The notes below the pieces were generated by a model. The model made no database searches, was not told the DNA's origin, and was given only the letters and a program-made list of their open reading frames with translations. Both the position numbers and the translations under genes were made by a program. A stretch of 64,000 nt of DNA. Origin: Pseudomonas moorei (GTDB lineage Bacteria; Pseudomonadota; Gammaproteobacteria; Pseudomonadales; Pseudomonadaceae). Positions 1 to 64,000 of this stretch are shown piece by piece (the first letter of the stretch is position 1; every line of letters begins with the position of its first letter). Location: contig NZ_VZPP01000016.1 in the NCBI RefSeq assembly GCF_008801475.1, positions 1 to 64,000 on the forward strand. The letters are read 5' to 3'.

Positions 1-51
1 GGGAACAGGCTGGTCTGGCTGCGGGGCTCTCCCTGGATGTAGGCCATAACG

Positions 52-91
52 AAAAATGCTCCGTATCTTTCGATACGGAGCATTTTCTTTG
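52..91 (+). terminator. Rho-independent terminator of the gene upstream of the window
   Basis: A near-perfect hairpin has arms AAATGCTCCGTATC and GATACGGAGCATTT around a TTTC loop, flanked by A and T runs. It could serve either strand. The gene it terminates on the plus strand lies left of the window, and the first 50 bases were too short to identify. Confidence 0.85.
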
Positions 92-115
92 AGCGCTGCG
101 CAGATTGCTAGGTTT

Positions 116-331
116 TCACACAGTCTGTACGGGCTGCTTTTTTGTTGTCTGTGATTTAGCGACGCTGAGCGGATTGCCGTGGTATTGAGCCTGCTCGATC
201 GTGGACTGAATCAACGTCAGCAGGGTCCACTCGACTGTCCGGTTGCTACAGAGCCAGCGCAATGTTTGTGCAGACGTATCAGTGCAAAACGGGACCGGCC
301 AAAATGCCAGCATCATCTGCTGTTCACTCAT
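116..331 (-). CDS. Small hypothetical protein (71 aa)
   Basis: I do not recognise this protein. Support for coding is the start context: AGGGAG lies five bases before the ATG, which opens MSEQQMM. The reading frame fills the gap between the first terminator and xerD. The product is a soluble peptide with no signal sequence, two Cys near residues 16 and 28, several Trp, and a basic Thr/Gln-rich tail. It is divergent from xerD. A competing plus-strand frame (179-433) has no ribosome binding site. It could still be a spurious frame. Confidence 0.45.
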   Translation of the reverse strand: MSEQQMMLAFWPVPFCTDTSAQTLRWLCSNRTVEWTLLTLIQSTIEQAQYHGNPLSVAKSQTTKKQPVQTV

Positions 332-439
332 TCAAGCTCCCTGTTCCTCGCAGTGGCTGGCTATGAAAGACTAGCTGCCGTTTCTACAGTCCTCCTGATT
401 TTTTACGCGCCGTTTCAAGGCCGCGTGTTTTGAGTGCCC

Positions 440-1336
440 ATGCCTGCCATCGAACATCCATTGATAGACCAGTTCCTCGACGCGCTATGGTTGGAGAAAG
501 GTCTTTCCGATAACACCCGCGATGCCTATCGCAGCGACCTGGCCCTGTTCAACGGCTGGTTGCAGGATAAAGGGCTGGAGTTGGTCAACGCCGGACGCGA
601 GTTGATCCTCGACCATCTGGCGTGGCGTGTGGAGCAAAACTACAAGCCCCGTTCAACCGCACGATTTCTCTCGGGCGTGCGTGGCTTCTATCGTTATTTG
701 CTGCGGGAAAAACTGATCGCTGTTGACCCAACGCTTCGCATCGATATGCCGCAGCTCGGCAGACCACTGCCCAAATCCTTGTCTGAGGCGGACGTAGAAG
801 CACTGTTGAAGGCGCCTGATTTGAGCGAAGCCATCGGACAGCGCGACCGCGCCATGCTTGAAGTGCTTTATGCCTGCGGCCTTCGGGTGACGGAACTGAT
901 CAGCCTGACGCTGGAACAGGTCAATCTGCGCCAGGGCGTATTGCGAGTGATGGGCAAGGGCAGCAAGGAGCGACTGGTGCCGATGGGCGAGGAGGCGATT
1001 ATCTGGGTCGAGCGCTACCTGCGCGATGGACGCGGCGAGCTGCTCGGCGGGCGTCCCAGCGATGTCTTGTTCCCCAGCCAGCGAGGAGAGCAGATGACGC
1101 GGCAGACATTCTGGCATCGGATCAAGCATCAGGCGAAAGTCGCCGGTATCGGCAAGTCGCTGTCGCCGCACACGCTGCGCCATGCTTTCGCCACCCACTT
1201 GCTCAATCATGGTGCCGACCTTCGGGTGGTGCAGATGCTGCTGGGCCATAGCGATTTGTCGACCACCCAGATCTATACCCATGTTGCCCGGGCTCGGTTG
1301 CAGGATCTGCACGCCAAACATCATCCTAGAGGCTAG
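440..1336 (+). CDS. xerD: Site-specific tyrosine recombinase XerD
   Basis: XerD works with XerC at the dif site to resolve chromosome dimers at division, under FtsK control. The 298-residue length equals that of E. coli XerD. An N-terminal SAM-like DNA-binding domain spans about 1-100. The catalytic domain carries the full tyrosine-recombinase set: R149 (in GLRVTE), K173, H244 and R247 (HTLRH), H270 (LGHSDLS) and nucleophile Y279 (IYTHV). I start at ATG 440; an in-frame GTG at 434 would add two residues, and neither has a strong Shine-Dalgarno. dsbC, hom and thrC follow, the usual Pseudomonas order. A REP pair lies just after the stop. Confidence 0.97.
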   Translation: MPAIEHPLIDQFLDALWLEKGLSDNTRDAYRSDLALFNGWLQDKGLELVNAGRELILDHLAWRVEQNYKPRSTARFLSGVRGFYRYLLREKLIAVDPTLRIDMPQLGRPLPKSLSEADVEALLKAPDLSEAIGQRDRAMLEVLYACGLRVTELISLTLEQVNLRQGVLRVMGKGSKERLVPMGEEAIIWVERYLRDGRGELLGGRPSDVLFPSQRGEQMTRQTFWHRIKHQAKVAGIGKSLSPHTLRHAFATHLLNHGADLRVVQMLLGHSDLSTTQIYTHVARARLQDLHAKHHPRG

Positions 1337-1345
1337 TGAAAGTCC

Positions 1346-1435
1346 TGTGGGAGCGAGCTTGCTCGCGATGAGGCCTGAACATCCAGCATTAATGGCGCCT
1401 GACTGACCGCAATCGCGAGCAAGCTCGGTCCCACA
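1346..1435. repeat. REP pair (REPIN), fluorescens type
   Basis: Two inverted REP palindromes, GTGGGAGCGAGCTTGCTCGCG and its near complement CGCGAGCAAGCTCGGTCCCAC, flank about 40 bases. They sit directly after the xerD stop. Neither arm has an adjoining transposase gene. Confidence 0.85.
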
Positions 1436-1585
1436 GAAAGCAGTCGCCAAAGCCTTGCATCACCGGGAGTCGGACACTGTTGCCTTATGTGGTAGGCTTT
1501 GACGGTTTGCACGATGGGCGGTTATGACCCGGTGTTTCGGCACGGGCGTTCTGACCGTCCCATTTGTCCGCCTTCAGGAGTTCTC

Positions 1586-2317
1586 ATGCGTCTGACCCAG
1601 ATTTTCGCCGCCGCCGCCATTGCGTTGGTCAGCACCTTTGCCGTCGCCGATGACGCGGCCGACAAAGCCATCCGTAAAAGCCTGGAAAACCTCCAGCTCG
1701 AAGTGCCCGTAGAAAGCATCACCGCCAGCCCGCTGCCGGGCCTGTACGAAGTCAAATTGAAGGGCAGCCGCGTGCTGTATGCCAGCGCCGACGGTCAGTA
1801 CGTGGTTCAGGGTTACCTGTTCCAGCTCAAGGACGGCAAGCCGGTCAACCTGACCGAGAAGACCGAGCGCCTGGGCATCTCCAAACTGATCAACGAGATT
1901 CCGGTTGCCGAAACCGTGGTTTACCCGGCCATTGGTGAAACCAAATCGCACATCACCGTGTTCACCGACACCACTTGCCCGTACTGCCACAAACTGCACG
2001 CCGAAGTGCCTGAGTTGAACAAGCGTGGCATCGAAGTGCGCTATGTTGCGTTTCCACGCCAGGGCCTTGGCTCGCCGGGCGACGAACAGCTACAGGCCGT
2101 GTGGTGCTCGAAAGACAAGAAAGCGGCCATGGACAAGATGGTCGATGGCAAGGAGATCAAGGCCGCCAAGTGCGATAACCCGGTTTCCAAACAGTTCGCC
2201 CTCGGCCAGTCGATTGGCGTGAACGGTACACCGGCCATCGTTTTGGCCGACGGTCAGGTCATTCCGGGCTACCAGCCTGCGCCACAAGTCGCCAAACTGG
2301 CGCTGGGCGCGAAGTAA
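1586..2317 (+). CDS. dsbC: Thiol:disulfide interchange protein DsbC
   Basis: Periplasmic disulfide isomerase that reshuffles wrong disulfides and is kept reduced by DsbD. The start at 1586 is set by AGGAG six bases upstream. The N-terminus is a Sec signal peptide (MRLTQIF..., cleaved near AVA-D, residues 19-21). A dimerisation domain covers about 25-90. The thioredoxin fold holds active-site C131-P-Y-C134 and a cis-Pro loop (GTPAIV). A second Cys pair (VWC...AKC) matches the structural disulfide of the family. Length 243 aa is normal. An upstream in-frame start at 1499 would bury the signal peptide and is not used. Confidence 0.96.
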   Translation: MRLTQIFAAAAIALVSTFAVADDAADKAIRKSLENLQLEVPVESITASPLPGLYEVKLKGSRVLYASADGQYVVQGYLFQLKDGKPVNLTEKTERLGISKLINEIPVAETVVYPAIGETKSHITVFTDTTCPYCHKLHAEVPELNKRGIEVRYVAFPRQGLGSPGDEQLQAVWCSKDKKAAMDKMVDGKEIKAAKCDNPVSKQFALGQSIGVNGTPAIVLADGQVIPGYQPAPQVAKLALGAK

Positions 2318-2411
2318 ATTCGCATCGTCATGGTCCGCCATTGACGATCGTGGTCCGGCAGCAGCATTCGCCGGGCCATCAATAGAGAGCCGCGAGCATG
2401 CGGTTGTTTTC

Positions 2412-2437
2412 ACGGCCGGCCTTGAGTCGGCCGTTTT
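2412..2437 (+). terminator. Hairpin with T-run between dsbC and hom
   Basis: Arms ACGGCCG and CGGCCGT surround a nine-base loop and run into TTTT. The hom Shine-Dalgarno follows within a few bases. It can end dsbC transcription. Because it sits in the hom leader it could also attenuate hom, but I see no threonine- or isoleucine-rich leader peptide. Confidence 0.6.
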
Positions 2438-2451
2438 ATGGGGAGTTCACA

Positions 2452-3756
2452 GTGAAACCGGTCAAAGTAGGCATCTGTGGGTTAGGAACCGTCGGTGGCG
2501 GTACCTTCAACGTACTTCAGCGCAACGCCGAGGAAATTGCTCGTCGTGCCGGGCGTGGAATCGAAGTGGCACAAATTGCCATGCGCACGCCAAAGCCTCA
2601 GTTCCAAACGACCGGTATTGCGATTACCAACGATGTCTTCGAAGTGGCCACGAACCCTGAGATCGACATCGTTATAGAGCTGATGGGCGGCTACACCGTT
2701 GCCCGTGAGCTGGTACTCAAGGCCATCGAGAATGGCAAGCATGTGGTCACCGCGAACAAGGCGTTGATCGCCGTTCACGGTAACGAAATTTTCGCCAAGG
2801 CTCGCGAGAAGGGCGTGATCGTTGCGTTCGAAGCAGCAGTGGCGGGTGGCATCCCGGTGATCAAGGCGATCCGCGAGGGCCTGTCGGCCAACCGTATCAA
2901 CTGGGTGGCCGGGATCATCAACGGCACCGGTAACTTCATCCTGACCGAGATGCGCGAGAAGGGTCGTACCTTCGAAGACGTGTTGGTTGAGGCACAGGCC
3001 CTGGGTTACGCCGAAGCCGATCCGACCTTCGACGTTGAAGGCATCGACGCGGCGCACAAGCTGACGATCCTGGCGTCCATCGCTTTCGGTATCCCGCTGC
3101 AATTCGACAAGGCCTACACCGAAGGCATCACCAAGCTGACCACCGCTGACGTGAACTACGCCGAAGCGCTGGGCTATCGCATCAAGCACCTGGGCGTGGC
3201 GCGCAGCACTGCGGCCGGTATTGAATTGCGCGTCCACCCGACGCTGATCCCGGCCGATCGTTTGATCGCCAACGTCAACGGCGTAATGAACGCGGTCATG
3301 GTCAACGGTGATGCTGCTGGCTCGACCCTGTTCTACGGTGCCGGCGCCGGCATGGAACCGACCGCTTCGTCGGTCATTGCCGACCTGGTGGATGTGGTTC
3401 GCGCCATGACGTCCGATCCGGAAAACCGCGTACCGCACCTGGCCTTCCAGCCGGATTCGCTGTCGGCCCACCCGATCCTGCCGATCGAGGCCTGCGAAAG
3501 CTCCTACTACCTGCGCATTCAGGCCAAGGACCACCCGGGCGTGCTGGCGCAAGTGGCGAGCATCCTGTCGGAGCGTGGCATCAACATCGAATCGATCATG
3601 CAGAAGGAAGTTGAAGAACACGACGGCCTGGTGCCCATGATCCTGCTGACCCACCGTGTGCTGGAGCAGCATATCAATGACGCGATCGCCGCCCTGGAAG
3701 CCTTGGCTGGCGTTGTGGGTCCGGTCGTACGGATCCGCGTCGAGCACCTGAACTAA
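2452..3756 (+). CDS. hom: Homoserine dehydrogenase
   Basis: NAD(P)H-dependent reduction of aspartate semialdehyde to homoserine, the branch to threonine and methionine. The start is GTG 2452, preceded by GGGGAG at six bases; this gives the 434 residues usual in Pseudomonas. The Rossmann motif GLGTVGGG lies at about residues 9-16. The catalytic domain (HVVTANKA, GIINGTGNFIL, EADPTFDVEG) spans about 100-320. A C-terminal ACT domain (YYLRIQAKDHPGVLAQVASIL, from about 355) allows allosteric threonine feedback. thrC follows 67 bases on and is probably co-transcribed. Confidence 0.97.
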   Translation: MKPVKVGICGLGTVGGGTFNVLQRNAEEIARRAGRGIEVAQIAMRTPKPQFQTTGIAITNDVFEVATNPEIDIVIELMGGYTVARELVLKAIENGKHVVTANKALIAVHGNEIFAKAREKGVIVAFEAAVAGGIPVIKAIREGLSANRINWVAGIINGTGNFILTEMREKGRTFEDVLVEAQALGYAEADPTFDVEGIDAAHKLTILASIAFGIPLQFDKAYTEGITKLTTADVNYAEALGYRIKHLGVARSTAAGIELRVHPTLIPADRLIANVNGVMNAVMVNGDAAGSTLFYGAGAGMEPTASSVIADLVDVVRAMTSDPENRVPHLAFQPDSLSAHPILPIEACESSYYLRIQAKDHPGVLAQVASILSERGINIESIMQKEVEEHDGLVPMILLTHRVLEQHINDAIAALEALAGVVGPVVRIRVEHLN

Positions 3757-3823
3757 GCCGTTATCGTTCACCGGGCTCACGGGTTGAGCCCGGGTTTGCG
3801 AACACTGTCCATTGGAGTCAGTC

Positions 3824-5233
3824 ATGCGTTACATCAGTACCCGCGGCCAGGCACCGGCCCTGAATTTCGAAGACGTCCTGCTGGCCGGTCTGGCCACCGA
3901 CGGCGGTCTGTACGTCCCGGAAAACCTGCCACGTTTCACCCAGGAAGAAATCGCTTCCTGGGCCGGCCTGCCATATCACGAGCTGGCGTTCCGGGTCATG
4001 CGCCCATTCGTCACCGGCAGCATTCCGGACGCCGATTTCAAAAAAATCCTCGAAGAAACCTACGGTGTGTTTGCCCACAGCGCCGTTGCGCCGTTGCGTC
4101 AGCTGAACGGCAATGAATGGGTGCTGGAGCTGTTCCACGGCCCGACCCTGGCCTTCAAGGACTTCGCCCTGCAACTGCTCGGTCGCCTTCTGGACTACGT
4201 GCTGGAAAAACGCGGCGAGCGCGTGGTGATCGTTGGTGCGACCTCCGGTGATACCGGGTCGGCCGCCATCGAAGGCTGCAAACACTGCGAAAACGTCGAT
4301 ATCTTCATCCTGCACCCGCACAACCGTGTATCGGAAGTGCAGCGTCGGCAGATGACCACCATCTTCGGCGAGAACATCCACAACATCGCGATCGAAGGCA
4401 ACTTCGATGACTGCCAGGAAATGGTCAAGGCGAGCTTCGCCGACCAGGGCTTCCTGAAGGGCACTCGCCTGGTGGCGGTGAACTCGATCAACTGGGCGCG
4501 GATCATGGCCCAGATCGTTTACTACTTCCACGCTGCGCTGCAGCTGGGTGGCCCGGCGCGTTCGGTGTCGTTCTCGGTGCCGACCGGCAACTTCGGCGAC
4601 ATCTTCGCAGGCTACCTGGCGCGCAACATGGGCCTGCCGATCAATCAATTGATCGTCGCCACCAACCGCAACGACATCCTGCATCGCTTCATGAGCGGCA
4701 ATCAGTACGTCAAGGAAACCCTGCACGCCACCCTGTCGCCGTCCATGGACATCATGGTGTCGTCGAACTTCGAGCGTCTGTTGTTCGACCTGCACGGTCG
4801 CAATGGCGCGGCGATTGCCGGGTTGATGGACAGCTTCAAGCAAGGTGGCGGCTTCAGCGTCGAGCAGGAGCGCTGGACCGAAGCACGCAAACTGTTCGAT
4901 TCGCTGGCGGTGGATGACGCACAAACCTGCGAGACCATCGCCGAAGTCTACGAGCAGACCGGTGAGGTGCTGGATCCGCACACCGCCATCGGTGTCAGGG
5001 CCGCGCGGGAATGCCGTCGCAGCCTGGACATTCCGATGGTGATCCTGGGCACGGCTCACCCGGTCAAATTCCCGGATGCCGTGGAAAAAGCCGGTGTAGG
5101 AAAAGCGCTCGAACTCCCGGCACATCTTTCTGATTTGTTTGAGCGAGACGAACGTTGCACGGTGTTGCCGAATGACCTTAAAGCCGTACAGGCCTTTGTC
5201 AGTCAGCATGGCAACCGCGGCAAGCCTTTGTAA
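3824..5233 (+). CDS. thrC: Threonine synthase
   Basis: PLP enzyme turning O-phosphohomoserine into threonine, the step after hom and homoserine kinase. The start at 3824 has GGAG eight bases upstream and gives 469 aa, the family length. PLP-binding Lys is K112 in GPTLAFKDFALQ. The phosphate-binding loop is ATSGDTGSA, and SVPTGNFGDIFAGY is the second cofactor segment. The N-terminal threonine-synthase domain (MRYISTRG) is intact. Homoserine kinase is not in the window. A terminator follows the stop. Confidence 0.97.
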   Translation: MRYISTRGQAPALNFEDVLLAGLATDGGLYVPENLPRFTQEEIASWAGLPYHELAFRVMRPFVTGSIPDADFKKILEETYGVFAHSAVAPLRQLNGNEWVLELFHGPTLAFKDFALQLLGRLLDYVLEKRGERVVIVGATSGDTGSAAIEGCKHCENVDIFILHPHNRVSEVQRRQMTTIFGENIHNIAIEGNFDDCQEMVKASFADQGFLKGTRLVAVNSINWARIMAQIVYYFHAALQLGGPARSVSFSVPTGNFGDIFAGYLARNMGLPINQLIVATNRNDILHRFMSGNQYVKETLHATLSPSMDIMVSSNFERLLFDLHGRNGAAIAGLMDSFKQGGGFSVEQERWTEARKLFDSLAVDDAQTCETIAEVYEQTGEVLDPHTAIGVRAARECRRSLDIPMVILGTAHPVKFPDAVEKAGVGKALELPAHLSDLFERDERCTVLPNDLKAVQAFVSQHGNRGKPL

Positions 5234-5256
5234 CCGGCAAAAGCTGTCACAAATTG

Positions 5257-5287
5257 AAGCCCGTCTCATGACGGGCTTTCTCGTTTC
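5257..5287 (+). terminator. Terminator after thrC
   Basis: Stem AAGCCCGTC / GACGGGCTT with loop TCAT, followed by TTCTCGTTT. It closes the hom-thrC unit. Confidence 0.8.
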
Positions 5288-5355
5288 TGCATGCCACACT
5301 GATCCGCTGGAGTCGCCCATTAAGGACGGGCGAGCTGATCATCAAGGAAGTGGTA

Positions 5356-6693
5356 ATGCTGTTTTTCAGAAAGTTAACGCCCGCCCCGCGCTGGCTGATT
5401 TTGCTCGGGACCCTGGGTTTTACCCAGGTGCTGGCGGCAGATTCGGCGGCTCCCGCGCCTGCGAAGGCGCTCAAGCTGGACGAGCAAGAGCGCAAATGGA
5501 TGGCCGAGCATCCGCGCGTCATCGTCGCTTCGCTGGAGTACCCACGGTATCTGTTCAAGGATGAGCATGGCCGCTGGATCGGTTTGAACAAGGATGTACT
5601 CGATCGCATCGGCGCCATGACCGGTTTGCAGTTCGTTCATGTCGAAGCGTTTTCTACCGATCAGATGCTGGCCAGCCTGGAAAGCAGTGAGGCGGACATG
5701 AGCACCACGCTGGCAATCAATGACGAACGCAAGGCGTTCCTGGACTTCAGCCATGCATATGGTGGCGCGGGCTGGGTATTCGTGGGGCGGGCAGAGGCAC
5801 CGAAGGTGCAATCTTTGGAGGATCTGGCGAAGCGGGTGCTGGTGTTGCCGGCTCGTCATGCGTTGGAAGCATCGATTCGCCATGAATACCCGACCATTGA
5901 GCTACGCACCGTCAAAACCTACGCGGAGGCCCGTGCGCTGGTTGAAAGCGGTGAGGCCTATGCCACCATCGACAATGAAATCGGCGCTCAACTCTTTCCC
6001 TCGGGGCAGCTTCAGCTGGGGCATATTCTGGAGGGACGGTGGGACCCTGAGCATCTGGCGGTGCGCAAAGGCCAGCCGCATCTATTGAGCATTCTCAACA
6101 AGGCACTGGAGGCGTTTCCCCCCGCCGAGTTACGCGCCATTCGCCGCAAATGGCTCAATGGTGTCGTTACGACCGCAGAGCCGACGGTTTGGCAGCGGGT
6201 GACACAGTGGAGCTGCCGGGGTGTGTTTGTCGTCAGTGTATTCGCCGTGCTTTTCCTGCTCTGTAACCGCCGGCTGGCCTCGGTGGTCCGGCAACGACTG
6301 GAGACTGAGCAGCGTCTTGGGGATCAGCTCGCTTTCCAGCAGGCGCTGATGGACGCGACGCCTGACCCGATGTTCGTTCGTGATCTGCAAGGGCGCTTGA
6401 TCCTGTGCAACAGGAGTTTCGAGGAGAGCCTGTCGACCCGATTCGATCGGATTCAGGGGCGGCAGCTGATTGAATTGGAGATCCTGCCCAAAGAGACCGC
6501 TGAACTGTTGCATACCGAATTCATGGCCCAGCTGGGCTCGCGCTCCACACGATTCTGCAGGCGGCAATTGATGTTCAACAACGGCCTCAGGGACATCTAC
6601 CAATGGACGGTGCCGTTTTACGGTGCGGACGGCCAGCTGCGCGGTTTGCTGGGGGGCTGGACGGATCTCGGTCAGCGTATCCGACAGGCGTGA
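5356..6693 (+). CDS. Membrane-anchored VFT-PAS sensor protein lacking a kinase domain
   Basis: Layout over 445 aa: signal peptide or anchor (1-28, RWLILLGTLGFTQVLA); one bacterial periplasmic solute-binding (Venus-flytrap) domain at about 40-270; a transmembrane helix at about 285-305; a cytoplasmic PAS domain at about 325-440 (FQQALMDATPDPMFVRDLQGRL-type start, ending GLLGGWTDLG). This is the front half of a BvgS/EvgS-type sensor kinase. In those proteins a HisKA/HATPase unit follows the PAS; here translation stops and no kinase-like sequence is seen in the next 150 bases. Start ATG 5356 has AGGAAG at five bases. It may be a natural truncation or a sensor working through a partner. Confidence 0.75.
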   Translation: MLFFRKLTPAPRWLILLGTLGFTQVLAADSAAPAPAKALKLDEQERKWMAEHPRVIVASLEYPRYLFKDEHGRWIGLNKDVLDRIGAMTGLQFVHVEAFSTDQMLASLESSEADMSTTLAINDERKAFLDFSHAYGGAGWVFVGRAEAPKVQSLEDLAKRVLVLPARHALEASIRHEYPTIELRTVKTYAEARALVESGEAYATIDNEIGAQLFPSGQLQLGHILEGRWDPEHLAVRKGQPHLLSILNKALEAFPPAELRAIRRKWLNGVVTTAEPTVWQRVTQWSCRGVFVVSVFAVLFLLCNRRLASVVRQRLETEQRLGDQLAFQQALMDATPDPMFVRDLQGRLILCNRSFEESLSTRFDRIQGRQLIELEILPKETAELLHTEFMAQLGSRSTRFCRRQLMFNNGLRDIYQWTVPFYGADGQLRGLLGGWTDLGQRIRQA

Positions 6694-6853
6694 TGCGACT
6701 GTTTTTTCTCTATCATCTTTGCCATGCATGCTCTTTCGACCGGAGACGCAGACGAAGTTGCATCCGGTATTCAGAACTTTCTTCTCGGGCCAGCGGTCAT
6801 TTACTGTAGGCACTCCCCAGGCACTTTTTTCGGACTATTGAGTGGTGATCGAG

Positions 6854-7141
6854 ATGGAAAGTATCAGTCTCTTGCTCGGTGAGGCTCTGAGCCCGTACCA
6901 GGTGACGCTGACCCCCTCGGGTATTCATGGTGAATGCCGGGTGACATTGACCAATACCATGGGCACCACTGTGGTTGAACGTGAGTTCAGTCAGGCCCAG
7001 TTAAGCGATAAGCGTCTGCTCACCGATGTGGTCGACGGTTTGCATCGTGATGTACTGATTGCGGAAGGTCGCCTGGAGCCCTGTGTTATCGCGGCGTTGC
7101 GCAATGCTGCGCAAGACAAGTTGCTTGCCAGCCGCAACTGA
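6854..7141 (+). CDS. DUF3509 family protein
   Basis: Small protein (95 aa) found mainly in Pseudomonas, function unknown. The sequence runs MESISLLLGEAL..., with the conserved core LTPSGIHGECRVTLTN and TDVVDGLHRDVLIAEGRLEP. No signal or membrane segment is seen, so it is probably cytoplasmic. I prefer ATG 6854, with GGTGA five bases upstream, over the in-frame GTG at 6842, which has no binding site. Confidence 0.8.
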   Translation: MESISLLLGEALSPYQVTLTPSGIHGECRVTLTNTMGTTVVEREFSQAQLSDKRLLTDVVDGLHRDVLIAEGRLEPCVIAALRNAAQDKLLASRN

Positions 7142-7260
7142 ATTGTTTTTTGTGGGAACCTTCCTGCACCAACGTCAGTCAGATCTTTTAACAGCAGGAT
7201 CAAGCATTGTGCTCCGGTGCTTGTAGCTTGCTGCTACGGGTCTTTATGTAGGCCACGTTT

Positions 7261-7298
7261 AACCCCGAGTCGTCTCCCCACTTCTCGGGGTTTCTTTT
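7261..7298 (+). terminator. Terminator between the DUF3509 gene and the convergent gene
   Basis: Stem AACCCCGAG / CTCGGGGTT with a 14-base loop and TTTCTTTT after it. It serves the plus-strand DUF3509 gene; the convergent minus-strand gene ends 13 bases beyond. Confidence 0.75.
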
Positions 7299-7310
7299 GC
7301 CCGGGATTTG

Positions 7311-8237
7311 TCAGTGCCCGGCCTGCTGTTCAAAAAACGCCTTGGCATCTCTCAGATAATCGCTGCGCCTTTCCGGGTCCAGCCAATCGGCGTATAGCTG
7401 ATCCAGTCGGTCGTGCGGCAAGGTGCGCAAAAGCAGGTTTATCTCGCTGATCGCCTCTCGGCCCTGAGGTGTATTGGAGCAGCCGATGTAGCCGAACAGG
7501 TATTTTCCCGTCCCCTTGATCGGATAGAACTGCAGCTGCTCATCGGAGATGTGTTTCTGTTGTGCCTGATAACGGATCTCGGGCCAGTAACCCAAAACCA
7601 CCTGTAATCGCCCCAGGCGTTGCATCTGCAACAGACTGCCAAGGGCGTCATTGCCGTAATGGGGCGTCAAGGCGCCGGGCGGTGCCTGTCGCAGCAGGGT
7701 GTCGAGAAATTGACCGTAACTGCGGCCAGCCACTACGCCGACTTTTTTCGTGCCACTGGCCAACATGGCTGCCAGATCGACTTCTCCGTCGATCAGAAAA
7801 GGTTGCAGAACCGATCGATCTTCCTGCCGGACCGCAAGGCCATTACTCACCGCAAGAAACGCCGGAATGGAGAATGTAATCCACTGCTCCCGCTCTTTGG
7901 TCCAGACCAGCGAGGGATCGCAAGTAAAAGATTCTTCGTGGAGCATTTGCATTCCACGAGCGCGGTTAACCCGCATCAAAGTGTGTTCGTACTGCGGCAT
8001 GCCGGCGATCAACAGCGGCAACAGTTGATCGATGACACCCTGATCTTTTTTCGGGCCTTCAAAAATCATGGTGGGCGGCAAATCGCGCAGGAGCCAGATC
8101 AAGGTGTCCCTGGGTTGCGCCAAAACGGGCGAGGCCAGTCCCGCCAACAGCACGAACACGGCCAGTACGCGTTGATTGCGGCAGGAATGGCTTGCTGATG
8201 AAAACAGGCGCTTCAGCTTAGATGGCCCCGTCTTCAC
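7311..8237 (-). CDS. Periplasmic solute-binding-like protein (TIGR02285 type)
   Basis: About 308 aa. A hydrophobic signal segment (VLAVFVLLAGLASPVLAQ) is followed by a type 2 periplasmic-binding fold: ...TLIWLLRDLPPTMIFEG, then GRSYGQFLDTLL and GCSNTPQGREAISEINLLL. It resembles the TIGR02285 group, which are extracellular solute-binding proteins with no assigned ligand. No permease or ATPase is adjacent. The likely start is GTG 8237, overlapping the end of the CoA-transferase gene by 20 bases, so the two are translationally linked. A start further inside is possible because the N-terminus before the signal is long. Confidence 0.7.
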   Translation of the reverse strand: MKTGPSKLKRLFSSASHSCRNQRVLAVFVLLAGLASPVLAQPRDTLIWLLRDLPPTMIFEGPKKDQGVIDQLLPLLIAGMPQYEHTLMRVNRARGMQMLHEESFTCDPSLVWTKEREQWITFSIPAFLAVSNGLAVRQEDRSVLQPFLIDGEVDLAAMLASGTKKVGVVAGRSYGQFLDTLLRQAPPGALTPHYGNDALGSLLQMQRLGRLQVVLGYWPEIRYQAQQKHISDEQLQFYPIKGTGKYLFGYIGCSNTPQGREAISEINLLLRTLPHDRLDQLYADWLDPERRSDYLRDAKAFFEQQAGH

Positions 8238-9417
8238 GCAGCTTTTCGATCTGTCCCTTGTCATAGCCAAGATCGTGGAGTACCTGAGCATTGTGTTCAC
8301 CCAGTTGCGGCCCGACCCATTCACATTCACCGGGTGTCTCTGAGAGTTTCGGCACAATCCCCGGCATCTTGAAGCCTTTACCATCCGGAAGTTTGGCTTG
8401 CAGGAACATTTCCCGGGCGAGGTATTGCGGGTCGCTGAACATGTCTTCGGCGCTGAAGATCCGGCTGGCGGGCACGTCAGCCTGGTTCAAGCGTTCGATG
8501 ACCGTGTCCAGCGGCAACGAATTGACCCAGCGATCGATCACCCCGTAAAGCTCGTCGCGGCGGGTGTCACGTCCGTCGTTGCTGGCCAGGGTCGGGTCAT
8601 TGGCCAGGTCTTCGCGACCGATGATCAGCATGAAACGCTTGAAGATCGCATCGCCATTGGCGCCGATCTGCACATGTTTGCCGTCGGCGCTGGTGTGGAT
8701 AGAGGAGGGTGTGATGCCGGGCATGATGTTGCCGGTGCGCTCGCGAATGAAACCGAACACATCGAATTCCGGGACCATGCTTTCCATCATGGCGAAGATC
8801 GCTTCATACAGCGCCACATCCACCACTTGGCCCTGGCCACCGTTGACCTCGCGATGACGCAGGGCCATCAGCGCGCCAATCACGCCCCAGAGCGCGGCGA
8901 TCGAGTCACCAATGGAAATCCCGGTGCGCACCGGTGGCCGGTCCTCAAACCCGGTGATGTAACGCAGGCCCCCCATGGATTCACCGACCGCGCCAAAACC
9001 AGGCTGATCCTTCATCGGACCGGTCTGACCGAAGCCCGAGAGTCGCACCATCACCAGTTTCGGGTTCAGCGCGTGCAAGACGTCCCAGCCCAAACCGAGT
9101 TTTTCAAGCACGCCGGGGCGGAAGTTTTCGATCAGGATGTCCGCTTCGCTGAGCAATTTTTTCAGAATCGCCAGGCCATCCGGATGTTTGAGGTTGAGCG
9201 TCAGGGATTTTTTGTTGCGCGCCTGAACGAACCACCACAGCGAAGTCCCTTCGTACAACTTGCGCCACTTGCGCAGTGGATCGCCACCGTCCGGAGACTC
9301 GATCTTGACAACATCGGCACCGAATTCAGCGCAGATGCGCGAGGCAAAAGGACCGGCAATCAAAGTGCCCAATTCGATGACTTTCAGACCCGAGAGCGGT
9401 TTGTCAGTGAGCGGCAT
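8218..9417 (-). CDS. CaiB/BaiF family CoA-transferase
   Basis: Class III CoA-transferase of 399 aa, moving CoA between carboxylic acids; the substrate cannot be read from sequence. Family marks: LSGLKVIELGTLIAGPFASRICAEFGADVVKIE at the N-terminus, NKKSLTLNLK, DILIENFRPGVLEKLG, and the segment GISIGDSIAAL whose Asp (about 170) is the expected catalytic residue. Start ATG 9417 has AGGA six bases upstream; a longer frame to 9465 lacks one. The downstream solute-binding-like gene overlaps it. Confidence 0.9.
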   Translation of the reverse strand: MPLTDKPLSGLKVIELGTLIAGPFASRICAEFGADVVKIESPDGGDPLRKWRKLYEGTSLWWFVQARNKKSLTLNLKHPDGLAILKKLLSEADILIENFRPGVLEKLGLGWDVLHALNPKLVMVRLSGFGQTGPMKDQPGFGAVGESMGGLRYITGFEDRPPVRTGISIGDSIAALWGVIGALMALRHREVNGGQGQVVDVALYEAIFAMMESMVPEFDVFGFIRERTGNIMPGITPSSIHTSADGKHVQIGANGDAIFKRFMLIIGREDLANDPTLASNDGRDTRRDELYGVIDRWVNSLPLDTVIERLNQADVPASRIFSAEDMFSDPQYLAREMFLQAKLPDGKGFKMPGIVPKLSETPGECEWVGPQLGEHNAQVLHDLGYDKGQIEKLREDGAI

Positions 9418-9565
9418 ACTAAATCCTGTAGGACAAAAGACTGAGCGAATACAGACTTTTAACATAGCCGACTGTCAGGCGCTCAAGGTAGATCGCCTTC
9501 TATTCGTTGATTGCCTGTCGCATCGGTTAGACTTGCCGACTTTCCTCGTATCAAGAAGCCCGTTC

Positions 9566-10108
9566 ATGGCCCAGCCGTCCACGACCTACAAGTTTGAACT
9601 GAACCTCACCGACCTCGACCGCAGCGTTTACGAGAGCGTCAAGCAGACCATCGCCCGTCACCCTTCGGAAACCGAAGAGCGCATGACCGTGCGCCTGCTG
9701 GCCTATGCCCTCTGGTACAACGAGCAGCTGTCCTTTGGCCGTGGTCTTTCAGAAGTGGATGAACCGGCCTTGTGGGAAAAAAGCCTGGATGACCGTGTCC
9801 TGCACTGGATCGAAGTCGGCCAGCCGGATGCCGAGCGCCTGACCTGGTGCTCGCGTCGCACCGAACGCACCAGCCTGCTGGCCTACGGCAGCCTGCGTGT
9901 CTGGGAAGGCAAAGTGATCCCGGCGATCAAGAACCTGAAAAACGTCAATATCGCCGCCGTGCCCCAGGAAGTACTGGAAACCCTGGCCAAGGACATGCCT
10001 CGCGTTATCAAGTGGGACGTGATGATCAGTGAAGGGACGATTTTCGTCACTGACGATCGTGGTCAGCATGAAGTCCAGTTGCAGTGGCTGGCCGGCGAAC
10101 GCGGCTGA
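9566..10108 (+). CDS. yaeQ: YaeQ family protein
   Basis: 180-residue protein matching the YaeQ family from its opening (TYKFELNLTDLDRSVYESV) to its close (VMISEGTIFVTD...EVQLQWL). YaeQ adopts a compact nuclease-like (PD-(D/E)XK-related) fold; its cellular role is unclear and early reports of an RfaH-related function were disputed. It is cytoplasmic, with no signal. recJ lies 66 bases downstream on the same strand, the usual Pseudomonas neighbour. Confidence 0.92.
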   Translation: MAQPSTTYKFELNLTDLDRSVYESVKQTIARHPSETEERMTVRLLAYALWYNEQLSFGRGLSEVDEPALWEKSLDDRVLHWIEVGQPDAERLTWCSRRTERTSLLAYGSLRVWEGKVIPAIKNLKNVNIAAVPQEVLETLAKDMPRVIKWDVMISEGTIFVTDDRGQHEVQLQWLAGERG

Positions 10109-10174
10109 TCAATCGCCGCTGGACCGCGTCATGCACTTCTATCCCACATACTGAAAAGAAACCCCTGTCACCCC

Positions 10175-11884
10175 ATGCGCATCGAATCTCGCCTGTTGCC
10201 CGACCCCTTGCCATTGCTGGGTGATCTTCCACCCCTGCTGACCCGACTCTACGCCGCCCGGGGCGTGCAATCCGCAGTCGAACTGGACAAAAGTCTGGCG
10301 CGGCTGATTCCGTTCCAGCAGCTCAAGGGCATTGATGCTGCCGTGGATCTGCTGGTTACAGCGCTCGAACAGCGGCAACGGATTCTGATCGTCGGCGATT
10401 TCGATGCCGATGGCGCGACGGCCAGTACCGTGGGCACCCTGGGTCTGCGCCTGCTGGGCGCGGCTCATGTCGATTACCTGGTGCCCAACCGTTTTGACTA
10501 CGGTTACGGCCTGACACCGGAGATTGTCGCCGTGGCGCTGGAGCGTCAGCCACAGCTGTTGATCACCGTGGACAACGGTATTTCCAGTGTCGAAGGTGTG
10601 GCAGCGGCGAAAAAGGCTGGCCTCAAGGTGCTGGTCACCGATCACCACTTGCCCGGTGATGAATTGCCGCAGGCCGATGCCATCGTCAATCCGAACCAGC
10701 CAGGTTGTGAGTTCCCGAGCAAGGCGCTGGCCGGTGTCGGGGTGATTTTCTATGTGCTGATGGCCCTGCGCGCGCGCTTGCGCAGCCTGGGCTGGTACGA
10801 GAACAAGCCGCAGCCGAACATCGGCGAATTGCTCGACCTTGTGGCGCTGGGCAGCGTGGCGGACGTGGTACCGCTGGATGCCAACAACCGGATTCTGGTG
10901 CACCAGGGCCTCGAGCGGATTCGCGCCGGACGTGCGCGACCGGGCATCAAGGCGATCCTCGAAGTGGCCAAGCGTGAGCCAGCGCGCATTACCTCCACCG
11001 ACCTGGGATTCATTGTCGGCCCGCGCCTGAACGCGGCGGGGCGCCTGGATGACATGAGCCTGGGCATCGAATGCCTGCTGACCGAAGATGCGACGCTTGC
11101 TCGTGAGATGGCTGCTCAACTGGACGGCATGAATCAGGACCGTAAATCCATCGAGCAGGGCATGCAGCGTGAAGCGCTGGCCCAGCTCAAGGATTTGCCC
11201 GTTGATTCCATGCCCTTCGGTCTGTGTCTGTTCGATCCCGAATGGCACCAGGGTGTCATCGGCATCCTAGCGTCGCGCATGAAAGAGCGTTATTTCCGTC
11301 CGACCATTGCCTTTGCCGACGCGGGAGACGGGCTGCTCAAGGGCTCGGGGCGCTCAGTGCAAGGTTTCCATATTCGCGATGCCCTGAGCGTGGTAGCGGC
11401 GCAGCACCCGAACCTGATTACCAAATACGGCGGCCATGCCATGGCCGCTGGTCTGACCCTGCCGGAAGCGAATTTTCCGCTGTTCGCCGAAGCCTTTGAC
11501 GCCGAGGTGCGTAGGCAAATGCGTGAAGAGGACCTGACCGGGCGCCTGCTGTCGGACGGCACCCTGGCGGTCGAGGAGTTTCACCTGGAACTGGCCCGCG
11601 CGCTGCGCCATGCCGGTCCCTGGGGGCAGCATTTTCCGGAGCCGCTGTTTCACGGGGTGTTCCAGTTGGTCGAACAGCGTGTCGTCGGCGAGCGGCACCT
11701 CAAGGTGGTGCTCAGAAGCGAATGTGGTTCGGTCAAGCTCGATGGCATTGCCTTTGGTATCGATCGCGATATCTGGCCGAATCCGACCATCAAGTGGGTG
11801 GAACTGGCCTACAAGCTCGACGTCAATGAATTCCGCGGCAACGAGACCGTGCAACTGATGATTGCTCACATCGAACCGCGCTGA
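10175..11884 (+). CDS. recJ: Single-stranded-DNA-specific exonuclease RecJ
   Basis: 5'-3' exonuclease on single-stranded DNA, used in RecF recombination, mismatch repair and base excision repair. 569 aa, full length. DHH domain motifs: VGDFDADGATA (metal-binding Asp, about 73-77), ITVDNGIS, and LVTDHHLPG (the DHH motif, about 155). DHHA1 domain at about 355-460 has GSGRSVQGFHIRDAL and KYGGHAMAAGLTL. A C-terminal OB-like domain ends the protein. No truncation. Confidence 0.97.
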   Translation: MRIESRLLPDPLPLLGDLPPLLTRLYAARGVQSAVELDKSLARLIPFQQLKGIDAAVDLLVTALEQRQRILIVGDFDADGATASTVGTLGLRLLGAAHVDYLVPNRFDYGYGLTPEIVAVALERQPQLLITVDNGISSVEGVAAAKKAGLKVLVTDHHLPGDELPQADAIVNPNQPGCEFPSKALAGVGVIFYVLMALRARLRSLGWYENKPQPNIGELLDLVALGSVADVVPLDANNRILVHQGLERIRAGRARPGIKAILEVAKREPARITSTDLGFIVGPRLNAAGRLDDMSLGIECLLTEDATLAREMAAQLDGMNQDRKSIEQGMQREALAQLKDLPVDSMPFGLCLFDPEWHQGVIGILASRMKERYFRPTIAFADAGDGLLKGSGRSVQGFHIRDALSVVAAQHPNLITKYGGHAMAAGLTLPEANFPLFAEAFDAEVRRQMREEDLTGRLLSDGTLAVEEFHLELARALRHAGPWGQHFPEPLFHGVFQLVEQRVVGERHLKVVLRSECGSVKLDGIAFGIDRDIWPNPTIKWVELAYKLDVNEFRGNETVQLMIAHIEPR

Positions 11885-11898
11885 GTCTTCTTCGCCGT

Positions 11899-12031
11899 TG
11901 TGGCGAGGGAGCTCGGTCCCGCTGGAGGGCGCAACACTCCCAATGCGGGCTGATGCGGTTTATCAGATCGACCGCGGTGATTTGTTTTGGGGCGGCTGCG
12001 CCACCCAGCGGGAGCAAGCTCCCTCGCCACA
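11899..12031. repeat. REP pair of the GTGGCGAGGGAGC type
   Basis: Arms TGTGGCGAGGGAGCTCGGTCCCGCTGG and its complement form (CCCAGCGGGAGCAAGCTCCCTCGCCACA) are inverted around about 75 bases. It lies directly after recJ. The palindrome family differs from that after xerD. Confidence 0.8.
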
Positions 12032-12245
12032 GTGCGCTGTATCCTGTGCGGGTCATCTGTGTTTTCAGTTCTTGAACCCTCCCTCATCCCCCGTTGTCGA
12101 CTAGGCTCTAAGCACTGCTTGATAATCCTTGTGACGTCTTGTCGAATTTTTTGCCCGCGGGGGCGGGTGCTGCACCTTTTTCCTGTCACTCGTCGACTTT
12201 TCAAACAGAACCCTGGAGCCTGCCCACTGATTCGAGAGGTGCCCC

Positions 12246-13355
12246 ATGAGTCTGCTGCTTGAACCCTATACCCTTCGTCAACTGACCCTGCTCAACCGCA
12301 TCGCGGTATCGCCGATGTGCCAGTATTCCAGTGCCGATGGTCTGGCCAATGACTGGCATCTGGTCCACCTCGGCAGCCGTGCCATCGGCGGGGCCGGACT
12401 GGTCCTTACCGAAGCCACGGCGGTCACGGCCGACGGGCGCATCACCGCGCAAGACCTCGGTTTGTGGAACGATGAACAAATCGAGCCGCTGCAGCGCATC
12501 ACTCGCTTTATTGCCGCCCAAGGCGCCGTTGCCGGTATCCAGCTGGCTCATGCGGGGCGCAAGGCCAGCACCTTTCGGCCCTGGCTGGGCAAACATGGCA
12601 GTGTCAAACCCGAAGACGGCGGCTGGCTCCCGGTGGGGCCCTCACCGATCGCGTTCGATCCGCAACACACACAGCCCAGGCAGCTCGATGACGGTGAAAT
12701 TGCCACTATCATTCAGGCCTTTGTCGATGCGGCAAAGCGTGCGTTGGTCGCCGGTTTCAAGGTGGTCGAAGTGCATGCAGCCCATGGTTACCTGCTGCAC
12801 CAGTTCCTTTCGCCCTTGAGTAATCAGCGGCGTGATCAGTACGGTGGCTCATTCGAAAACCGCATCCGCCTGGTGTTGCAAGTCACCGAAGCCGTGCGGG
12901 CGGTCTGGCCTGAAGAGTTGCCGCTGTTTGTCCGGGTCTCGGCCACCGACTGGGTGGAAGATGGCTGGAATCCCGATGAAACCGTCGAGCTGGCGCGGCG
13001 CTTGAAAGCCCTGGGCGTGGACCTGATTGATGTGTCGTCGGGAGGCACGGCAGCCAACGCGGAAATCCCGACAGGCCCCGGTTATCAGACTCGCTTCGCC
13101 GAACGAGTGCGCAAGGAGGCTGAAATTGCGACTGGCACCGTGGGAATGATCACCGAGCCGGCTCAGGCTGAGCACATTCTGCGCACCTGTCAGGCGGATA
13201 TCATTTTCCTGGCCCGTGAGCTGTTGCGCGATCCTTACTGGCCGTTGCACGCCGATGACGATCTCGGCGGACGCAAGGCCATCTGGCCGGCGCAGTACCA
13301 GCGGGCGACCCACCGTGACCAACCCATCCATGAATCAGACTTGCGGGATATATGA
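12246..13355 (+). CDS. NADH:flavin oxidoreductase, class III old yellow enzyme (YqjM/XenA-like)
   Basis: FMN-dependent ene-reductase fold (TIM barrel) of 369 aa. Cys25 in RIAVSPMCQYSS is the redox-tuning Cys of YqjM/XenA-type enzymes, with Tyr27 beside it. Substrate-binding pair H..H is in VHAAHGYLLHQFLSP; the family signature NQRRDQYGGSFENR follows. FMN-phosphate segments are at the C-terminal third (TVGMIT, IIFLARELL). Such enzymes reduce activated alkenes, quinones and nitro compounds; the natural substrate is unknown. It stands alone, with REP elements on both sides. Confidence 0.9.
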   Translation: MSLLLEPYTLRQLTLLNRIAVSPMCQYSSADGLANDWHLVHLGSRAIGGAGLVLTEATAVTADGRITAQDLGLWNDEQIEPLQRITRFIAAQGAVAGIQLAHAGRKASTFRPWLGKHGSVKPEDGGWLPVGPSPIAFDPQHTQPRQLDDGEIATIIQAFVDAAKRALVAGFKVVEVHAAHGYLLHQFLSPLSNQRRDQYGGSFENRIRLVLQVTEAVRAVWPEELPLFVRVSATDWVEDGWNPDETVELARRLKALGVDLIDVSSGGTAANAEIPTGPGYQTRFAERVRKEAEIATGTVGMITEPAQAEHILRTCQADIIFLARELLRDPYWPLHADDDLGGRKAIWPAQYQRATHRDQPIHESDLRDI

Positions 13356-13367
13356 GACAAAGCCTCT

Positions 13368-13466
13368 TGTAGGAACGAGCCTGCTCGCGATGGACGTCAA
13401 CGATAACGCACCCTGCCGGATACTCCGCGTTGCCCTGGCGTTTTTTGCGAGCATGCTCGCTCCTTC
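13368..13466. repeat. REP pair between the old yellow enzyme gene and glpD
   Basis: Arms TGTAGGAACGAGCCTGCTCGCG and GCGAGCATGCTCGCTCCTT, inverted, with the extended inner block ATGGACGTCAACGATAACGC also seen in other copies in this window. It sits between convergent genes. Confidence 0.8.
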
Positions 13467-13483
13467 AGTATCAAGCGGTGCAA

Positions 13484-15022
13484 TCAGGCTGCTTCGATCT
13501 TGCTGCGTTTTTGTTCGACCTTGTTCAAGTAGTCCTTGAGCTTTTCTTGTTCAGCCAGCGTGGTGAACAACCCGAGCTTGCTGCGACGCCACAGAATGTC
13601 CTGCGCGGTGGTCGCCCATTCTTCGCTGCACAGGTAATCGACTTCGCGGGTGTAGAGACCACCGCCGATGTGTTCGCCCATATCGCTCAGCTTTTCCACG
13701 CCTTCGAGCAGGCGCCAGGTGCGGCTGCCGTAGGTGGTGGCCCAGCGACGGGACATTTCTGTCGTGACCCAGTCGAACTTGTCGCGAATCAACGCGCTCA
13801 GCGCTTGCGGGGTGGTCATGTCTTCGCCGCCCGGCAGCGGTGCGTTGGCCGTCCAGCTCGGCTTGATGTGCTGGAAGTAAGGTGCCAGTTGCGCCAGCGC
13901 CGACTCCGCGAGCTTGCGGTAGGTGGTCAGCTTGCCGCCGAACACCGAAAGCAACGGCGCTTCCTCGCCACTGCCGGACAGCGCCAGGGTGTAATCGCGG
14001 GTGACGGCCGAAGGGTTATCGGATTCGTCATTGCACAGCGGACGCACGCCGGAATAGCTGTGCAGGATGTCGTCGCGGCTGATTTGCTTTTTGAAGTGGG
14101 CGTTGACCACTTTCAGCAGGTAATCGGTCTCACCGTCAGTGATCGCCACTTTTGCCGGATCGCCCGTGTATTCGCGGTCGGTAGTGCCGATCAGGGTGAA
14201 CTGGTTCAGGTAGGGAATGGTGAATACGATGCGCTGGTCTTCGTTTTGCAGAATGTGCGCGTGCTCGCCTTCGTACAATTTTGGCACGATCAGGTGGCTG
14301 CCCTGGATCAGGCGGATGCCGTAGGGCGATTCCATCTTCAGATCGTCGCGAATGAACTTGGCGACCCATGGGCCCGCCGCGTTGACCAGCGCCTTGGCGC
14401 GGATCGAAAACAGGCTGCCATCGGAGCGTTCCAGATGCAGGTGCCACAGGCCTTTGCTGCGACGAGCGCTGACGCAACGGGTCTGGGTATGGACATGGGC
14501 GCCTTGCTCCCGGGCGGCCATGGCATTGAGCACTACCAGCCGGGCATCGTCGACCCAGCAGTCGGAGTATTCGAAGCCTTTGGTGATTTCGCTTTTCAGT
14601 GCGCTGTCGGGACCGAACTTCAGGCTTTTCGAACCGGCGAGTTTTTCCCGTTTGCCAAGATGGTCGTACAGGAACAGGCCGGCGCGAATCATCCAGGCGG
14701 GCCGCAGGTGCGGGCGATGCGGCAACACAAAGCGCATCTGTTTAACGATATGCGGAGCCTTGGCCAGCAGGACTTCCCGCTCGGCCAGTGCTTCGCGCAC
14801 CAGGCGGAATTCGTAATGTTCGAGATAGCGCAGGCCGCCGTGGATCAGCTTGCTGCTGGCTGACGAGGTATGGCTGGCCAAATCATCCTTTTCGCAAAGG
14901 AACACCGAGAGGCCGCGACCCGCGGCATCCGCTGCGATCCCCACACCATTGATCCCGCCACCGATGACGGCGATATCGTAGACCTCGGCAAGAGGGGGTG
15001 TGGGCAAGGTGGAAGTGGGCAT
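13484..15022 (-). CDS. glpD: Aerobic glycerol-3-phosphate dehydrogenase
   Basis: Membrane-associated FAD enzyme oxidising glycerol-3-phosphate to dihydroxyacetone phosphate and passing electrons to ubiquinone. 512 aa, normal length. FAD-binding motif YDIAVIGGGINGVGIAADAAGRG lies at about 15-37. Family blocks SSASSKLIHGGLRYLEHYEF and FGGKLTTYRKLAE are present, with a C-terminal cap domain. It is the last gene in transcription order of the glpF-K-R-D cluster and is separated from glpR by about 300 bases holding operator-like palindromes and a REP pair. Confidence 0.97.
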   Translation of the reverse strand: MPTSTLPTPPLAEVYDIAVIGGGINGVGIAADAAGRGLSVFLCEKDDLASHTSSASSKLIHGGLRYLEHYEFRLVREALAEREVLLAKAPHIVKQMRFVLPHRPHLRPAWMIRAGLFLYDHLGKREKLAGSKSLKFGPDSALKSEITKGFEYSDCWVDDARLVVLNAMAAREQGAHVHTQTRCVSARRSKGLWHLHLERSDGSLFSIRAKALVNAAGPWVAKFIRDDLKMESPYGIRLIQGSHLIVPKLYEGEHAHILQNEDQRIVFTIPYLNQFTLIGTTDREYTGDPAKVAITDGETDYLLKVVNAHFKKQISRDDILHSYSGVRPLCNDESDNPSAVTRDYTLALSGSGEEAPLLSVFGGKLTTYRKLAESALAQLAPYFQHIKPSWTANAPLPGGEDMTTPQALSALIRDKFDWVTTEMSRRWATTYGSRTWRLLEGVEKLSDMGEHIGGGLYTREVDYLCSEEWATTAQDILWRRSKLGLFTTLAEQEKLKDYLNKVEQKRSKIEAA

Positions 15023-15065
15023 CGGCTCGGGCCTCGGAATTCTTTGATGTTCTGTATTTGAAATC

Positions 15066-15176
15066 GAACATTAATGTTCATTTGCGAAAATACTAGCCCA
15101 TAAGGACGCGCACGGCCAGTCAGATTCGATTGAAAATACTCATCGAAAGGCGATGAAAGGAAAATTTACGAACATT
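15066..15176. promoter_or_regulatory. Candidate GlpR operator region upstream of glpD
   Basis: A perfect 14-base palindrome GAACATTAATGTTC lies at 15066-15079, 44 bases before the glpD start. Within TCGAACATT it matches half of the E. coli GlpR site. A second half-site, ACGAACATT, is at 15168-15176. This fits GlpR control of glpD; the assignment is by pattern only. Confidence 0.55.
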
Positions 15177-15198
15177 GGGTGCGTAATCTGACTGCTTG

Positions 15199-15314
15199 GG
15201 TGGCGAGGGCGCTCGCTCCCACCGCTTTTGCGGCGAGTGCAGTGGGTTTGAATGAGCTCAATTGAAGGGTTGAGGGCCGCTTCGCAGCCCAGCGGGAGCT
15301 AGCTCCCTCGCCAC
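15199..15314. repeat. REP pair between glpD promoter and glpR
   Basis: Arms GTGGCGAGGGCGCTCGCTCCCA and CAGCGGGAGCTAGCTCCCTCGCCAC, inverted, of the same family as the pair after recJ. It lies downstream of the glpR stop. Confidence 0.75.
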
Positions 15315-15325
15315 GGGAGATGTGC

Positions 15326-16081
15326 TTAAACGACTTCCAGTCGGACTTTGTGCTGGTTTAAAAGCTGCATCAGCGCCGGGGAAGGCTGCTGATCGGTCAC
15401 CAGGCAATCGATCAGGCTGATCGGCCCCTGGCGAATCATGGCGTTACGCCCGAACTTGCTGGAGTCAGCCGCCAGAATCACCTGCCTGGCGTTGGCGATG
15501 ATCGCTTGGGAAACCCGCACTTCCTGATAGTCGAAATCCAGCAGGCTGCCGTCTTCATCGATGCCGCTGATGCCAACCAGGGCAAAGTCGACCTTGAACT
15601 GGTTGATGAAATCGACGCTGGCCTGACCGACCACGCCACCATCACGCCGCACATTGCCCCCGGTCAGCAGAACGTCGAAGTCGTCCTTGGCGCTGAGCAT
15701 CGAAGCCACATGCAGGTTGTTGGTGATGATCTTCAGATGATTGTGGTTGAGCAGCGCCCGGGCAATCGATTCGGTCGTCGTACCGATGTTGATGAACAGC
15801 GAGGCGTGATCGGGGATCTGTGCGGCGATGGCTTCGCCGATTCGCTGTTTCTCGTCGCGCATCTGATCGGCGCGCATGGCGTAGGCGGTGTTTTCGACGC
15901 TGGAGTCGTAGGCTGCGCCGCCGTGGTAGCGGCGCAACAAATTGGCTTCCGCCAGCTGATTGATATCGCGGCGAATGGTCTGCGGTGTAACAACGAACAG
16001 CGTGGCCATTTCCTCGATGCTGACATAGCCGCGTTCGCGGACCAGTTCGAGAATTTGCTGCTGACGGGGAGGCAGATTCAT
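15326..16081 (-). CDS. glpR: DeoR-family glycerol-3-phosphate regulon repressor
   Basis: 251 aa. An N-terminal winged helix-turn-helix ([25 protein letters not shown]...[14 protein letters not shown]) is the DeoR signature. The C-terminal sugar-phosphate-binding domain has [36 protein letters not shown] and [15 protein letters not shown]. It represses glp genes and is released by glycerol-3-phosphate. It lies between glpK and glpD, the usual Pseudomonas order. Full length and intact. Confidence 0.95.
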
Positions 16082-16175
16082 GGGGCGTCCTTTGGGCTGC
16101 CGAGCAAAATTTGCCCATGATGCCGCAGGAATCGCCTCCCGACCAGTTACTCGCAGATACAGTCAGCGGCTCGGC

Positions 16176-17756
<1,581 letters not shown>

Positions 17757-18608
17757 TCAAGAAATTTCTGGTTTGCCGTCAATGGCCGGTGTTGTGTCCT
17801 TTGTAGCAGGCGCGACGCTTGGCAGATGGCGGGCAATCACCCCGCGATAGGCTGCGGCGCCCAGGCAGGCCCCGATAATCGGTGCGAAAACCGGAACCAG
17901 GAAGTACGGGATATTGCGCCCGCCGGTGAAGGAAATGTCACCCCAGCCAGCGAAGAACGTCATCAATTTGGGGCCGAAGTCACGGGCCGGATTCATGGCG
18001 AAGCCGGTCAGCGGTCCCATCGAGCTGCCGATCACAGCGATCAGCAAGCCAATCAGGATTGGCGCCAGCGGTCCGTTCGGCAGGCCATTGTTGTCGTCGG
18101 TCAGGGACATGATCACGCCCATCAGAATGGCCGTGATGATCACCTCGACCAGAAAGGCCTGTGACGTGGTCAGGCTCGGGTTGGGGAAGGTGGAGAACAC
18201 CGACGCCAATTCCAGGCTGGCTTCAGTGCCGCGAACCAAATGGTGAGTTTGTTCGAAATCGAAGAATAGATTGCTGTAAAGCGTGTAAACCAACAAGGCG
18301 CCACAAAAGGCCCCCGCCACTTGGGCCAGGATGTAGAACGGCAGTTTGCGCTTTTCGAAGTCGGCGAAAATGCTCAGGGCGATGCTGACGGCAGGGTTGA
18401 GATGAGCGCCGGAAACCCCGGCAGTCAGGTAGATCGCCATGCTCACGCCGATGCCCCAGATGATGCTGATTTCCCACAGACCAAAGCTGGCGCCCGCGAC
18501 CTTGAGGGCGGCGACGCAACCCGTACCAAAAAAGATCAGCAGAGCAGTACCCAGGAACTCGGCCATGCATTGGCTCGAGAGCGACGGTTGTTGTAAAGCG
18601 GTTGTCAT
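17757..18608 (-). CDS. glpF: Glycerol uptake facilitator GlpF (aquaglyceroporin)
   Basis: Inner-membrane MIP channel for passive glycerol entry. 283 aa with six predicted helices and both NPA boxes: HLNPAVS (about 70) and AMNPARDFG (about 205). The Asp after the second NPAR is the mark of glycerol channels against strict aquaporins. First gene of the glp cluster; glpK starts about 75 bases downstream. Confidence 0.96.
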   Translation of the reverse strand: MTTALQQPSLSSQCMAEFLGTALLIFFGTGCVAALKVAGASFGLWEISIIWGIGVSMAIYLTAGVSGAHLNPAVSIALSIFADFEKRKLPFYILAQVAGAFCGALLVYTLYSNLFFDFEQTHHLVRGTEASLELASVFSTFPNPSLTTSQAFLVEVIITAILMGVIMSLTDDNNGLPNGPLAPILIGLLIAVIGSSMGPLTGFAMNPARDFGPKLMTFFAGWGDISFTGGRNIPYFLVPVFAPIIGACLGAAAYRGVIARHLPSVAPATKDTTPAIDGKPEIS

Positions 18609-18724
18609 TGAAACCTCATTTTTATTTTCTGGCGCTTTCTTTCCATCATGGTCAAAGCGCGTTTTTCACCGGGTCAGGATCCCCATCCAATGCCCGGTTT
18701 GCTGCTGGGTGCTGCGGTAGGATA

Positions 18725-18748
18725 TTTCGTACAGTTTCAGAAACGAAA
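18725..18748. promoter_or_regulatory. Candidate operator upstream of glpF
   Basis: Inverted repeat TTTCGT-N12-ACGAAA, with a nested GTTTCAGAAAC, about 120 bases before the glpF start. By position it may be a GlpR or promoter element for glpFK. It differs from the glpD palindrome, so the match to GlpR is tentative. The remaining gap 18609-18964 shows nothing else clear. Confidence 0.4.
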
Positions 18749-18964
18749 AAATATAGACAAGAAACACTGCTGTCAAAGGTCGAAAGTGAACCATCGGTCA
18801 CAAATGAACTATTAGTCTTGTGAATGAGTGCGTTGATACGTGGATGAAATCCGGGTGGGCGACGATGCGCACCTGTTGAAAAGGCACCGCGATAGAGCCT
18901 TTTGTGGATCAATGTCCTAGAATCCGGCGCAGTATTTTTTGCTGCCGCCAAGTCTGGAGCTGTC

Positions 18965-19435
18965 ATGACACCCGCATTGGATTTGTTGAAAAAAGTTCGT
19001 GCCGAACACCGAGTGCACAGTTATGAACATGACCCGAAGGCCGCCTCCTATGGGTTGGAAGCGGCGGAAAAACTCGGGCTCGACCCTGCTCAGGTATTCA
19101 AGACCCTGCTGGCGGCCAGTGAGAAAGGAGAGTTGCTGGTAGCGGTAGTGCCGGTTGCCGGCAGCCTGGACTTGAAGGCCCTGGCTCACGCGGCCGGGGT
19201 GAAAAAGGTCGAGATGGCCGACCCTGCGGCGGCGCAGCGTTCAACCGGTTACCTGTTGGGCGGGATCAGTCCGTTGGGGCAGAAGAAGCGCTTGCGCACG
19301 TTTATCGATAATACGGCTCAGCCCTTTGCGAGCATTTTTGTCAGCGCTGGGCGACGCGGTCTGGAAGTTGAATTGGCTCCCGCCGTGTTGGCCGAACATA
19401 CCCAGGCGAAGTTTGCCGATATCGGTCGCGCCTGA
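18965..19435 (+). CDS. ybaK: Cys-tRNA(Pro)/Cys-tRNA(Cys) deacylase YbaK
   Basis: Trans-editing enzyme that hydrolyses mischarged Cys-tRNA(Pro). 156 aa, single YbaK/EbsC domain. Visible family residues: K in [36 protein letters not shown] and the C-terminal [17 protein letters not shown] precedes the ATG at 18965; a longer frame back to 18902 has no binding site. Divergent from glpF. Confidence 0.93.
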
Positions 19436-19538
19436 ACGGCATCACTCGCCGCTGTATGGTGGAAATACGCCGGTTCTGTCACTGGTGCGTTTGTTTCGAC
19501 GGCTCCATGCTCGCTGACCTGACAAAAGGGAGAAGGTT

Positions 19539-20321
19539 ATGCAGCTAGCGTTTCATCAGGTCGATGCGTTCAGTGATCGGCCATTTGGCGGCAATCCGGC
19601 AATGGTTTATCGGCTGGACGCCTGGCTCGCCGATGAGTTGATGCAAAAAATCGCCGCCGAGCACAATCTCGCCGAGACTGCCTTCGTGGTGCGCGAAGGG
19701 CAGGGCTGGCACATTCGTTGGTTTACCCCGACCACCGAGGTACCGTTGTGCGGTCATGCAACCCTGGCCAGTGCTTATGTCTTGTTTGAGATCCATAAGG
19801 AACCGGTCGAGCGCCTGGACTTCATCGGCAAGTCCGGCCCGCTCAGTGTGAGCCGTGAGGGTGAGCGCCTGTGGCTGGATTTTCCGGTGATCGTACCGTC
19901 GGCAGTCGGCGCGACCCTGGATGTCGAACGTGCACTCGGTGTCGAAGCTGTCGAAGTGTTGGGGTCCAATGAGTTGTTCGTGGTGCTGGAGTCCGAGCAG
20001 GCGGTGCTCGACTGCAAGCCGGACATGGTTGCCCTGGCGAAGCTGCCGTGGCTGGGGGCGATCGTGACCGCCCGGGGCAGCAAGCACGATTTCGTTTCGC
20101 GCTATTTCGCACCGGCCATTGGCATCAATGAAGATCCCGTGACCGGGTCGACCCATTGCAGCCTGATTCCTTATTGGTCGGCGCGGTTGGGCAAGTCGAG
20201 CCTGACGGCTTATCAATGTTCGGCGCGCGGCGGAGCGTTGTTCTGCCGATTGGAGGGGGAACGGGTGAAGATCGGTGGGAATGCCACGCTAGTGGCGAGC
20301 GGAACGCTGATGCTGGGTTAA
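19539..20321 (+). CDS. PhzF family isomerase-like protein
   Basis: 260 aa of the PhzF/YddE (DAP-epimerase-like) fold. The N-terminal half begins FHQVDAFSDRPFGGNPAMV and has the conserved acid E46 in NLAETAFV, the catalytic residue in PhzF. The second half contains EDPVTGSTHCSLIPYW, the repeat signature. No phenazine genes are nearby, so the role is probably housekeeping and the substrate is unknown. AAGGGAGAAGG lies upstream of ATG 19539. Confidence 0.9.
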   Translation: MQLAFHQVDAFSDRPFGGNPAMVYRLDAWLADELMQKIAAEHNLAETAFVVREGQGWHIRWFTPTTEVPLCGHATLASAYVLFEIHKEPVERLDFIGKSGPLSVSREGERLWLDFPVIVPSAVGATLDVERALGVEAVEVLGSNELFVVLESEQAVLDCKPDMVALAKLPWLGAIVTARGSKHDFVSRYFAPAIGINEDPVTGSTHCSLIPYWSARLGKSSLTAYQCSARGGALFCRLEGERVKIGGNATLVASGTLMLG

Positions 20322-20332
20322 ACAGATTCCTT

Positions 20333-20360
20333 TGTGGGAGCGAGCAAGCTTGCTCCCACA
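20333..20360. repeat. Single REP palindrome after the PhzF-like gene
   Basis: TGTGGGAGC...GCTCCCACA around GAGCAAGCTT. The whole 28 bases are almost self-complementary. Unlike the other copies it is a compact single hairpin. It lies between convergent genes and may double as a terminator, though no T-run follows. Confidence 0.65.
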
Positions 20361-20373
20361 GGGATTGTGTTTC

Positions 20374-21483
20374 TCAGTGAGTGGTGCTGTACCGCCGGAC
20401 ACCGGATTCGACGACCGGAATCTGTGCCGCTGTACTGCCGGATGCCTGGAACAGTACCAGGTGTTCCGCCGCGACCCGAATGCCCACTTCTACGCCAACC
20501 TGATGATCGACGTGGCTCGGGAAGATCGACTCCAGTTGTGCGCCGGTCACCAGTTGCAAGCGATACAAGGTTGAAGCACCAAGGAAGGTCTTGCCGACGA
20601 TCCGCGCCTTCAACGGGCTGTCCGGCGCATAAACGATATCGTCCGGACGCAACAGCACATCCACCGCACCGCCGACCGGCCAGGTGTAGGCACGGTTGCC
20701 GCGCAATTCGCCCAGTTCGGTCTGCACCGACTCAGGACTGCTCAACTGGCCACGGATGAAATACCCCTGGCCGATGAAACTGGCCACAAAGGGCGTCAGC
20801 GGTTCGTGATAGAGATTGTAGGGCGTATCCCACTGCTCCAGTCGACCTTCCTTGAACACGCCCACGTGATCGCTGACGGCGAACGCCTCTTCCTGGTCGT
20901 GGGTCACCAGTATCGCGCTGGTGCCTCGGGCCTTGAGGATGTCACGAACCTCATGGCTGAGCTTGCGGCGTAATTCGCCATCAAGGTTGGAAAACGGTTC
21001 GTCGAGCAGCAGCAATTGCGGCTCTGGCGCCAGGGCGCGGGCCAGGGCGACACGTTGCTGTTGGCCGCCGGAAAGCTCATGGGGGAAGCGGTTGCCGAGG
21101 TTTTTCAGGTTGACCAGCTCAAGCAGCTCTTCGGTGACGCGATCCTTTTGCGGGTGCTTGCGGATCCCGAAGGCGATGTTGTCGGCCACGCTCAAATGCG
21201 GAAACAGCGCATAGTCCTGAAACACCATGCCGATGCGGCGTTTTTCCGGGGCAAGGGTGAAACCGGCGCTGGAAATCGTTTCGCCCGCCAGCTGGATGTC
21301 ACCTTCGTGCACCGGTTCGAACCCGGCAATCGCGCGCAGGGTGGTGGTCTTGCCGCAGCCGGAAGAACCCAGCAGGCAGCCGATATCACCGGCGTTCAAA
21401 TGCAGGTTGAGGTTCTGCACCACGCGCTGGTCTTGATAGCCGCAAGCCAGGTTGCGCAGGTTGAGCAGTAATGGCTGGCTCAT
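20374..21483 (-). CDS. ABC transporter ATP-binding protein (FbpC/PotA-like)
   Basis: 369 aa. ATPase domain with Walker [10 protein letters not shown] (39-47), signature [15 protein letters not shown], Walker [13 protein letters not shown] and H-loop THDQEEA. A C-terminal TOBE region ([14 protein letters not shown], residues about 265 onward) is typical of importers for ferric iron, sulfate or polyamines. No permease or binding protein is adjacent, so the substrate is unknown. It overlaps the argF stop by ATGA and is therefore translated with argF; this argF-ABC pairing is common in Pseudomonas. Confidence 0.88.
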
Positions 21484-22400
21484 GCGTGGTGATAGGCTGG
21501 CTCAACGAGAAATTCGAGCAGTGCCTTTTGTGCGTGAAGACGGTTTTCAGCCTGATCCCAGGCCACCGAGCGTGGGTCATCGAGCAGGTCGACGCTGATC
21601 TCTTCGCCACGATGCGCCGGCAGGCAATGCATGAACAGAACGTCCGGGGCAGCCAGGTCGAGCAGGGCGCGATTGACCTGGTATGGCGCGAACAGCTCGA
21701 GACGCTTGGCGGTTTCCTCTTCCTGGCCCATGGAGGTCCAGACGTCGGTGCTCACCAGATGGGCGCCGCGAACGGCATCCTTGGGGTCGCGGACGATGGT
21801 GACCCGGTCGCCGGCCATGGCCATGAACTCGGGGTTCGGCTCGTAACCTTCCGGGCAGGCAACGCGCAATTGGAAGTCGAACTGGATCGCCGCTTCTATA
21901 TAGCTGTTGCACATGTTGTTGCCGTCGCCGATCCAGGCCACGGTCTTGCCCTGGATGGCGCCACGGTGTTCGAGGAACGTCTGCATGTCAGCCAGCAACT
22001 GGCACGGGTGCAAGTCGTCGGACAGGCCATTGATCACCGGTACGCGCGAGTTGGCGGCGAATTCGGTCAGGGTGCTGTGGGCAAAGGTACGGATCATCAC
22101 CGCATCGAGCATGCTCGACATGACGATGGCGCAGTCGCTGATCGGCTCGCCACGGCCCAGTTGGGTGTCACGCGGCGACAGGAAGATCGCCTGGCCACCG
22201 AGCTGGATCATGCCGGCTTCGAACGAAATGCGGGTGCGAGTCGAGGACTTCTCGAAAATCATCCCGAGCACGCGGTTTTTCAGGGGCTCGAACAGTACGC
22301 CGCGGTTACGCAGGTCCTTGAGCTCAACGCCTCGACGGATCACGCTGACCAGCTCTTCGGGCGTGCAATCCATCAGGGAGAGAAAGTGCCTTGCGCTCAT
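21480..22400 (-). CDS. argF: Anabolic ornithine carbamoyltransferase
   Basis: Forms citrulline from ornithine and carbamoyl phosphate in arginine biosynthesis. 306 aa. Carbamoyl-phosphate motif [13 protein letters not shown] (about 50), HPCQLLAD (about 130), and ornithine-binding [11 protein letters not shown] (about 262) are all present. Two ATGs are tandem (22403 and 22400); I take the second because orthologues open MSARHF. Upstream is a promoter overlapped by an ArgR-type operator. The ABC ATPase overlaps its stop by four bases. Confidence 0.95.
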
Positions 22401-22505
22401 CATTGACTACCTTTTTGCTACAAACCGCAGATGCTCAAAGCCTTGTTTAACGGAACAACGGGCGAGACCTGCGGCGTAAGCCGCACGGGGCGACGAAATA
22501 GGGGA

Positions 22506-22542
22506 AGGCGCGATCTTATAATTAAATGTCGCGTCTTACCAA
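22506..22542. promoter_or_regulatory. argF promoter with tandem ArgR half-sites
   Basis: Read on the plus strand: AGGCGC-N8-AA-N5-TGTCGC-N8-AA. The second half-site is a perfect TGTCGC-N8-AA, the Pseudomonas ArgR half-site; the first is degenerate. The 21-base period is that of ArgR dimer sites. On the minus strand the same bases contain -35 TTGGTA (22537-22542) and -10 TATAAG (22515-22520) with a 16-base spacer, so bound ArgR would block the promoter. Confidence 0.7.
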
Positions 22543-22811
22543 TAGGGCTACGGTTTTTAGGGGATTTCAGAGGGGCTACGGGATAACCGCAGTAGCGCTT
22601 TTGAAGCCTGTTTCCTGACAGCAGCTGGCCATTTGTACACCGCCCCCGCTCAGCTTGGCAATCAGGCGAGACGGTGGCGGCAAGCTGACGGTCGGTTTCT
22701 GACCTGCTGTTCGCTGTTCGCTGCTCGCGCACAGCACTTGTGACTTGAAACACTTGCTAATGCAAAGTGCTGGGTTATAAATAAATCACGAGTGATGCAG
22801 GAAGCTACAGC

Positions 22812-23102
22812 ATGGAATCGAAAGAACAGCAGTTGATGGAATTGCTCGGCCTTACGGCCCGCTCCCTGACTCACCTGACCGCCTCGATGACCTCGATGTC
22901 CTTCGAACTCTTGCGAAGTGACGACAAAGTGACCCGGGAAGCCGGGCGACGCATGATCGATCGCATGGTTACCATCAGCGCCGGGCTGGATGAACATTGG
23001 CGCCTGATCGGCGAGCTGACCGGTGTGCAGGCCGCCCACGACCCCATCGAAACCCTTCAACAAATCCAGTCGCAGGCGCCGCCCAGGCTGCCGTCGAGCT
23101 GA
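22812..23102 (+). CDS. Hypothetical protein (96 aa), mostly helical
   Basis: Not recognised beyond being a Pseudomonas-type conserved hypothetical. It is rich in Leu, Met and charged residues (MESKEQQLMELLGLTARSL..., RRMIDRMVTISAGLDEHWRLIGELTG), suggesting an alpha-helical cytoplasmic protein with no signal. AGGA lies nine bases before the ATG. It is divergent from argF and 134 bases before the molybdopterin oxidoreductase. Confidence 0.65.
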   Translation: MESKEQQLMELLGLTARSLTHLTASMTSMSFELLRSDDKVTREAGRRMIDRMVTISAGLDEHWRLIGELTGVQAAHDPIETLQQIQSQAPPRLPSS

Positions 23103-23236
23103 TAGGCAGGCGCCATCGGCGGGCCTGATGGCCAGCAATTCACAAGACAAACGTCGCTGGCGCGGTCGCGGGGCAGGCGCCATAGTTTTGTTCCCGCGGC
23201 CGACATTGCCCGCTCAGAACAAGACAGAGACTGGCC

Positions 23237-25342
23237 ATGACCAAGACTCTCCATCACCGTGCGTGCCATCTGTGTGAAGCCATCTGCGGCCTGACCATCG
23301 AAACCACCGAGCTCGAAGGCAGTGTGCAAATCACCTCGATCAAGGGCGATCCGCTGGATACGTTCAGTCGTGGGCATATCTGCCCCAAGGCCGTCGCCCT
23401 GCAGGACATTCAGAGCGACCCTGACCGTCTCCATCAACCCATGTTGCGGGTGGGCAGTGAGTGGCAGCCGATCGAGTGGCAGGACGCCTTCAACCTTGTG
23501 GCTGAACGCCTGGCGGCGATTCAGGAGCGTCATGGGCAAAATGCGGTGGCGGTCTATCAAGGCAACCCCAGCGTGCACAACTATGGATTGATGACCCACA
23601 GCAATTACTTCCTCGGTCTGCTGAAAACCCGCAACCGGTTTTCTGCGACATCGGTCGATCAATTGCCTCATCACCTGACCAGTCATTTGATGTATGGCCA
23701 CGGTCTGCTGCTGCCGATACCGGACATCGATCACACTGACTTCATGCTGATCCTCGGCGGTAACCCGCTGGCCTCCAACGGCAGCATCATGACCGTGCCG
23801 GATGTGGAAAAACGCTTGAAGGCGATCCAGGCCCGGGGCGGCAAAGTGGTGGTGGTCGACCCGCGCCGCAGCGAAACGGCGGCGATTGCCGACCAGCACC
23901 TGTTCGTGCGTCCGGGTGGCGATGCGGCTCTACTATTTGGCTTGCTCAATACCTTGTTCACCGAAGGACTGACCCGCGACAGTCATTTGCCGATGGAAGG
24001 CCTGGATGAGGTGCGCGAGGCTGTTGCAGGTTTCACTGCTGAGGCCATGAGTCCGTTGTGCGCGGTGCCCGCCGAGCAGATTCGCCAGTTGGCGCGGGAC
24101 TTCGCCGCAGCGCCAAGCGCGGTTTGCTATGGCCGCATGGGCGTCTCGACCCAGGCGTTCGGCACGCTGTGCCACTGGGTTGTGCAGTTGATCAACCTGG
24201 TCACCGGTAACCTCGATCGCGTCGGTGGTGCGTTGTGCACCGAGCCGGCGGTGGACCTGGTGGCCTCTACATCGGGCGGACATTTCAATCTGTGGCAGAG
24301 CCGCGTTTCGGGGCGCCCCGAATATGCGGGCGAGCTACCCGTATCGGCGCTGGCCGAAGAGATGCTGACCGAGGGGGAAGGGCAGGTTCGTGCGCTGATC
24401 ACCGTGGCCGGCAATCCGGTGTTGTCCACGCCCAACGGCAGGCAGTTGGAGCAAGCGCTGGACGGACTGGAGTTCATGGTCAGTGTCGACTTGTACATCA
24501 ATGAAACCACGCGCTATGCCGACCTGATCCTGCCGTCTACCTCGGCGCTGGAAAATGACCACTACGACACCACGTTCAACCTGTTTGCCGTGCGCAACGT
24601 CACTCGTTTCAACCGCGCAATTCTGTCCAAACCCGAAGGCGCGCTACATGACTGGGAGATTTTTGTCGGGTTGGCCAAGGCCTTCGCCGCGAAGACCGGC
24701 AAGGAGTTGAAACCGACCATCGCCCCTTCGCAGATGATCGATCGCGGCTTGCGCATGGGGATTTATGGCGATGCCTCGGAACACAAATTGTCTTTGGCAA
24801 CGCTGTTCGATCATCCCCATGGGGTCGATCTGGGGGCGCTGAAGCCCAATCTGGCGCCACGCCTGAAAACCGCCAGTCAAAGCGTACAGGCCGCTCCCGC
24901 AGTGATCCTCGCTGACCTGGCGCGCTTTGCGGCGCTAGAGGCGCCGGCCGCCGATGAATTGTTGATGATTGGTCGGCGGCATGTGCGCAGTAATAACTCA
25001 TGGATGCACAACTATCACCGCCTGGTGAAAGGCAAGCCGCGTCATCAGTTGCTGATGCATCCGGATGACCTGGCCAGTCGCGGCTTGAGCGACGGGCAGC
25101 GGGTTCGGGTGAGTTCGCGGGTCGGCACGATCGAAGTTGAAGTGCTTGGCAGCCTGGATATGATGAAAGGAGTGGTCAGCCTTCCGCACGGTTGGGGCCA
25201 TGCTCGACCGGGTGTGCAAATGACCATTGCCAGTGGTCAGCCGGGATCCAGCGCCAATGACCTGACGGACGAGTGTCAGCTCGATGAGTTGTCGGGCAAT
25301 GCGGCGTTGAATGGCGTTCCGGTGACCGTGGCGGCCGCCTGA
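23237..25342 (+). CDS. Molybdopterin-dependent oxidoreductase, formate-dehydrogenase-like
   Basis: 701 aa of the DMSO-reductase superfamily. The N-terminus binds one [4Fe-4S] cluster through C10, C13, C17 and C49 (CHLCEAIC...HICPKA). Molybdopterin domains follow (LGGNPLASNGS, VVVDPRRSETA, LITVAGNPVLSTPNG) with a C-terminal barrel (HPDDLASRGLSDGQRVRVSS). At the usual metal-ligand site the sequence reads SATSVDQLP, so there is no Cys or selenocysteine; D141 may be the ligand. No twin-arginine signal and no partner subunits are seen, implying a soluble cytoplasmic enzyme. The substrate is unknown. Confidence 0.85.
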   Translation: MTKTLHHRACHLCEAICGLTIETTELEGSVQITSIKGDPLDTFSRGHICPKAVALQDIQSDPDRLHQPMLRVGSEWQPIEWQDAFNLVAERLAAIQERHGQNAVAVYQGNPSVHNYGLMTHSNYFLGLLKTRNRFSATSVDQLPHHLTSHLMYGHGLLLPIPDIDHTDFMLILGGNPLASNGSIMTVPDVEKRLKAIQARGGKVVVVDPRRSETAAIADQHLFVRPGGDAALLFGLLNTLFTEGLTRDSHLPMEGLDEVREAVAGFTAEAMSPLCAVPAEQIRQLARDFAAAPSAVCYGRMGVSTQAFGTLCHWVVQLINLVTGNLDRVGGALCTEPAVDLVASTSGGHFNLWQSRVSGRPEYAGELPVSALAEEMLTEGEGQVRALITVAGNPVLSTPNGRQLEQALDGLEFMVSVDLYINETTRYADLILPSTSALENDHYDTTFNLFAVRNVTRFNRAILSKPEGALHDWEIFVGLAKAFAAKTGKELKPTIAPSQMIDRGLRMGIYGDASEHKLSLATLFDHPHGVDLGALKPNLAPRLKTASQSVQAAPAVILADLARFAALEAPAADELLMIGRRHVRSNNSWMHNYHRLVKGKPRHQLLMHPDDLASRGLSDGQRVRVSSRVGTIEVEVLGSLDMMKGVVSLPHGWGHARPGVQMTIASGQPGSSANDLTDECQLDELSGNAALNGVPVTVAAA

Positions 25343-25439
25343 TCGTATCTGACGGAGAGACCGAGCAGGGCGCTCGGCTTTCCGTTACAATGCGCCACCG
25401 TGCCGACCCATGAGTCGGAAAGTTCAGCCGAGGTGCTCC

Positions 25440-25781
25440 ATGGATATCATCGAAACGATTAAAGAGCAGATTGCCAACAACACCATTCTGCTTTACATGA
25501 AAGGCTCGCCAAATGCCCCGCAGTGCGGCTTCTCCGCGAAAGCCGCGCAGGCCGTGATGGCGTGTGGTGAAAAGTTTGCGTACGTGGACATCCTGCAGAA
25601 CCCGGAAATCCGCGCCAACCTGCCAAAATACGCCAACTGGCCAACCTTCCCGCAACTGTGGGTGGCTGGCGAGCTGGTTGGCGGTAGCGACATCATGACT
25701 GAAATGTCCGCTGATGGTTCGCTGCAGGCGCTGATCAAGGATGCTGCCGCCAAGGCTGCTGCTCAGAAGACCGAAGCCTGA
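25440..25781 (+). CDS. grxD: Monothiol glutaredoxin Grx4 type
   Basis: 113 aa. Active site CGFS in APQCGFSAKA, preceded by the conserved Lys (YMKGSP). Glutathione-binding segments WPTFPQLWVAGELVGGSDI are intact. Such proteins bind [2Fe-2S] clusters with glutathione and act in Fe-S and iron homeostasis, fitting its position facing bacterioferritin. The start is ATG 25440 with AGGTG upstream. Confidence 0.96.
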   Translation: MDIIETIKEQIANNTILLYMKGSPNAPQCGFSAKAAQAVMACGEKFAYVDILQNPEIRANLPKYANWPTFPQLWVAGELVGGSDIMTEMSADGSLQALIKDAAAKAAAQKTEA

Positions 25782-25790
25782 TTCGCTTCC

Positions 25791-25890
25791 TGTAGGAGCG
25801 AGCTCGCTCGCGATGGACTAAAGAGCGCCGCGGAGTGTCAGGCCCCAGCGCTATGGTTAACGACTATCGCGAGCAAGCTCGCTCCTACAG
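25791..25890. repeat. REP pair after grxD
   Basis: Arms TGTAGGAGCGAGCTCGCTCGCG and CGCGAGCAAGCTCGCTCCTACA, inverted around about 55 bases. It lies between convergent grxD and bacterioferritin genes, before a shared terminator. Confidence 0.85.
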
Positions 25891-25897
25891 ACGGCAC

Positions 25898-25936
25898 AAA
25901 AAAGCCCCGCCTCTTGAAAGAGAGCGGGGCTTTTTA
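25898..25936. terminator. Bidirectional terminator between grxD and bacterioferritin
   Basis: Twelve-base stem AAAAAGCCCCGC / GCGGGGCTTTTT around CTCTTGAAAGAGA, with U-runs possible on both strands. Confidence 0.9.
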
Positions 25937-25962
25937 TTGCATCGAGATTAAGGGCCTGAAAC

Positions 25963-26439
25963 TTACTCGTCTTCGCCCATCTGCGATTGCAGGTAGTTCT
26001 CGATACCGATTTTGTCGATCAGGCCAAGTTGGGTTTCCAGCCAGTCGATATGTTCTTCTTCGGACTCGAGGATATCTTCCAGCAGTTCACGGCTGCCGAA
26101 GTCGCCCACGGTTTCGCAATGGGCAATGGCAACCTTGAGGTCGGCATGACCGGTGCGCTCGATGCGCAGGTCGCATTCAAGCATTTCCTTGGTGTGTTCG
26201 CCGATGTGCAGCTTGCCCAGGTCCTGAACGTTCGGCAGGCCTTCCAGGAACAAAATACGCTTGATCAGCTTGTCCGCGTGCTTCATCTCGTCGATGGATT
26301 CGTGGTACTCGTGCTTGCCGAGTTTGTTCAGGCCCCAGTCCTCATACATGCGCGCATGTAGAAAGTACTGATTGATTGCGACCAGTTCATTGCCAAGGAT
26401 TTTGTTGAGATGCTGGATGACTGTTACGTCGCCTTTCAT
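25963..26439 (-). CDS. bfr: Bacterioferritin
   Basis: 24-mer haem-containing iron store. 158 aa, four-helix bundle. Haem-ligand Met52 lies in [11 protein letters not shown]. Ferroxidase ligands E18, E51, H54, E94, E127 and H130 appear in the expected motifs ([40 protein letters not shown]). The start ATG 26439 has AGGA at seven bases; the longer frame is not needed. bfd, which releases its iron, lies just upstream on the same strand with its own terminator. This looks like the BfrB type. Confidence 0.95.
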
Positions 26440-26597
26440 GATGGGGTCCTGCCCTTTATTAGCTGTCAATAGGCCTGAGTTTGAGCCGCGCACTTAATAG
26501 TGTCAAACCTAAGTTATTGAAACTTATATGAAAAATTAATAGGAATAAGAATGTTTGTGTTCCGCGTCTGGAGCATAAGCGATTGATTTGCAGGCAT

Positions 26598-26627
26598 AAA
26601 AAAACCGGACTGGCGTCCGGTTTTTTG
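26598..26627. terminator. Terminator after bfd
   Basis: Stem ACCGGAC / GTCCGGT with loop TGGC, between A and T runs. It lies just after the minus-strand bfd stop and separates it from bacterioferritin. Confidence 0.85.
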
Positions 26628-26638
26628 AAATGCGGTAT

Positions 26639-26857
26639 TTATGCAGCTGTAAATTCTGCTGGAAAAGGAATCGCGGCCTGGGCCGTTTGCAGTTTTGTCA
26701 GGGTCTCGCGGACCACTTCCTTGGCGAGGCAGGCACATTTGCCACATTGACTGGCAACGCCGGTAGCCTGGCGGACTTCCTTGTAGCTGCAGCATCCTTC
26801 ATAGATCGCATCGCGGATTTGGCCGTCGGTGACGCCAGTGCAGAGGCAAACATACAT
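26639..26857 (-). CDS. bfd: Bacterioferritin-associated ferredoxin
   Basis: 72-residue [2Fe-2S] protein that binds bacterioferritin and passes electrons to mobilise stored iron. Cluster ligands are C4 and C6 (MYVCLC) and C38 and C41 (SQCGKC). The typical helix-turn-helix BFD fold (VTDGQIRDAIYEGCCSYKEVRQATGV) is present. A Fur-like box lies about 50 bases upstream, consistent with induction in low iron. Confidence 0.95.
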   Translation of the reverse strand: MYVCLCTGVTDGQIRDAIYEGCCSYKEVRQATGVASQCGKCACLAKEVVRETLTKLQTAQAAIPFPAEFTAA

Positions 26858-26905
26858 AAGTGAAGACCGTCGCTTGTTTATGTCTGGAATGCGATGGATC
26901 TTAAT

Positions 26906-26924
26906 GTTAACGAGAATGATTGTC
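26906..26924. promoter_or_regulatory. Candidate Fur box upstream of bfd
   Basis: GTTAACGAGAATGATTGTC agrees at 14 of 19 positions with the classical Fur consensus (GATAATGATAATCATTATC). It is 49 bases before the bfd start. The rest of the 26858-27160 gap shows no other recognisable element. Confidence 0.6.
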
Positions 26925-27160
26925 AAAGTGCTTTCGGAAGGCTTTTTCCGGTACTGACGAACGGTTCGTCTCTGGGCGTGAGAAACAAAATCCGGCCGCG
27001 CATTTTCAGGGCGGAGGGAAAAAAGCGTTGAGGACAGGCCAAAAACGCAGTGTATGATGGCCGGTCTTTTCGAAACGGGTTTGTGTCACAGGGCTGTCGC
27101 CTGAGGGTGGCAGGCTGGCACCAACCTTGTTTTTTACGTTTCTACACCAGGAGATATCCA

Positions 27161-27763
27161 ATGAGCGTACTCGTAGGCAAACAAGCCCCTGACTTCACCG
27201 TACCGGCCGTACTCGGCAATGGCGAAATCGTTGACAGCTTCACCCTGTCTTCGGCCATCAAAGGCAAATACGGCCTGGTGTTCTTCTACCCACTGGACTT
27301 CACCTTCGTTTGCCCGTCCGAGCTGATCGCTCTGGACAACCGCCTGGCTGACTTCAAGGCGCGCAACGTGGAAGTGGTCGCTGTGTCGATCGACTCGCAC
27401 TTCACCCACAACGCATGGCGCAACACCCCGGTGAACAACGGCGGTATCGGCCAGGTGGGTTACACCATGGCTGCCGACATCAAGCAGGAAATCATGAAGG
27501 CCTACGACGTTCAGTCCGCTGACGGCGTTGCTTTCCGTGGCGCGTTCCTGATCGACGACAAAGGCGTTGTTCGCTCGCAGATCGTCAACGACCTGCCACT
27601 GGGCCGTAACATGGAAGAGCTGATCCGCCTGGTCGACGCTCTGCAATTCCACGAAGAGCACGGCGAAGTCTGCCCTGCCAACTGGAAAAAAGGCGACAAG
27701 GGCATGAACGCTTCGCCAGAAGGCGTTGCGGCTTACCTGACCGAGCACGCTGCTGCGCTGTAA
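27161..27763 (+). CDS. Typical 2-Cys peroxiredoxin (AhpC/Tsa family)
   Basis: 200 aa. Peroxidatic C51 in YPLDFTFVCPSEL and resolving Cys near residue 171 in HGEVCPANW make it a typical 2-Cys peroxiredoxin, reducing hydrogen peroxide and organic peroxides. AGGAG lies seven bases before ATG 27161; an upstream in-frame start at 27050 has no support. Codon choice is strongly biased, as expected for a highly expressed gene. It lies beside the iron-storage genes, which makes sense for peroxide defence. No dedicated AhpF is adjacent. Confidence 0.95.
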   Translation: MSVLVGKQAPDFTVPAVLGNGEIVDSFTLSSAIKGKYGLVFFYPLDFTFVCPSELIALDNRLADFKARNVEVVAVSIDSHFTHNAWRNTPVNNGGIGQVGYTMAADIKQEIMKAYDVQSADGVAFRGAFLIDDKGVVRSQIVNDLPLGRNMEELIRLVDALQFHEEHGEVCPANWKKGDKGMNASPEGVAAYLTEHAAAL

Positions 27764-27774
27764 GGCACGCTCCC

Positions 27775-27808
27775 AAAAAAAACCGGCCTCTGAGAGGCCG
27801 GTTTTTTT
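27775..27808 (+). terminator. Terminator after the peroxiredoxin gene
   Basis: Stem AAAACCGGCCTC / GAGGCCGGTTTT with a TGA loop and a long T-run. Confidence 0.9.
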
Positions 27809-27829
27809 ATGGGTGATTTTTATGCGCTC

Positions 27830-27929
27830 TCTAGGAGCGAGCCTGCTCGTGATGAACTCTGGACACCGCAGGGAGCCAGATCCCCCGCGTTATCGTTGAC
27901 GACCATCGCGAGCAGGCACGCTCCTGCAG
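27830..27929. repeat. REP pair between peroxiredoxin and rnt
   Basis: Arms CTAGGAGCGAGCCTGCTCGTG and CGCGAGCAGGCACGCTCCTGCAG. The inner block CGTTATCGTTGACGACCATCG matches other copies in this window. It ends next to the rnt stop. Confidence 0.8.
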
Positions 27930-27930
27930 G

Positions 27931-28608
27931 TCAATCGTCGAAATCTTCCCAGCCGCCCATTTGCTTCCAGCGATTGACGATGCCGCAGAACAGTTCAGCC
28001 GTCTTCTCGGTGTCGTAGCGAGCGGAGTGAGCCTCGCGACCGTCGAAGTCGATATCGGCTGCCTGACAGGCCTTGGCCAGCACGGTTTGGCCATAAGCCA
28101 GACCGGCCAGGGTTGCCGTATCGAAACTGGAGAACGGGTGAAACGGGTTGCGTTTCATGTCCAGGCGCGCGACCGCAGCGTTGAGGAAACCCAGGTCGAA
28201 GCTGCTGTTGTGCCCGACCAGGATCGCCCGCTTGCAGCCGTTGGCCTTCAGGGCCTTGCGCACGCCACGGAAGATGTCGTTCAGGGCTGTTTCTTCACTC
28301 ACGGCCATACGCAATGGGTGATCGAGCTTGATGCCGGTGAATTCCAGGGCTGCTGCTTCGATGTTCGCACCTTCAAACGGCTCGACACGGAAAAAGTAGG
28401 TGTGATCCGGGTACACAAAACCCTTTTCATCCATGGCGATGGTGGTCGCGGCGATTTCCAGCAGGGCGTCGGTGGCCGAGTTGAAGCCACCGGTTTCTAC
28501 GTCGACGACAACAGGCAGGTAACCACGGAACCTGGCAGCCATTGGATGACGTGGACCGCCTCCGCCGCCATGACCATCCTGTTCGTCATCGAAATGCTCT
28601 TCACTCAC
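27931..28608 (-). CDS. rnt: Ribonuclease T
   Basis: DEDDh 3'-5' exoribonuclease that trims tRNA CCA ends and matures 5S and 23S rRNA. 225 aa. Exo [12 protein letters not shown]; Exo [14 protein letters not shown]; Exo [17 protein letters not shown] with the catalytic His. A Gly-rich acidic N-terminus ([14 protein letters not shown]) precedes the fold. It overlaps the pyrC stop by four bases, so the two form an operon. Confidence 0.96.
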
Positions 28609-29651
28609 GCGTGTTCCTCCAGCAGGCGCCAGCGCAGTTTTTCACCGGCGCGCAGCGGGATAACGGTCAGCTCGCCAAACGGCAGGCTGGTTGGGGCGGT
28701 CCATTCTTCGCGGACCAGGGTAATGCGATCGGTGTTCGCCGGCAGGCCATAGAAACGCGGGCCGTTGAGGCTGGCGAAGGCTTCCAGCTTGTCCAGCGCA
28801 TTGCGCTGTTCGAAGGCTTCGGCATACAACTCGATGGCGGCATAGGCGGTGTAGCAGCCAGCGCAGCCACAAGCGGCTTCTTTGGCGTGCTGGGCATGGG
28901 GCGCCGAGTCCGTGCCGAGGAAGAATTTTTCGCTGCCGCTGGTGGCGGCGTCGAGCAGGGCTTCCTGGTGCGTATTGCGCTTGAGGATCGGCAGGCAGTA
29001 GAAGTGCGGCCGAATCCCGCCCACCAGCATGTGGTTGCGGTTGTACAGCAGGTGATGGGCGGTGATGGTTGCGCCCACGTTGGCCGGAGCCGAGTTGACG
29101 AACTGCACGGCGTCCGCGGTCGTGATGTGTTCGAACACCACTTTCAGGGTCGGGAAACGCTCGACCACACGGCGCATGTGCTCATCGATGAAGATCTTTT
29201 CGCGGTCGAACACGTCGACATCGCCACGGGTGACTTCACCGTGAATCAACAGGGGCATTCCGACTTCGGCCATGGCCTCCAGTGCAGGAAAGATCTTGTC
29301 GATGCTGGTCACGCCAGAGTCCGAGTTGGTGGTCGCGCCGGCCGGGTACAGCTTGGCGGCATGGACGAAACCGCAGGCCTTGGCCTCGCGAATTTCTTTA
29401 GGTTGGGTGCGGTCGGTCAGGTACAGGACCATCAGCGGTTCGAACGGGCTGCCGGCCGGGCGAGCAGCGAGAATCCGCTGGCGATAGCCGTCGGCCTCAG
29501 CCGCATTGCGGACCGGCGGAACCAGGTTGGGCATGATGATGGCGCGACCAAAGGTGCGCGCAACATCCGCAACGGTATTGGTCAACACGGCACCATCGCG
29601 AAGATGAATGTGCCAGTCGTCGGGACGCAGCAGGGTCAGGCGGTCGGACAT
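28605..29651 (-). CDS. pyrC: Dihydroorotase
   Basis: Class II dihydroorotase, cyclising carbamoyl-aspartate to dihydroorotate in pyrimidine synthesis. 348 aa. Zinc ligands: [10 protein letters not shown] at the N-terminus, the carbamylated Lys in [25 protein letters not shown] and the catalytic Asp in LGTDSAPH. All intact. It precedes rnt with an ATGA overlap. Confidence 0.97.
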
Positions 29652-29810
29652 GAGGGGATTCCAGGCGGGTCAAACTGAGGGGAATGCTACCGGAAAAGAC
29701 TCTTGCAGGCACTCGCTATCAAGTTTTGCGGGAAGCTTCCGATATCCAACAGGTATGCCGTAAACATATGTGTGTCGGTCTTTTTGTTGTAGAAGCCAGT
29801 GGAGCCTCCC

Positions 29811-30716
29811 GTGCGCCAGCGTTATTTAGCCTTGCTCAGTGTGTTTGCCAGCCTCCCTGCGATGGCGCTCACTTTCCAGACCCGACTGGAGAGCATCGAG
29901 TGGACGGTCGAAGGTGACAAGTTCGAATGCAGGCTGACCCAGCCGATCACTGACTTCGGTTCGGGTGAGTTCGTGCGTCGTGCCGGCGAGCAGGCGACAT
30001 TTCGTCTGAAAGCCTACAACGCGATGATGGGGGGCGGTTCGGCCACCTTGCTGGCGGCGGCTGCGCCTTGGCAGCCGGGGCGTGGCGACATCAACCTAGG
30101 TACGGTGAGCATCGGCAGTGGCAACGTGCTGTTCAGCAGCTCGCAGGCGCAGGCCGGGCGATTGATCAGCGGCCTGATGGACGGGCGCAGCCCTGTGGTC
30201 CGCCATTCATCGGGCGATGGCCGTGTGTCGGAAGTGCGACTGCTGCCGGTAAAGTTCAGCAAGGCGTTCGCCGACTATCAGGGATGCGTGGCCAAGTTAT
30301 TGCCGAAAAACTTCGAGCAGGTGAAGCAATCCGAAGTGGGCTTCCCCGGCGGTGGAATTGATCTGGACGCTGCCGCGAAAGCCAAGTTGCAGGTGATGCT
30401 TGAGTATATGAAGGCCGATCCAACGGTCAATCACATCGAGCTCGATGGACACTCCGACAACAGCGGCAATCGTCTGACCAATCGTGAGCTGTCACGGCGC
30501 CGGGCCCTGGCGGTCATGGAGTTCTTCAAGGCCAATGGCATTCAGGAATCCCAGGTCACCATGCGGTTTCACGGTGAGCGCTACCCGTTGGCACCTAACA
30601 CCAACAACGCCAACCGGGCCAAGAACCGTCGAGTTGCGGTGCGCCTGGAGCGAGGCGCAGCGCCGGAGCAAGTCGCCCCGCAAGCCACGAAGCCCACTAC
30701 ATCGGCGACTTCCTGA
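29811..30716 (+). CDS. motY: MotY-like OmpA-family flagellar protein
   Basis: 301 aa from GTG 29811, which has GGAG six bases upstream. A signal peptide (MRQRYLALLSVFASLPAMA) leads into a MotY-type N-terminal domain, then an OmpA/MotB-like peptidoglycan-binding domain at about 185-285 (VNHIELDGHSDNSGNRLTNRELSRRRA). MotY forms the T ring that holds the sodium- or proton-driven stators. The gene lies before argG, as in P. aeruginosa; no other flagellar gene is near. The tail is Ala/Pro/Thr-rich. Confidence 0.85.
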   Translation: MRQRYLALLSVFASLPAMALTFQTRLESIEWTVEGDKFECRLTQPITDFGSGEFVRRAGEQATFRLKAYNAMMGGGSATLLAAAAPWQPGRGDINLGTVSIGSGNVLFSSSQAQAGRLISGLMDGRSPVVRHSSGDGRVSEVRLLPVKFSKAFADYQGCVAKLLPKNFEQVKQSEVGFPGGGIDLDAAAKAKLQVMLEYMKADPTVNHIELDGHSDNSGNRLTNRELSRRRALAVMEFFKANGIQESQVTMRFHGERYPLAPNTNNANRAKNRRVAVRLERGAAPEQVAPQATKPTTSATS

Positions 30717-30749
30717 CTCACCGGTCATCGTCGCGCTCTCGACATAATC

Positions 30750-30786
30750 TGTCGCTTCGTCGTCATAAGCTGTCGCGCCTCTGTAA
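30750..30786. promoter_or_regulatory. Tandem ArgR operator upstream of argG
   Basis: TGTCGC at 30750 and 30771 are 21 bases apart, giving TGTCGC-N15-TGTCGC-N8-AA. The second half-site is perfect; the first has CA in place of AA. It lies about 60 bases before the argG start. The arrangement mirrors the argF operator. Confidence 0.7.
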
Positions 30787-30845
30787 ATTATCCTGCATGA
30801 GCGGTAGACTTCCCGGCTTTCCGTAGAACCCCGTGGAGTGATGGC

Positions 30846-32063
30846 ATGGCGGACGTAAACAAGGTCGTTCTGGCGTATTCCGGCGGCCTGGACACTTCGG
30901 TGATCCTCAAGTGGCTGCAGGATACTTATAACTGTGAAGTGGTGACCTTCACCGCTGACCTGGGTCAGGGCGAAGAGGTCGAACCGGCACGCGCCAAGGC
31001 ACAGGCCATGGGCGTGAAAGAGATCTACATCGACGACTTGCGCGAAGAATTCGTGCGCGATTTCGTTTTCCCGATGTTCCGCGCCAACACCGTTTACGAA
31101 GGCGAGTACCTGCTGGGTACTTCCATCGCTCGTCCGTTGATCGCCAAACGCCTGATCGAAATCGCCAACGAAACCGGCGCAGACGCCATTTCCCACGGTG
31201 CCACCGGCAAAGGCAACGACCAGGTTCGTTTCGAACTGGGTGCCTATGCATTGAAACCAGGCGTGAAAGTGATTGCCCCTTGGCGTGAGTGGGACCTGCT
31301 GTCCCGCGAGAAGCTGATGGACTACGCCGAGAAGCACGCCATCCCGATCGAACGTCACGGCAAGAAAAAATCTCCGTACTCGATGGATGCCAACCTGCTG
31401 CACATCTCCTATGAAGGCGGCGTGCTGGAAGACACCTGGACCGAGCACGAAGAAGACATGTGGCGTTGGACCGTCTCCCCCGAGAAGGCACCTGACAAGC
31501 CGCAGTACCTGGAGCTGACCTACCGCAACGGCGACATCGTCGCACTGGACGGCGTCGAAATGACTCCGGCCACTGTGCTGGCAACGCTGAACCGTATCGG
31601 TGGCGAACACGGCATCGGTCGTCTCGACATCGTCGAGAACCGTTACGTGGGCATGAAGTCCCGTGGCTGCTACGAGACACCTGGTGGCACCATCATGCTG
31701 CGCGCCCACCGTGCGATCGAATCGATCACCCTGGACCGCGAAGTGGCTCACCTCAAGGATGAGCTGATGCCGAAGTACGCCAGCCTGATCTACACCGGCT
31801 ACTGGTGGAGCCCTGAGCGTCTGATGCTGCAGCAGATGATCGACGCGTCCCAGGCTCACGTGAACGGTGTTGTGCGTCTGAAGCTGTACAAGGGCAACGT
31901 GATCGTCACCGGCCGCAAGTCCGATGAGTCGTTGTTCGACGCCAACATTGCCACGTTCGAGGAAGATGGCGGCGCCTACAATCAGGCTGATGCGGCGGGC
32001 TTCATCAAGCTCAACGCATTGCGCATGCGCATTGCCGCTAACAAAGGCCGGAAGCTTTTCTGA
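30846..32063 (+). CDS. argG: Argininosuccinate synthase
   Basis: ATP-dependent joining of citrulline and aspartate in arginine biosynthesis. 405 aa. ATP pyrophosphatase loop AYSGGLDTS at residues 10-18. Citrulline/aspartate-binding segments [14 protein letters not shown] and [14 protein letters not shown] are present. Length and ends are normal. GTGGAGTGATGG context precedes ATG 30846. It is linked to argF through the shared ArgR-type operator. Confidence 0.97.
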
Positions 32064-32086
32064 GACCTTTGAGTGGGTAATGGATT

Positions 32087-32115
32087 TGTGGCCTCGTCAT
32101 TGACGAGGCCACAAG
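32087..32115 (+). terminator. Long perfect hairpin after argG
   Basis: TTGTGGCCTCGTCA pairs with TGACGAGGCCACAA around a single base, so effectively 12 base pairs with a small loop. There is no T-run directly after it; TTTGTTTTT begins about 15 bases later. Probably a terminator or RNA 3' stabiliser. Confidence 0.55.
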
Positions 32116-32220
32116 CCCGGAATTTGTTTTTACCTGGCGTTGCGATACCACGATCTACCTGCCACTTGTCGATACCTTGCCTCTTTAATTCCGCTTCACG
32201 TGTCCTGCGTTACGACCTGC

Positions 32221-32895
32221 TTATCGTTGGTCGCTCTGATCAATCACTGTCACCTCATGTGAATTCAAATTGTAAGCAGCATAAAATGCGGCCTTGTCGT
32301 GTTTTCGTGCCTGACTTGAATGTTTGAATGCGCTTTCTTTCAGTGCCGTCTCCGATTCAGCACAGGTGAGAAACAAAATGATGTGTGTCTGTCTTTCCTG
32401 CGGCTTCTGGATTTTCTCCAGCAAAGCGCTGAACTGAGTTTTTTTGCCAAGCCAGCGCGCATCAATGATGCAAAGATCATTCAGCACCTCGGCCTGTTGG
32501 ATGCGCTGCTGTACGCCTGGGCCCGCCGTCGGCGTCTGAGCGGGGCAAGAAGGCGAAGTGGATCGCCGGTCATCCGTTGGCTTATGTCGCTTGGTGTTTT
32601 CCCTCGATACCGCTGGATCGTTGTTTGCCGAAGGCTCGGTATTATCCAGAGCTTTCAGGAAGTGCTTTCCCTTTTCAAAATCCGATGGGGCGTATAGCGA
32701 CCGATAATTGAAATTGAGTGTGACGAAGAAAAGAAGCAGCAAATAAAAGGGGAAGCTGATCAGAAACCATATGTAGATTTCTCTGTCCTTATTGTCCAGA
32801 AAAGGCAGGGAAATGGCTGCTGATGTTTCGGATAATGTTGCGAATATCGCGATGACAGTCATGGGGTTGGTGATCTTGTTCTTTAGTTTTGTCAT
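32221..32895 (-). CDS. Unrecognised two-TM membrane protein with variable C-terminal domain
   Basis: 224 aa. Two membrane segments (NPMTVIAIFATLSETSAAISLPFL, about 11-34; and IYIWFLISFPFYLLLLFFV, about 41-59) are followed by the phrase LNFNYRSLYAPSDF. A polar Pro/Ser/Thr linker (about 90-128) joins a C-terminal globular domain (about 130-224: LCIIDARWLGKK, HIILFLTCAESE, FYAAYNLNSHEVTVID). I recall the N-terminal two-TM-plus-LYAPSDF phrase from other standalone bacterial proteins but cannot name the family. The coding sequence and flanks are visibly more AT-rich than their neighbours. The ribosome binding site is weak, and no operon partner is seen. Confidence 0.6.
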   Translation of the reverse strand: MTKLKNKITNPMTVIAIFATLSETSAAISLPFLDNKDREIYIWFLISFPFYLLLLFFVTLNFNYRSLYAPSDFEKGKHFLKALDNTEPSANNDPAVSRENTKRHKPTDDRRSTSPSCPAQTPTAGPGVQQRIQQAEVLNDLCIIDARWLGKKTQFSALLEKIQKPQERQTHIILFLTCAESETALKESAFKHSSQARKHDKAAFYAAYNLNSHEVTVIDQSDQR

Positions 32896-33442
32896 GTTGT
32901 CTGCTCATTTAAGTTGGTCTTCTCGGTGGGTTGATAAATTGATTTTGGATGGGTGTTGTCATGGTGTCCATGTGTTGGCAATTTCGATTTATCTAATTTA
33001 ATGGGTGGTGTTCTGTGCGTGTGTCGGGGTTGGTTGCTGGGTTGTCGTATTTTTTAATATATCGCGCATAATAATTTTCCTGCTGTAAGAGTAAGCGGAT
33101 GCTGGGTGTGTGATATTTCTGGTAAGAAAATAGATGTGGAAAATATCAGTTACTTATTAGGCGTGACTGAATGATTTGTATCTGCCGGACTGCCGCCATC
33201 CCGTAGTCGTGCTCATATTTTTGGTCGTAAGTGGATACAAAAATCCATTGAGAATCGAATTGTCTTCACGTGAATTTTGTTTCCGATGCATTTTGAAGGC
33301 GGTTTTTTTGTAAGACTAATCCGCGATGTTTGTAGGGAATGTCTCTCGGTGTGGGTGGCTGGGGGTAGCGGCATGCCATGGGTGAAACGACTAGGCTATT
33401 GTGCGGGCTCTAAAAATTCGAACAGCGAAAATTGGACTGCCC
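32896..33442. other. AT-rich intergenic stretch with no recognised gene
   Basis: About 550 bases between the two-TM protein and the response regulator. No open frame with a binding site, RNA gene or mobile-element end was recognised. It contains AT tracts (TTTTTTAATATATCG, TAATAATTTTCC) that may hold promoters for the divergent genes. Composition differs from the rest of the window. Confidence 0.5.
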
Positions 33443-34069
33443 ATGAATAAAGTGCTGATCGTGGATGATCACCCCGTCATTCGTCTTGCGGTACGTATGC
33501 TGATGGAGCGTCATGGCTACGAAGTCGTTGCAGAAACAGACAATGGCGTGGATGCATTGCAACTTGCCCGTGAACATATGCCGGATATTGTTATTCTGGA
33601 TATTGGAATACCGAAACTGGATGGGTTGGAAGTCATTGCTCGATTGGCAACGCCTACGATGCCCATGAAAGTGTTGATATTGACATCCCAGGCGCCAGGA
33701 CACTTTTCCATGCGCTGCATGCAATCGGGGGCTGCCGGGTATGTTTGCAAACAACAGGATTTGACTGAGTTGCTCAGTGCAATAAAAGCTGTTTTATCCG
33801 GCTACAGTTACTTTCCCAATCAGGCGTTGCACACGGTTCGTGCAAGTCTGGGGAACGCGAGTGAAGCCGATATGGTGGATCGTCTGTCGGGGCGGGAAAT
33901 GATGGTCTTGCAACAGTTGGCCAAGGGCAAGACTAACAAGGAGATTGCCGATGGAATGTTCTTAAGTAACAAGACTGTCAGCACTTACAAGACCCGTTTG
34001 CTGTTGAAACTTAATGCGCGCTCTTTGGTTGACCTGATTGAATTGGCGCAACGTAACGGACTGGTGTGA
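33443..34069 (+). CDS. LuxR/NarL-family response regulator (BvgA/EvgA-like)
   Basis: 208 aa. Receiver domain with acidic pair D8-D9, phosphoacceptor D53 (VILDIGIPKLDG), Thr near 82 and Lys 104 (YVCKQQD). A LuxR-type HTH at about 143-205 has LSGREMMVLQQLAKGKTNKEIADGMFLSNKTVSTYK. This is the BvgA/EvgA subfamily, usually driven by a hybrid VFT-PAS kinase. No kinase is adjacent, so it is an orphan; the kinase-less VFT-PAS protein at 5356-6693 is 27 kb away. ATG 33443 is used; the upstream frame to 33401 has no binding site. Confidence 0.85.
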   Translation: MNKVLIVDDHPVIRLAVRMLMERHGYEVVAETDNGVDALQLAREHMPDIVILDIGIPKLDGLEVIARLATPTMPMKVLILTSQAPGHFSMRCMQSGAAGYVCKQQDLTELLSAIKAVLSGYSYFPNQALHTVRASLGNASEADMVDRLSGREMMVLQQLAKGKTNKEIADGMFLSNKTVSTYKTRLLLKLNARSLVDLIELAQRNGLV

Positions 34070-34127
34070 TGGCATCAGTATTTGGCGAAGTGCGATGAAC
34101 GGGCATTTATCGCGGTACGGTCAAAGT

Positions 34128-34153
34128 AAAAAGCCTCCGTTTCGGGAGGCTTT
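34128..34153 (+). terminator. Terminator between the regulator and the 59-aa gene
   Basis: Stem AAAGCCTCC / GGGAGGCTTT around GTTTC. It has A and T tracts on both sides and may serve both convergent genes. Confidence 0.75.
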
Positions 34154-34159
34154 CAGGTG

Positions 34160-34339
34160 TCATAAGTCAAAATCGTAATCGGCCAATTGCTTTTGCAGTC
34201 GGCGCTCCTCCAGCAGATTGTCGATGGTACGGCGTTTGCTCAGGTTGGTTTTCGCCACTTCAACCACAGGTTCAGCGTCATCGGCCTCAACGGGGGTAAA
34301 GTCGTCTTCTACGTCTAATTGCTCTTTGCCAGTGCTCAT
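34160..34339 (-). CDS. PA3496-family putative envelope integrity peptide (59 aa)
   Basis: The translation opens MSTGKEQLDVEDDF, has an acidic first half, then a basic helical core TNLSKRRTIDNLLEERRLQKQ and ends LADYDFDL. This C-terminal half is the hallmark of the short Pseudomonas PA3496 family. GGAG lies seven bases before the ATG. It sits just downstream of nth, the same place as PA3496 beside PA3495 (nth). No signal or membrane segment is evident, so the envelope role of the family is not explained by sequence. Confidence 0.85.
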   Translation of the reverse strand: MSTGKEQLDVEDDFTPVEADDAEPVVEVAKTNLSKRRTIDNLLEERRLQKQLADYDFDL

Positions 34340-34445
34340 TTAGTTACTCCAGGCTAAGACTGCCTTTGGGGCTCCTTATATCGATAATCTCCCGGCGGGT
34401 AAAAAAGATTTTTTCAATCGATAAATCAATAAATCCAATAGCGCC

Positions 34446-35084
34446 TCAATCGTCGGAGGTTTTGTGCTTGTATTCGCACAAATCTTCGATGCGGCAACTG
34501 CCACAGCGAGGCTTGCGGGCCAGGCATACGTAGCGCCCGTGAAGGATCAGCCAGTGATGGGAATCGAGCAGGTATTCCTTGGGCACGAATTTCATCAGCT
34601 TCTTTTCGACCTCCACCACATTCTTGCCAGGCGCGATGCCGGTGCGGTTGCTGACCCGAAAGATGTGGGTGTCCACGGCCATGGTCAGTTGGCGAAATGC
34701 GGTATTGAGCACCACGTTAGCCGTTTTGCGTCCCACGCCGGGCAGTGCTTCCAGTTCCTCGCGGGTTTGCGGCACTTCGCCAGCGTGGCGTTCCAGCAGC
34801 AAGCGACAGGTTTCGATCACGTTTTTTGCTTTGCTGTTGTACAGGCCGATGGTCTTGATGTATTCCGACAACCCTTCGACGCCCAAGGCGTAAATCGCCG
34901 CCGGGGTGTTGGCAACCGGGAACAGCTTTGCCGTGGCCTTGTTGACGCCGACATCGGTCGATTGTGCCGAAAGAATCACCGCGATCAGCAACTCGAACGG
35001 TGATGAGTAGGCCAGTTCGGTCTTTGGTTCCGGGTTGTCTTCATGCAGTCTGCGGAAAATTTCCAGACGTTTTGCGGCATTCAT
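34446..35084 (-). CDS. nth: Endonuclease III
   Basis: Bifunctional DNA glycosylase/AP lyase for oxidised pyrimidines. 212 aa. Helix-hairpin-helix LPGVGRKTANVV carries catalytic K120, and D138 lies in AVDTHIFRV, with the same numbering as E. coli Nth. The C-terminal [4Fe-4S] loop has the four Cys in CLARKPRCGSCRIEDLC. It ends the rnf gene cluster in the same order as other gammaproteobacteria. Confidence 0.97.
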   Translation of the reverse strand: MNAAKRLEIFRRLHEDNPEPKTELAYSSPFELLIAVILSAQSTDVGVNKATAKLFPVANTPAAIYALGVEGLSEYIKTIGLYNSKAKNVIETCRLLLERHAGEVPQTREELEALPGVGRKTANVVLNTAFRQLTMAVDTHIFRVSNRTGIAPGKNVVEVEKKLMKFVPKEYLLDSHHWLILHGRYVCLARKPRCGSCRIEDLCEYKHKTSDD

Positions 35085-35114
35085 GGGCGGTACGTTTCCT
35101 CGAAAGCGGTCAGT

Positions 35115-35696
35115 TTAAGGTGCTGGACGGTGCCATATCTGCCAACCGGCAACCAGCATTCCCAACAGAATGAATCCTCCCGGGGCCAGTATGGCCAGGC
35201 GCAAGCCACCATCGGCGCTCAATGCCCAGCCCTGCCAATCCGCTTGCGCCGAACCGGCGAGCCAAGGCAGATGGCGAGCGATAGTCCCGTAGCCAATCAG
35301 CTCGCGTAGCAGGCCCAGGCCCGCCATCAGCACACCGAACACACCGCACATGCGCAAGCGATCGGCCAGTGAGCTCTGGAAATAACCGGAGTGTTCCAGC
35401 AGTACACATTGCACCGCGATCAAGCCTGCATACACGCCCATTTGTTGATGCCATTGCAGCGACCAGGCTTGTGCGCCGAGTTCTGCACAACTGGTTAATG
35501 TCGCAGCGATCAGCACGCTCGCCAAAAGGCGTGATGCGGACAGCAGTCGGGGCCGCAACGCGTTCATGCTCAGGCCAAAAGCACTGGTGACCGCCATGAA
35601 CATCAGCCACAAACCCACAGCGCTCACCAGTGAGCCAGTAGCGCCAATCAGTGGTGCCAACATCAGCGAGTTCTGCAGAAACGGTGACTTAATCAT
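35115..35696 (-). CDS. rnfE: Rnf electron transport complex subunit E
   Basis: Inner-membrane subunit with several hydrophobic segments, 193 aa from ATG 35696. NSLMLAPLIGATGSL near the start, a central GVYAGLIAVQCVLLEHSG, and LGLLRELIGYGT align with RnfE/RsxE. It is shorter and more divergent than E. coli RsxE. The start overlaps the rnfG stop by eight bases. The frame continues to 35753 but has no better start. Confidence 0.8.
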   Translation of the reverse strand: MIKSPFLQNSLMLAPLIGATGSLVSAVGLWLMFMAVTSAFGLSMNALRPRLLSASRLLASVLIAATLTSCAELGAQAWSLQWHQQMGVYAGLIAVQCVLLEHSGYFQSSLADRLRMCGVFGVLMAGLGLLRELIGYGTIARHLPWLAGSAQADWQGWALSADGGLRLAILAPGGFILLGMLVAGWQIWHRPAP

Positions 35697-36300
35697 GGGA
35701 CGCCCCCCCAAGCAGAGCTTGCCGGTGCTCATCGAAATAGCGCAGTGCGTCATGGGTGGCGTTAATCACCGCCCTTGAAGTGATGGTCGCCCCCGCGATC
35801 TGATCGAATTGTCCCTGATCCTTTTTTAGCGCCCAGCCGTTATCGCCCGGATCCGTACGAGACGTGCCGGAAAACAGTTGCAGCCAGGCGTTGGGCCAAT
35901 CGGCGATCCGGGCGCCAAGTCCCGGCGTTTCCGATTGCTTCAGGGTTTTGACCCCCACCAACCTGCCATGGGAGTCGATGGCGATCAGCAACTCGATGGC
36001 ACCGGCGTAGCCCAGGGTCTGGCTACGCAGTAAAACCGCGCAGGGTTGGCCGGATTTGCTTGCCAGGTAACCACTCAGCACTGTGCTATTGGCCAGCGCT
36101 GTGTCTTCGAGCGTGAGCGGCTTTTCCAGCGGTTGATTGTCATAACTGTCAGGCGGCAGCAGGTCTAGGAGGTTGCGACTGTCGATCAGGCGCTGCTCGT
36201 TCGCAATACGCGAAGCACTGCTGTGCTGCACAAAGTACGTCACGCCAATACCAAGGCATGCCAGCAGTGCCAGGATCGCAACACTCGATACTCTGTTCAT
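35689..36300 (-). CDS. rnfG: Rnf electron transport complex subunit G
   Basis: 203 aa. One N-terminal membrane anchor (VAILALLACLGIGVTYFV) leads to a periplasmic FMN-binding domain. The covalent-FMN motif is FDQIAGATITSRAVINA, with FMN expected on the Thr after GA. LKQSETPGLGARI is the other family block. The start ATG 36300 overlaps the rnfD stop by four bases (ATGA). A longer frame to 36693 is only the shadow of rnfD. Confidence 0.9.
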   Translation of the reverse strand: MNRVSSVAILALLACLGIGVTYFVQHSSASRIANEQRLIDSRNLLDLLPPDSYDNQPLEKPLTLEDTALANSTVLSGYLASKSGQPCAVLLRSQTLGYAGAIELLIAIDSHGRLVGVKTLKQSETPGLGARIADWPNAWLQLFSGTSRTDPGDNGWALKKDQGQFDQIAGATITSRAVINATHDALRYFDEHRQALLGGASHD

Positions 36301-37283
36301 GACACTGTCCGCTCCTGCCTGGACGCGACAAGCCGCTCCAGCGCCGGCACACACAGGTTCATCATCAGCACGGCAAACGCCACGCCGTCGGGGTAACCAC
36401 CCCAGGTGCGAATCAAATATGTCAGCAGCCCGACACCCACGCCAAACAGCAGTCGGGCGCCGGGGGTTTTCGCGCCGGACACCGGTTCCGTAACGATGAA
36501 AAACGCGCCCAGCATGCTGGCGCCGCTGAGCAGGTGAAACAGCGGCGAACCATGGGAATCGGAGCCCGAACCGTTCCAGCACAACAAACTGATAACGAAC
36601 AGGCTGGCGAGCATGCCAACCGGCGCGTGCCAACTGAACACGCGCTGTTGCAGCAAAAACGCGCCGCCCGCCAGAAACGCCAGATTCACCCATTCCACAC
36701 CTCGACCACCGAATTGGCCAAATGCAGGGTTGGTAGCGAACAGTTCATCCATGGTCAGGCTTTTGTTGATCCGCAAGCTGTCCAGCGCCGTGGCCTGAAC
36801 CCAGGCATCCGGCAACTGACCAATACTGAAAACCTGCTGAAGGCCACCCATCAGGTCCATGCCGTGGGAGGTTGGCCAGTGCGTCATTTGTTGCGGAAAC
36901 GTCACCAGCACCAAGGCAAAACCAAGCATTGCCGGATTGAATGGATTCTTGCCGACGCCGCCATACAAGTGCTTGCCGAACAGCATGGCTGAAGTGGCGG
37001 CACTGATCGTCAACCACCAAGGGCAGTAAGGCGGCAGAGCCAGGGCCAGCAATGTCGCGCTGACCAATGCACTGCCGTCGCTCAGGCTTGGCTTGAGTGA
37101 GCGCTTGCGCAACTTCAGCACAGCCGCTTCAGCGGCCAGAGTGCCTACTGCCGCCAGAACCAGATTGATCAGGACCCCCCAGCCATACAGCCAGAACAAC
37201 GCGAGCATGCCCGGCAGCGTTGCCAGGAGCACCCGCTGCATGGCCTGCTGAAGGCGCTCGTCGACCGGTTCAAGGGGCGGCAT
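36297..37283 (-). CDS. rnfD: Rnf electron transport complex subunit D
   Basis: 328-residue polytopic NqrB/RnfD-family protein. Family blocks: [18 protein letters not shown] (about 67-84), [20 protein letters not shown] (about 111), and the C-terminal [23 protein letters not shown] Thr in [11 protein letters not shown] is a possible covalent-FMN site. It begins within the end of rnfB, so nothing intervenes where rnfC would be expected. Confidence 0.92.
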
Positions 37284-38484
37284 GGGCGTTCACCTGACGC
37301 TCGGCTTCCTGCAGGCGAGCGCGGGCCTTTTCCATCAGTTCGGCGGGAGTATCGGCGCGACGTTCGAGTTTGCTGACGTCGGCCCTGGCATAGGCAAGTT
37401 CGGTCTTCAGTTGCCGAAGCTGGCTGTCGATCGGACGCTTTTCCACGCGAGCCAGGTCAGGCAAGGGTTGTTCACTGAGGGCCTCGGCGGCATGCAAGGC
37501 TTGCTCGGCCTCGCTGAGCGCGCGCTCCAGAGTTTCGATCTGTTCAGTGGGAGCTTGATGGGTCTGAGCTTTCTTGAGTTCGGCGCGGCGCATGGCCAAC
37601 TGGATCTTGGCCCGTTTCAGATCGGCATCTTTTACTGGCGTAACAGCGGGCGCCGGGGCGGGCACAGCCGTATTTTCCAGCTGCATCAAGGCTTGCTCGG
37701 CCGCCTCGAACTGCTGTTGCAGGACGATCAGTTGCGATTGCTGCTCGAAGGTCGGCGGATGGCCGAAGGCCTTGAGCGATTTGTTCAATTGCGCGCGGCT
37801 CATCGCCAGATCGATTTTGGCTTTTTTCAATGCTGCATCGGCAGTGGCGGCCTTCTGGGCGCGCACGCGTTCAAGGGCGGCCTGCACCGGGTCGAGCGTC
37901 GCTACGCTGGGTTGGGCGGCACGTTGCGCCCGGGCCTGGCGTTCGGCGGCCTTCAGTTCTTCTTCACGCTGCAACCGCGCATTGCGCTGCTCGAAACGGC
38001 GCCGTGCCCGATTACGTTTGGCTGTGCGGGCGCGTTGTTCTTCAAGGCTGAATGCCAGGCCTCCAACAATCGGCAGCACTGTGGATATCGGCAACGGACG
38101 CATTTCAATGCAATCGACAGGGCAGGGTGCCACGCAGAGGTCGCAACCGGTGCACTCGTCGATGATGACCGTGTGCATCAGTTTGGCCGCGCCGACGATG
38201 GCGTCTACCGGGCAGGCCTGGATGCATTTGGTGCAACCGATGCATTCGGCCTCGCGAATATAGGCGATCTGCGCCGGAGCCGAACCACGGCTGGTGTCCA
38301 GTTCCAGCACCGGTACGTGCAGCAGTTCGGCCAGGGCGTTGATGGTTTCGCTGCCGCCCGGCGGGCACTTGTTGATGGGCTCGCCGTTGGCGATACCTTC
38401 GGCGTAGGGCTTGCATCCGGGATGGCCGCACTTGCCGCATTGAGTCTGTGGCAAGAGGGCATCGATGCTTTGAATCAGACTCAT
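37270..38484 (-). CDS. rnfB: Rnf complex ferredoxin subunit B with long coiled-coil tail
   Basis: 404 aa, about twice E. coli RsxB. A four-Cys cluster domain ([20 protein letters not shown]...NKCPPGG, about 13-45) is followed by two 4Fe-4S ferredoxin motifs ([17 protein letters not shown] and [19 protein letters not shown], about 80-130). The N-terminal membrane helix of RsxB appears missing. From about 145 the chain is a charged Ala/Lys/Glu/Arg coiled coil with three imperfect repeats ([51 protein letters not shown]). Such tails are better known at the C-terminus of RnfC, which is absent here. Confidence 0.88.
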
Positions 38485-39050
38485 GTTTTGATCAGTCCGC
38501 TGAATCCGAGAAAGGCCACCGCGATCAGGCCGGCGCTGATCAGATCGATCGGCAAGCCGCGGAAGGGCAGGGGGATATCATTATTGAGTGTGCGTTGGCG
38601 CAGGTCTTGAAACAGGCTCAGCACCAGCCAGAAGCCCAGCCCGGCACCCAGGCTCATGGCCGTGGCGTGAAAGAATCCATGGTCATCCTCGACGTTGATC
38701 AGCGCTACGCCAAGCACGCCCGCATTGCCCAGCAGCAACAGCCAGAGACCATCGAAGGAAAGTGTCGGGAGCATCCGCCCCAGCAATTTCAGCAACGGAG
38801 TGATCAACAACACGCTCAATGGCAGAAACACAAACAGACGCAGTGACGCCATGTCCAGCGGCACCAGCAACCAGTGGTAGAGCGCGTAGCCGAGTATGCC
38901 GGCGATCAGCATCAAGCAGGTGGTCGCGATGCCGAGTGCATGGACCTGCTGACGCTCGCTGCCCAACAGCGGATCGACGCCCAGCGGCGAGTGCAACACG
39001 AGGTTGTTGATCAAGGCTGCACTGACAAGTGTAAGGAGCGTTTCGGTCAT
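38481..39050 (-). CDS. rnfA: Rnf electron transport complex subunit A
   Basis: 189-residue inner-membrane protein with about six hydrophobic segments. [23 protein letters not shown] near the start and [16 protein letters not shown] with [21 protein letters not shown] are RnfA/RsxA family blocks. First gene of the operon; its stop overlaps the rnfB start (ATGA). It is divergent in sequence from E. coli RsxA, like the other subunits here. Confidence 0.88.
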
Positions 39051-39138
39051 GATCGTGCCGGCAAGAACGGGGGCTTTTTAACAAAAGCGGTCTAAAAAGC
39101 TTAGGCATTATCCGGCAAGGGCGGAGGGTGGGCCAGAC

Positions 39139-39179
39139 ATGAAAATCCCACAGTCGCGCCAGGCACGACTGTGGGATCG
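39139..39179 (-). terminator. Terminator after metG
   Basis: Stem ATCCCACAGTCG / CGACTGTGGGAT with a ten-base loop. On the minus strand it is followed by TTTTC. It lies just after the metG stop. Confidence 0.75.
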
Positions 39180-39195
39180 ATTGGCCGCAGTGACC

Positions 39196-41247
39196 TTACT
39201 TGATCCGCTGGCCAGGCTTGGCGCCGCTGTCAGGGCTCAGCAGGTAGATTTCTTCACCGCCGGGACCCGCCGCCATGACCATGCCCTCGGAGATCCCGAA
39301 CTTCATTTTGCGAGGCTTGAGGTTGGCGATCATCATGGTCAGCCGACCATCGAGCTTGGACGGGTCCGGGTAAGCACTCTTGATGCCGGAGAATACGTTG
39401 CGTTGCTCGTCACCGATGTCGAGGGTCAGGCGCAACAGCTTGTCGGCCCCTTCCACGTGTTCGGCCTTGACGATCAGGGCGACGCGCAGGTCGACCGCCG
39501 CAAAGGTATCGAACTCGATTTCCGGTGACAGCGGGTCCTTGGCCAGTTCGCCATTGCCGGCCGGTGCAGCTGCGCCGGTATCGGTCTGACTGGCGGTCAG
39601 GTCTTCTTTCGAAGCATCGGTCATGGCTTGCACTTTGACCGGGTCGATACGGGTCATCAGCGCCTTGAACTCGTTCAGCTGATGGTTGCCGAGCAAGGTC
39701 GCATGGTCGTTCCAGGTCAGCGGGGCGACGTTGAGGAACGCCTCGGCGTCGGCGGCCAGCAGCGGCAGGACCGGCTTGAGGAAGATCACCAGTTGGCGGA
39801 ACAGATTGACGCCCGTGGCGCAGATGGCCTGGACCTCGTCCTGCTTGCCTTCCTGTTTGTTCAGCGACCACGGTGCCTTGTCGGCGATCCAGGCGTTGGC
39901 GCGGTCGGCCAGGCCCATGATCTCGCGCATGGCGCGGGCGAAGTCGCGGGCTTCATAGGCGTCGGCGATGCCTGGCGCGGCGGCCAGGAACGCATCGGTC
40001 AGTTCCGGCGCGGCGTTGGTGTCGACCATCACGCCGGCATTGCCTTTGTGGATGAAGCCGGCGCAACGGCTGGCGATGTTGACGACTTTGCCCACCAGGT
40101 CGGAGTTGACCTTCTGCACAAAGTCTTCGAGGTTCAGGTCGAGGTCATCGACGCCACGGCTCAGCTTGGCCGCGTAGTAGTAGCGCAGGTATTCCGGCGA
40201 CAGGTGGTCCAGATAGGTCCGGGCCTTGATGAAAGTGCCGCGGGACTTGGACATTTTTTGACCGTTGACGGTCAGGTAGCCGTGCACGTTGATGCCGGTC
40301 GGCTTGCGGTAGCCCGCACCCTCAAGCATCGCTGGCCAGAACAGGGCGTGGAAGTTGACGATGTCCTTGCCGATGAAATGATACAGCTCGGCGGTGGAGT
40401 CCTTGCCCCAGAACGCATCGAAGTCCAGCTCCGGCGTGCGGTTGCACAGGTTCTTGAAGCTCGCCATGTAGCCGATCGGTGCGTCCAGCCAGACGTAGAA
40501 GTATTTGCCCGGCTCGTCGGGGATCTCGAAACCGAAGTACGGCGCATCGCGGGAGATGTCCCACTGTTGCAGGCCCGCGTCCAGCCACTCGGCGATCTTG
40601 TTGGCGACGGCGTCTTGCAGGGTGCCGCTGCGGGTCCAGGTTTGCAGCATTTCCTGGAAGTCCGGCAACTTGAAGAAGAAATGCTGGGAATCCTTGAGTA
40701 CCGGGGTGGCACCGGAAATCGCCGACTTCGGATCTTTCAGGTCGGTCGGTGCGTAGGTCGCGCCGCATTTTTCGCAGTTATCGCCGTACTGGTCTTCTGT
40801 GCCGCATTTCGGGCAAGTGCCCTTGATGAAGCGGTCGGCCAGGAACATTTTCTTTTCCGGGTCGAAATACTGGGTGATCGAGCGGGTGGCGATGTGCCCG
40901 GCGTCCCGCAGCTTCAGATAGATCTGGCTCGACAGCTCACGGTTTTCTTCGGCGTGAGTGGAGTGGAAGTTGTCGAAGTCCACCAGGAAATCGGCAAAGT
41001 CGGCGCTATGTTCAGCCTGGACGTTGGCGATCAGTTGTTCCGGGGTGATGCCTTCTTTTTCCGCGCGCAGCATGATCGCCGAACCGTGGGCGTCGTCGGC
41101 GCAGACATAAATGCATTGGTTGCCGCGGTGCTTCTGGAAGCGCACCCACATATCGGTCTGGATATATTCCAGCATATGGCCGAGGTGGATCGAACCATTG
41201 GCATAGGGCAGGGCGCTGGTGACGAGAATCTTGCGTGGCTCGGACAT
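39196..41247 (-). CDS. metG: Methionyl-tRNA synthetase
   Basis: Class I synthetase, 683 aa. The HIGH motif is H21-LGH24 ([10 protein letters not shown]), and KMSKS is in [11 protein letters not shown] (about 335). A zinc knuckle CPKC...CEKC lies at about 146-162. The C-terminal EMAP/Trbp111-type tRNA-binding domain (about 580-683; [26 protein letters not shown]) is fused, as in E. coli. Divergent from apbC, as often in gammaproteobacteria. Confidence 0.97.
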
Positions 41248-41349
41248 GGGGCTCGGCTACTTGATGAAACGGAGGTCGGTCACTATAAAGGGCTGGCGCA
41301 GATTTTTCACCCCGTGGCTCGGGGGAGTTGTGTTGCAAATGCGCTTTAT

Positions 41350-41467
41350 GTGGTGAGGGGGCTTGCCCCCGACGGCTGCGAGAAGGCGAATGAGTCAAGT
41401 CTTGAACACGGCGTGGGTTTATTCGGGGCCGCTTCGCGCCCCAACGCGGGCAAGCCCCCGCGCCACA
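41350..41467. repeat. REP pair of the GTGGTGAGGGGGCTTGCCCCC type
   Basis: Arms TGGTGAGGGGGCTTGCCCCC and GGGCAAGCCCCCGCGCCAC, inverted, about 75 bases apart. This is a third palindrome family. Unusually it lies between divergent genes (metG and apbC). Confidence 0.75.
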
Positions 41468-41549
41468 GGCAACTTTCCAGCCTCGCCACAAATCCGTGTC
41501 CGGCGTAGGATACCCGCCTGATTTTCCAGTCTTGTTATCGGAGTTGCCC

Positions 41550-42644
41550 ATGAGCGCCGTCAATCGCGCAGCGGTGGAAGCCGTTCTTCGCCAGTACACC
41601 GACCCTTATCTGAACCAGGACCCGGTCAGCGCCGGATGTGTGCGCAGCATCGATATTGCTGGCGACCGCGTCAGCGTCCAGCTCGAACTGGGCTATGCCG
41701 CCGGCCTGTTCAAAAGTGGCTGGGCGCAAATGTTGCAGATGGCTATCGAAGGCCTGGACGGCGTGACGACTGCGCGTGTCGAGATCACCAGCGTGATTGC
41801 CGCGCACAAGGCCCAGGCTCAGATTCCCGGTCTGGCCAACGTCAAGAACGTGGTCGCCGTGGCGTCCGGCAAGGGGGGCGTGGGCAAATCCACCACTGCT
41901 GCCAACCTGGCATTGGCGCTGGCTCGCGAAGGCGCCAAAGTGGGCATTCTGGATGCGGACATTTACGGTCCAAGCCAGGGCATCATGTTCGGCATCGCCG
42001 AAGGCACCCGGCCGCAGATCAAGGATCAGAAATGGTTCGTGCCGATCCAGTCCCATGGTGTCGAAGTGATGTCCATGGCGTTCCTGACCGACGACAACAC
42101 GCCGATGGTCTGGCGTGGGCCGATGGTCTCCGGCGCCTTGTTGCAACTGGTGACACAGACCGCATGGGGCGATCTGGATTACCTGGTGATCGACATGCCG
42201 CCAGGCACCGGTGACATCCAGCTGACCCTGGCGCAGAAAGTCCCTGTGGCCGGTGCGGTGATCGTTACCACGCCGCAAGACCTGGCCTTGCTCGACGCGC
42301 GCAAGGGCGTGGAAATGTTCCGCAAAGTGAACATTCCGGTGCTCGGCGTGGTAGAAAACATGGCCGTGCACATCTGCTCCAACTGCGGACATGCCGAGCA
42401 TCTGTTCGGTGAGGGCGGTGGTGTGAAGTTGGCCAACCAGTATGGCGTTGAACTGCTGGCTTCATTGCCGCTGGCGATGGCTATCCGTGAACAGGCCGAC
42501 GGTGGCAAGCCAACGGTGATCGCCGAGCCGGACAGCCCGATTGCGCTGGTCTACCAGGAGCTCGCCCGCCATGTCGGCGCGCGCATCGTGTTGCAGGAAG
42601 CTGCGACGCCGGCGATGCCGAACATCACTGTCAGCGACGATTGA
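41550..42644 (+). CDS. apbC: Iron-sulfur cluster carrier ATPase ApbC/Mrp
   Basis: 364 aa. An N-terminal DUF59 (MIP18-like) domain (about 1-90) precedes a ParA/MinD-type P-loop ATPase with deviant Walker A VASGKGGVGKSTTAANLA (about 100). DMPPGTGDIQLTLAQK is the Walker B region. The CxxC pair in HICSNCGHAEHLF binds the transferable Fe-S cluster. ATG 41550 gives the family start; the frame upstream to 41496 is not used. Confidence 0.95.
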   Translation: MSAVNRAAVEAVLRQYTDPYLNQDPVSAGCVRSIDIAGDRVSVQLELGYAAGLFKSGWAQMLQMAIEGLDGVTTARVEITSVIAAHKAQAQIPGLANVKNVVAVASGKGGVGKSTTAANLALALAREGAKVGILDADIYGPSQGIMFGIAEGTRPQIKDQKWFVPIQSHGVEVMSMAFLTDDNTPMVWRGPMVSGALLQLVTQTAWGDLDYLVIDMPPGTGDIQLTLAQKVPVAGAVIVTTPQDLALLDARKGVEMFRKVNIPVLGVVENMAVHICSNCGHAEHLFGEGGGVKLANQYGVELLASLPLAMAIREQADGGKPTVIAEPDSPIALVYQELARHVGARIVLQEAATPAMPNITVSDD

Positions 42645-42652
42645 TGTGCTGT

Positions 42653-42752
42653 CTGTAGGAGCGAGCCTGCTCGCGATGGACGTAAACGATGACGCGTTTT
42701 TTCTGGAAAAACGCATCGCCATCAAGTCCATCGCGAGCAAACTCGCTCCTAC
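42653..42752. repeat. REP pair after apbC
   Basis: Arms TGTAGGAGCGAGCCTGCTCGCG and CGCGAGCAAACTCGCTCCTAC with inner block GATGGACGTAAACGATGACGC. It lies between convergent genes. Confidence 0.85.
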
Positions 42753-42770
42753 CGTTGTTTTGCGTGGGCT

Positions 42771-43529
42771 TTAGATGCGCAACCCGCCATCCATTTCCAG
42801 GATCCGCCCGGTGTAGTAGTCGTTCTCGAAGATGTACACCGCCGAATGGGCGATCTCTTGCGGTTTGCCCATGCGCTTGAGCGGAATTCCAGACGTCATC
42901 TTCTCCAGCGCTTCCGGTTTCATGCCCAGGGTCATTTCGGTTTCGATAAAGCCTGGCGCAATGCCGGCGACACGAATGCCGTAGCGCGCCAGTTCCTTGG
43001 CCCAGGTCACGGTGGCGGCTGCAACACCGGCCTTGGCGGCGGAGTAGTTGGTCTGACCGACGTTGCCTGCACGGGAAATCGAGGAGATATTGATGATCGC
43101 GCCGCTGTTCTTCAGCTCGACCATTTTCGCCGCGACTTCACGGGTGCACAGGAACACACCGGTCAGGTTGACATCGATGACCGCTTGCCATTGGGCCAGG
43201 CTCATCTTGGTCATTTCGCCATCCTTGACCTTGAGCAGCAGGCCGTCACGCAGGATCCCGGCGTTATTGATCAGTCCATGGATCGCGCCGAAGTCTTCGG
43301 CGACCTGGGCCACCATGTGGGTCACTTGTTCTTCGTTGGCGACGTTGCACAGGTAGGCGCGGGCTTCGACACCCTTGGCCTTGCAGGCCGCCACGGCGTC
43401 GTCGAGCTTGTCCTGGTTAAGGTCCACCAGCGCCAGCTTTGCGCCCTTGTCGGCGAAATACTCGGCCATGGAGCGGCCTAAACCCTGGCAACTGCCAGTG
43501 ATAATGATTACTTTGTCAGTGAGTTGCAT
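42771..43529 (-). CDS. SDR-family oxidoreductase (FabG-like)
   Basis: 252 aa Rossmann dehydrogenase. Cofactor motif [16 protein letters not shown] (about 10-25), NNAGI, and catalytic Ser-Tyr-Lys ([23 protein letters not shown], Ser about 145, Tyr about 160). Asp in LALVDLN after the second strand predicts NAD preference. Annotators often call it FabG, but the true fabG lies with fatty-acid genes, so the substrate is unknown. The start ATG 43529 has GGGG about eight bases upstream. Confidence 0.9.
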
Positions 43530-43693
43530 TCGCATGCCCCGGTAGCAGGTCTGAAGTGGATTCCTTCTAGAGAGCCTCTCGATCTACGCCCGACGTGGCC
43601 TGGCTGCACATGAGAACTGCCCCGATGGCGATCTGGATCTATTGGCGATCGCCTGTCCGCTTTTGTGACAGATTCTATATAAGGAGTCATAAA

Positions 43694-44425
43694 TTGAGCG
43701 TTGAAGCTGCCAAGCATGCACGAGAATTGCTGCTCAAGGAATACCGTGGGGTGCTCTCCACGCACTCCAAAGCGATGCCCGGTTTTCCGTTCGGTTCCGT
43801 GGTTCCTTATTGCTTGGACGAGCAGGGCCGGCCGCTGATCCTCATCAGCCGTATCGCCCAGCACACCCATAACCTGCAAAAAGACTCGAAATGCTCGCTC
43901 TTTGTCGGGGAGCGTGGGGCCGAAGATGTACAAGCGGTCGGCCGTCTGACTTACCTGGCTGAGGCGCAACAGCTTGAGGACGAGGCGGCCATCGAAGCGG
44001 CCGCTGAACGTTACTATCGCTATTTTCCTGAATCGCAGAACTATCATCAGGCCCATGATTTCGATTTCTGGGTGCTCAAGCCCGTGCGCCATCGTTACAT
44101 CGGCGGTTTCGGCGCCATTCACTGGGTCAACGAACTGACCCTGGCCAACCCTTTTGCCGGCAAGGCCGAAGTGGGCATGGTCGAACACATGAATGCCGAT
44201 CACGCCAAGGCCATTGCCCATTACGTCGATTTGAGCGGATTGCCGAAAACCGTAGCGGCACAGATGGTTGGCATCGACAGTGAGGGCATGCATCTGCGCA
44301 TTGGCCAGGGACTCTACTGGCTGGCATTCCCGGCACCGTGTAATACGCCGACACAAGTTCGCGAAGCCTTGGTTTTCCTGGCTCACGCCGAGCATTGGCC
44401 GAAAAATGAAGTAGCCGACGCTTGA
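43694..44425 (+). CDS. HugZ-family pyridoxamine-oxidase-like haem utilisation protein
   Basis: 243 aa. The N-terminal split-barrel FMN-binding-like domain (SVEAAKHARELLLKEYRGVLSTHSKAMPGFPFGSVVPY) and the C-terminal DUF2470 domain (GMVEHMNADHAKAIAHYVD) define the HugZ-type group, linked to haem breakdown or binding. The start is an unusual TTG at 43694, chosen because AAGGAG lies seven bases before it; a longer frame to 43595 has no binding site. No haem-uptake genes are adjacent. Confidence 0.85.
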   Translation: MSVEAAKHARELLLKEYRGVLSTHSKAMPGFPFGSVVPYCLDEQGRPLILISRIAQHTHNLQKDSKCSLFVGERGAEDVQAVGRLTYLAEAQQLEDEAAIEAAAERYYRYFPESQNYHQAHDFDFWVLKPVRHRYIGGFGAIHWVNELTLANPFAGKAEVGMVEHMNADHAKAIAHYVDLSGLPKTVAAQMVGIDSEGMHLRIGQGLYWLAFPAPCNTPTQVREALVFLAHAEHWPKNEVADA

Positions 44426-44491
44426 ATTCACGAAACGGCGACGTCATCTAGGGATTACTGGCAAGGCATTCTTGCGTTGAGGAACCATTTG

Positions 44492-44968
44492 ATGCGCCCT
44501 TTTCTGTTGCTCTTTGTACTGCTCCCGGTTTTGGAGCTGTTCGTTTTCGTCAAGGTGGCCGGGGCGATCGGGTTTTTCCCGGCCCTGCTGCTGATCATTC
44601 TCGGCTCGATGCTCGGCGTGTTCGTGCTGCGGATCGCCGGCCTGGCAACTGCGTTGCGTGCCCGTGAAAGTCTGAATCGAGGCGAACTGCCCGCCCAGAC
44701 CATGCTCGAAGGTTTGATGCTGGCCCTGGCTGGCGGTCTGTTGATCCTGCCCGGCTTCGTCACCGACGTGCTGGGTCTGATCATGCTGCTGCCGCTCTCC
44801 CGTCGGCTGGTGGCCAACAAAATGCGCCAGCGCGCCGAGGAACAAGCGATCCGTCAACGCGCCTTCGCCGATGACCTTCAGTCCCGCGGCGGCCCTGCGC
44901 CACGCGAACCGTTGGGCCGCGAGCCCAACGTGATCGAAGGCGAATTCGAACACCGCGATACCAAGTAA
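44492..44968 (+). CDS. fxsA: FxsA family membrane protein
   Basis: 158 aa. Two to three hydrophobic helices in the first 105 residues (FLLLFVLLPVLELFVFV, AGAIGFFPALLLIILGSMLG, LALAGGLLILPGFVTDVLGLI) followed by a charged tail. FxsA in E. coli suppresses F exclusion of phage T7; its general role is unknown. GAGGAA lies seven bases before ATG 44492. It precedes groES with a terminator between. Confidence 0.92.
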   Translation: MRPFLLLFVLLPVLELFVFVKVAGAIGFFPALLLIILGSMLGVFVLRIAGLATALRARESLNRGELPAQTMLEGLMLALAGGLLILPGFVTDVLGLIMLLPLSRRLVANKMRQRAEEQAIRQRAFADDLQSRGGPAPREPLGREPNVIEGEFEHRDTK

Positions 44969-44980
44969 CGCCCTATATCG

Positions 44981-45010
44981 ACACGGCACCTTCGGGTGCC
45001 GTGTTCGTTT
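44981..45010 (+). terminator. Terminator after fxsA
   Basis: Ten-base stem ACACGGCACC / GGTGCCGTGT closed by a stable TTCG tetraloop, then TCGTTT. Confidence 0.85.
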
Positions 45011-45046
45011 ACGGAGCATCGAGATGAAATTTTTTCGATCGCCGCC

Positions 45047-45072
45047 CTTGTAATAACCTTATGCGCCCTTAT
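45047..45072 (+). promoter_or_regulatory. Sigma-32-like heat-shock promoter of groESL
   Basis: CTTGTA (45047-45052) and CCCTTAT (45066-45072) with a 13-base spacer resemble the RpoH consensus (CTTGAA, CCCCATNT). It lies about 145 bases upstream of groES. No CIRCE inverted repeat was seen, as expected for a gammaproteobacterium. Confidence 0.6.
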
Positions 45073-45216
45073 GTAACGGTCACCGCAAGGTTTCTGGTGA
45101 TAAGCCAGACAGACTTCCGCGGTTCGCTCGACGAACCGCACCCGGCACCGCCGAACTTTGTTAAACCCGCCGGGACCACACCGGCCGATGAAAACCACAA
45201 TTAGGAGAGATCGACA

Positions 45217-45510
45217 ATGAAGCTTCGTCCTCTGCATGACCGCGTCGTCATCCGTCGCAGCGAAGAAGAAAAGAAAACCGCTGGCGGTATCGTCCTGCCA
45301 GGTTCGGCTGCTGAAAAAGCCAACAGCGGCGAAATCCTCGCTGTAGGCACCGGCCGCGTACTGGAAAACGGTGAAGTGCGTGCACTGTCCGTGAAAGTGG
45401 GCGACAAGGTTGTGTTCGGTCCTTACTCCGGCAGCAACACTGTGAAAGTCGATGGCGAAGACCTGCTGGTAATGAGCGAGAACGAAATCCTCGCTGTTGT
45501 CGAAGGCTGA
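45217..45510 (+). CDS. groES: Co-chaperonin GroES
   Basis: 97 aa, seven of which cap the GroEL ring. Begins [14 protein letters not shown]. The mobile loop that contacts GroEL is [24 protein letters not shown] (central part shown by position about 16-34), and the family close is [20 protein letters not shown] precedes the ATG. groEL follows 49 bases on. Confidence 0.98.
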
Positions 45511-45547
45511 TTCCCCGCTCATTTTCCCGCTACTACAAAGTATTTAA

Positions 45548-47203
<1,656 letters not shown>

Positions 47204-47222
47204 GCCAGCCTTACCCCGTACG

Positions 47223-47260
47223 AAAAACCCCGCCTGCGAAAGCAGGCGGGGTTTTTTATT
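47223..47260. terminator. Terminator after groEL
   Basis: Fourteen-base stem AAAACCCCGCCTGC / GCAGGCGGGGTTTT with a GAAA tetraloop and a T-run. Confidence 0.92.
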
Positions 47261-47374
47261 GGCTTCACATTGGCGACTCGGTGTAGCGCGTCACTGTCGT
47301 CGCGGGCAGGGCGCACTGCCACAGGGCAAGCGCAATCCGATGTGGGCGCGCGGTGTGTCCGCGATGGCGTCCGA

Positions 47375-48118
47375 TCAGGATCTGACCGGTGCCGCCTTTG
47401 CCTCGCGTTGCGCCTTCATCGCTGGCCGATAAAGAATGAAGTAATACGACCCCAAACAGATCAGCCAGCAGAAAACTGCCGTCCACACGTTGTGCGAGAA
47501 AAAGTGCGCACCCTGCATCATCCGGCCGATGGAAAACACCGAGCCCAGGGCAAAGGCGAAGGCAAGCGCAGCGCGCGCCATGCGCGGCCGACGGTCGCGC
47601 AATACAAAGAACAGGGCAAACAGTGTGAAGCCGGTTGCCGCATGACCGCCGGGCCAGCAGCGACCCGGTTTATCGGTGTGCGGGCGAGGGCTCAACAATT
47701 CACTGTAGGTCTCGTGCCCGCCGAATTGCTCAAGACTCCACGGGCATTGCACCGCCGTCACCGCTTTCATCGGGGTGACAAAAGAGGTCGCCAAACCCAG
47801 GGACAGCACCAGGCAACCCAGTTCCCGTTTGAGCGGCTTGAGTTTGACCATGAAGAACGAAGCAATGAAACCGAGGATGGCGAACACCGAAAACGCAATG
47901 ACCACTTGCTTGGCGCGGTCGTGCAAGATGTTTTCCAGGAAGTAGCTGTGCTTGCCGATGAACTCACCGGCTACCGGGTCATAGAACAACCTGGCGAGAT
48001 CCATGTCCAGGGACGTCAGTTCCAGCAGGACAAGAATGAGCGCCGTGATGGCGGGAACGCCCAGGCACACCCAGAAATTGAGCGGGCGAGAGGCAGGGCG
48101 GACAACGGTTGATGACAT
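47375..48118 (-). CDS. PAP2-superfamily membrane phosphatase
   Basis: 247 aa, about six hydrophobic segments, start ATG 48118. PAP2 motifs: KAVTAVQCPW (motif 1 region), CWPGGHAATGFTLFALFF (PSGH-like motif 2, here PGGH), and SIGRMMQGAHFFSHNVWTA (motif 3 with catalytic His). Related proteins dephosphorylate lipid A or undecaprenyl pyrophosphate. It lies downstream of the decayed LTA-synthase-type gene and near colRS, suggesting an envelope-lipid role; that is inference. Confidence 0.85.
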   Translation of the reverse strand: MSSTVVRPASRPLNFWVCLGVPAITALILVLLELTSLDMDLARLFYDPVAGEFIGKHSYFLENILHDRAKQVVIAFSVFAILGFIASFFMVKLKPLKRELGCLVLSLGLATSFVTPMKAVTAVQCPWSLEQFGGHETYSELLSPRPHTDKPGRCWPGGHAATGFTLFALFFVLRDRRPRMARAALAFAFALGSVFSIGRMMQGAHFFSHNVWTAVFCWLICLGSYYFILYRPAMKAQREAKAAPVRS

Positions 48119-48136
48119 GATGGATCCTGAACAATT

Positions 48137-48170
48137 GAAAAAGCCCCGATGCATCAGCCCGGGGCCTTTC
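48137..48170 (-). terminator. Terminator between the pseudogene and the PAP2 gene
   Basis: Read on the minus strand: GGCCCCG pairs with CGGGGCTTTTT around an 11-base loop, one bulge. It lies just after the pseudogene's terminal stop. Confidence 0.65.
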
Positions 48171-48172
48171 GG

Positions 48173-48772
48173 TTAACGTTCGCTGACTTGATCGGTGCCC
48201 TCCATGGGCGCTTTCCAGTCAAGCAGCTGTTGCGTGTAGCCATAACTGGCAGTTTGGTAATCGGTGATTGCCCGTATGATCAGCGGGTCAGTGGCCGTGG
48301 ATTCGCGACTCCCGGTCAATCTTCATCGTGACGCCGCAGCCCCTGACGGGGACTCAGAATCGCCAGGTCTTTGCCGTCGAACAGGCCCAGATGCTGATAA
48401 TGGCCAACGACTACGCTCGGCGGCAGCATGCTCTGCCGACGTTATGGTCGGCGACGAAGATAAAGATTGTATTGTCGAACCAGGGCTTTTTGCGAGCCTG
48501 ATCGAGAAACTCGCCAATGGCGTAGTCAGTGTACTTCATCGCGCCATCGCACCCATTACCGGATTTGATGTCGATCCGGTTGTCTGGATAGGTGCAGGGG
48601 CAATGGTTGGACGTCGTCATCAATTGCAGCAGGAACGGCGCGAGGGGCAAGCAGTTGAGCACTCAGACCGGTGGCGATCAACAGGCCCAGCACATTATTC
48701 CTTATGTCCGATCACGACCCAGCTTGCTTGCGGCGCGGTCGCGGGCCTGTGACTCGGGGATGAAAAACTCAT
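48173..48772 (-). pseudogene. Remnant of an LTA-synthase-type sulfatase/phosphoglycerol transferase
   Basis: Fragments in order on the minus strand: MSFSSPSHRPATAPQ...VVIGHKE then a stop (48772-48698); a sulfatase core PFLLQLMTTSNH...GAMKYTDYAIGEFLDQ...FDNTIFIFVADHN (about 48640-48440); after a deletion and frameshift, PPSVVVGHYQHLGLFDGKDL then a stop; after another shift the family C-terminus DPLIIRAITDYQTASYGY, ending in a stop at 48173. Intact members are about 600 residues; here roughly 200 codons survive. The catalytic-core phrases belong to the MdoB/LtaS group, not EptA. A clear dead gene. Confidence 0.85.
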
Positions 48773-48891
48773 AAATTGGCTGCTTTGGTCGCGTAAGTCG
48801 ACTCTGCGTCCTGCGGCCCTAGCCGTGAGCAACACTTGGCCTTAAGCTGCGCGGGCCAAGACGGCGGTTACTGTATACGGAGGAGATGCCG

Positions 48892-49575
48892 ATGCGAATT
48901 TTATTGGTTGAAGACAACCGCGATATCCTCGCCAATCTGGCTGATTACCTGGGGCTCAAGGGTTACACCGTGGATTGTGCGCAGGACGGTTTGTCGGGCC
49001 TGCACCTGGCGGCCACCGAACATTACGACTTGATCGTGCTCGACATCATGCTGCCCGGTATCGACGGCTACACCTTGTGCAAACGCCTTCGCGAAGACGC
49101 CCGTCGCGATACGCCGGTGATCATGCTCACCGCACGCGATCAACTGGATGACCGGCTGCAAGGCTTCAAGTCCGGTGCCGATGATTACCTGATCAAGCCC
49201 TTTGCCCTGTCAGAACTGGCCGCGCGCATTGAGGCGGTCATGCGTCGTACCCAGGGTGGCGGCCGCCGCACCTTGCAGGTCGGCGACTTGAGCTACGACC
49301 TCGATACGCTGGAAGTCACCCGCGAAGGTCGCTTGCTCAAACTCAACCCGGTGGGCCTGAAGTTGCTGGCTGTGCTGATGCAGAAAAGCCCTCATGTGCT
49401 GCGCCGGGAAATACTCGAAGAAGCACTGTGGGGCGATGACTGCCCGGACAGTGACAGTCTGCGCAGCCACGTTCATCAGTTGCGCCAAGTGATCGACAAG
49501 CCGTTCGCCAAGCCGTTGCTGCAAACTGTGCACGGCGTGGGTTACCGCTTGGCCGAGGGCCGTGATGGAGTTTAA
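48892..49575 (+). CDS. colR: OmpR-family response regulator ColR
   Basis: 227 aa. Receiver with phosphoacceptor D51 (LIVLDIMLPGIDG) and Lys in LIKPFALSELAAR; winged-helix DNA-binding domain at about 125-225 (LNPVGLKLLAVLMQ, SDSLRSHVHQLRQVIDK, VHGVGYRLAE). ColR controls lipid-A and membrane genes and metal tolerance in Pseudomonas. ATG 48892 is preceded by GGAG at six bases; an ATG at 48886 sits on the binding site and is rejected. colS overlaps its end. Confidence 0.93.
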   Translation: MRILLVEDNRDILANLADYLGLKGYTVDCAQDGLSGLHLAATEHYDLIVLDIMLPGIDGYTLCKRLREDARRDTPVIMLTARDQLDDRLQGFKSGADDYLIKPFALSELAARIEAVMRRTQGGGRRTLQVGDLSYDLDTLEVTREGRLLKLNPVGLKLLAVLMQKSPHVLRREILEEALWGDDCPDSDSLRSHVHQLRQVIDKPFAKPLLQTVHGVGYRLAEGRDGV

Positions 49576-50848
49576 ACAGAGCCTTTCCCAGCGCATCATC
49601 ATTGCCTTCGCGTTGATGAGCGCATTGGTGGCGGGCGCCTTTGCCATCGGTATTATCGCTACCGTACACCTGGTGGAGGAAAAGCTGATTTCGGCAAGCC
49701 TGGGTGGCGATCTGCAACGCCTGTTGATGATGGACAACGTTGAGGAATGGAGCCATCGCCCCGAACCGGATCAGTTGTTCTATTTCAGTGGCGGGCGTGG
49801 CGACTTCGAGCTGCCCAAGGATCTGCGGCACCTGGACGCGGGTTTTCACGAAGTGTTCCGCGAGAATCTGTCGTACCACGGGATAGTCGAAATTGTCGAC
49901 GGACGGCGTTATGTGCTGTTGCAGGACCAGAGCGACTTCGAAGAGCGCGAACGGATCCTGTTTGCCGTGGTGCTGGTGGGTTTCGTGCTCAGCTTGGCGC
50001 TGGCGGTTTTCCTCGGCTGGGTGCTGGCGCGCAAGGTAATGGCACCGGTGGTGCGCCTGGCCCGTCAGGTACGTCATCGTGACCAACTGTTGGGTTTGGC
50101 GCCGCCTCTGGCGCCGGATTACGCCGCCGACGAAGTGGGCGAGCTGGCGGTGGCTTTCGACGCCACGCTCGGACGCCTGCGGCAGGCATTGACCCGGGAG
50201 CGGCTGTTTACCAGTGATGTCAGCCACGAACTGCGTACGCCCTTGATGGTGCTGGCCAGTTCCTGCGAGTTGTTGTTGGAAAATCCCGGGATCGATCAGC
50301 GTGGCCATGCTCAGGTCGAACGCATTGCTCGGGCGTGTGAGGAGATGCGCGAGCTGGTTCAGACCTTCCTGATGCTGGCCCGCGCTCAGCGTGAAGATGC
50401 CAGCATGGCGCCACAGCAATCCGTTCGTCAGGTGGCCGATGGGCTACTCAATCTGTGGCGCGAGCCAATCGAGGAGAAGGGACTCGAGTTGATCTTCGAG
50501 CCAGGTAATCCACCCGCCACCGGTTACAACGCCACGCTCCTGCACGCGGTCATGGGCAACCTGCTGCGAAACGCGCTGCATTACACCGAGCACGGGTTCA
50601 TCCGCTTGACCCTGACGAGTAATGGGTTCCTGGTCGAGGACAGTGGCGTCGGCATTCCCGAAGAAAAACGTGAAGCCATGTTCGAACCTTTCGTCCGGGG
50701 CACCGAAAAGCGCGGCGAGGGCCTTGGGCTTGGGCTGTCTTTGGTCCAGCGAATTTGCGAAAACCAGGGCTGGAGCGTCAGCCTGACGACCATGGAACCC
50801 AACGGCTGTCGTTTCGAAGTGCAACTGCAGCCCTGGACTGTGAACTGA
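49565..50848 (+). CDS. colS: Sensor histidine kinase ColS
   Basis: 427 aa. Two helices (about 11-33 and 133-155) bracket a periplasmic domain with an ExxE motif at E126-E129 (FEERER), and E96 in GFHEVF. These are the places where P. putida ColS binds iron or zinc. HAMP then HisKA (FTSDVSHELRTPLMVL, catalytic His about 221) and HATPase (NLLRNALHYT, DSGVGIPEE, GEGLGLGLSL). It overlaps colR by 11 bases. Confidence 0.93.
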   Translation: MEFKQSLSQRIIIAFALMSALVAGAFAIGIIATVHLVEEKLISASLGGDLQRLLMMDNVEEWSHRPEPDQLFYFSGGRGDFELPKDLRHLDAGFHEVFRENLSYHGIVEIVDGRRYVLLQDQSDFEERERILFAVVLVGFVLSLALAVFLGWVLARKVMAPVVRLARQVRHRDQLLGLAPPLAPDYAADEVGELAVAFDATLGRLRQALTRERLFTSDVSHELRTPLMVLASSCELLLENPGIDQRGHAQVERIARACEEMRELVQTFLMLARAQREDASMAPQQSVRQVADGLLNLWREPIEEKGLELIFEPGNPPATGYNATLLHAVMGNLLRNALHYTEHGFIRLTLTSNGFLVEDSGVGIPEEKREAMFEPFVRGTEKRGEGLGLGLSLVQRICENQGWSVSLTTMEPNGCRFEVQLQPWTVN

Positions 50849-50923
50849 TCTCTCTTCACGGCCCTTCCTGGTTATTCAGTAAAACGTTACCCAGTAAAAC
50901 TTCGAAATGATTTGGCGTTTCAC

Positions 50924-50940
50924 TTAACTGTTTTTTTCAC
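50924..50940 (+). promoter_or_regulatory. Candidate ColR-binding site before the methyltransferase gene
   Basis: TTAACTGTTTTTTTCAC resembles the ColR motif reported for P. putida (pyrimidine pair, N, A, C/G, NN, Y, T5, C/G, AC), with one extra T in the run. It lies 72 bases before a gene whose P. putida counterpart is a ColR target. My recollection of the consensus is not exact. Confidence 0.45.
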
Positions 50941-51011
50941 AAAGGCATGACCTGACGCCGACAAGTCCCTACCTATGGTGGTCGGTACCACGAGATCAGG
51001 AGTCTTTGATA

Positions 51012-51683
51012 ATGGCAGATGGCCCGATCAAGCTGGCTTTCTCCGAGAAGTATGACGACCAGCACGCTCAACGAACCCTGTGCAAGCATACGGATGGGCT
51101 TGGGCGCCGTCTGTCCCACTGGCGGCATGAGCAATTGGCACGCAAGGCTCTGGCGCTGGCAGGCGATCCGGGGCTGGTTCTCGATTTGCCCTGCGGCGCG
51201 GGGCGCTACTGGCCATTGCTGGCAGAAAAAAACAACCGCGTGATCATCGGTGCCGACAACTCCAAGGCCCTGCTGCAGATCGCCATGCAGGCGCAACCGG
51301 TCGACGTGCTCAAACGCGTACAGACCTTGCAGACGTCCCCATTCGATATCGCCTTGCCTGATAACGCCGTTGACAGCATTTTTTGCATGCGTCTGTTCCA
51401 TCACATCGGCGAAACCGAGCATCGGTTGGCCATCTTGCGTGAACTCGTGCGCGTGACCCGCGACAGCGTGATCCTTTCGTTATGGGTGGACGGCAATTTC
51501 AAAGCCTGGAAACGCAAGCGCGCGGAGAAAGCCCGTGGGCAGAAGGGTTACCAAAACCGATTTGTATTACCGGCCGCTACTGTAGAAAACGAATTTGAAC
51601 AGGCCGGTTTCCAGATCCAGGAACAACTGGATTTTTTACCGCTCTATGCCATGTGGAGAATTTATGTATTACGCAAGAGGTAA
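51012..51683 (+). CDS. Class I SAM-dependent methyltransferase
   Basis: 223 aa. SAM motif I LVLDLPCGAGRYWPLLA (about 56-72); motif II GADNSKALL; post-II DNAVDSIFCMRLFHHI; a basic region FKAWKRKRAEKARGQK near 165 may contact a phosphorylated or polymeric substrate. The substrate is unknown; in other Pseudomonas it is encoded just after colRS and controlled by ColR. AGGAG lies nine bases before ATG 51012. Confidence 0.85.
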   Translation: MADGPIKLAFSEKYDDQHAQRTLCKHTDGLGRRLSHWRHEQLARKALALAGDPGLVLDLPCGAGRYWPLLAEKNNRVIIGADNSKALLQIAMQAQPVDVLKRVQTLQTSPFDIALPDNAVDSIFCMRLFHHIGETEHRLAILRELVRVTRDSVILSLWVDGNFKAWKRKRAEKARGQKGYQNRFVLPAATVENEFEQAGFQIQEQLDFLPLYAMWRIYVLRKR

Positions 51684-51687
51684 CAGC

Positions 51688-51831
51688 ATGGCAGAGCAAC
51701 GTGCGGCAGGAATGGAAGTCGTTCCCAAGGACACTGAAATGCGTCGCCATTCGTCGTTCAGCACGACAGACTGGTACAAACTCGACTACTTTTACAAGAC
51801 GGCGTTTGGCAGCGCTATCAAAGGTTTATAG
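51688..51831 (+). CDS. Small hypothetical protein (47 aa)
   Basis: Begins four bases after the methyltransferase stop, with GAGG eight bases before the ATG. MAEQRAAGMEVVPKD... ending DYFYKTAFGSAIKGL: an amphipathic C-terminal segment rich in aromatics and no signal. Not recognised. In P. aeruginosa the corresponding place holds inaA, a LPS kinase-like gene, but the sequence here does not look like a piece of InaA. Confidence 0.55.
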   Translation: MAEQRAAGMEVVPKDTEMRRHSSFSTTDWYKLDYFYKTAFGSAIKGL

Positions 51832-51833
51832 CG

Positions 51834-52061
51834 ATGAAACTCGAAGTTGCGCGAGGTTTGTTTCTGCTGGGAGCCTTGGCAGTCGCTTCACTGGCGGTGG
51901 CGGCCTGGGAGCAGCCCCGCATGCAAGTTCTCAGCTCGGTACACGGTGACGACCATTGTCCGTTGCCGCGAGTTGCCAAGGCATCCGTGGCAACCCATCC
52001 CGACCATGATTTATTGCTGTTCATGTTCGGACTCTCTCAGGGATTGAAGCCGCAAAGTTGA
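51834..52061 (+). CDS. Small secreted hypothetical protein (75 aa)
   Basis: Opens with a signal peptide or anchor (LEVARGLFLLGALAVASLAVAAWEQ), then a short His/Asp-rich mature part with one Cys (GDDHCPLPRV, THPDHDLLLFMFG). Two bases separate it from the previous stop. Probably periplasmic; not recognised, but in the position of PA4377. The HDDH-like residues could bind metal, which is only a guess. Confidence 0.6.
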   Translation: MKLEVARGLFLLGALAVASLAVAAWEQPRMQVLSSVHGDDHCPLPRVAKASVATHPDHDLLLFMFGLSQGLKPQS

Positions 52062-52078
52062 ACAGAATGAAGCCCAGG

Positions 52079-52110
52079 TAAAAGGCCTCGCAAGTGCGAG
52101 GCCTTTTTTT
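52079..52110. terminator. Bidirectional terminator between the colRS unit and mexW
   Basis: Stem AAAGGCCTCGC / GCGAGGCCTTT with loop AAGT and T7. Convergent genes end on both sides. Confidence 0.9.
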
Positions 52111-52151
52111 GCTGAGCGTTCCCGCACCGAGCGTTGGAACGACCGTTCGCA

Positions 52152-55100
52152 TCAGCGCTTGTCGGTTTTAGCCAGCAAGGTGTACACGCAAGGCAACACA
52201 AACAGCGTAAACAGCGTTCCGATGGACATCCCCGTTGCGATCACCGTACCGATATCGAAGCGGCTGACTGCGCCCGCGCCCGTGGCGATGATCAACGGCA
52301 CCATGCCGAAAACCATGGCGGCGGTCGTCATCAGCACCGGGCGCAGACGAATGGCTGCGGCTTCCTCTACGGCCTCGCGTGGTGTCAGGCCTTTATCCTT
52401 GCGCAACTGGTTGGCGAACTCGACGATCAGGATCCCGTGCTTGCTGATCAGGCCGATCAGTGTCACCAGGCCGACCTGGGTGTAGATGTTCATGCTCGAC
52501 CAGCCGAGGAAAAGAGGAAGCAACGCGCCGCAGATCGACAGCGGCACCGTGACCAGAATCACCAACGGGTCGCGGAAGCTTTCGAACTGGGCGGCCAGCA
52601 CCAGGAAAATGATCGCCAATGCCAAGGCAAAGGTGACCCATAGCGCACTGCCTTCCTGCACGTATTGGCGCGATGCGCCGGCATAGTCGACGGCAAATCC
52701 CGCCGGGGCTTCTTCCCGGGCGATCTGGCGCACGGCATCGATGGCTTCGCCCATGCTGACCAGCGGCACCCCGGAAAGAATGGCCGAGTTGAGTTGCTGG
52801 AACTGGTTCAATTGCCGAGGGCGCGCCCGGTCAGTCACGCTGATCAGGGTCGACAGAGCCAGCAGTTCACCCTTGCTGTTCTTGACGTAATAGTTGTTCA
52901 GCCAATCAGGGTTATCGCGAAATGCTCGTTCGACCTGGGCAATGACTTTGTAGCTGCGACCCTCGATGGTGAACCGGTTGATTTCCGCTTCACCCAGAAA
53001 GGTGGCCAGTGTGCCGCCCAGGTCCTGCATCGACACGCCCATCTGGGCCGCCTTGGCGCGATCGATATCCACGACAACCTCCGGCTTGTCGAAGGCCAGG
53101 TCGACATCGACGAAAGCGAACTTGCCGGACTCCATCGCGCGCTTTTTCACCCGGTCCATCACCTGCAGCAGCAACTCGTAATCGTTGGCGGTGTTGATGA
53201 CGAACTGGAAGGGCAGGCCCTCGCCAGTGCCGGGGAGGGACGGCAGGTTGAAACCGAAGACCTGCAGCCCGGCGATGCCCGCCAGTTTCGCCTGGACCTC
53301 GGGCAGAATTTGCATCTGGGTCCGGTGGCGCTCGTTCCAGGGCTTGAGCAGGAAGCCGCCGACCCCCGATTGCACACCGTTGAAGCCGTTGATCTGGAAC
53401 GAAGAGTAGTACTCGGGAAACGCCTTGAAGATCGTGATGAACTCGTCGGTGTAGGCGCTCAGGTAGTCGAGGTTGGTTGGTTGCGGGGCATTGGCCAGCA
53501 TGAAAATGATGCCCTGGTCTTCATCCGGTGCCAGTTCCGATTTGGTGAACTTGAGCAGCACCGGAATCAGGCACAGCACGATCACGGCGAACACCAGCAC
53601 CACCGGGCGGGTATTGAGCGTGCCGTGCAGCATGCTTTGGTAACGGCGCTTCAGGCTTTCGAAAATCCTGTCCAGGCGATGGGCCAGTCCGCTGGGGTTT
53701 TCATCGTGGCGCAGCAGCAGGGCGCACATCATCGGCGACAGCGTCAGGGCGACGACGCCGGAGATGACCACCGCGCCGGCGAGGGTCAGCGCGAACTCCT
53801 TGAACAGCGCTCCGGTGAGGCCGGTCAGGAAGCCGATCGGCGCATACACCGCTGCCAGGGTGATGGTCATCGAGACCACCGGCATGGCGATTTCCCGTGC
53901 GCCGTCGATGGCCGCGTCCAGTGGCGTCTTGCCTTCCTCGATGTGGCGGTGAATGTTCTCCACCACCACGATGGCGTCATCCACCACCAGGCCGATGGCC
54001 AGTACCATTGCCAGCAGGGTCAGCAGGTTGATCGAGTACCCCATCATCTGCATGAAGAACATCACCCCGATCATCGACAGCGGGATGGTGACCACCGGGA
54101 TCACCACCGAACGCAGCGCACCGAGGAACAGGAACACGACCACGATCACGATCAGCACCGCTTCGAACAGGGTTTTGATGACCTCATTGATTGAGGCCTG
54201 AATGAACAGTGTGGCGTCGTAGGCAATTTCGCCCTTGAGGTTCGGTGGGAGCTGGGCTTGCAGGTCCGGCATGATCTTGCGCACTTCCTTGATCACGTCC
54301 AGCGGGTTGGCACCGGGTGTCGCCTTGATGCCGATATACACCGAGGGCGTGCCACCGAAAGAGCTGATGGTGTCGTAGTTTTCCGCCCCCATCTCGACCC
54401 GCGCCACATCCCGGAGCAGCACACGGCTGTCGCCTTCGACCTTGAGCGGGATCGCGGCGAAAGCCTCGGCGGACTTGAGTTCGGTGTTGGCGTTGATGCT
54501 GGTGACGACGTACTCGCCTTTCACTTCACCGGCGGCAGAGAGAAAGTTGTATTTGCGCACCGCATCGGTCACGTCGCTGGCGCTCAGCCCGAAACCGGCG
54601 AGCTTCACCGGGTCCAGCCACAGGCGCATGGCGAACACCTGGTTGCCGAGAATCTCGGCTTCGGCCATGCCCGGCAGGGTTGCCAGTTTCGGCTGGATGA
54701 CCCGCGACAGATAGTCGGTAATCTGCGGGTTGCTCAGCTCCTTGCTGAAGAAACTGATGTACATCAACGCCGAGGCGTCGGCCGCCTGCTTGCTCAGGAC
54801 CGGATCTTCGGCGTCCTGGGGCAGGCGGTTCTTGACCTCATTGGCCTTGGCCAGCAGTTCGGTGAACAGTCGATCGCTGTTTGAGCCGACGCGCGCGTAA
54901 ATCGAGACCACCGAGAAGTTCTGGCGACTGACCGACGTCATGTAGTCGATGCCTTCGGCGCTGGCCAGGCTCTGTTGCATCGGTTGGGTGATGTAGCCCT
55001 GGATGGTCTCGGCGTTTGCCCCCGGATAGGCCGTGGTGACGGTGATCAGGGCATTTTCCATTTGCGGGTACTGGCGCAGCGGCAGCTTGCTCCAGGCCTG

Positions 55101-55178
55101 AAAGCCCAGCAGTACGATCAAGAGGCTGACCACGGTGGCAAGCACCGGGCGGCGGATGAACGGATCGGTAAAAGCCAT
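52152..55178 (-). CDS. mexW: RND multidrug efflux permease (MexW-like)
   Basis: 1008 aa hydrophobe/amphiphile efflux pump of the inner membrane, driven by protons. It begins FIRRPVLATVVSLLIVLLG. The proton-relay Asp pair is in GLVVDDAIVVVENI (about 400), and the relay Lys in LISKHGILIVEFAN (about 925). The two large periplasmic loops and the internal repeat are intact. The symbol is given by synteny with P. aeruginosa mexVW beside the DUF1513 gene; substrates are not predictable. No outer-membrane factor is adjacent. Confidence 0.88.
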   Translation of the reverse strand: MAFTDPFIRRPVLATVVSLLIVLLGFQAWSKLPLRQYPQMENALITVTTAYPGANAETIQGYITQPMQQSLASAEGIDYMTSVSRQNFSVVSIYARVGSNSDRLFTELLAKANEVKNRLPQDAEDPVLSKQAADASALMYISFFSKELSNPQITDYLSRVIQPKLATLPGMAEAEILGNQVFAMRLWLDPVKLAGFGLSASDVTDAVRKYNFLSAAGEVKGEYVVTSINANTELKSAEAFAAIPLKVEGDSRVLLRDVARVEMGAENYDTISSFGGTPSVYIGIKATPGANPLDVIKEVRKIMPDLQAQLPPNLKGEIAYDATLFIQASINEVIKTLFEAVLIVIVVVFLFLGALRSVVIPVVTIPLSMIGVMFFMQMMGYSINLLTLLAMVLAIGLVVDDAIVVVENIHRHIEEGKTPLDAAIDGAREIAMPVVSMTITLAAVYAPIGFLTGLTGALFKEFALTLAGAVVISGVVALTLSPMMCALLLRHDENPSGLAHRLDRIFESLKRRYQSMLHGTLNTRPVVLVFAVIVLCLIPVLLKFTKSELAPDEDQGIIFMLANAPQPTNLDYLSAYTDEFITIFKAFPEYYSSFQINGFNGVQSGVGGFLLKPWNERHRTQMQILPEVQAKLAGIAGLQVFGFNLPSLPGTGEGLPFQFVINTANDYELLLQVMDRVKKRAMESGKFAFVDVDLAFDKPEVVVDIDRAKAAQMGVSMQDLGGTLATFLGEAEINRFTIEGRSYKVIAQVERAFRDNPDWLNNYYVKNSKGELLALSTLISVTDRARPRQLNQFQQLNSAILSGVPLVSMGEAIDAVRQIAREEAPAGFAVDYAGASRQYVQEGSALWVTFALALAIIFLVLAAQFESFRDPLVILVTVPLSICGALLPLFLGWSSMNIYTQVGLVTLIGLISKHGILIVEFANQLRKDKGLTPREAVEEAAAIRLRPVLMTTAAMVFGMVPLIIATGAGAVSRFDIGTVIATGMSIGTLFTLFVLPCVYTLLAKTDKR

Positions 55179-55191
55179 GGGGGTTCCTTGA

Positions 55192-56340
55192 TCAGTCAGC
55201 GCGCGGCTGACTGTTCTTCTCGGCTAGGGTCTTGTCGTCGCTGATGGCGATGTGCGCACCGTTGTCCAGTTTGATTTGGCCGGCTGTAACCACTTTTTCG
55301 CCGTTCTGCACGCCTTTGGTGATCAATACCAGCCCGTCACGGCGCTCGCCGGTTTCGATGAAACGCCGTTCGGCGATCAGGATTGGCTGGCCTTTGTCGT
55401 CCTTTTCCACGCTGCCGTCTTCGGCCTTTTTCTGGGCGACTACATACAGAGAGTTACCGTATAGCGTGTAAGTAATCGCGCTTTCCGGCACGACGATCTG
55501 CGCCTGCGGGTCGGGCAGCATCACCTGGAGACTGGCGAACATCCCCGGCAGCAACTTGCCGTCCGGGTTGGCCAGCGTCGCGCGGACCTGCATGTTGCGG
55601 GTGCTGTTCTCGAGTTTCGGGTTGATCGCACTGATCGTGCCGGGGAAGGTCCGGGTCGGATAAGCCGAGACAATGACTTCAACCGGCTGGCCGATGGCGA
55701 TTTTCGGCACGGACTGCTCGGGCACGAAAAAGTCGACATACAGGCTGCTGAGGTCTTGCAGGGTGGCGATCATGGTGCCACTGGCCACATAGTCGCCGAC
55801 GTCGACCTGGCGTATACCGATGGTCCCGCTGAACGGTGCCAGGATGCTTTTCTTGCTCAGCGCCGCCTTGAGCTGATTGACCGTGGCTTTGCTCTTTTTC
55901 AGGACTGCCGAGAGTCGGTCGAACTCGCCTTTGGAAATGGCCTGGCTGCCTACCAGTTGGCTACCGCGACCGTAATCAAGTTGGGCCAGCCCCAGGTCGG
56001 CCTGGGCGGTTTCGAGCAGGGCACTTTCCACCGCGCTGTCGAGTCGCAGCAGGGGTTGGCCGGCCTTGACCTTCTGCCCTGACTCGAACTGCAGCTCGAC
56101 GACAGTACCGTCGGTCTCCAGACTCAGGTCCACGCCCTGTAATGCCTTGAGTGTGCCGACGGTCGGCAGACGCGCCTGCCACGGCTGTTCGGTGGCGGTG
56201 GCCACGGCGACACTGATCGGTGGTTTTGGCGCAGCGAAGCCTTGAATCATCGTGTAGATGGAGAAGGCTTTGTAACCGGCCAGGACCAGCACGATCAACA
56301 GAACAACACCCAACATGATCAGCATGCGGCGACGCAGCAT
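55192..56340 (-). CDS. mexV: RND efflux periplasmic adaptor (MexV-like)
   Basis: 382 aa, one N-terminal anchor helix (MLIMLGVVLLIVLVLAGYKAF), then lipoyl and beta-barrel domains (VGTLKALQGVDLSLETDGTV; SKKSILAPFSGTIGIRQVDVGDYV; MQVRATLANPDGKLLPGMFASL). It links the permease to an outer-membrane channel. Start ATG 56340 with AAGGAAC upstream. No lipobox, so it is membrane-anchored by its helix. mexW follows 13 bases on. Confidence 0.88.
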   Translation of the reverse strand: MLRRRMLIMLGVVLLIVLVLAGYKAFSIYTMIQGFAAPKPPISVAVATATEQPWQARLPTVGTLKALQGVDLSLETDGTVVELQFESGQKVKAGQPLLRLDSAVESALLETAQADLGLAQLDYGRGSQLVGSQAISKGEFDRLSAVLKKSKATVNQLKAALSKKSILAPFSGTIGIRQVDVGDYVASGTMIATLQDLSSLYVDFFVPEQSVPKIAIGQPVEVIVSAYPTRTFPGTISAINPKLENSTRNMQVRATLANPDGKLLPGMFASLQVMLPDPQAQIVVPESAITYTLYGNSLYVVAQKKAEDGSVEKDDKGQPILIAERRFIETGERRDGLVLITKGVQNGEKVVTAGQIKLDNGAHIAISDDKTLAEKNSQPRAD

Positions 56341-56440
56341 ATTTCCAGTTCCTTGGAGAAAATCAGGTGAGACAGTGGGGCACATTACCGCGAGTGGGAG
56401 CGTGAATCCAACTGCCACTTTTTACAGGCGGACGCAAAAT

Positions 56441-56531
56441 CTGTAGGCGTCGAGCTTGCTCGCGATAGCGGTGTGTCCGTCACCGCAATGTTGAATGCGC
56501 AGCCGCTATCGCGAGCCAGCTCGGCTCCTGC
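56441..56531. repeat. REP pair between mexV promoter and DUF1513 gene
   Basis: Arms CTGTAGGCGTCGAGCTTGCTCGCG and CGCGAGCCAGCTCGGCTCCTG, inverted. The first arm has one substitution and a one-base change of phase compared with the other copies. Confidence 0.75.
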
Positions 56532-56546
56532 AAAGGCAAGGCGTGT

Positions 56547-57659
56547 TCAAATCAGATGCAGATGGTTGTCCCAGAGCCCCGCTGGCAGCTCCAGCGGTTT
56601 TGCAACCAGATTTGTCTGGCGGCAATCGTAGTACCGGCATCGACCCTGGCCCGAGGTCACGACAAAACCATCGGCCACCGCGCCGACCCCTGCGCAATCC
56701 GGAAGAGGTGCGTCCAGGCGCACTTCGCCGCTGTCCAGGTCCCAGATGAAAAAGCGGTTGCCCCTTGGCGCGGTCAAGGCCACCAGCCGCAAATCACTGT
56801 GCACCGCGACGCTGGCGGTGTAATGCCCCATGGCCTGCAGTTGATGCTCGGGCACCGGGAACGCCACGAACGGTTGGCCAGGACGCTTGATCGCCAGCAG
56901 CTCCGAGGACTCGTGGGCAGGCCCCATGAACTGCTGGCCGGCAACGATGGTGCCGTCGCTGGCAATGCCCAGGTGCCGCACGCTGTTCATTTGCTGGGCC
57001 AGGGTTTCCTTGCTCAGCAGGGTGCCGTCCCGTTGCATCAGGACCAGGCTCGGCTCCATGGCGTCGAGGTTCATGTCGACGCGGCTTTCGGCCTCGGTAC
57101 GAATCCCCCCGTTGGCCACCACCAGGGTTTCCCCGTCGGGCATCCACGACACCTGATGCGGGCCCAGGCCATGGGTGGATATCTCGCCGGCATGCACCAG
57201 CCGTTCGCCTTCGAACTTATACACACCGAGCAAGCCGCGACCGGGATCGGTCGTGTCGTTCTCGGTGGCGTAGAGCCAGTCGCCACTCTTGTGAATCACG
57301 GCGTGACCGTAGAAGTGCCGGTTCGGTTGCGATGTCACGGTTTGCAGCAGCGTGCCGTCGCGCAAGTCGATCAAATAGCTCTCGGTGCCCGGACGCCGGG
57401 CGACGAACAGTCCCATCGGCAGTGTCGGGTGATTGATGATGTCGTGGCAGCGCTGGCCAACCTGGGTGGCAAACACCCGGGTGCCGTCCAGCCGATAACC
57501 GACGGCGTAGTGCTGGCCATCGGTGTCGTCCCGTGCCGAGAGCAGCAGCGGGCTTTTGTCCCTTTGCTTGAATAGCGTCCAGCCGCCCAGTGTCACTGCT
57601 CCGAGCAGCAAACTACCTAAAGTCAAAGCCTGACGTCGCAGCATGGCAGTCGCCCTCAT
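56547..57659 (-). CDS. DUF1513 family protein, probable Tat-exported
   Basis: 370 aa. The N-terminus has a twin-arginine-like signal (MLRRQALTLGSLLLGAVTLGG). The rest is a beta-propeller-like DUF1513 domain (YGHAVIHKSGDWLYATENDTTDPGRGLLGVYKF, STHGLGPHQVSWMPDGETLVVANGG, DCAGVGAVADGFVVTSGQG). It closes the operon with imelysin and di-haem genes; its start overlaps the imelysin stop (TGATG). Its role in iron uptake is inferred from context only. Confidence 0.88.
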   Translation of the reverse strand: MRATAMLRRQALTLGSLLLGAVTLGGWTLFKQRDKSPLLLSARDDTDGQHYAVGYRLDGTRVFATQVGQRCHDIINHPTLPMGLFVARRPGTESYLIDLRDGTLLQTVTSQPNRHFYGHAVIHKSGDWLYATENDTTDPGRGLLGVYKFEGERLVHAGEISTHGLGPHQVSWMPDGETLVVANGGIRTEAESRVDMNLDAMEPSLVLMQRDGTLLSKETLAQQMNSVRHLGIASDGTIVAGQQFMGPAHESSELLAIKRPGQPFVAFPVPEHQLQAMGHYTASVAVHSDLRLVALTAPRGNRFFIWDLDSGEVRLDAPLPDCAGVGAVADGFVVTSGQGRCRYYDCRQTNLVAKPLELPAGLWDNHLHLI

Positions 57660-58723
57660 CAGTCACCGTCGTTGGCGTTGAAGCCCAGTTGGATGCCCAG
57701 CGCCTTGGCCAGTTCGCCCTCGTGCAGACGGTGGACGGTGTTGAGGCTGTCATAGAGATCGTTGAGTTGCTGGCGACCGGCGTCGTCAGCGAGCATTTCG
57801 GTCAGCGAACGCTGGGTACTGGCGAACAGTTTCAAAGACGCGGCGTAGGCGGCGTCGATCTTGTCGGCCAAAGGCTTTTGCTCGCTCGGCAGCAGGCTAC
57901 GCAGACCCTTGTTATCGACACCTTCCCAGACGGTCTTGGCGGCAGCGAGGCTGGCTTCGAGACCGGTCAGGGAAGACTGGCTGCGCCAGGCATCAGCGAG
58001 GAACGGTTGCGGAACGCCTTTGCTCTGGCGGCCCATCGGTGTGCCGAGCTTTTTCTTCAAGGTGTCGATGGCGGTGACTTGCACACGCAGCAGATCGGCG
58101 ATGGCTTCGTGGGAATCGGCATAGCGCTGGTTCGGGAATTTGCTCATCTGCGCGAGCATGCCGTCGGTGTTGTTCCAGCTCTTGAGAATCTCTTCGGCCA
58201 GTTGCTTTTGACGCTCGCCAATCGCGATCAGCAGTGGGCAGTATTTGGCCTTCTGTTCGGCGTTGGCCATGTCCGGCTTGCTGTCGAACAGAATGTATTC
58301 GTAGGCCGACAAACCTTGCACCACGACGCTGGATTTGGCCAGGGCGGCGGCGTCGATCTGCGGTTGCGCAGTGACCAGTTGCTCGACCTGACGGCCGACC
58401 AGGTTTTTCTTGTCCGGCCAGAATTGCACCTGCCACGAACGGTTGCCCTCGGCCAGCGGGCCGATCAGCAGCGGTTGCAGCTCGGCCCAGGCTTTTTGTG
58501 CGTGCAGGAAATCGGCGCGGGCGGTGTCCAGGGACTCCTTGCCTTCACAGTAGGCGAGGGCGCTGACGGCCAGTTGCCGGTCGGCTTCGACCCAGCGGGT
58601 GTAGGTCGGCAGGATCACCGATTTGGCGATGGCCGCCGAAGTGACGGCCTGCGGGTCCTGTGGCGAACAAGCGCCCAAGGCTAGCGCGGCAAGGCTGGTG
58701 AACAACAATTTGGGACGGAACAT
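57659..58723 (-). CDS. Imelysin-family lipoprotein
   Basis: 354 aa. Lipobox LALGACSPQ at about 16-22 marks an outer-membrane or periplasmic lipoprotein. The imelysin (M75) fold shows LPTYTRWVEADRQL, WPDKKNLVGRQ and VQGLSAYEYILFDSK. Not a proven peptidase: the family includes iron-regulated EfeO/IrpA-like proteins. It lies between the di-haem protein and the DUF1513 protein, the PA4371-PA4373 order. Confidence 0.9.
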   Translation of the reverse strand: MFRPKLLFTSLAALALGACSPQDPQAVTSAAIAKSVILPTYTRWVEADRQLAVSALAYCEGKESLDTARADFLHAQKAWAELQPLLIGPLAEGNRSWQVQFWPDKKNLVGRQVEQLVTAQPQIDAAALAKSSVVVQGLSAYEYILFDSKPDMANAEQKAKYCPLLIAIGERQKQLAEEILKSWNNTDGMLAQMSKFPNQRYADSHEAIADLLRVQVTAIDTLKKKLGTPMGRQSKGVPQPFLADAWRSQSSLTGLEASLAAAKTVWEGVDNKGLRSLLPSEQKPLADKIDAAYAASLKLFASTQRSLTEMLADDAGRQQLNDLYDSLNTVHRLHEGELAKALGIQLGFNANDGD

Positions 58724-58750
58724 GTCGGGCTCCCGCTGGAAGAATACGTA

Positions 58751-60178
58751 TTAAAGAGAATTCAGAAACGCCAGCAACGCAGCGCGCTGCTCGGCATTGA
58801 AAGTCAAAACCTGTTGCTGCGCCGCCTTGGCTTCGCCGCCATGCCAGAGCACGGCTTCAAGCAGATTGCGGGCGCGGCCGTCGTGCAGGAACTGGGTGTG
58901 GCCACTGACCGCTTGCGTCAGGCCGATGCCCCACAACGGCGGCGTGCGCCAGTCGCGGCCACCGGCCTGGAATTCACTGCGGTGGTCGGCCAGACCCTCG
59001 CCCATGTCATGCAGCAGCAGGTCGCTGTAAGGGCGAATCACTTGATTGGCCAGCTCAGGTTCGGCGGCATTGGCAGCGGTGGTGTATTTCGGTGTGTGGC
59101 AAGACTGGCAGCCGGCCTGGAAAAACAGGTTCTTGCCGGCCAGCACTTCAGGTGCGCTGACATCGCGGCGGGCCGGTACGGCAAGGTTTCGGGTGTAGAA
59201 CAGCACCAGGCGCAGGATGTTGTCGCTGACTTCCGGTTCGCCATCGGGGCCGTTGCCACTGGGCGCCTGCTTGCAGGCCGTTTGCGCATCGGTGCAGTCA
59301 TCAAAGGGGCGCAGGCTGGTCGTGAGGCCCATGTCCCCCGAAAAAGCATGAACGTTCTGCTGATTGAGATTCGGTTGCCCGGCCTTCCAGCCAAACCGCC
59401 CGAGGACGGTTTGGCGTTGCGCGTCATCCCATACCCGGTTCGGGCGTCCGGCGATGCCGTTGTTGTCCCTGGCCTGAGCAGCGGCGTTGGCCAGGATGGC
59501 CTCTTCGGGAATCGCCTCCAGCAAGCCCAGGCCGATCATCGGCGGCGCGACGCGGGCCGAGAAACGGGTGTCAGGGTGCATCGGGCCGTAGCCCAATTGA
59601 GTGATGTTCAGGCTCGGCTTGCGCAGCTCGATTTCGGTGCCGTCGTTGAAGCGAATCGGTACGGGCGTGTAATCGACACGTACCTTGCCTTCCGGCGCGA
59701 CACCGGGGATCGCCATGTCCTGGAACTGCCCGCCGTACACCGGCTCCGGCACGACACCCTGTTGCTCGATGATTTTGGCGTAGGCCGGGGCATCGGGGAT
59801 CGACAGGCGTACCAGCATCGACACGGCATTCGGCGCATCGGGTCCCGGCGGATGGCCGCGGCCATCCTTGATATGGCAGCCCTGGCAGGCGTTGGTGTTG
59901 AACAGCGGGCCGAGGCCGTCGCGGGCGGTGGTGGTCGACGGGGCGATCACCCAGGGGCTGCGGAAGAAACTGTTACCGACACTGAAGTCCACGCGCCGCG
60001 AGGGTGGCAGGTTCGCGGAGGGCAAAGAAAAGGCGTTCTGATCGGTCTTGCGTACGGTAGCGCTGCCCCCCGAACGGGCTTCACCGGGTTCGGCCTTGGT
60101 AAAGCGCGGGGCGTCATCGCAGGCACTCAGGCCCAGGGCCAGGAACAGTGCGGACAAGCGAAGAGGCAGCGGGGGCAT
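58751..60178 (-). CDS. Di-haem c-type cytochrome lipoprotein (DUF1111, thiol oxidoreductase-like)
   Basis: 475 aa from ATG 60178. Lipobox LGLSACDD. Two CxxCH haem motifs: NACQGCHIKDGRGHPPGPD (about 110) and AGCQSCHTPKYTT (about 350). This is the DUF1111 group, described as putative thiol oxidoreductase. With imelysins it forms a conserved iron-linked periplasmic set, where it might provide redox change at ferric iron; this is inference. A Fur-like sequence lies upstream, after a terminator. Confidence 0.9.
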   Translation of the reverse strand: MPPLPLRLSALFLALGLSACDDAPRFTKAEPGEARSGGSATVRKTDQNAFSLPSANLPPSRRVDFSVGNSFFRSPWVIAPSTTTARDGLGPLFNTNACQGCHIKDGRGHPPGPDAPNAVSMLVRLSIPDAPAYAKIIEQQGVVPEPVYGGQFQDMAIPGVAPEGKVRVDYTPVPIRFNDGTEIELRKPSLNITQLGYGPMHPDTRFSARVAPPMIGLGLLEAIPEEAILANAAAQARDNNGIAGRPNRVWDDAQRQTVLGRFGWKAGQPNLNQQNVHAFSGDMGLTTSLRPFDDCTDAQTACKQAPSGNGPDGEPEVSDNILRLVLFYTRNLAVPARRDVSAPEVLAGKNLFFQAGCQSCHTPKYTTAANAAEPELANQVIRPYSDLLLHDMGEGLADHRSEFQAGGRDWRTPPLWGIGLTQAVSGHTQFLHDGRARNLLEAVLWHGGEAKAAQQQVLTFNAEQRAALLAFLNSL

Positions 60179-60235
60179 CAGACATCCTGCAAGACGAGCA
60201 AAACAAGGGCGCAAAGTCTAACAGGGGATGGGAAT

Positions 60236-60254
60236 TTGAATAAGAGGAATTATC
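60236..60254. promoter_or_regulatory. Weak Fur-like sequence upstream of the di-haem gene
   Basis: TTGAATAAGAGGAATTATC agrees at about 11 of 19 consensus positions. It lies 58 bases before the di-haem start and after the terminator that ends the first imelysin gene, so a separate promoter is plausible. Low confidence. Confidence 0.3.
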
Positions 60255-60342
60255 GTTTACTTGATATGGGGCAGGATTCGGGTGAGACCGCGTCACGGCC
60301 ATCACGGGTAAGTCGGGTCATCAACATCACTGAAAATTCAGG

Positions 60343-60373
60343 CAAAAAGGCGACCCGAAGGTCGCCTTTTTTG
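60343..60373. terminator. Terminator between first imelysin gene and di-haem gene
   Basis: Stem AAAAGGCGACC / GGTCGCCTTTT with CGAA loop and T-runs. It follows the imelysin stop within 15 bases, so the downstream three genes need read-through or their own promoter. Confidence 0.9.
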
Positions 60374-60386
60374 CAGCCAGCGTTGA

Positions 60387-61721
60387 TCAGAACTCGTGAT
60401 CAGCGTTGTCCGGGTTCAGATCCTTGATGCCCAGTTTGCCAGCGGCGGTTTCGATCGAACCGGTCTGCTTGACCAGGGCGGCAATGGCGTCACGTACGAT
60501 CTGGTTGCCGGCGGTGTTACCGGCCGCGATCAACTGGTCGTAGTGCTCACCCTTGTTGGCGTGATCAACCATGATCTGGATCTTGGCTTCGGTGGCGGCC
60601 AGGTCGGCTTTCAGTGCGGCGTCGGCGGCGGGGTCGGCCTTGGCCACCAGGGACGACAGGCTGGCGCCGGTCATTTTGGTGCCGTCGGTGCGGGTGTACT
60701 CGCCCAGGTAAACGTTACGGATACCTTTGGCATCGTAGAAGTGCGAGTTATGGGTGTTGTCGCTGAAGCAGTCCTGCTCGTCTTCAGGGGAGTTGGCTTC
60801 CAGGGAAACCTTCATGCGCTCGCCCGCCAGTTCGCCCAGGGACAGGCTGCCCATGCCGAACAGCATTTTACGCAGGCCGGTTTCAGCCGGTTCCGCTTCC
60901 AGGGTGGCGCGGTAGTTGTCGGCCACGTTCGGCTTCCAGTTCCCGACCATTTCTTCAAGGTCGCTGACCAGCAGTTGGGTCACGGCTTTGAGGTAGGCGC
61001 GACGACGATCGTTGTGGCCGCCAGTGGCACCGGCGCCCTCCAGGTAGTCCGAGGCAGGACGGTTGCCGGCGCCAGGGCCGGTGCCGTTCAAGTCCTGGCC
61101 CCAGAGCAGGAATTCGATGGCGTGGTAGCCGGTGGCGACGTTCGCTTCGGAACCGCCCAACTCGTTCAGGCTGGCGAGTTTTTCCGGGGTGATGTCTTTC
61201 ACGTCGACCTTGTCTTCACCGATCTGAATTTCAGGGTTGGCGATGATGTTGGCGGTGGCGCCGGGGTTACCCAGGGCATGCTCGTAGGATTTGTCGACGT
61301 AGTCGATCAGGCCTTCGTCCAGTGGCCAGGCGTTCACCTGACCTTCCCAGTCGTCGATGATGGTATTGCCGAAGCGGAACACTTCGCTCTGCAGGTAAGG
61401 AACGCGGGCTGCAACCCAGGCGGCCCTGGCCGCTTTCAGGGTGTCGGCATTCGGCTTGGCGAGGAAGGCGTCGACGGCGGTCTGCAGGGTTTTCGCGGTG
61501 GATTCGGCATCGCTGTAAACAGCAAAAACCATGTCAGCGTAATGCGCGACAACGGCTTTGGCCGCGGCTTCGTCGACGTTGCCCACAGCGGCCGGCGCGG
61601 CGGCAGTGCTGGAAACCGGCGCGGGGGCAGCAGTTTTTTCCTTGTCTTTGCCTTCACCGCAACCGGCGAGGGAAATTGCGATGGCCAACAGACTGGCGGT
61701 AGCCAGAGGCATACGAATCAT
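60387..61721 (-). CDS. Imelysin-family lipoprotein (IcmP-like)
   Basis: 444 aa. Lipobox ISLAGCGEG at C21 after ATG 61721 (AGG at about nine bases; a start at 61730 sits on the binding site). GYHAIEFLLWGQDLNG holds the GxHxxE motif. A long Ala/Pro linker follows the lipid Cys. P. aeruginosa IcmP (446 aa) is the likely counterpart, reported as insulin-cleaving, and related proteins act in iron uptake. A palindromic Fur-type box is just upstream, so it is probably induced in low iron. Confidence 0.92.
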   Translation of the reverse strand: MIRMPLATASLLAIAISLAGCGEGKDKEKTAAPAPVSSTAAAPAAVGNVDEAAAKAVVAHYADMVFAVYSDAESTAKTLQTAVDAFLAKPNADTLKAARAAWVAARVPYLQSEVFRFGNTIIDDWEGQVNAWPLDEGLIDYVDKSYEHALGNPGATANIIANPEIQIGEDKVDVKDITPEKLASLNELGGSEANVATGYHAIEFLLWGQDLNGTGPGAGNRPASDYLEGAGATGGHNDRRRAYLKAVTQLLVSDLEEMVGNWKPNVADNYRATLEAEPAETGLRKMLFGMGSLSLGELAGERMKVSLEANSPEDEQDCFSDNTHNSHFYDAKGIRNVYLGEYTRTDGTKMTGASLSSLVAKADPAADAALKADLAATEAKIQIMVDHANKGEHYDQLIAAGNTAGNQIVRDAIAALVKQTGSIETAAGKLGIKDLNPDNADHEF

Positions 61722-61780
61722 GGCGAACATCCTGCTTCGAAAGGGGGGTGGTAGGGCGCGCCCGGCGCGCAAAACTGCGA

Positions 61781-61805
61781 CATAATGCAAATCTTTCGCA
61801 TTATG
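61781..61805. promoter_or_regulatory. Candidate Fur box upstream of the first imelysin gene
   Basis: CATAATGC-N9-GCATTATG is a palindrome 60-84 bases before the gene start. The left 19 bases agree with the Fur consensus at 13 positions. Confidence 0.6.
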
Positions 61806-61860
61806 TGTAAAGGTCGTTCTTGAAAATATTTCTTATTCGCACCGGAGCACACTCCACCCT

Positions 61861-61955
61861 GCAGGAGTCAGCTTGCTCACGATCAGCGTCCAGGCATTGC
61901 ATTCTTTCAGACAGCCCACGTCATCGTTGACGTCCATCGCGAGCTCGCGCCTAAC
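61861..61955. repeat. Degenerate REP pair after bifA
   Basis: Arms GCAGGAGTCAGCTTGCTCACGAT and CATCGTTGACGTCCATCGCGAGCTCGCG. The left arm has several substitutions; the right keeps the conserved inner block seen elsewhere. An old, decayed copy. Confidence 0.55.
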
Positions 61956-61984
61956 GTGGTGAGTGAGGCGCGTTTGATACCCGA

Positions 61985-64000
61985 TCACAAGATAGCGGCG
62001 TTGCTGCGCTGGGCCTGTTTCAAGTAAGCGCCCAGTTCCCGCGCCGGCAGCGGTTTGCTGTAGTGATAACCCTGACCTTCGTGGCAGCCTTCGGAAATGA
62101 TGTAAGCCTCCTGTTCGGCGGTTTCCACGCCTTCGGCAATCACCTGCATGCCCAGGCTCTTGCCTAACTGGATGATGGCGCGAACGATGGTTGCATCGTC
62201 GTCGTCATCGAGCAGGTCCTGAACGAAGCTCTTGTCGATCTTGATCTTGTCCAGGGGCAGGCTTTTCAGATAGCTCAGCGATGAATAACCGGTTCCGAAG
62301 TCATCGATCGCAATCAGCGCGCCGGAGCGGCGCAGGCTGAGCAAGTGCTGGGCGGCGGTGCTGATGTCTTCCATCAGGCCGGTTTCGGTGACTTCCAGCT
62401 CCAGGCTGCGCGGTGGCAGGCGGTACATTTGCAGCAGGTTGTTGACCACCCGCGGCAGCTCGGCGTGGTGCAGTTGCACGGTGGACAGGTTCACCGCCAT
62501 ACGCAGCTCGCTGAACCCCTGGTCATGCCAGTCGCGCAGTTGTTTGCAGGCCTGATCCAGCACCCACTCGCCGATGGCGATGATGGTGCCGTTCTGTTCG
62601 GCCAGCGGAATGAACAAGTCGGGTGGAACCAGCCCGTGCTCGGGATGCTGCCAGCGAATCAACGCTTCCACGCCCACTACCCGGTGATCGCGATAACTGA
62701 TTTGCGGTTGATAGACGAGGTAGAACTGCCCGCGGATGAGGGCGTCGCGCAAGTCTTTCTCCAGTTCGCGACGGCGCCGCATCTCGGTGTCGACGCTGGC
62801 GATATAGAACTGATAGCGATTGCGCGAGCGAGTCTTGGCCAGGGTCATGGTCTGCTCGGCCTTTTGCAGCAGTTTCTCGGTGCTGTCGCCATCTTCGGGG
62901 AAGAGGGTGATGCCGATGGTGGCGCGCAGGCGGATTTCCTGATGATCAAGGGCAAACGCCGCTTCCAGGTCGTCGAGGATGCTTTGCGCCAGTTCTGCGG
63001 CTTCGTAGGGTTGTTCGATATCGGCCTGGACCAGGGCGAACTGGTCGCCGCCCAGACGGGCCAGGGCGCCGAGGCGACCGCTGTGTCCCCGCAGACGATC
63101 GGCAAGGGCCAGCAGCAACTGGTCGCCGGTCTGGTAGCTGAACTGTTCGTTGATGCCCTTGAAATCATCCAGACCGACGCACAATACGGCGACCCGCCGC
63201 TGTAATTTGCCGGCGTCGACGAGGATCTTGTCCAGTTGCGTTTGCAATTGCTGGCGGTTGGGCAGGCCGGTGAGGAAATCGTACTGGGCCATGCGCAGCA
63301 GGCTGTTTTCCGCCTCGTGGCGCAAGTGGGTGTTGCGCTCAATGGATTCCAGCAACTGGTTGGCGGTATTGATCCAGATACCCAGTTCGTTTTTCTCGTG
63401 GCCTTTGAGCTGCGGGATCTTGTGTTCGCTGGGGCGGTCCGGATTGATTTCGGTCAGGTGCTCGATAATCCGCGACAAGGGTTTGGTCAGCAGCCAGTGA
63501 TAGACCAGGTACAGCACCAGGCCCATCGCCAGGGCGCGCAACACGCCGGAAATGAAGATGATCACCGAACTGACGATGAAACCTTGCCCGTAGGTGGCGG
63601 TGTCGAGGGTGATGCTCAGGTCGCCGTAATACTCGCTGTAGGGGCCGCGACCCACCAGTTGGGTGGTGTAGGTGCGCTCCTTGCCCAGGATCAGATCGGT
63701 CAGCCATCGGCTCCTGGAGTGCTGCAACTCGCGTGATTTTTGCGCGAGCATGGCTTCGTTGGGATGGCCGATGGAGGCCTGGCGCACGGCATCATCCTGA
63801 AACAGTCCCTCGATAACCTGCATGCCCATCTCCCGGTCCAGGCTGTAGACGGCCTGGGTCGAAGGGTCGCGGAACATGTCGAGGATGCGTTGGGCATCGG
63901 CTGCGACGGCCTGGCGTGTTTTATAAGCATCGAAAACGATCTGCGCGCAGCTCAAGACCACGCCGACGATCAATGCCGACAGGAGCACGACCCGGAGCAA
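61985..64000 (-). CDS. bifA: BifA-like c-di-GMP phosphodiesterase (partial, 5' end beyond the window)
   Basis: 671 residues are visible; the N-terminus continues past 64000, so the first codon here is internal. Order: periplasmic region (about 20-140), a membrane helix (about 143-168), HAMP-like linker, a GGDEF domain with degenerate GGDQF (RLGGDQFALVQ, about 310), and an EAL domain (about 415-665) with intact EALIRW, NLSTVQL, VTETGLMED, DDFGTGYSSLSYLKSLP and EGVET. The active site is complete, the cyclase motif not, so phosphodiesterase activity is expected. BifA represses biofilm and promotes swarming in P. aeruginosa. Synteny with the imelysin set supports the name. Confidence 0.88.
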   Translation of the reverse strand: MLRVVLLSALIVGVVLSCAQIVFDAYKTRQAVAADAQRILDMFRDPSTQAVYSLDREMGMQVIEGLFQDDAVRQASIGHPNEAMLAQKSRELQHSRSRWLTDLILGKERTYTTQLVGRGPYSEYYGDLSITLDTATYGQGFIVSSVIIFISGVLRALAMGLVLYLVYHWLLTKPLSRIIEHLTEINPDRPSEHKIPQLKGHEKNELGIWINTANQLLESIERNTHLRHEAENSLLRMAQYDFLTGLPNRQQLQTQLDKILVDAGKLQRRVAVLCVGLDDFKGINEQFSYQTGDQLLLALADRLRGHSGRLGALARLGGDQFALVQADIEQPYEAAELAQSILDDLEAAFALDHQEIRLRATIGITLFPEDGDSTEKLLQKAEQTMTLAKTRSRNRYQFYIASVDTEMRRRRELEKDLRDALIRGQFYLVYQPQISYRDHRVVGVEALIRWQHPEHGLVPPDLFIPLAEQNGTIIAIGEWVLDQACKQLRDWHDQGFSELRMAVNLSTVQLHHAELPRVVNNLLQMYRLPPRSLELEVTETGLMEDISTAAQHLLSLRRSGALIAIDDFGTGYSSLSYLKSLPLDKIKIDKSFVQDLLDDDDDATIVRAIIQLGKSLGMQVIAEGVETAEQEAYIISEGCHEGQGYHYSKPLPARELGAYLKQAQRSNAAIL

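Follow-up and report, generated by a model that had tools for sequence, protein, structure and literature searches.

A widespread rnf operon without rnfC in Pseudomonas: a possible one-way flavin conduit

In the window analysed here (64,000 nucleotides of Pseudomonas moorei, contig NZ_VZPP01000016.1), an rnf operon lies on the minus strand in the order metG-rnfABDGE-nth, with no rnfC among the genes. Employing family models, we identified rnfA (38481-39050, 189 aa), rnfB (37270-38484, 404 aa), rnfD (36297-37283, 328 aa), rnfG (35689-36300, 203 aa), rnfE (35115-35696, 193 aa) and nth (34446-35084), which encodes endonuclease III and is the constant neighbour downstream. The constant neighbour upstream (39196-41247), presumably metG to judge from its sequence, was used as query and locus anchor. 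Subunits A, B, D, G and E were all matched, RnfA and RnfE far below their curated cut-offs (120 bits versus 229 and 70 bits versus 213, respectively); both proteins are diverged. RnfD matched PF03116 only and has no fused NAD-binding domain. ATGA overlaps, claimed for every junction in an earlier sequence-only reading of this DNA, are present at rnfA/rnfB and rnfD/rnfG but not at the remaining junctions: rnfB and rnfD overlap by 14 nt, rnfG and rnfE overlap by 8 nt, and a gap of 30 nt separates rnfE from nth. One further gene in the window is presumably Mrp/ApbC.

In the whole genome (6.47 Mb in 59 contigs, completeness 100), RnfC_N (PF13375) had no match, and TIGR01945 had three matches, all below the cut-off (55 bits at most); we take these to be NuoF-type proteins. 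The five-gene operon of the earlier reading is thus confirmed, and these profile searches found no rnfC elsewhere. The same reading had called for a comparison across Pseudomonas, which we made with a draw of 298 genomes. In 20 derived (rnfC-less) loci we read the same gene content, rnfB being followed by rnfD without an intervening rnfC, which excludes the assembly gap that had been considered at this junction (in L071, nth is listed ahead of rnfE owing to the earlier start of its stop-to-stop frame). Of 80 named loci in other assemblies, 71 showed this rnfC-less gene set as well (a contig end truncates two of them, and one has rnfG in pieces); derived operons among the named loci include those of P. 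koreensis DSM 16610 (L185) and P. lini DSM 16768 (L247). An assembly gap or strain-specific deletion, in favour of which only the draft status of the 59 contigs can be cited, is refuted by these loci and retains practically no probability. The rnfC-less operon is a genus-wide state shared by many Pseudomonas, not a strain defect. No rnfD match was obtained in 82 of the 298 genomes, and L104, L105 and L106 have rnfD divided among different frames. A second Nqr/Rnf system in the window genome was rejected, as there is a single rnfD-family match; weak matches of this family type are presumably NqrB. In the portions of CC-licensed PMC papers covered by our search, we found no account of Pseudomonas losing rnfC, and an earlier mention elsewhere is possible.

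The product of the second gene, hereafter RnfB*, consists of an RnfB ferredoxin part (residues 1-130, 38095-38484) without the N-terminal membrane helix and, from about residue 147 (37270-38046), an RnfC-type C-terminal tail fused in frame and predicted to be helical. Based on hydropathy, a membrane helix ahead of the ferredoxin was found in none of 34 derived loci (one of which has an open frame too short for such a helix), versus 7/7 canonical Pseudomonas loci and 12/12 other canonical loci. The 13 conserved Cys residues of the ferredoxin part are present in all 34 derived loci. When six canonical genomes were searched whole, the tail had 16 matches at E up to 0.001, every one of them in the rnfC frame; the best match per genome had 49-54% identity over about 185 aa (E 1e-34 to 1e-39). 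Local scores were 28-32 sd above those of shuffled tails for seven of seven RnfC tails, and a chance or low-complexity match was ruled out by shuffled and reversed tails and by the whole-genome search. PRK06991 covers RnfB* residues 2-269 with 244.8 bits, under its curated cut-off of 281. An AlphaFold model of RnfB* alone, built without an alignment, showed a mean pLDDT of 64, with most of the ferredoxin part below 50 and a helical tail. Retention of the tail suggests a use for it as a docking arm, kept even though the enzyme that it belonged to is gone. The role of the long RnfC tail in A. vinelandii is called not yet understood in an excerpt of PMC12174285.

To judge from aligned residues, the predicted intramembrane [2Fe-2S] site of RnfA/RnfE is without three of its four ligands. 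In the window, RnfA has Asp at residue 26 (codon 38973-38975) and Ala at residue 110 (codon 38721-38723), where the solved RnfA has the ligands Cys25 and Cys113; in RnfE, Ala14 (codon 35655-35657) is the equivalent of Cys25, and Cys97 (codon 35406-35408), the equivalent of Cys108, is the one Cys left. Among 34 derived operons aligned, neither RnfA position is ever Cys (one gap), the first RnfE position is Cys in none and the second in 32. The 71 named loci showed the same pattern: Cys is absent throughout from the first three positions (one gap) and occupies the fourth in 70 loci, the remaining one having a gap. Asp occupies the first RnfA position in 29/34 derived and 66/71 named loci. In A. 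woodii, mutation of cluster or flavin-site residues abolishes ferredoxin:NAD activity (PMC11889175, excerpt). With these ligands gone, even an alternative partner could probably not run the usual loop.

The distribution of RseC (PF04246), which had no match in the window genome, follows a similar line: it was found in 36/37 canonical genomes and in 1/179 other rnfD-bearing genomes, counts that come from genomes linked by descent and are not independent. RseC without an rnfC over the cut-off occurred in 7/150 genomes. Outside the genus, G331 and G408 have rnfC and all four cluster Cys residues with RseC undetected, and G380 and G412 keep the two readable RnfA Cys residues; the unrelated genome G339 showed joint loss of RseC and two of the four cluster cysteines. 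RseC of E. coli tolerates loss of one of its three Cys residues (PMC11729352, excerpt), so the change in G123 alone is no proof of a dead RseC. RseC is described as part of the SoxR-reducing system in E. coli (PMC11729352, excerpt) and, in C. ljungdahlii, as regulating or possibly stabilising Rnf (PMC9124969, excerpt).

The predicted covalent FMN sites of RnfG and RnfD are kept, as is the flavin transferase ApbE. In the window, Thr165 of RnfD (codon 36789-36791) and Thr172 of RnfG (codon 35785-35787) are both retained. In derived loci, the RnfG Thr is present in 34/34 and the RnfD Thr in 33/34 (Ser once), the RnfG Tyr in 33/34 and the riboflavin-site Asn of RnfD in 34/34; the RnfG motif GATxTS occurs in all 71 named loci. 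The riboflavin-site Asp of RnfD is replaced with Glu in 32/34 derived loci (two gaps), including the window (Glu266, codon 36486-36488, at the equivalent of Asp249), so riboflavin may be lost or retuned. The apbE gene is present in the window genome, in all 173 genomes that match rnfD but have no rnfC above the cut-off and in 16/82 without an rnfD match, again in genomes that are non-independent by descent.

We compared selection on the derived and canonical genes by median dN/dS, dropping pairs with dS outside 0.05-1.3 and leaving out L104-L106, in which rnfD is split; canonical values derive from seven loci and 8-21 pairs. The derived versus canonical medians were 0.38 vs 0.05 for RnfA, 0.61 vs 0.15 for RnfE, 0.26 vs 0.17 for RnfD, 0.43 vs 0.34 for RnfG and 0.06 vs 0.09 for nth. 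The RnfB ferredoxin is also less constrained than the canonical one (0.13 vs 0.04).

Loss of the RnfC core and of the [2Fe-2S] ligands would cut the electron loop of Rnf twice. With the NADH part and the membrane cluster lost and the flavin parts kept, the complex probably pumps no ions and moves electrons outward. The best explanation, to which we give somewhat less than an even chance, is a reduced and rewired Rnf descendant acting as a ferredoxin-to-periplasm conduit without the ion-pumping loop. The loop from the cytosol through the membrane cluster to the periplasm and on to NAD would no longer exist. Soluble RnfB* would sit in the former place of RnfC, held by RnfC's own tail, and pass electrons to RnfD's riboflavin and from there, at the periplasmic face, to the FMN groups of RnfD and RnfG; this is half of the old route, run one-way in the known reverse direction of Rnf, and RnfA and RnfE may stay as scaffold. 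The lost job of RseC may be tied to the [2Fe-2S] site, by analogy with that of NqrM in Nqr. A fuller proposal, possible but more doubtful, is that the fusion of RnfB with the RnfC tail creates a natural 'half-Rnf' conduit, and that the loss of RseC together with the cluster Cys residues, seen also in G339, marks RseC as building or needing the RnfA/RnfE [2Fe-2S] centre. Against the conduit stand the lack of a known electron acceptor at the periplasmic face or donor to RnfB, the fused RnfB that outlasts RnfADGE on several branches, the looser constraint on the RnfB ferredoxin, the Glu at the riboflavin site and the split rnfD of three genomes. The sequence-only reading had the rnfC-less operon right, and its idea that RnfB might act directly or that another donor is needed was sound, but it missed the RnfC tail on RnfB and the losses of the anchor, the [2Fe-2S] ligands and RseC.

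Compared with the Rnf complex (RnfABCDGE; solved chains 9eri, 7zc6 and 8ahx), the operon has homologous A, D, G and E subunits and B ferredoxin, the same order minus C, and the flavin sites; it differs in having no RnfC core, with its NAD/FMN site and two [4Fe-4S] clusters, in its anchorless RnfB with an RnfC tail, and in the loss of the [2Fe-2S] ligands and RseC. For two-subunit flavinylated conduits related to Nqr/Rnf, electrons have been proposed to pass one way out of the cytosol, via RnfD- and RnfG-type subunits, to an extracytosolic flavin (PMC10979944, excerpt); in those, the RnfD-type subunit is fused to an NAD-binding domain, whereas here a separate ferredoxin would donate and RnfA and RnfE are present. 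A similar origin is proposed for Na+-NQR, in which an Rnf ancestor gave up one electron module and took on another (PMC4014512, excerpt). There, RnfB is the part that disappeared, and NqrA survives as an RnfC relic alongside the [2Fe-2S] cluster; in the present operon the RnfC core is gone and RnfB stays.

Soluble RnfB* could instead be the conserved unit, partnered by endonuclease III or some other cytosolic iron-sulphur protein; the membrane genes would then be departing relics, still expressed through their position between metG and nth. Of 20 tested among the 82 genomes without rnfD, 17 keep a strong fused RnfB between metG and nth, which indicates that RnfB also works alone; it has the same position in L101-L103 and 9/80 named loci. 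Several branches have lost RnfADGE and kept fused RnfB, which therefore does not serve RnfD exclusively. Selection acts on orphan RnfB* (median omega of 0.175 for the untrimmed region), and the orphan locus L085 retains a remnant of rnfE upstream of nth (a 32-residue match, 21.5 bits). In other families, anchorless RnfB adjoins nth or metG in 6/8 loci read. The outside-genus loci matched by NCBIfam PRK06991 and PRK08764, RsxB/RnfB models that lack a membrane part, include anchorless RnfB by nth, but these loci lack RnfADGE in the stretch read, and of their tails only that of L131 resembles the Pseudomonas tail, weakly (22 bits). The relaxed RnfA and RnfE and the split rnfD of three genomes fit departing genes as well. 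However, RnfD and RnfG, with near-canonical constraint, flavin sites and full co-occurrence with apbE, are unlike relics, and nth adjoins rnfE in the canonical loci read too, so neighbourhood alone is no proof. We consider this explanation unlikely, though to be taken seriously.

RnfA and RnfE might have been repurposed, for example as a transporter or as a different-metal site using the Asp of RnfA and the second Cys of RnfE (29/34 and 66/71; 32/34 and 70/71). Such a metal site is putative, and constraint is relaxed across the whole of both proteins, making repurposing improbable. Slightly more improbable still is that the complex continues to pump ions or, Rsx-like, to reduce SoxR, with the part of RnfC played in trans by a different NADH dehydrogenase. 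In favour of this, five Rnf subunits can be recognised, and E. coli Rsx has been described as reducing SoxR (PMC11729352, excerpt); against it stand the three missing [2Fe-2S] ligands, the anchorless RnfB, the single rnfD-family match in the genome with no NqrB-type second system seen, and RseC, which, unlike in the E. coli system, was not found in the window genome by PF04246.

The operon shows that the Rnf loop can be dismantled in nature, with joint loss of RseC, the NADH module and the membrane cluster and joint retention of the flavin module and ApbE. One-way Rnf-related flavin conduits have been proposed elsewhere (PMC10979944, excerpt). The split pattern separates which accessory protein may serve which cofactor and offers a direct test of the role of RseC. 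In many Pseudomonas, an 'rnf' annotation should not be taken to indicate ion pumping or the reduction of ferredoxin.

In the RnfD tree, from which L104-L106 were left out, the derived loci formed one clade (100/100). In the RnfB-domain tree, derived RnfB grouped with anchorless RnfB of other families (86/96), in an alignment whose 122 columns do not separate a single from a repeated origin of the anchorless form. In a metG+nth tree (quick method, no bootstrap) of the 60 of 68 loci with enough metG and nth, the derived loci L107, L108, L111, L112 and L114 grouped with canonical loci. Set against the RnfD tree, this suggests that the operon may have moved between lineages.

In the window, metG, rnfA, rnfB, rnfD, rnfG, rnfE and nth follow one another on one strand. 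The sequence-only reading had described five rnf genes without rnfC, followed by nth, and the genes read here confirmed this set; rnfB and rnfD overlap by 14 nt with no rnfC in between. The ATGA overlaps that it had placed at every junction were found at rnfA/rnfB and rnfD/rnfG and at none of the others. A copy of rnfC elsewhere in the same genome was also looked for and none was found: the RnfC_N domain (PF13375) had no match across the 6.47 Mb genome, and the rnfC model (TIGR01945) gave just three matches there, all far under the cut-off. A gene at 41496-42644, divergent from metG and adjoining its start, presumably encodes a Mrp/ApbC-type ATPase and lies near this operon with iron-sulphur proteins.

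From about residue 147, RnfB of the window aligns with the tail of canonical Pseudomonas RnfC, the region after the iron-sulphur domain. With the tail as query against six whole genomes bearing canonical (rnfC-containing) operons, all 16 matches fell within the rnfC frame, and shuffled and reversed tails gave far lower scores. The membrane helix before the ferredoxin was present in 19 of 19 canonical RnfB proteins but in none from 34 RnfC-less (derived) loci read directly (the window, L064-L083 and L104-L116) or from 20 loci with RnfB lacking RnfADGE (orphans), where one derived and one orphan open frame were too short to contain a helix. We call this anchorless ferredoxin with an RnfC-type tail RnfB*. 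Most simply, an in-frame deletion would have removed the core of RnfC and joined its tail to the RnfB ferredoxin, with the start region of RnfB also lost. In Azotobacter vinelandii, a C-terminal helix of RnfC contacts RnfB, with a function described as not understood (PMC12174285). An AlphaFold model of RnfB* as a single chain was of poor quality.

In a sample of 298 genomes of the genus, rnfC scored above the cut-off in 43 and rnfD in 211 (216 with any rnfD match). Split by bit score, 37 of the 43 had the canonical rnfC type (>600 bits) and 6 a second type only (372-567 bits). By subtraction from the 216 of the 37 canonical genomes, of G001, G147 and G164 (weak rnfD-family matches, about 1e-55, presumed to be NqrB) and of G057, G072 and G103 (no RnfB* match), the RnfC-less operon is present in about 173 of the 298 genomes. 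In an RnfB search of named genomes, the best 80 of 474 relatives were all Pseudomonas (e.g. P. koreensis, P. lini, P. frederiksbergensis and P. fluorescens); 71 of these 80 loci had A-B-D-G-E between metG and nth (two of them truncated at the edge of a contig, another with a fragmented rnfG), and nine had metG-B-nth. In the RnfD tree, all 31 derived rows used formed one clade (100/100) adjoining canonical Pseudomonadaceae. Genomes G022, G021 and G093 carried a derived metG-nth operon (L115, L116 and L110, respectively) and the second rnfC type elsewhere, so both kinds can coexist. In L104, L105 and L106 (from G034, G262 and G268), rnfD was broken into two or three frames, with rnfB uninterrupted in two, through either decay or sequencing error.

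In Acetobacterium woodii, the [2Fe-2S] ligands are RnfA Cys25 and Cys113 and RnfE Cys25 and Cys108 (PMC11889175). In alignments with the 9eri chains, which are numbered consistently with these ligands, the corresponding residues of the window are Asp26, Ala110, Ala14 and Cys97. The first three positions were never Cys in the 34 derived loci (one gap) or the 71 named loci (one gap), and the fourth was Cys in 32/34 and 70/71 (one gap), respectively. All four Cys were present in 7/7 canonical Pseudomonas loci and 11/12 other canonical loci, L163 being the exception. The membrane cluster is thus predicted to be gone from derived operons.

The flavin module, to judge from its residues, is predicted to be kept: across the 34 derived loci, RnfG retained Thr in 34 and Tyr in 33, and RnfD retained Thr in 33 and Asn in 34. 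The riboflavin-site Asp of RnfD was replaced by Glu in 32 (two gaps). The flavin transferase gene apbE was found in 216/216 genomes with an rnfD match versus 16/82 without, counts that are not independent by descent. Based on pairwise Nei-Gojobori dN/dS, reported as medians only because the sequences are related (derived vs canonical, the latter from seven loci), relaxation was strong for RnfA (0.38 vs 0.05) and RnfE (0.61 vs 0.15), moderate for the ferredoxin part of RnfB (0.13 vs 0.04), slight for RnfD (0.26 vs 0.17) and RnfG (0.43 vs 0.34), and absent for nth (0.06 vs 0.09).

Lacking the membrane cluster, RnfB would be unable to reduce RnfG via the Rnf route, and lacking RnfC, RnfD would have no NAD partner. 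The remaining redox sites would be RnfD riboflavin (if its site survives the Asp-to-Glu change), RnfD FMN and RnfG FMN, plus the soluble ferredoxin with its RnfC tail. From these parts lost and kept, the simplest working order would run from RnfB* to RnfD to RnfG, one-way towards the periplasm; we propose it tentatively, as a reading with nearly as much chance of being right as wrong. Alternatively, soluble RnfB* may be the conserved unit, working with endonuclease III or another cytosolic iron-sulphur protein, the membrane genes being relics. This explanation builds on the main result against a one-way conduit, the occurrence of RnfB* without RnfADGE: among 20 rnfD-less genomes tested out of 82, 17 had a strong RnfB*, two had none and one had a weak match only. 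RnfB* kept in this way has a use independent of RnfADGE. The arrangement was metG-B-nth at these 17 loci and at L101-L103, and well-supported branches of the metG+nth tree require at least four changes of this state; one orphan locus retained a 32-residue rnfE match upstream of nth. In other families, anchorless RnfB adjoined nth or metG in six of eight loci read, neither neighbour being seen at L154 and L159. At L160, L161 and L145 (from G390, G386 and G328), metG was followed by a short RnfB, anchorless and tail-less, and the DNA read around it showed no further rnf genes.

RseC (PF04246) was found in 37/298 genus genomes, namely 36 of the 37 canonical ones and the derived G123; canonical G284 (86% complete) had no PF04246 match. 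In a sample of 150 genomes of the phylum, 82 had RseC and rnfC, 5 rnfC only, 7 RseC only and 56 neither; RseC counts, too, are not independent by descent. Every readable cluster Cys was kept in 15/15 RseC-positive genomes read (RnfE being read in all but G308 and G349). Outside the genus, L163, from G339, one of the five genomes with rnfC only, is an rnfC-bearing operon with two of four cluster Cys lost and no RseC detected, an independent partial version of the derived change. The other four of these five, though drafts, count against a strict link between RseC and the cluster: G331 and G408 kept all four Cys, and G380 and G412 both readable RnfA cluster Cys. We infer that RseC performs the cluster step for Rnf, as NqrM seems to for NQR (PMC12174285). 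The RseC of G123 (L274, contig C135, 25886-26287), the sole one found in a genome with a derived operon among the 298, has Trp in place of the last of three Cys common to the five relatives read; E. coli RseC tolerates single Cys loss (PMC11729352).
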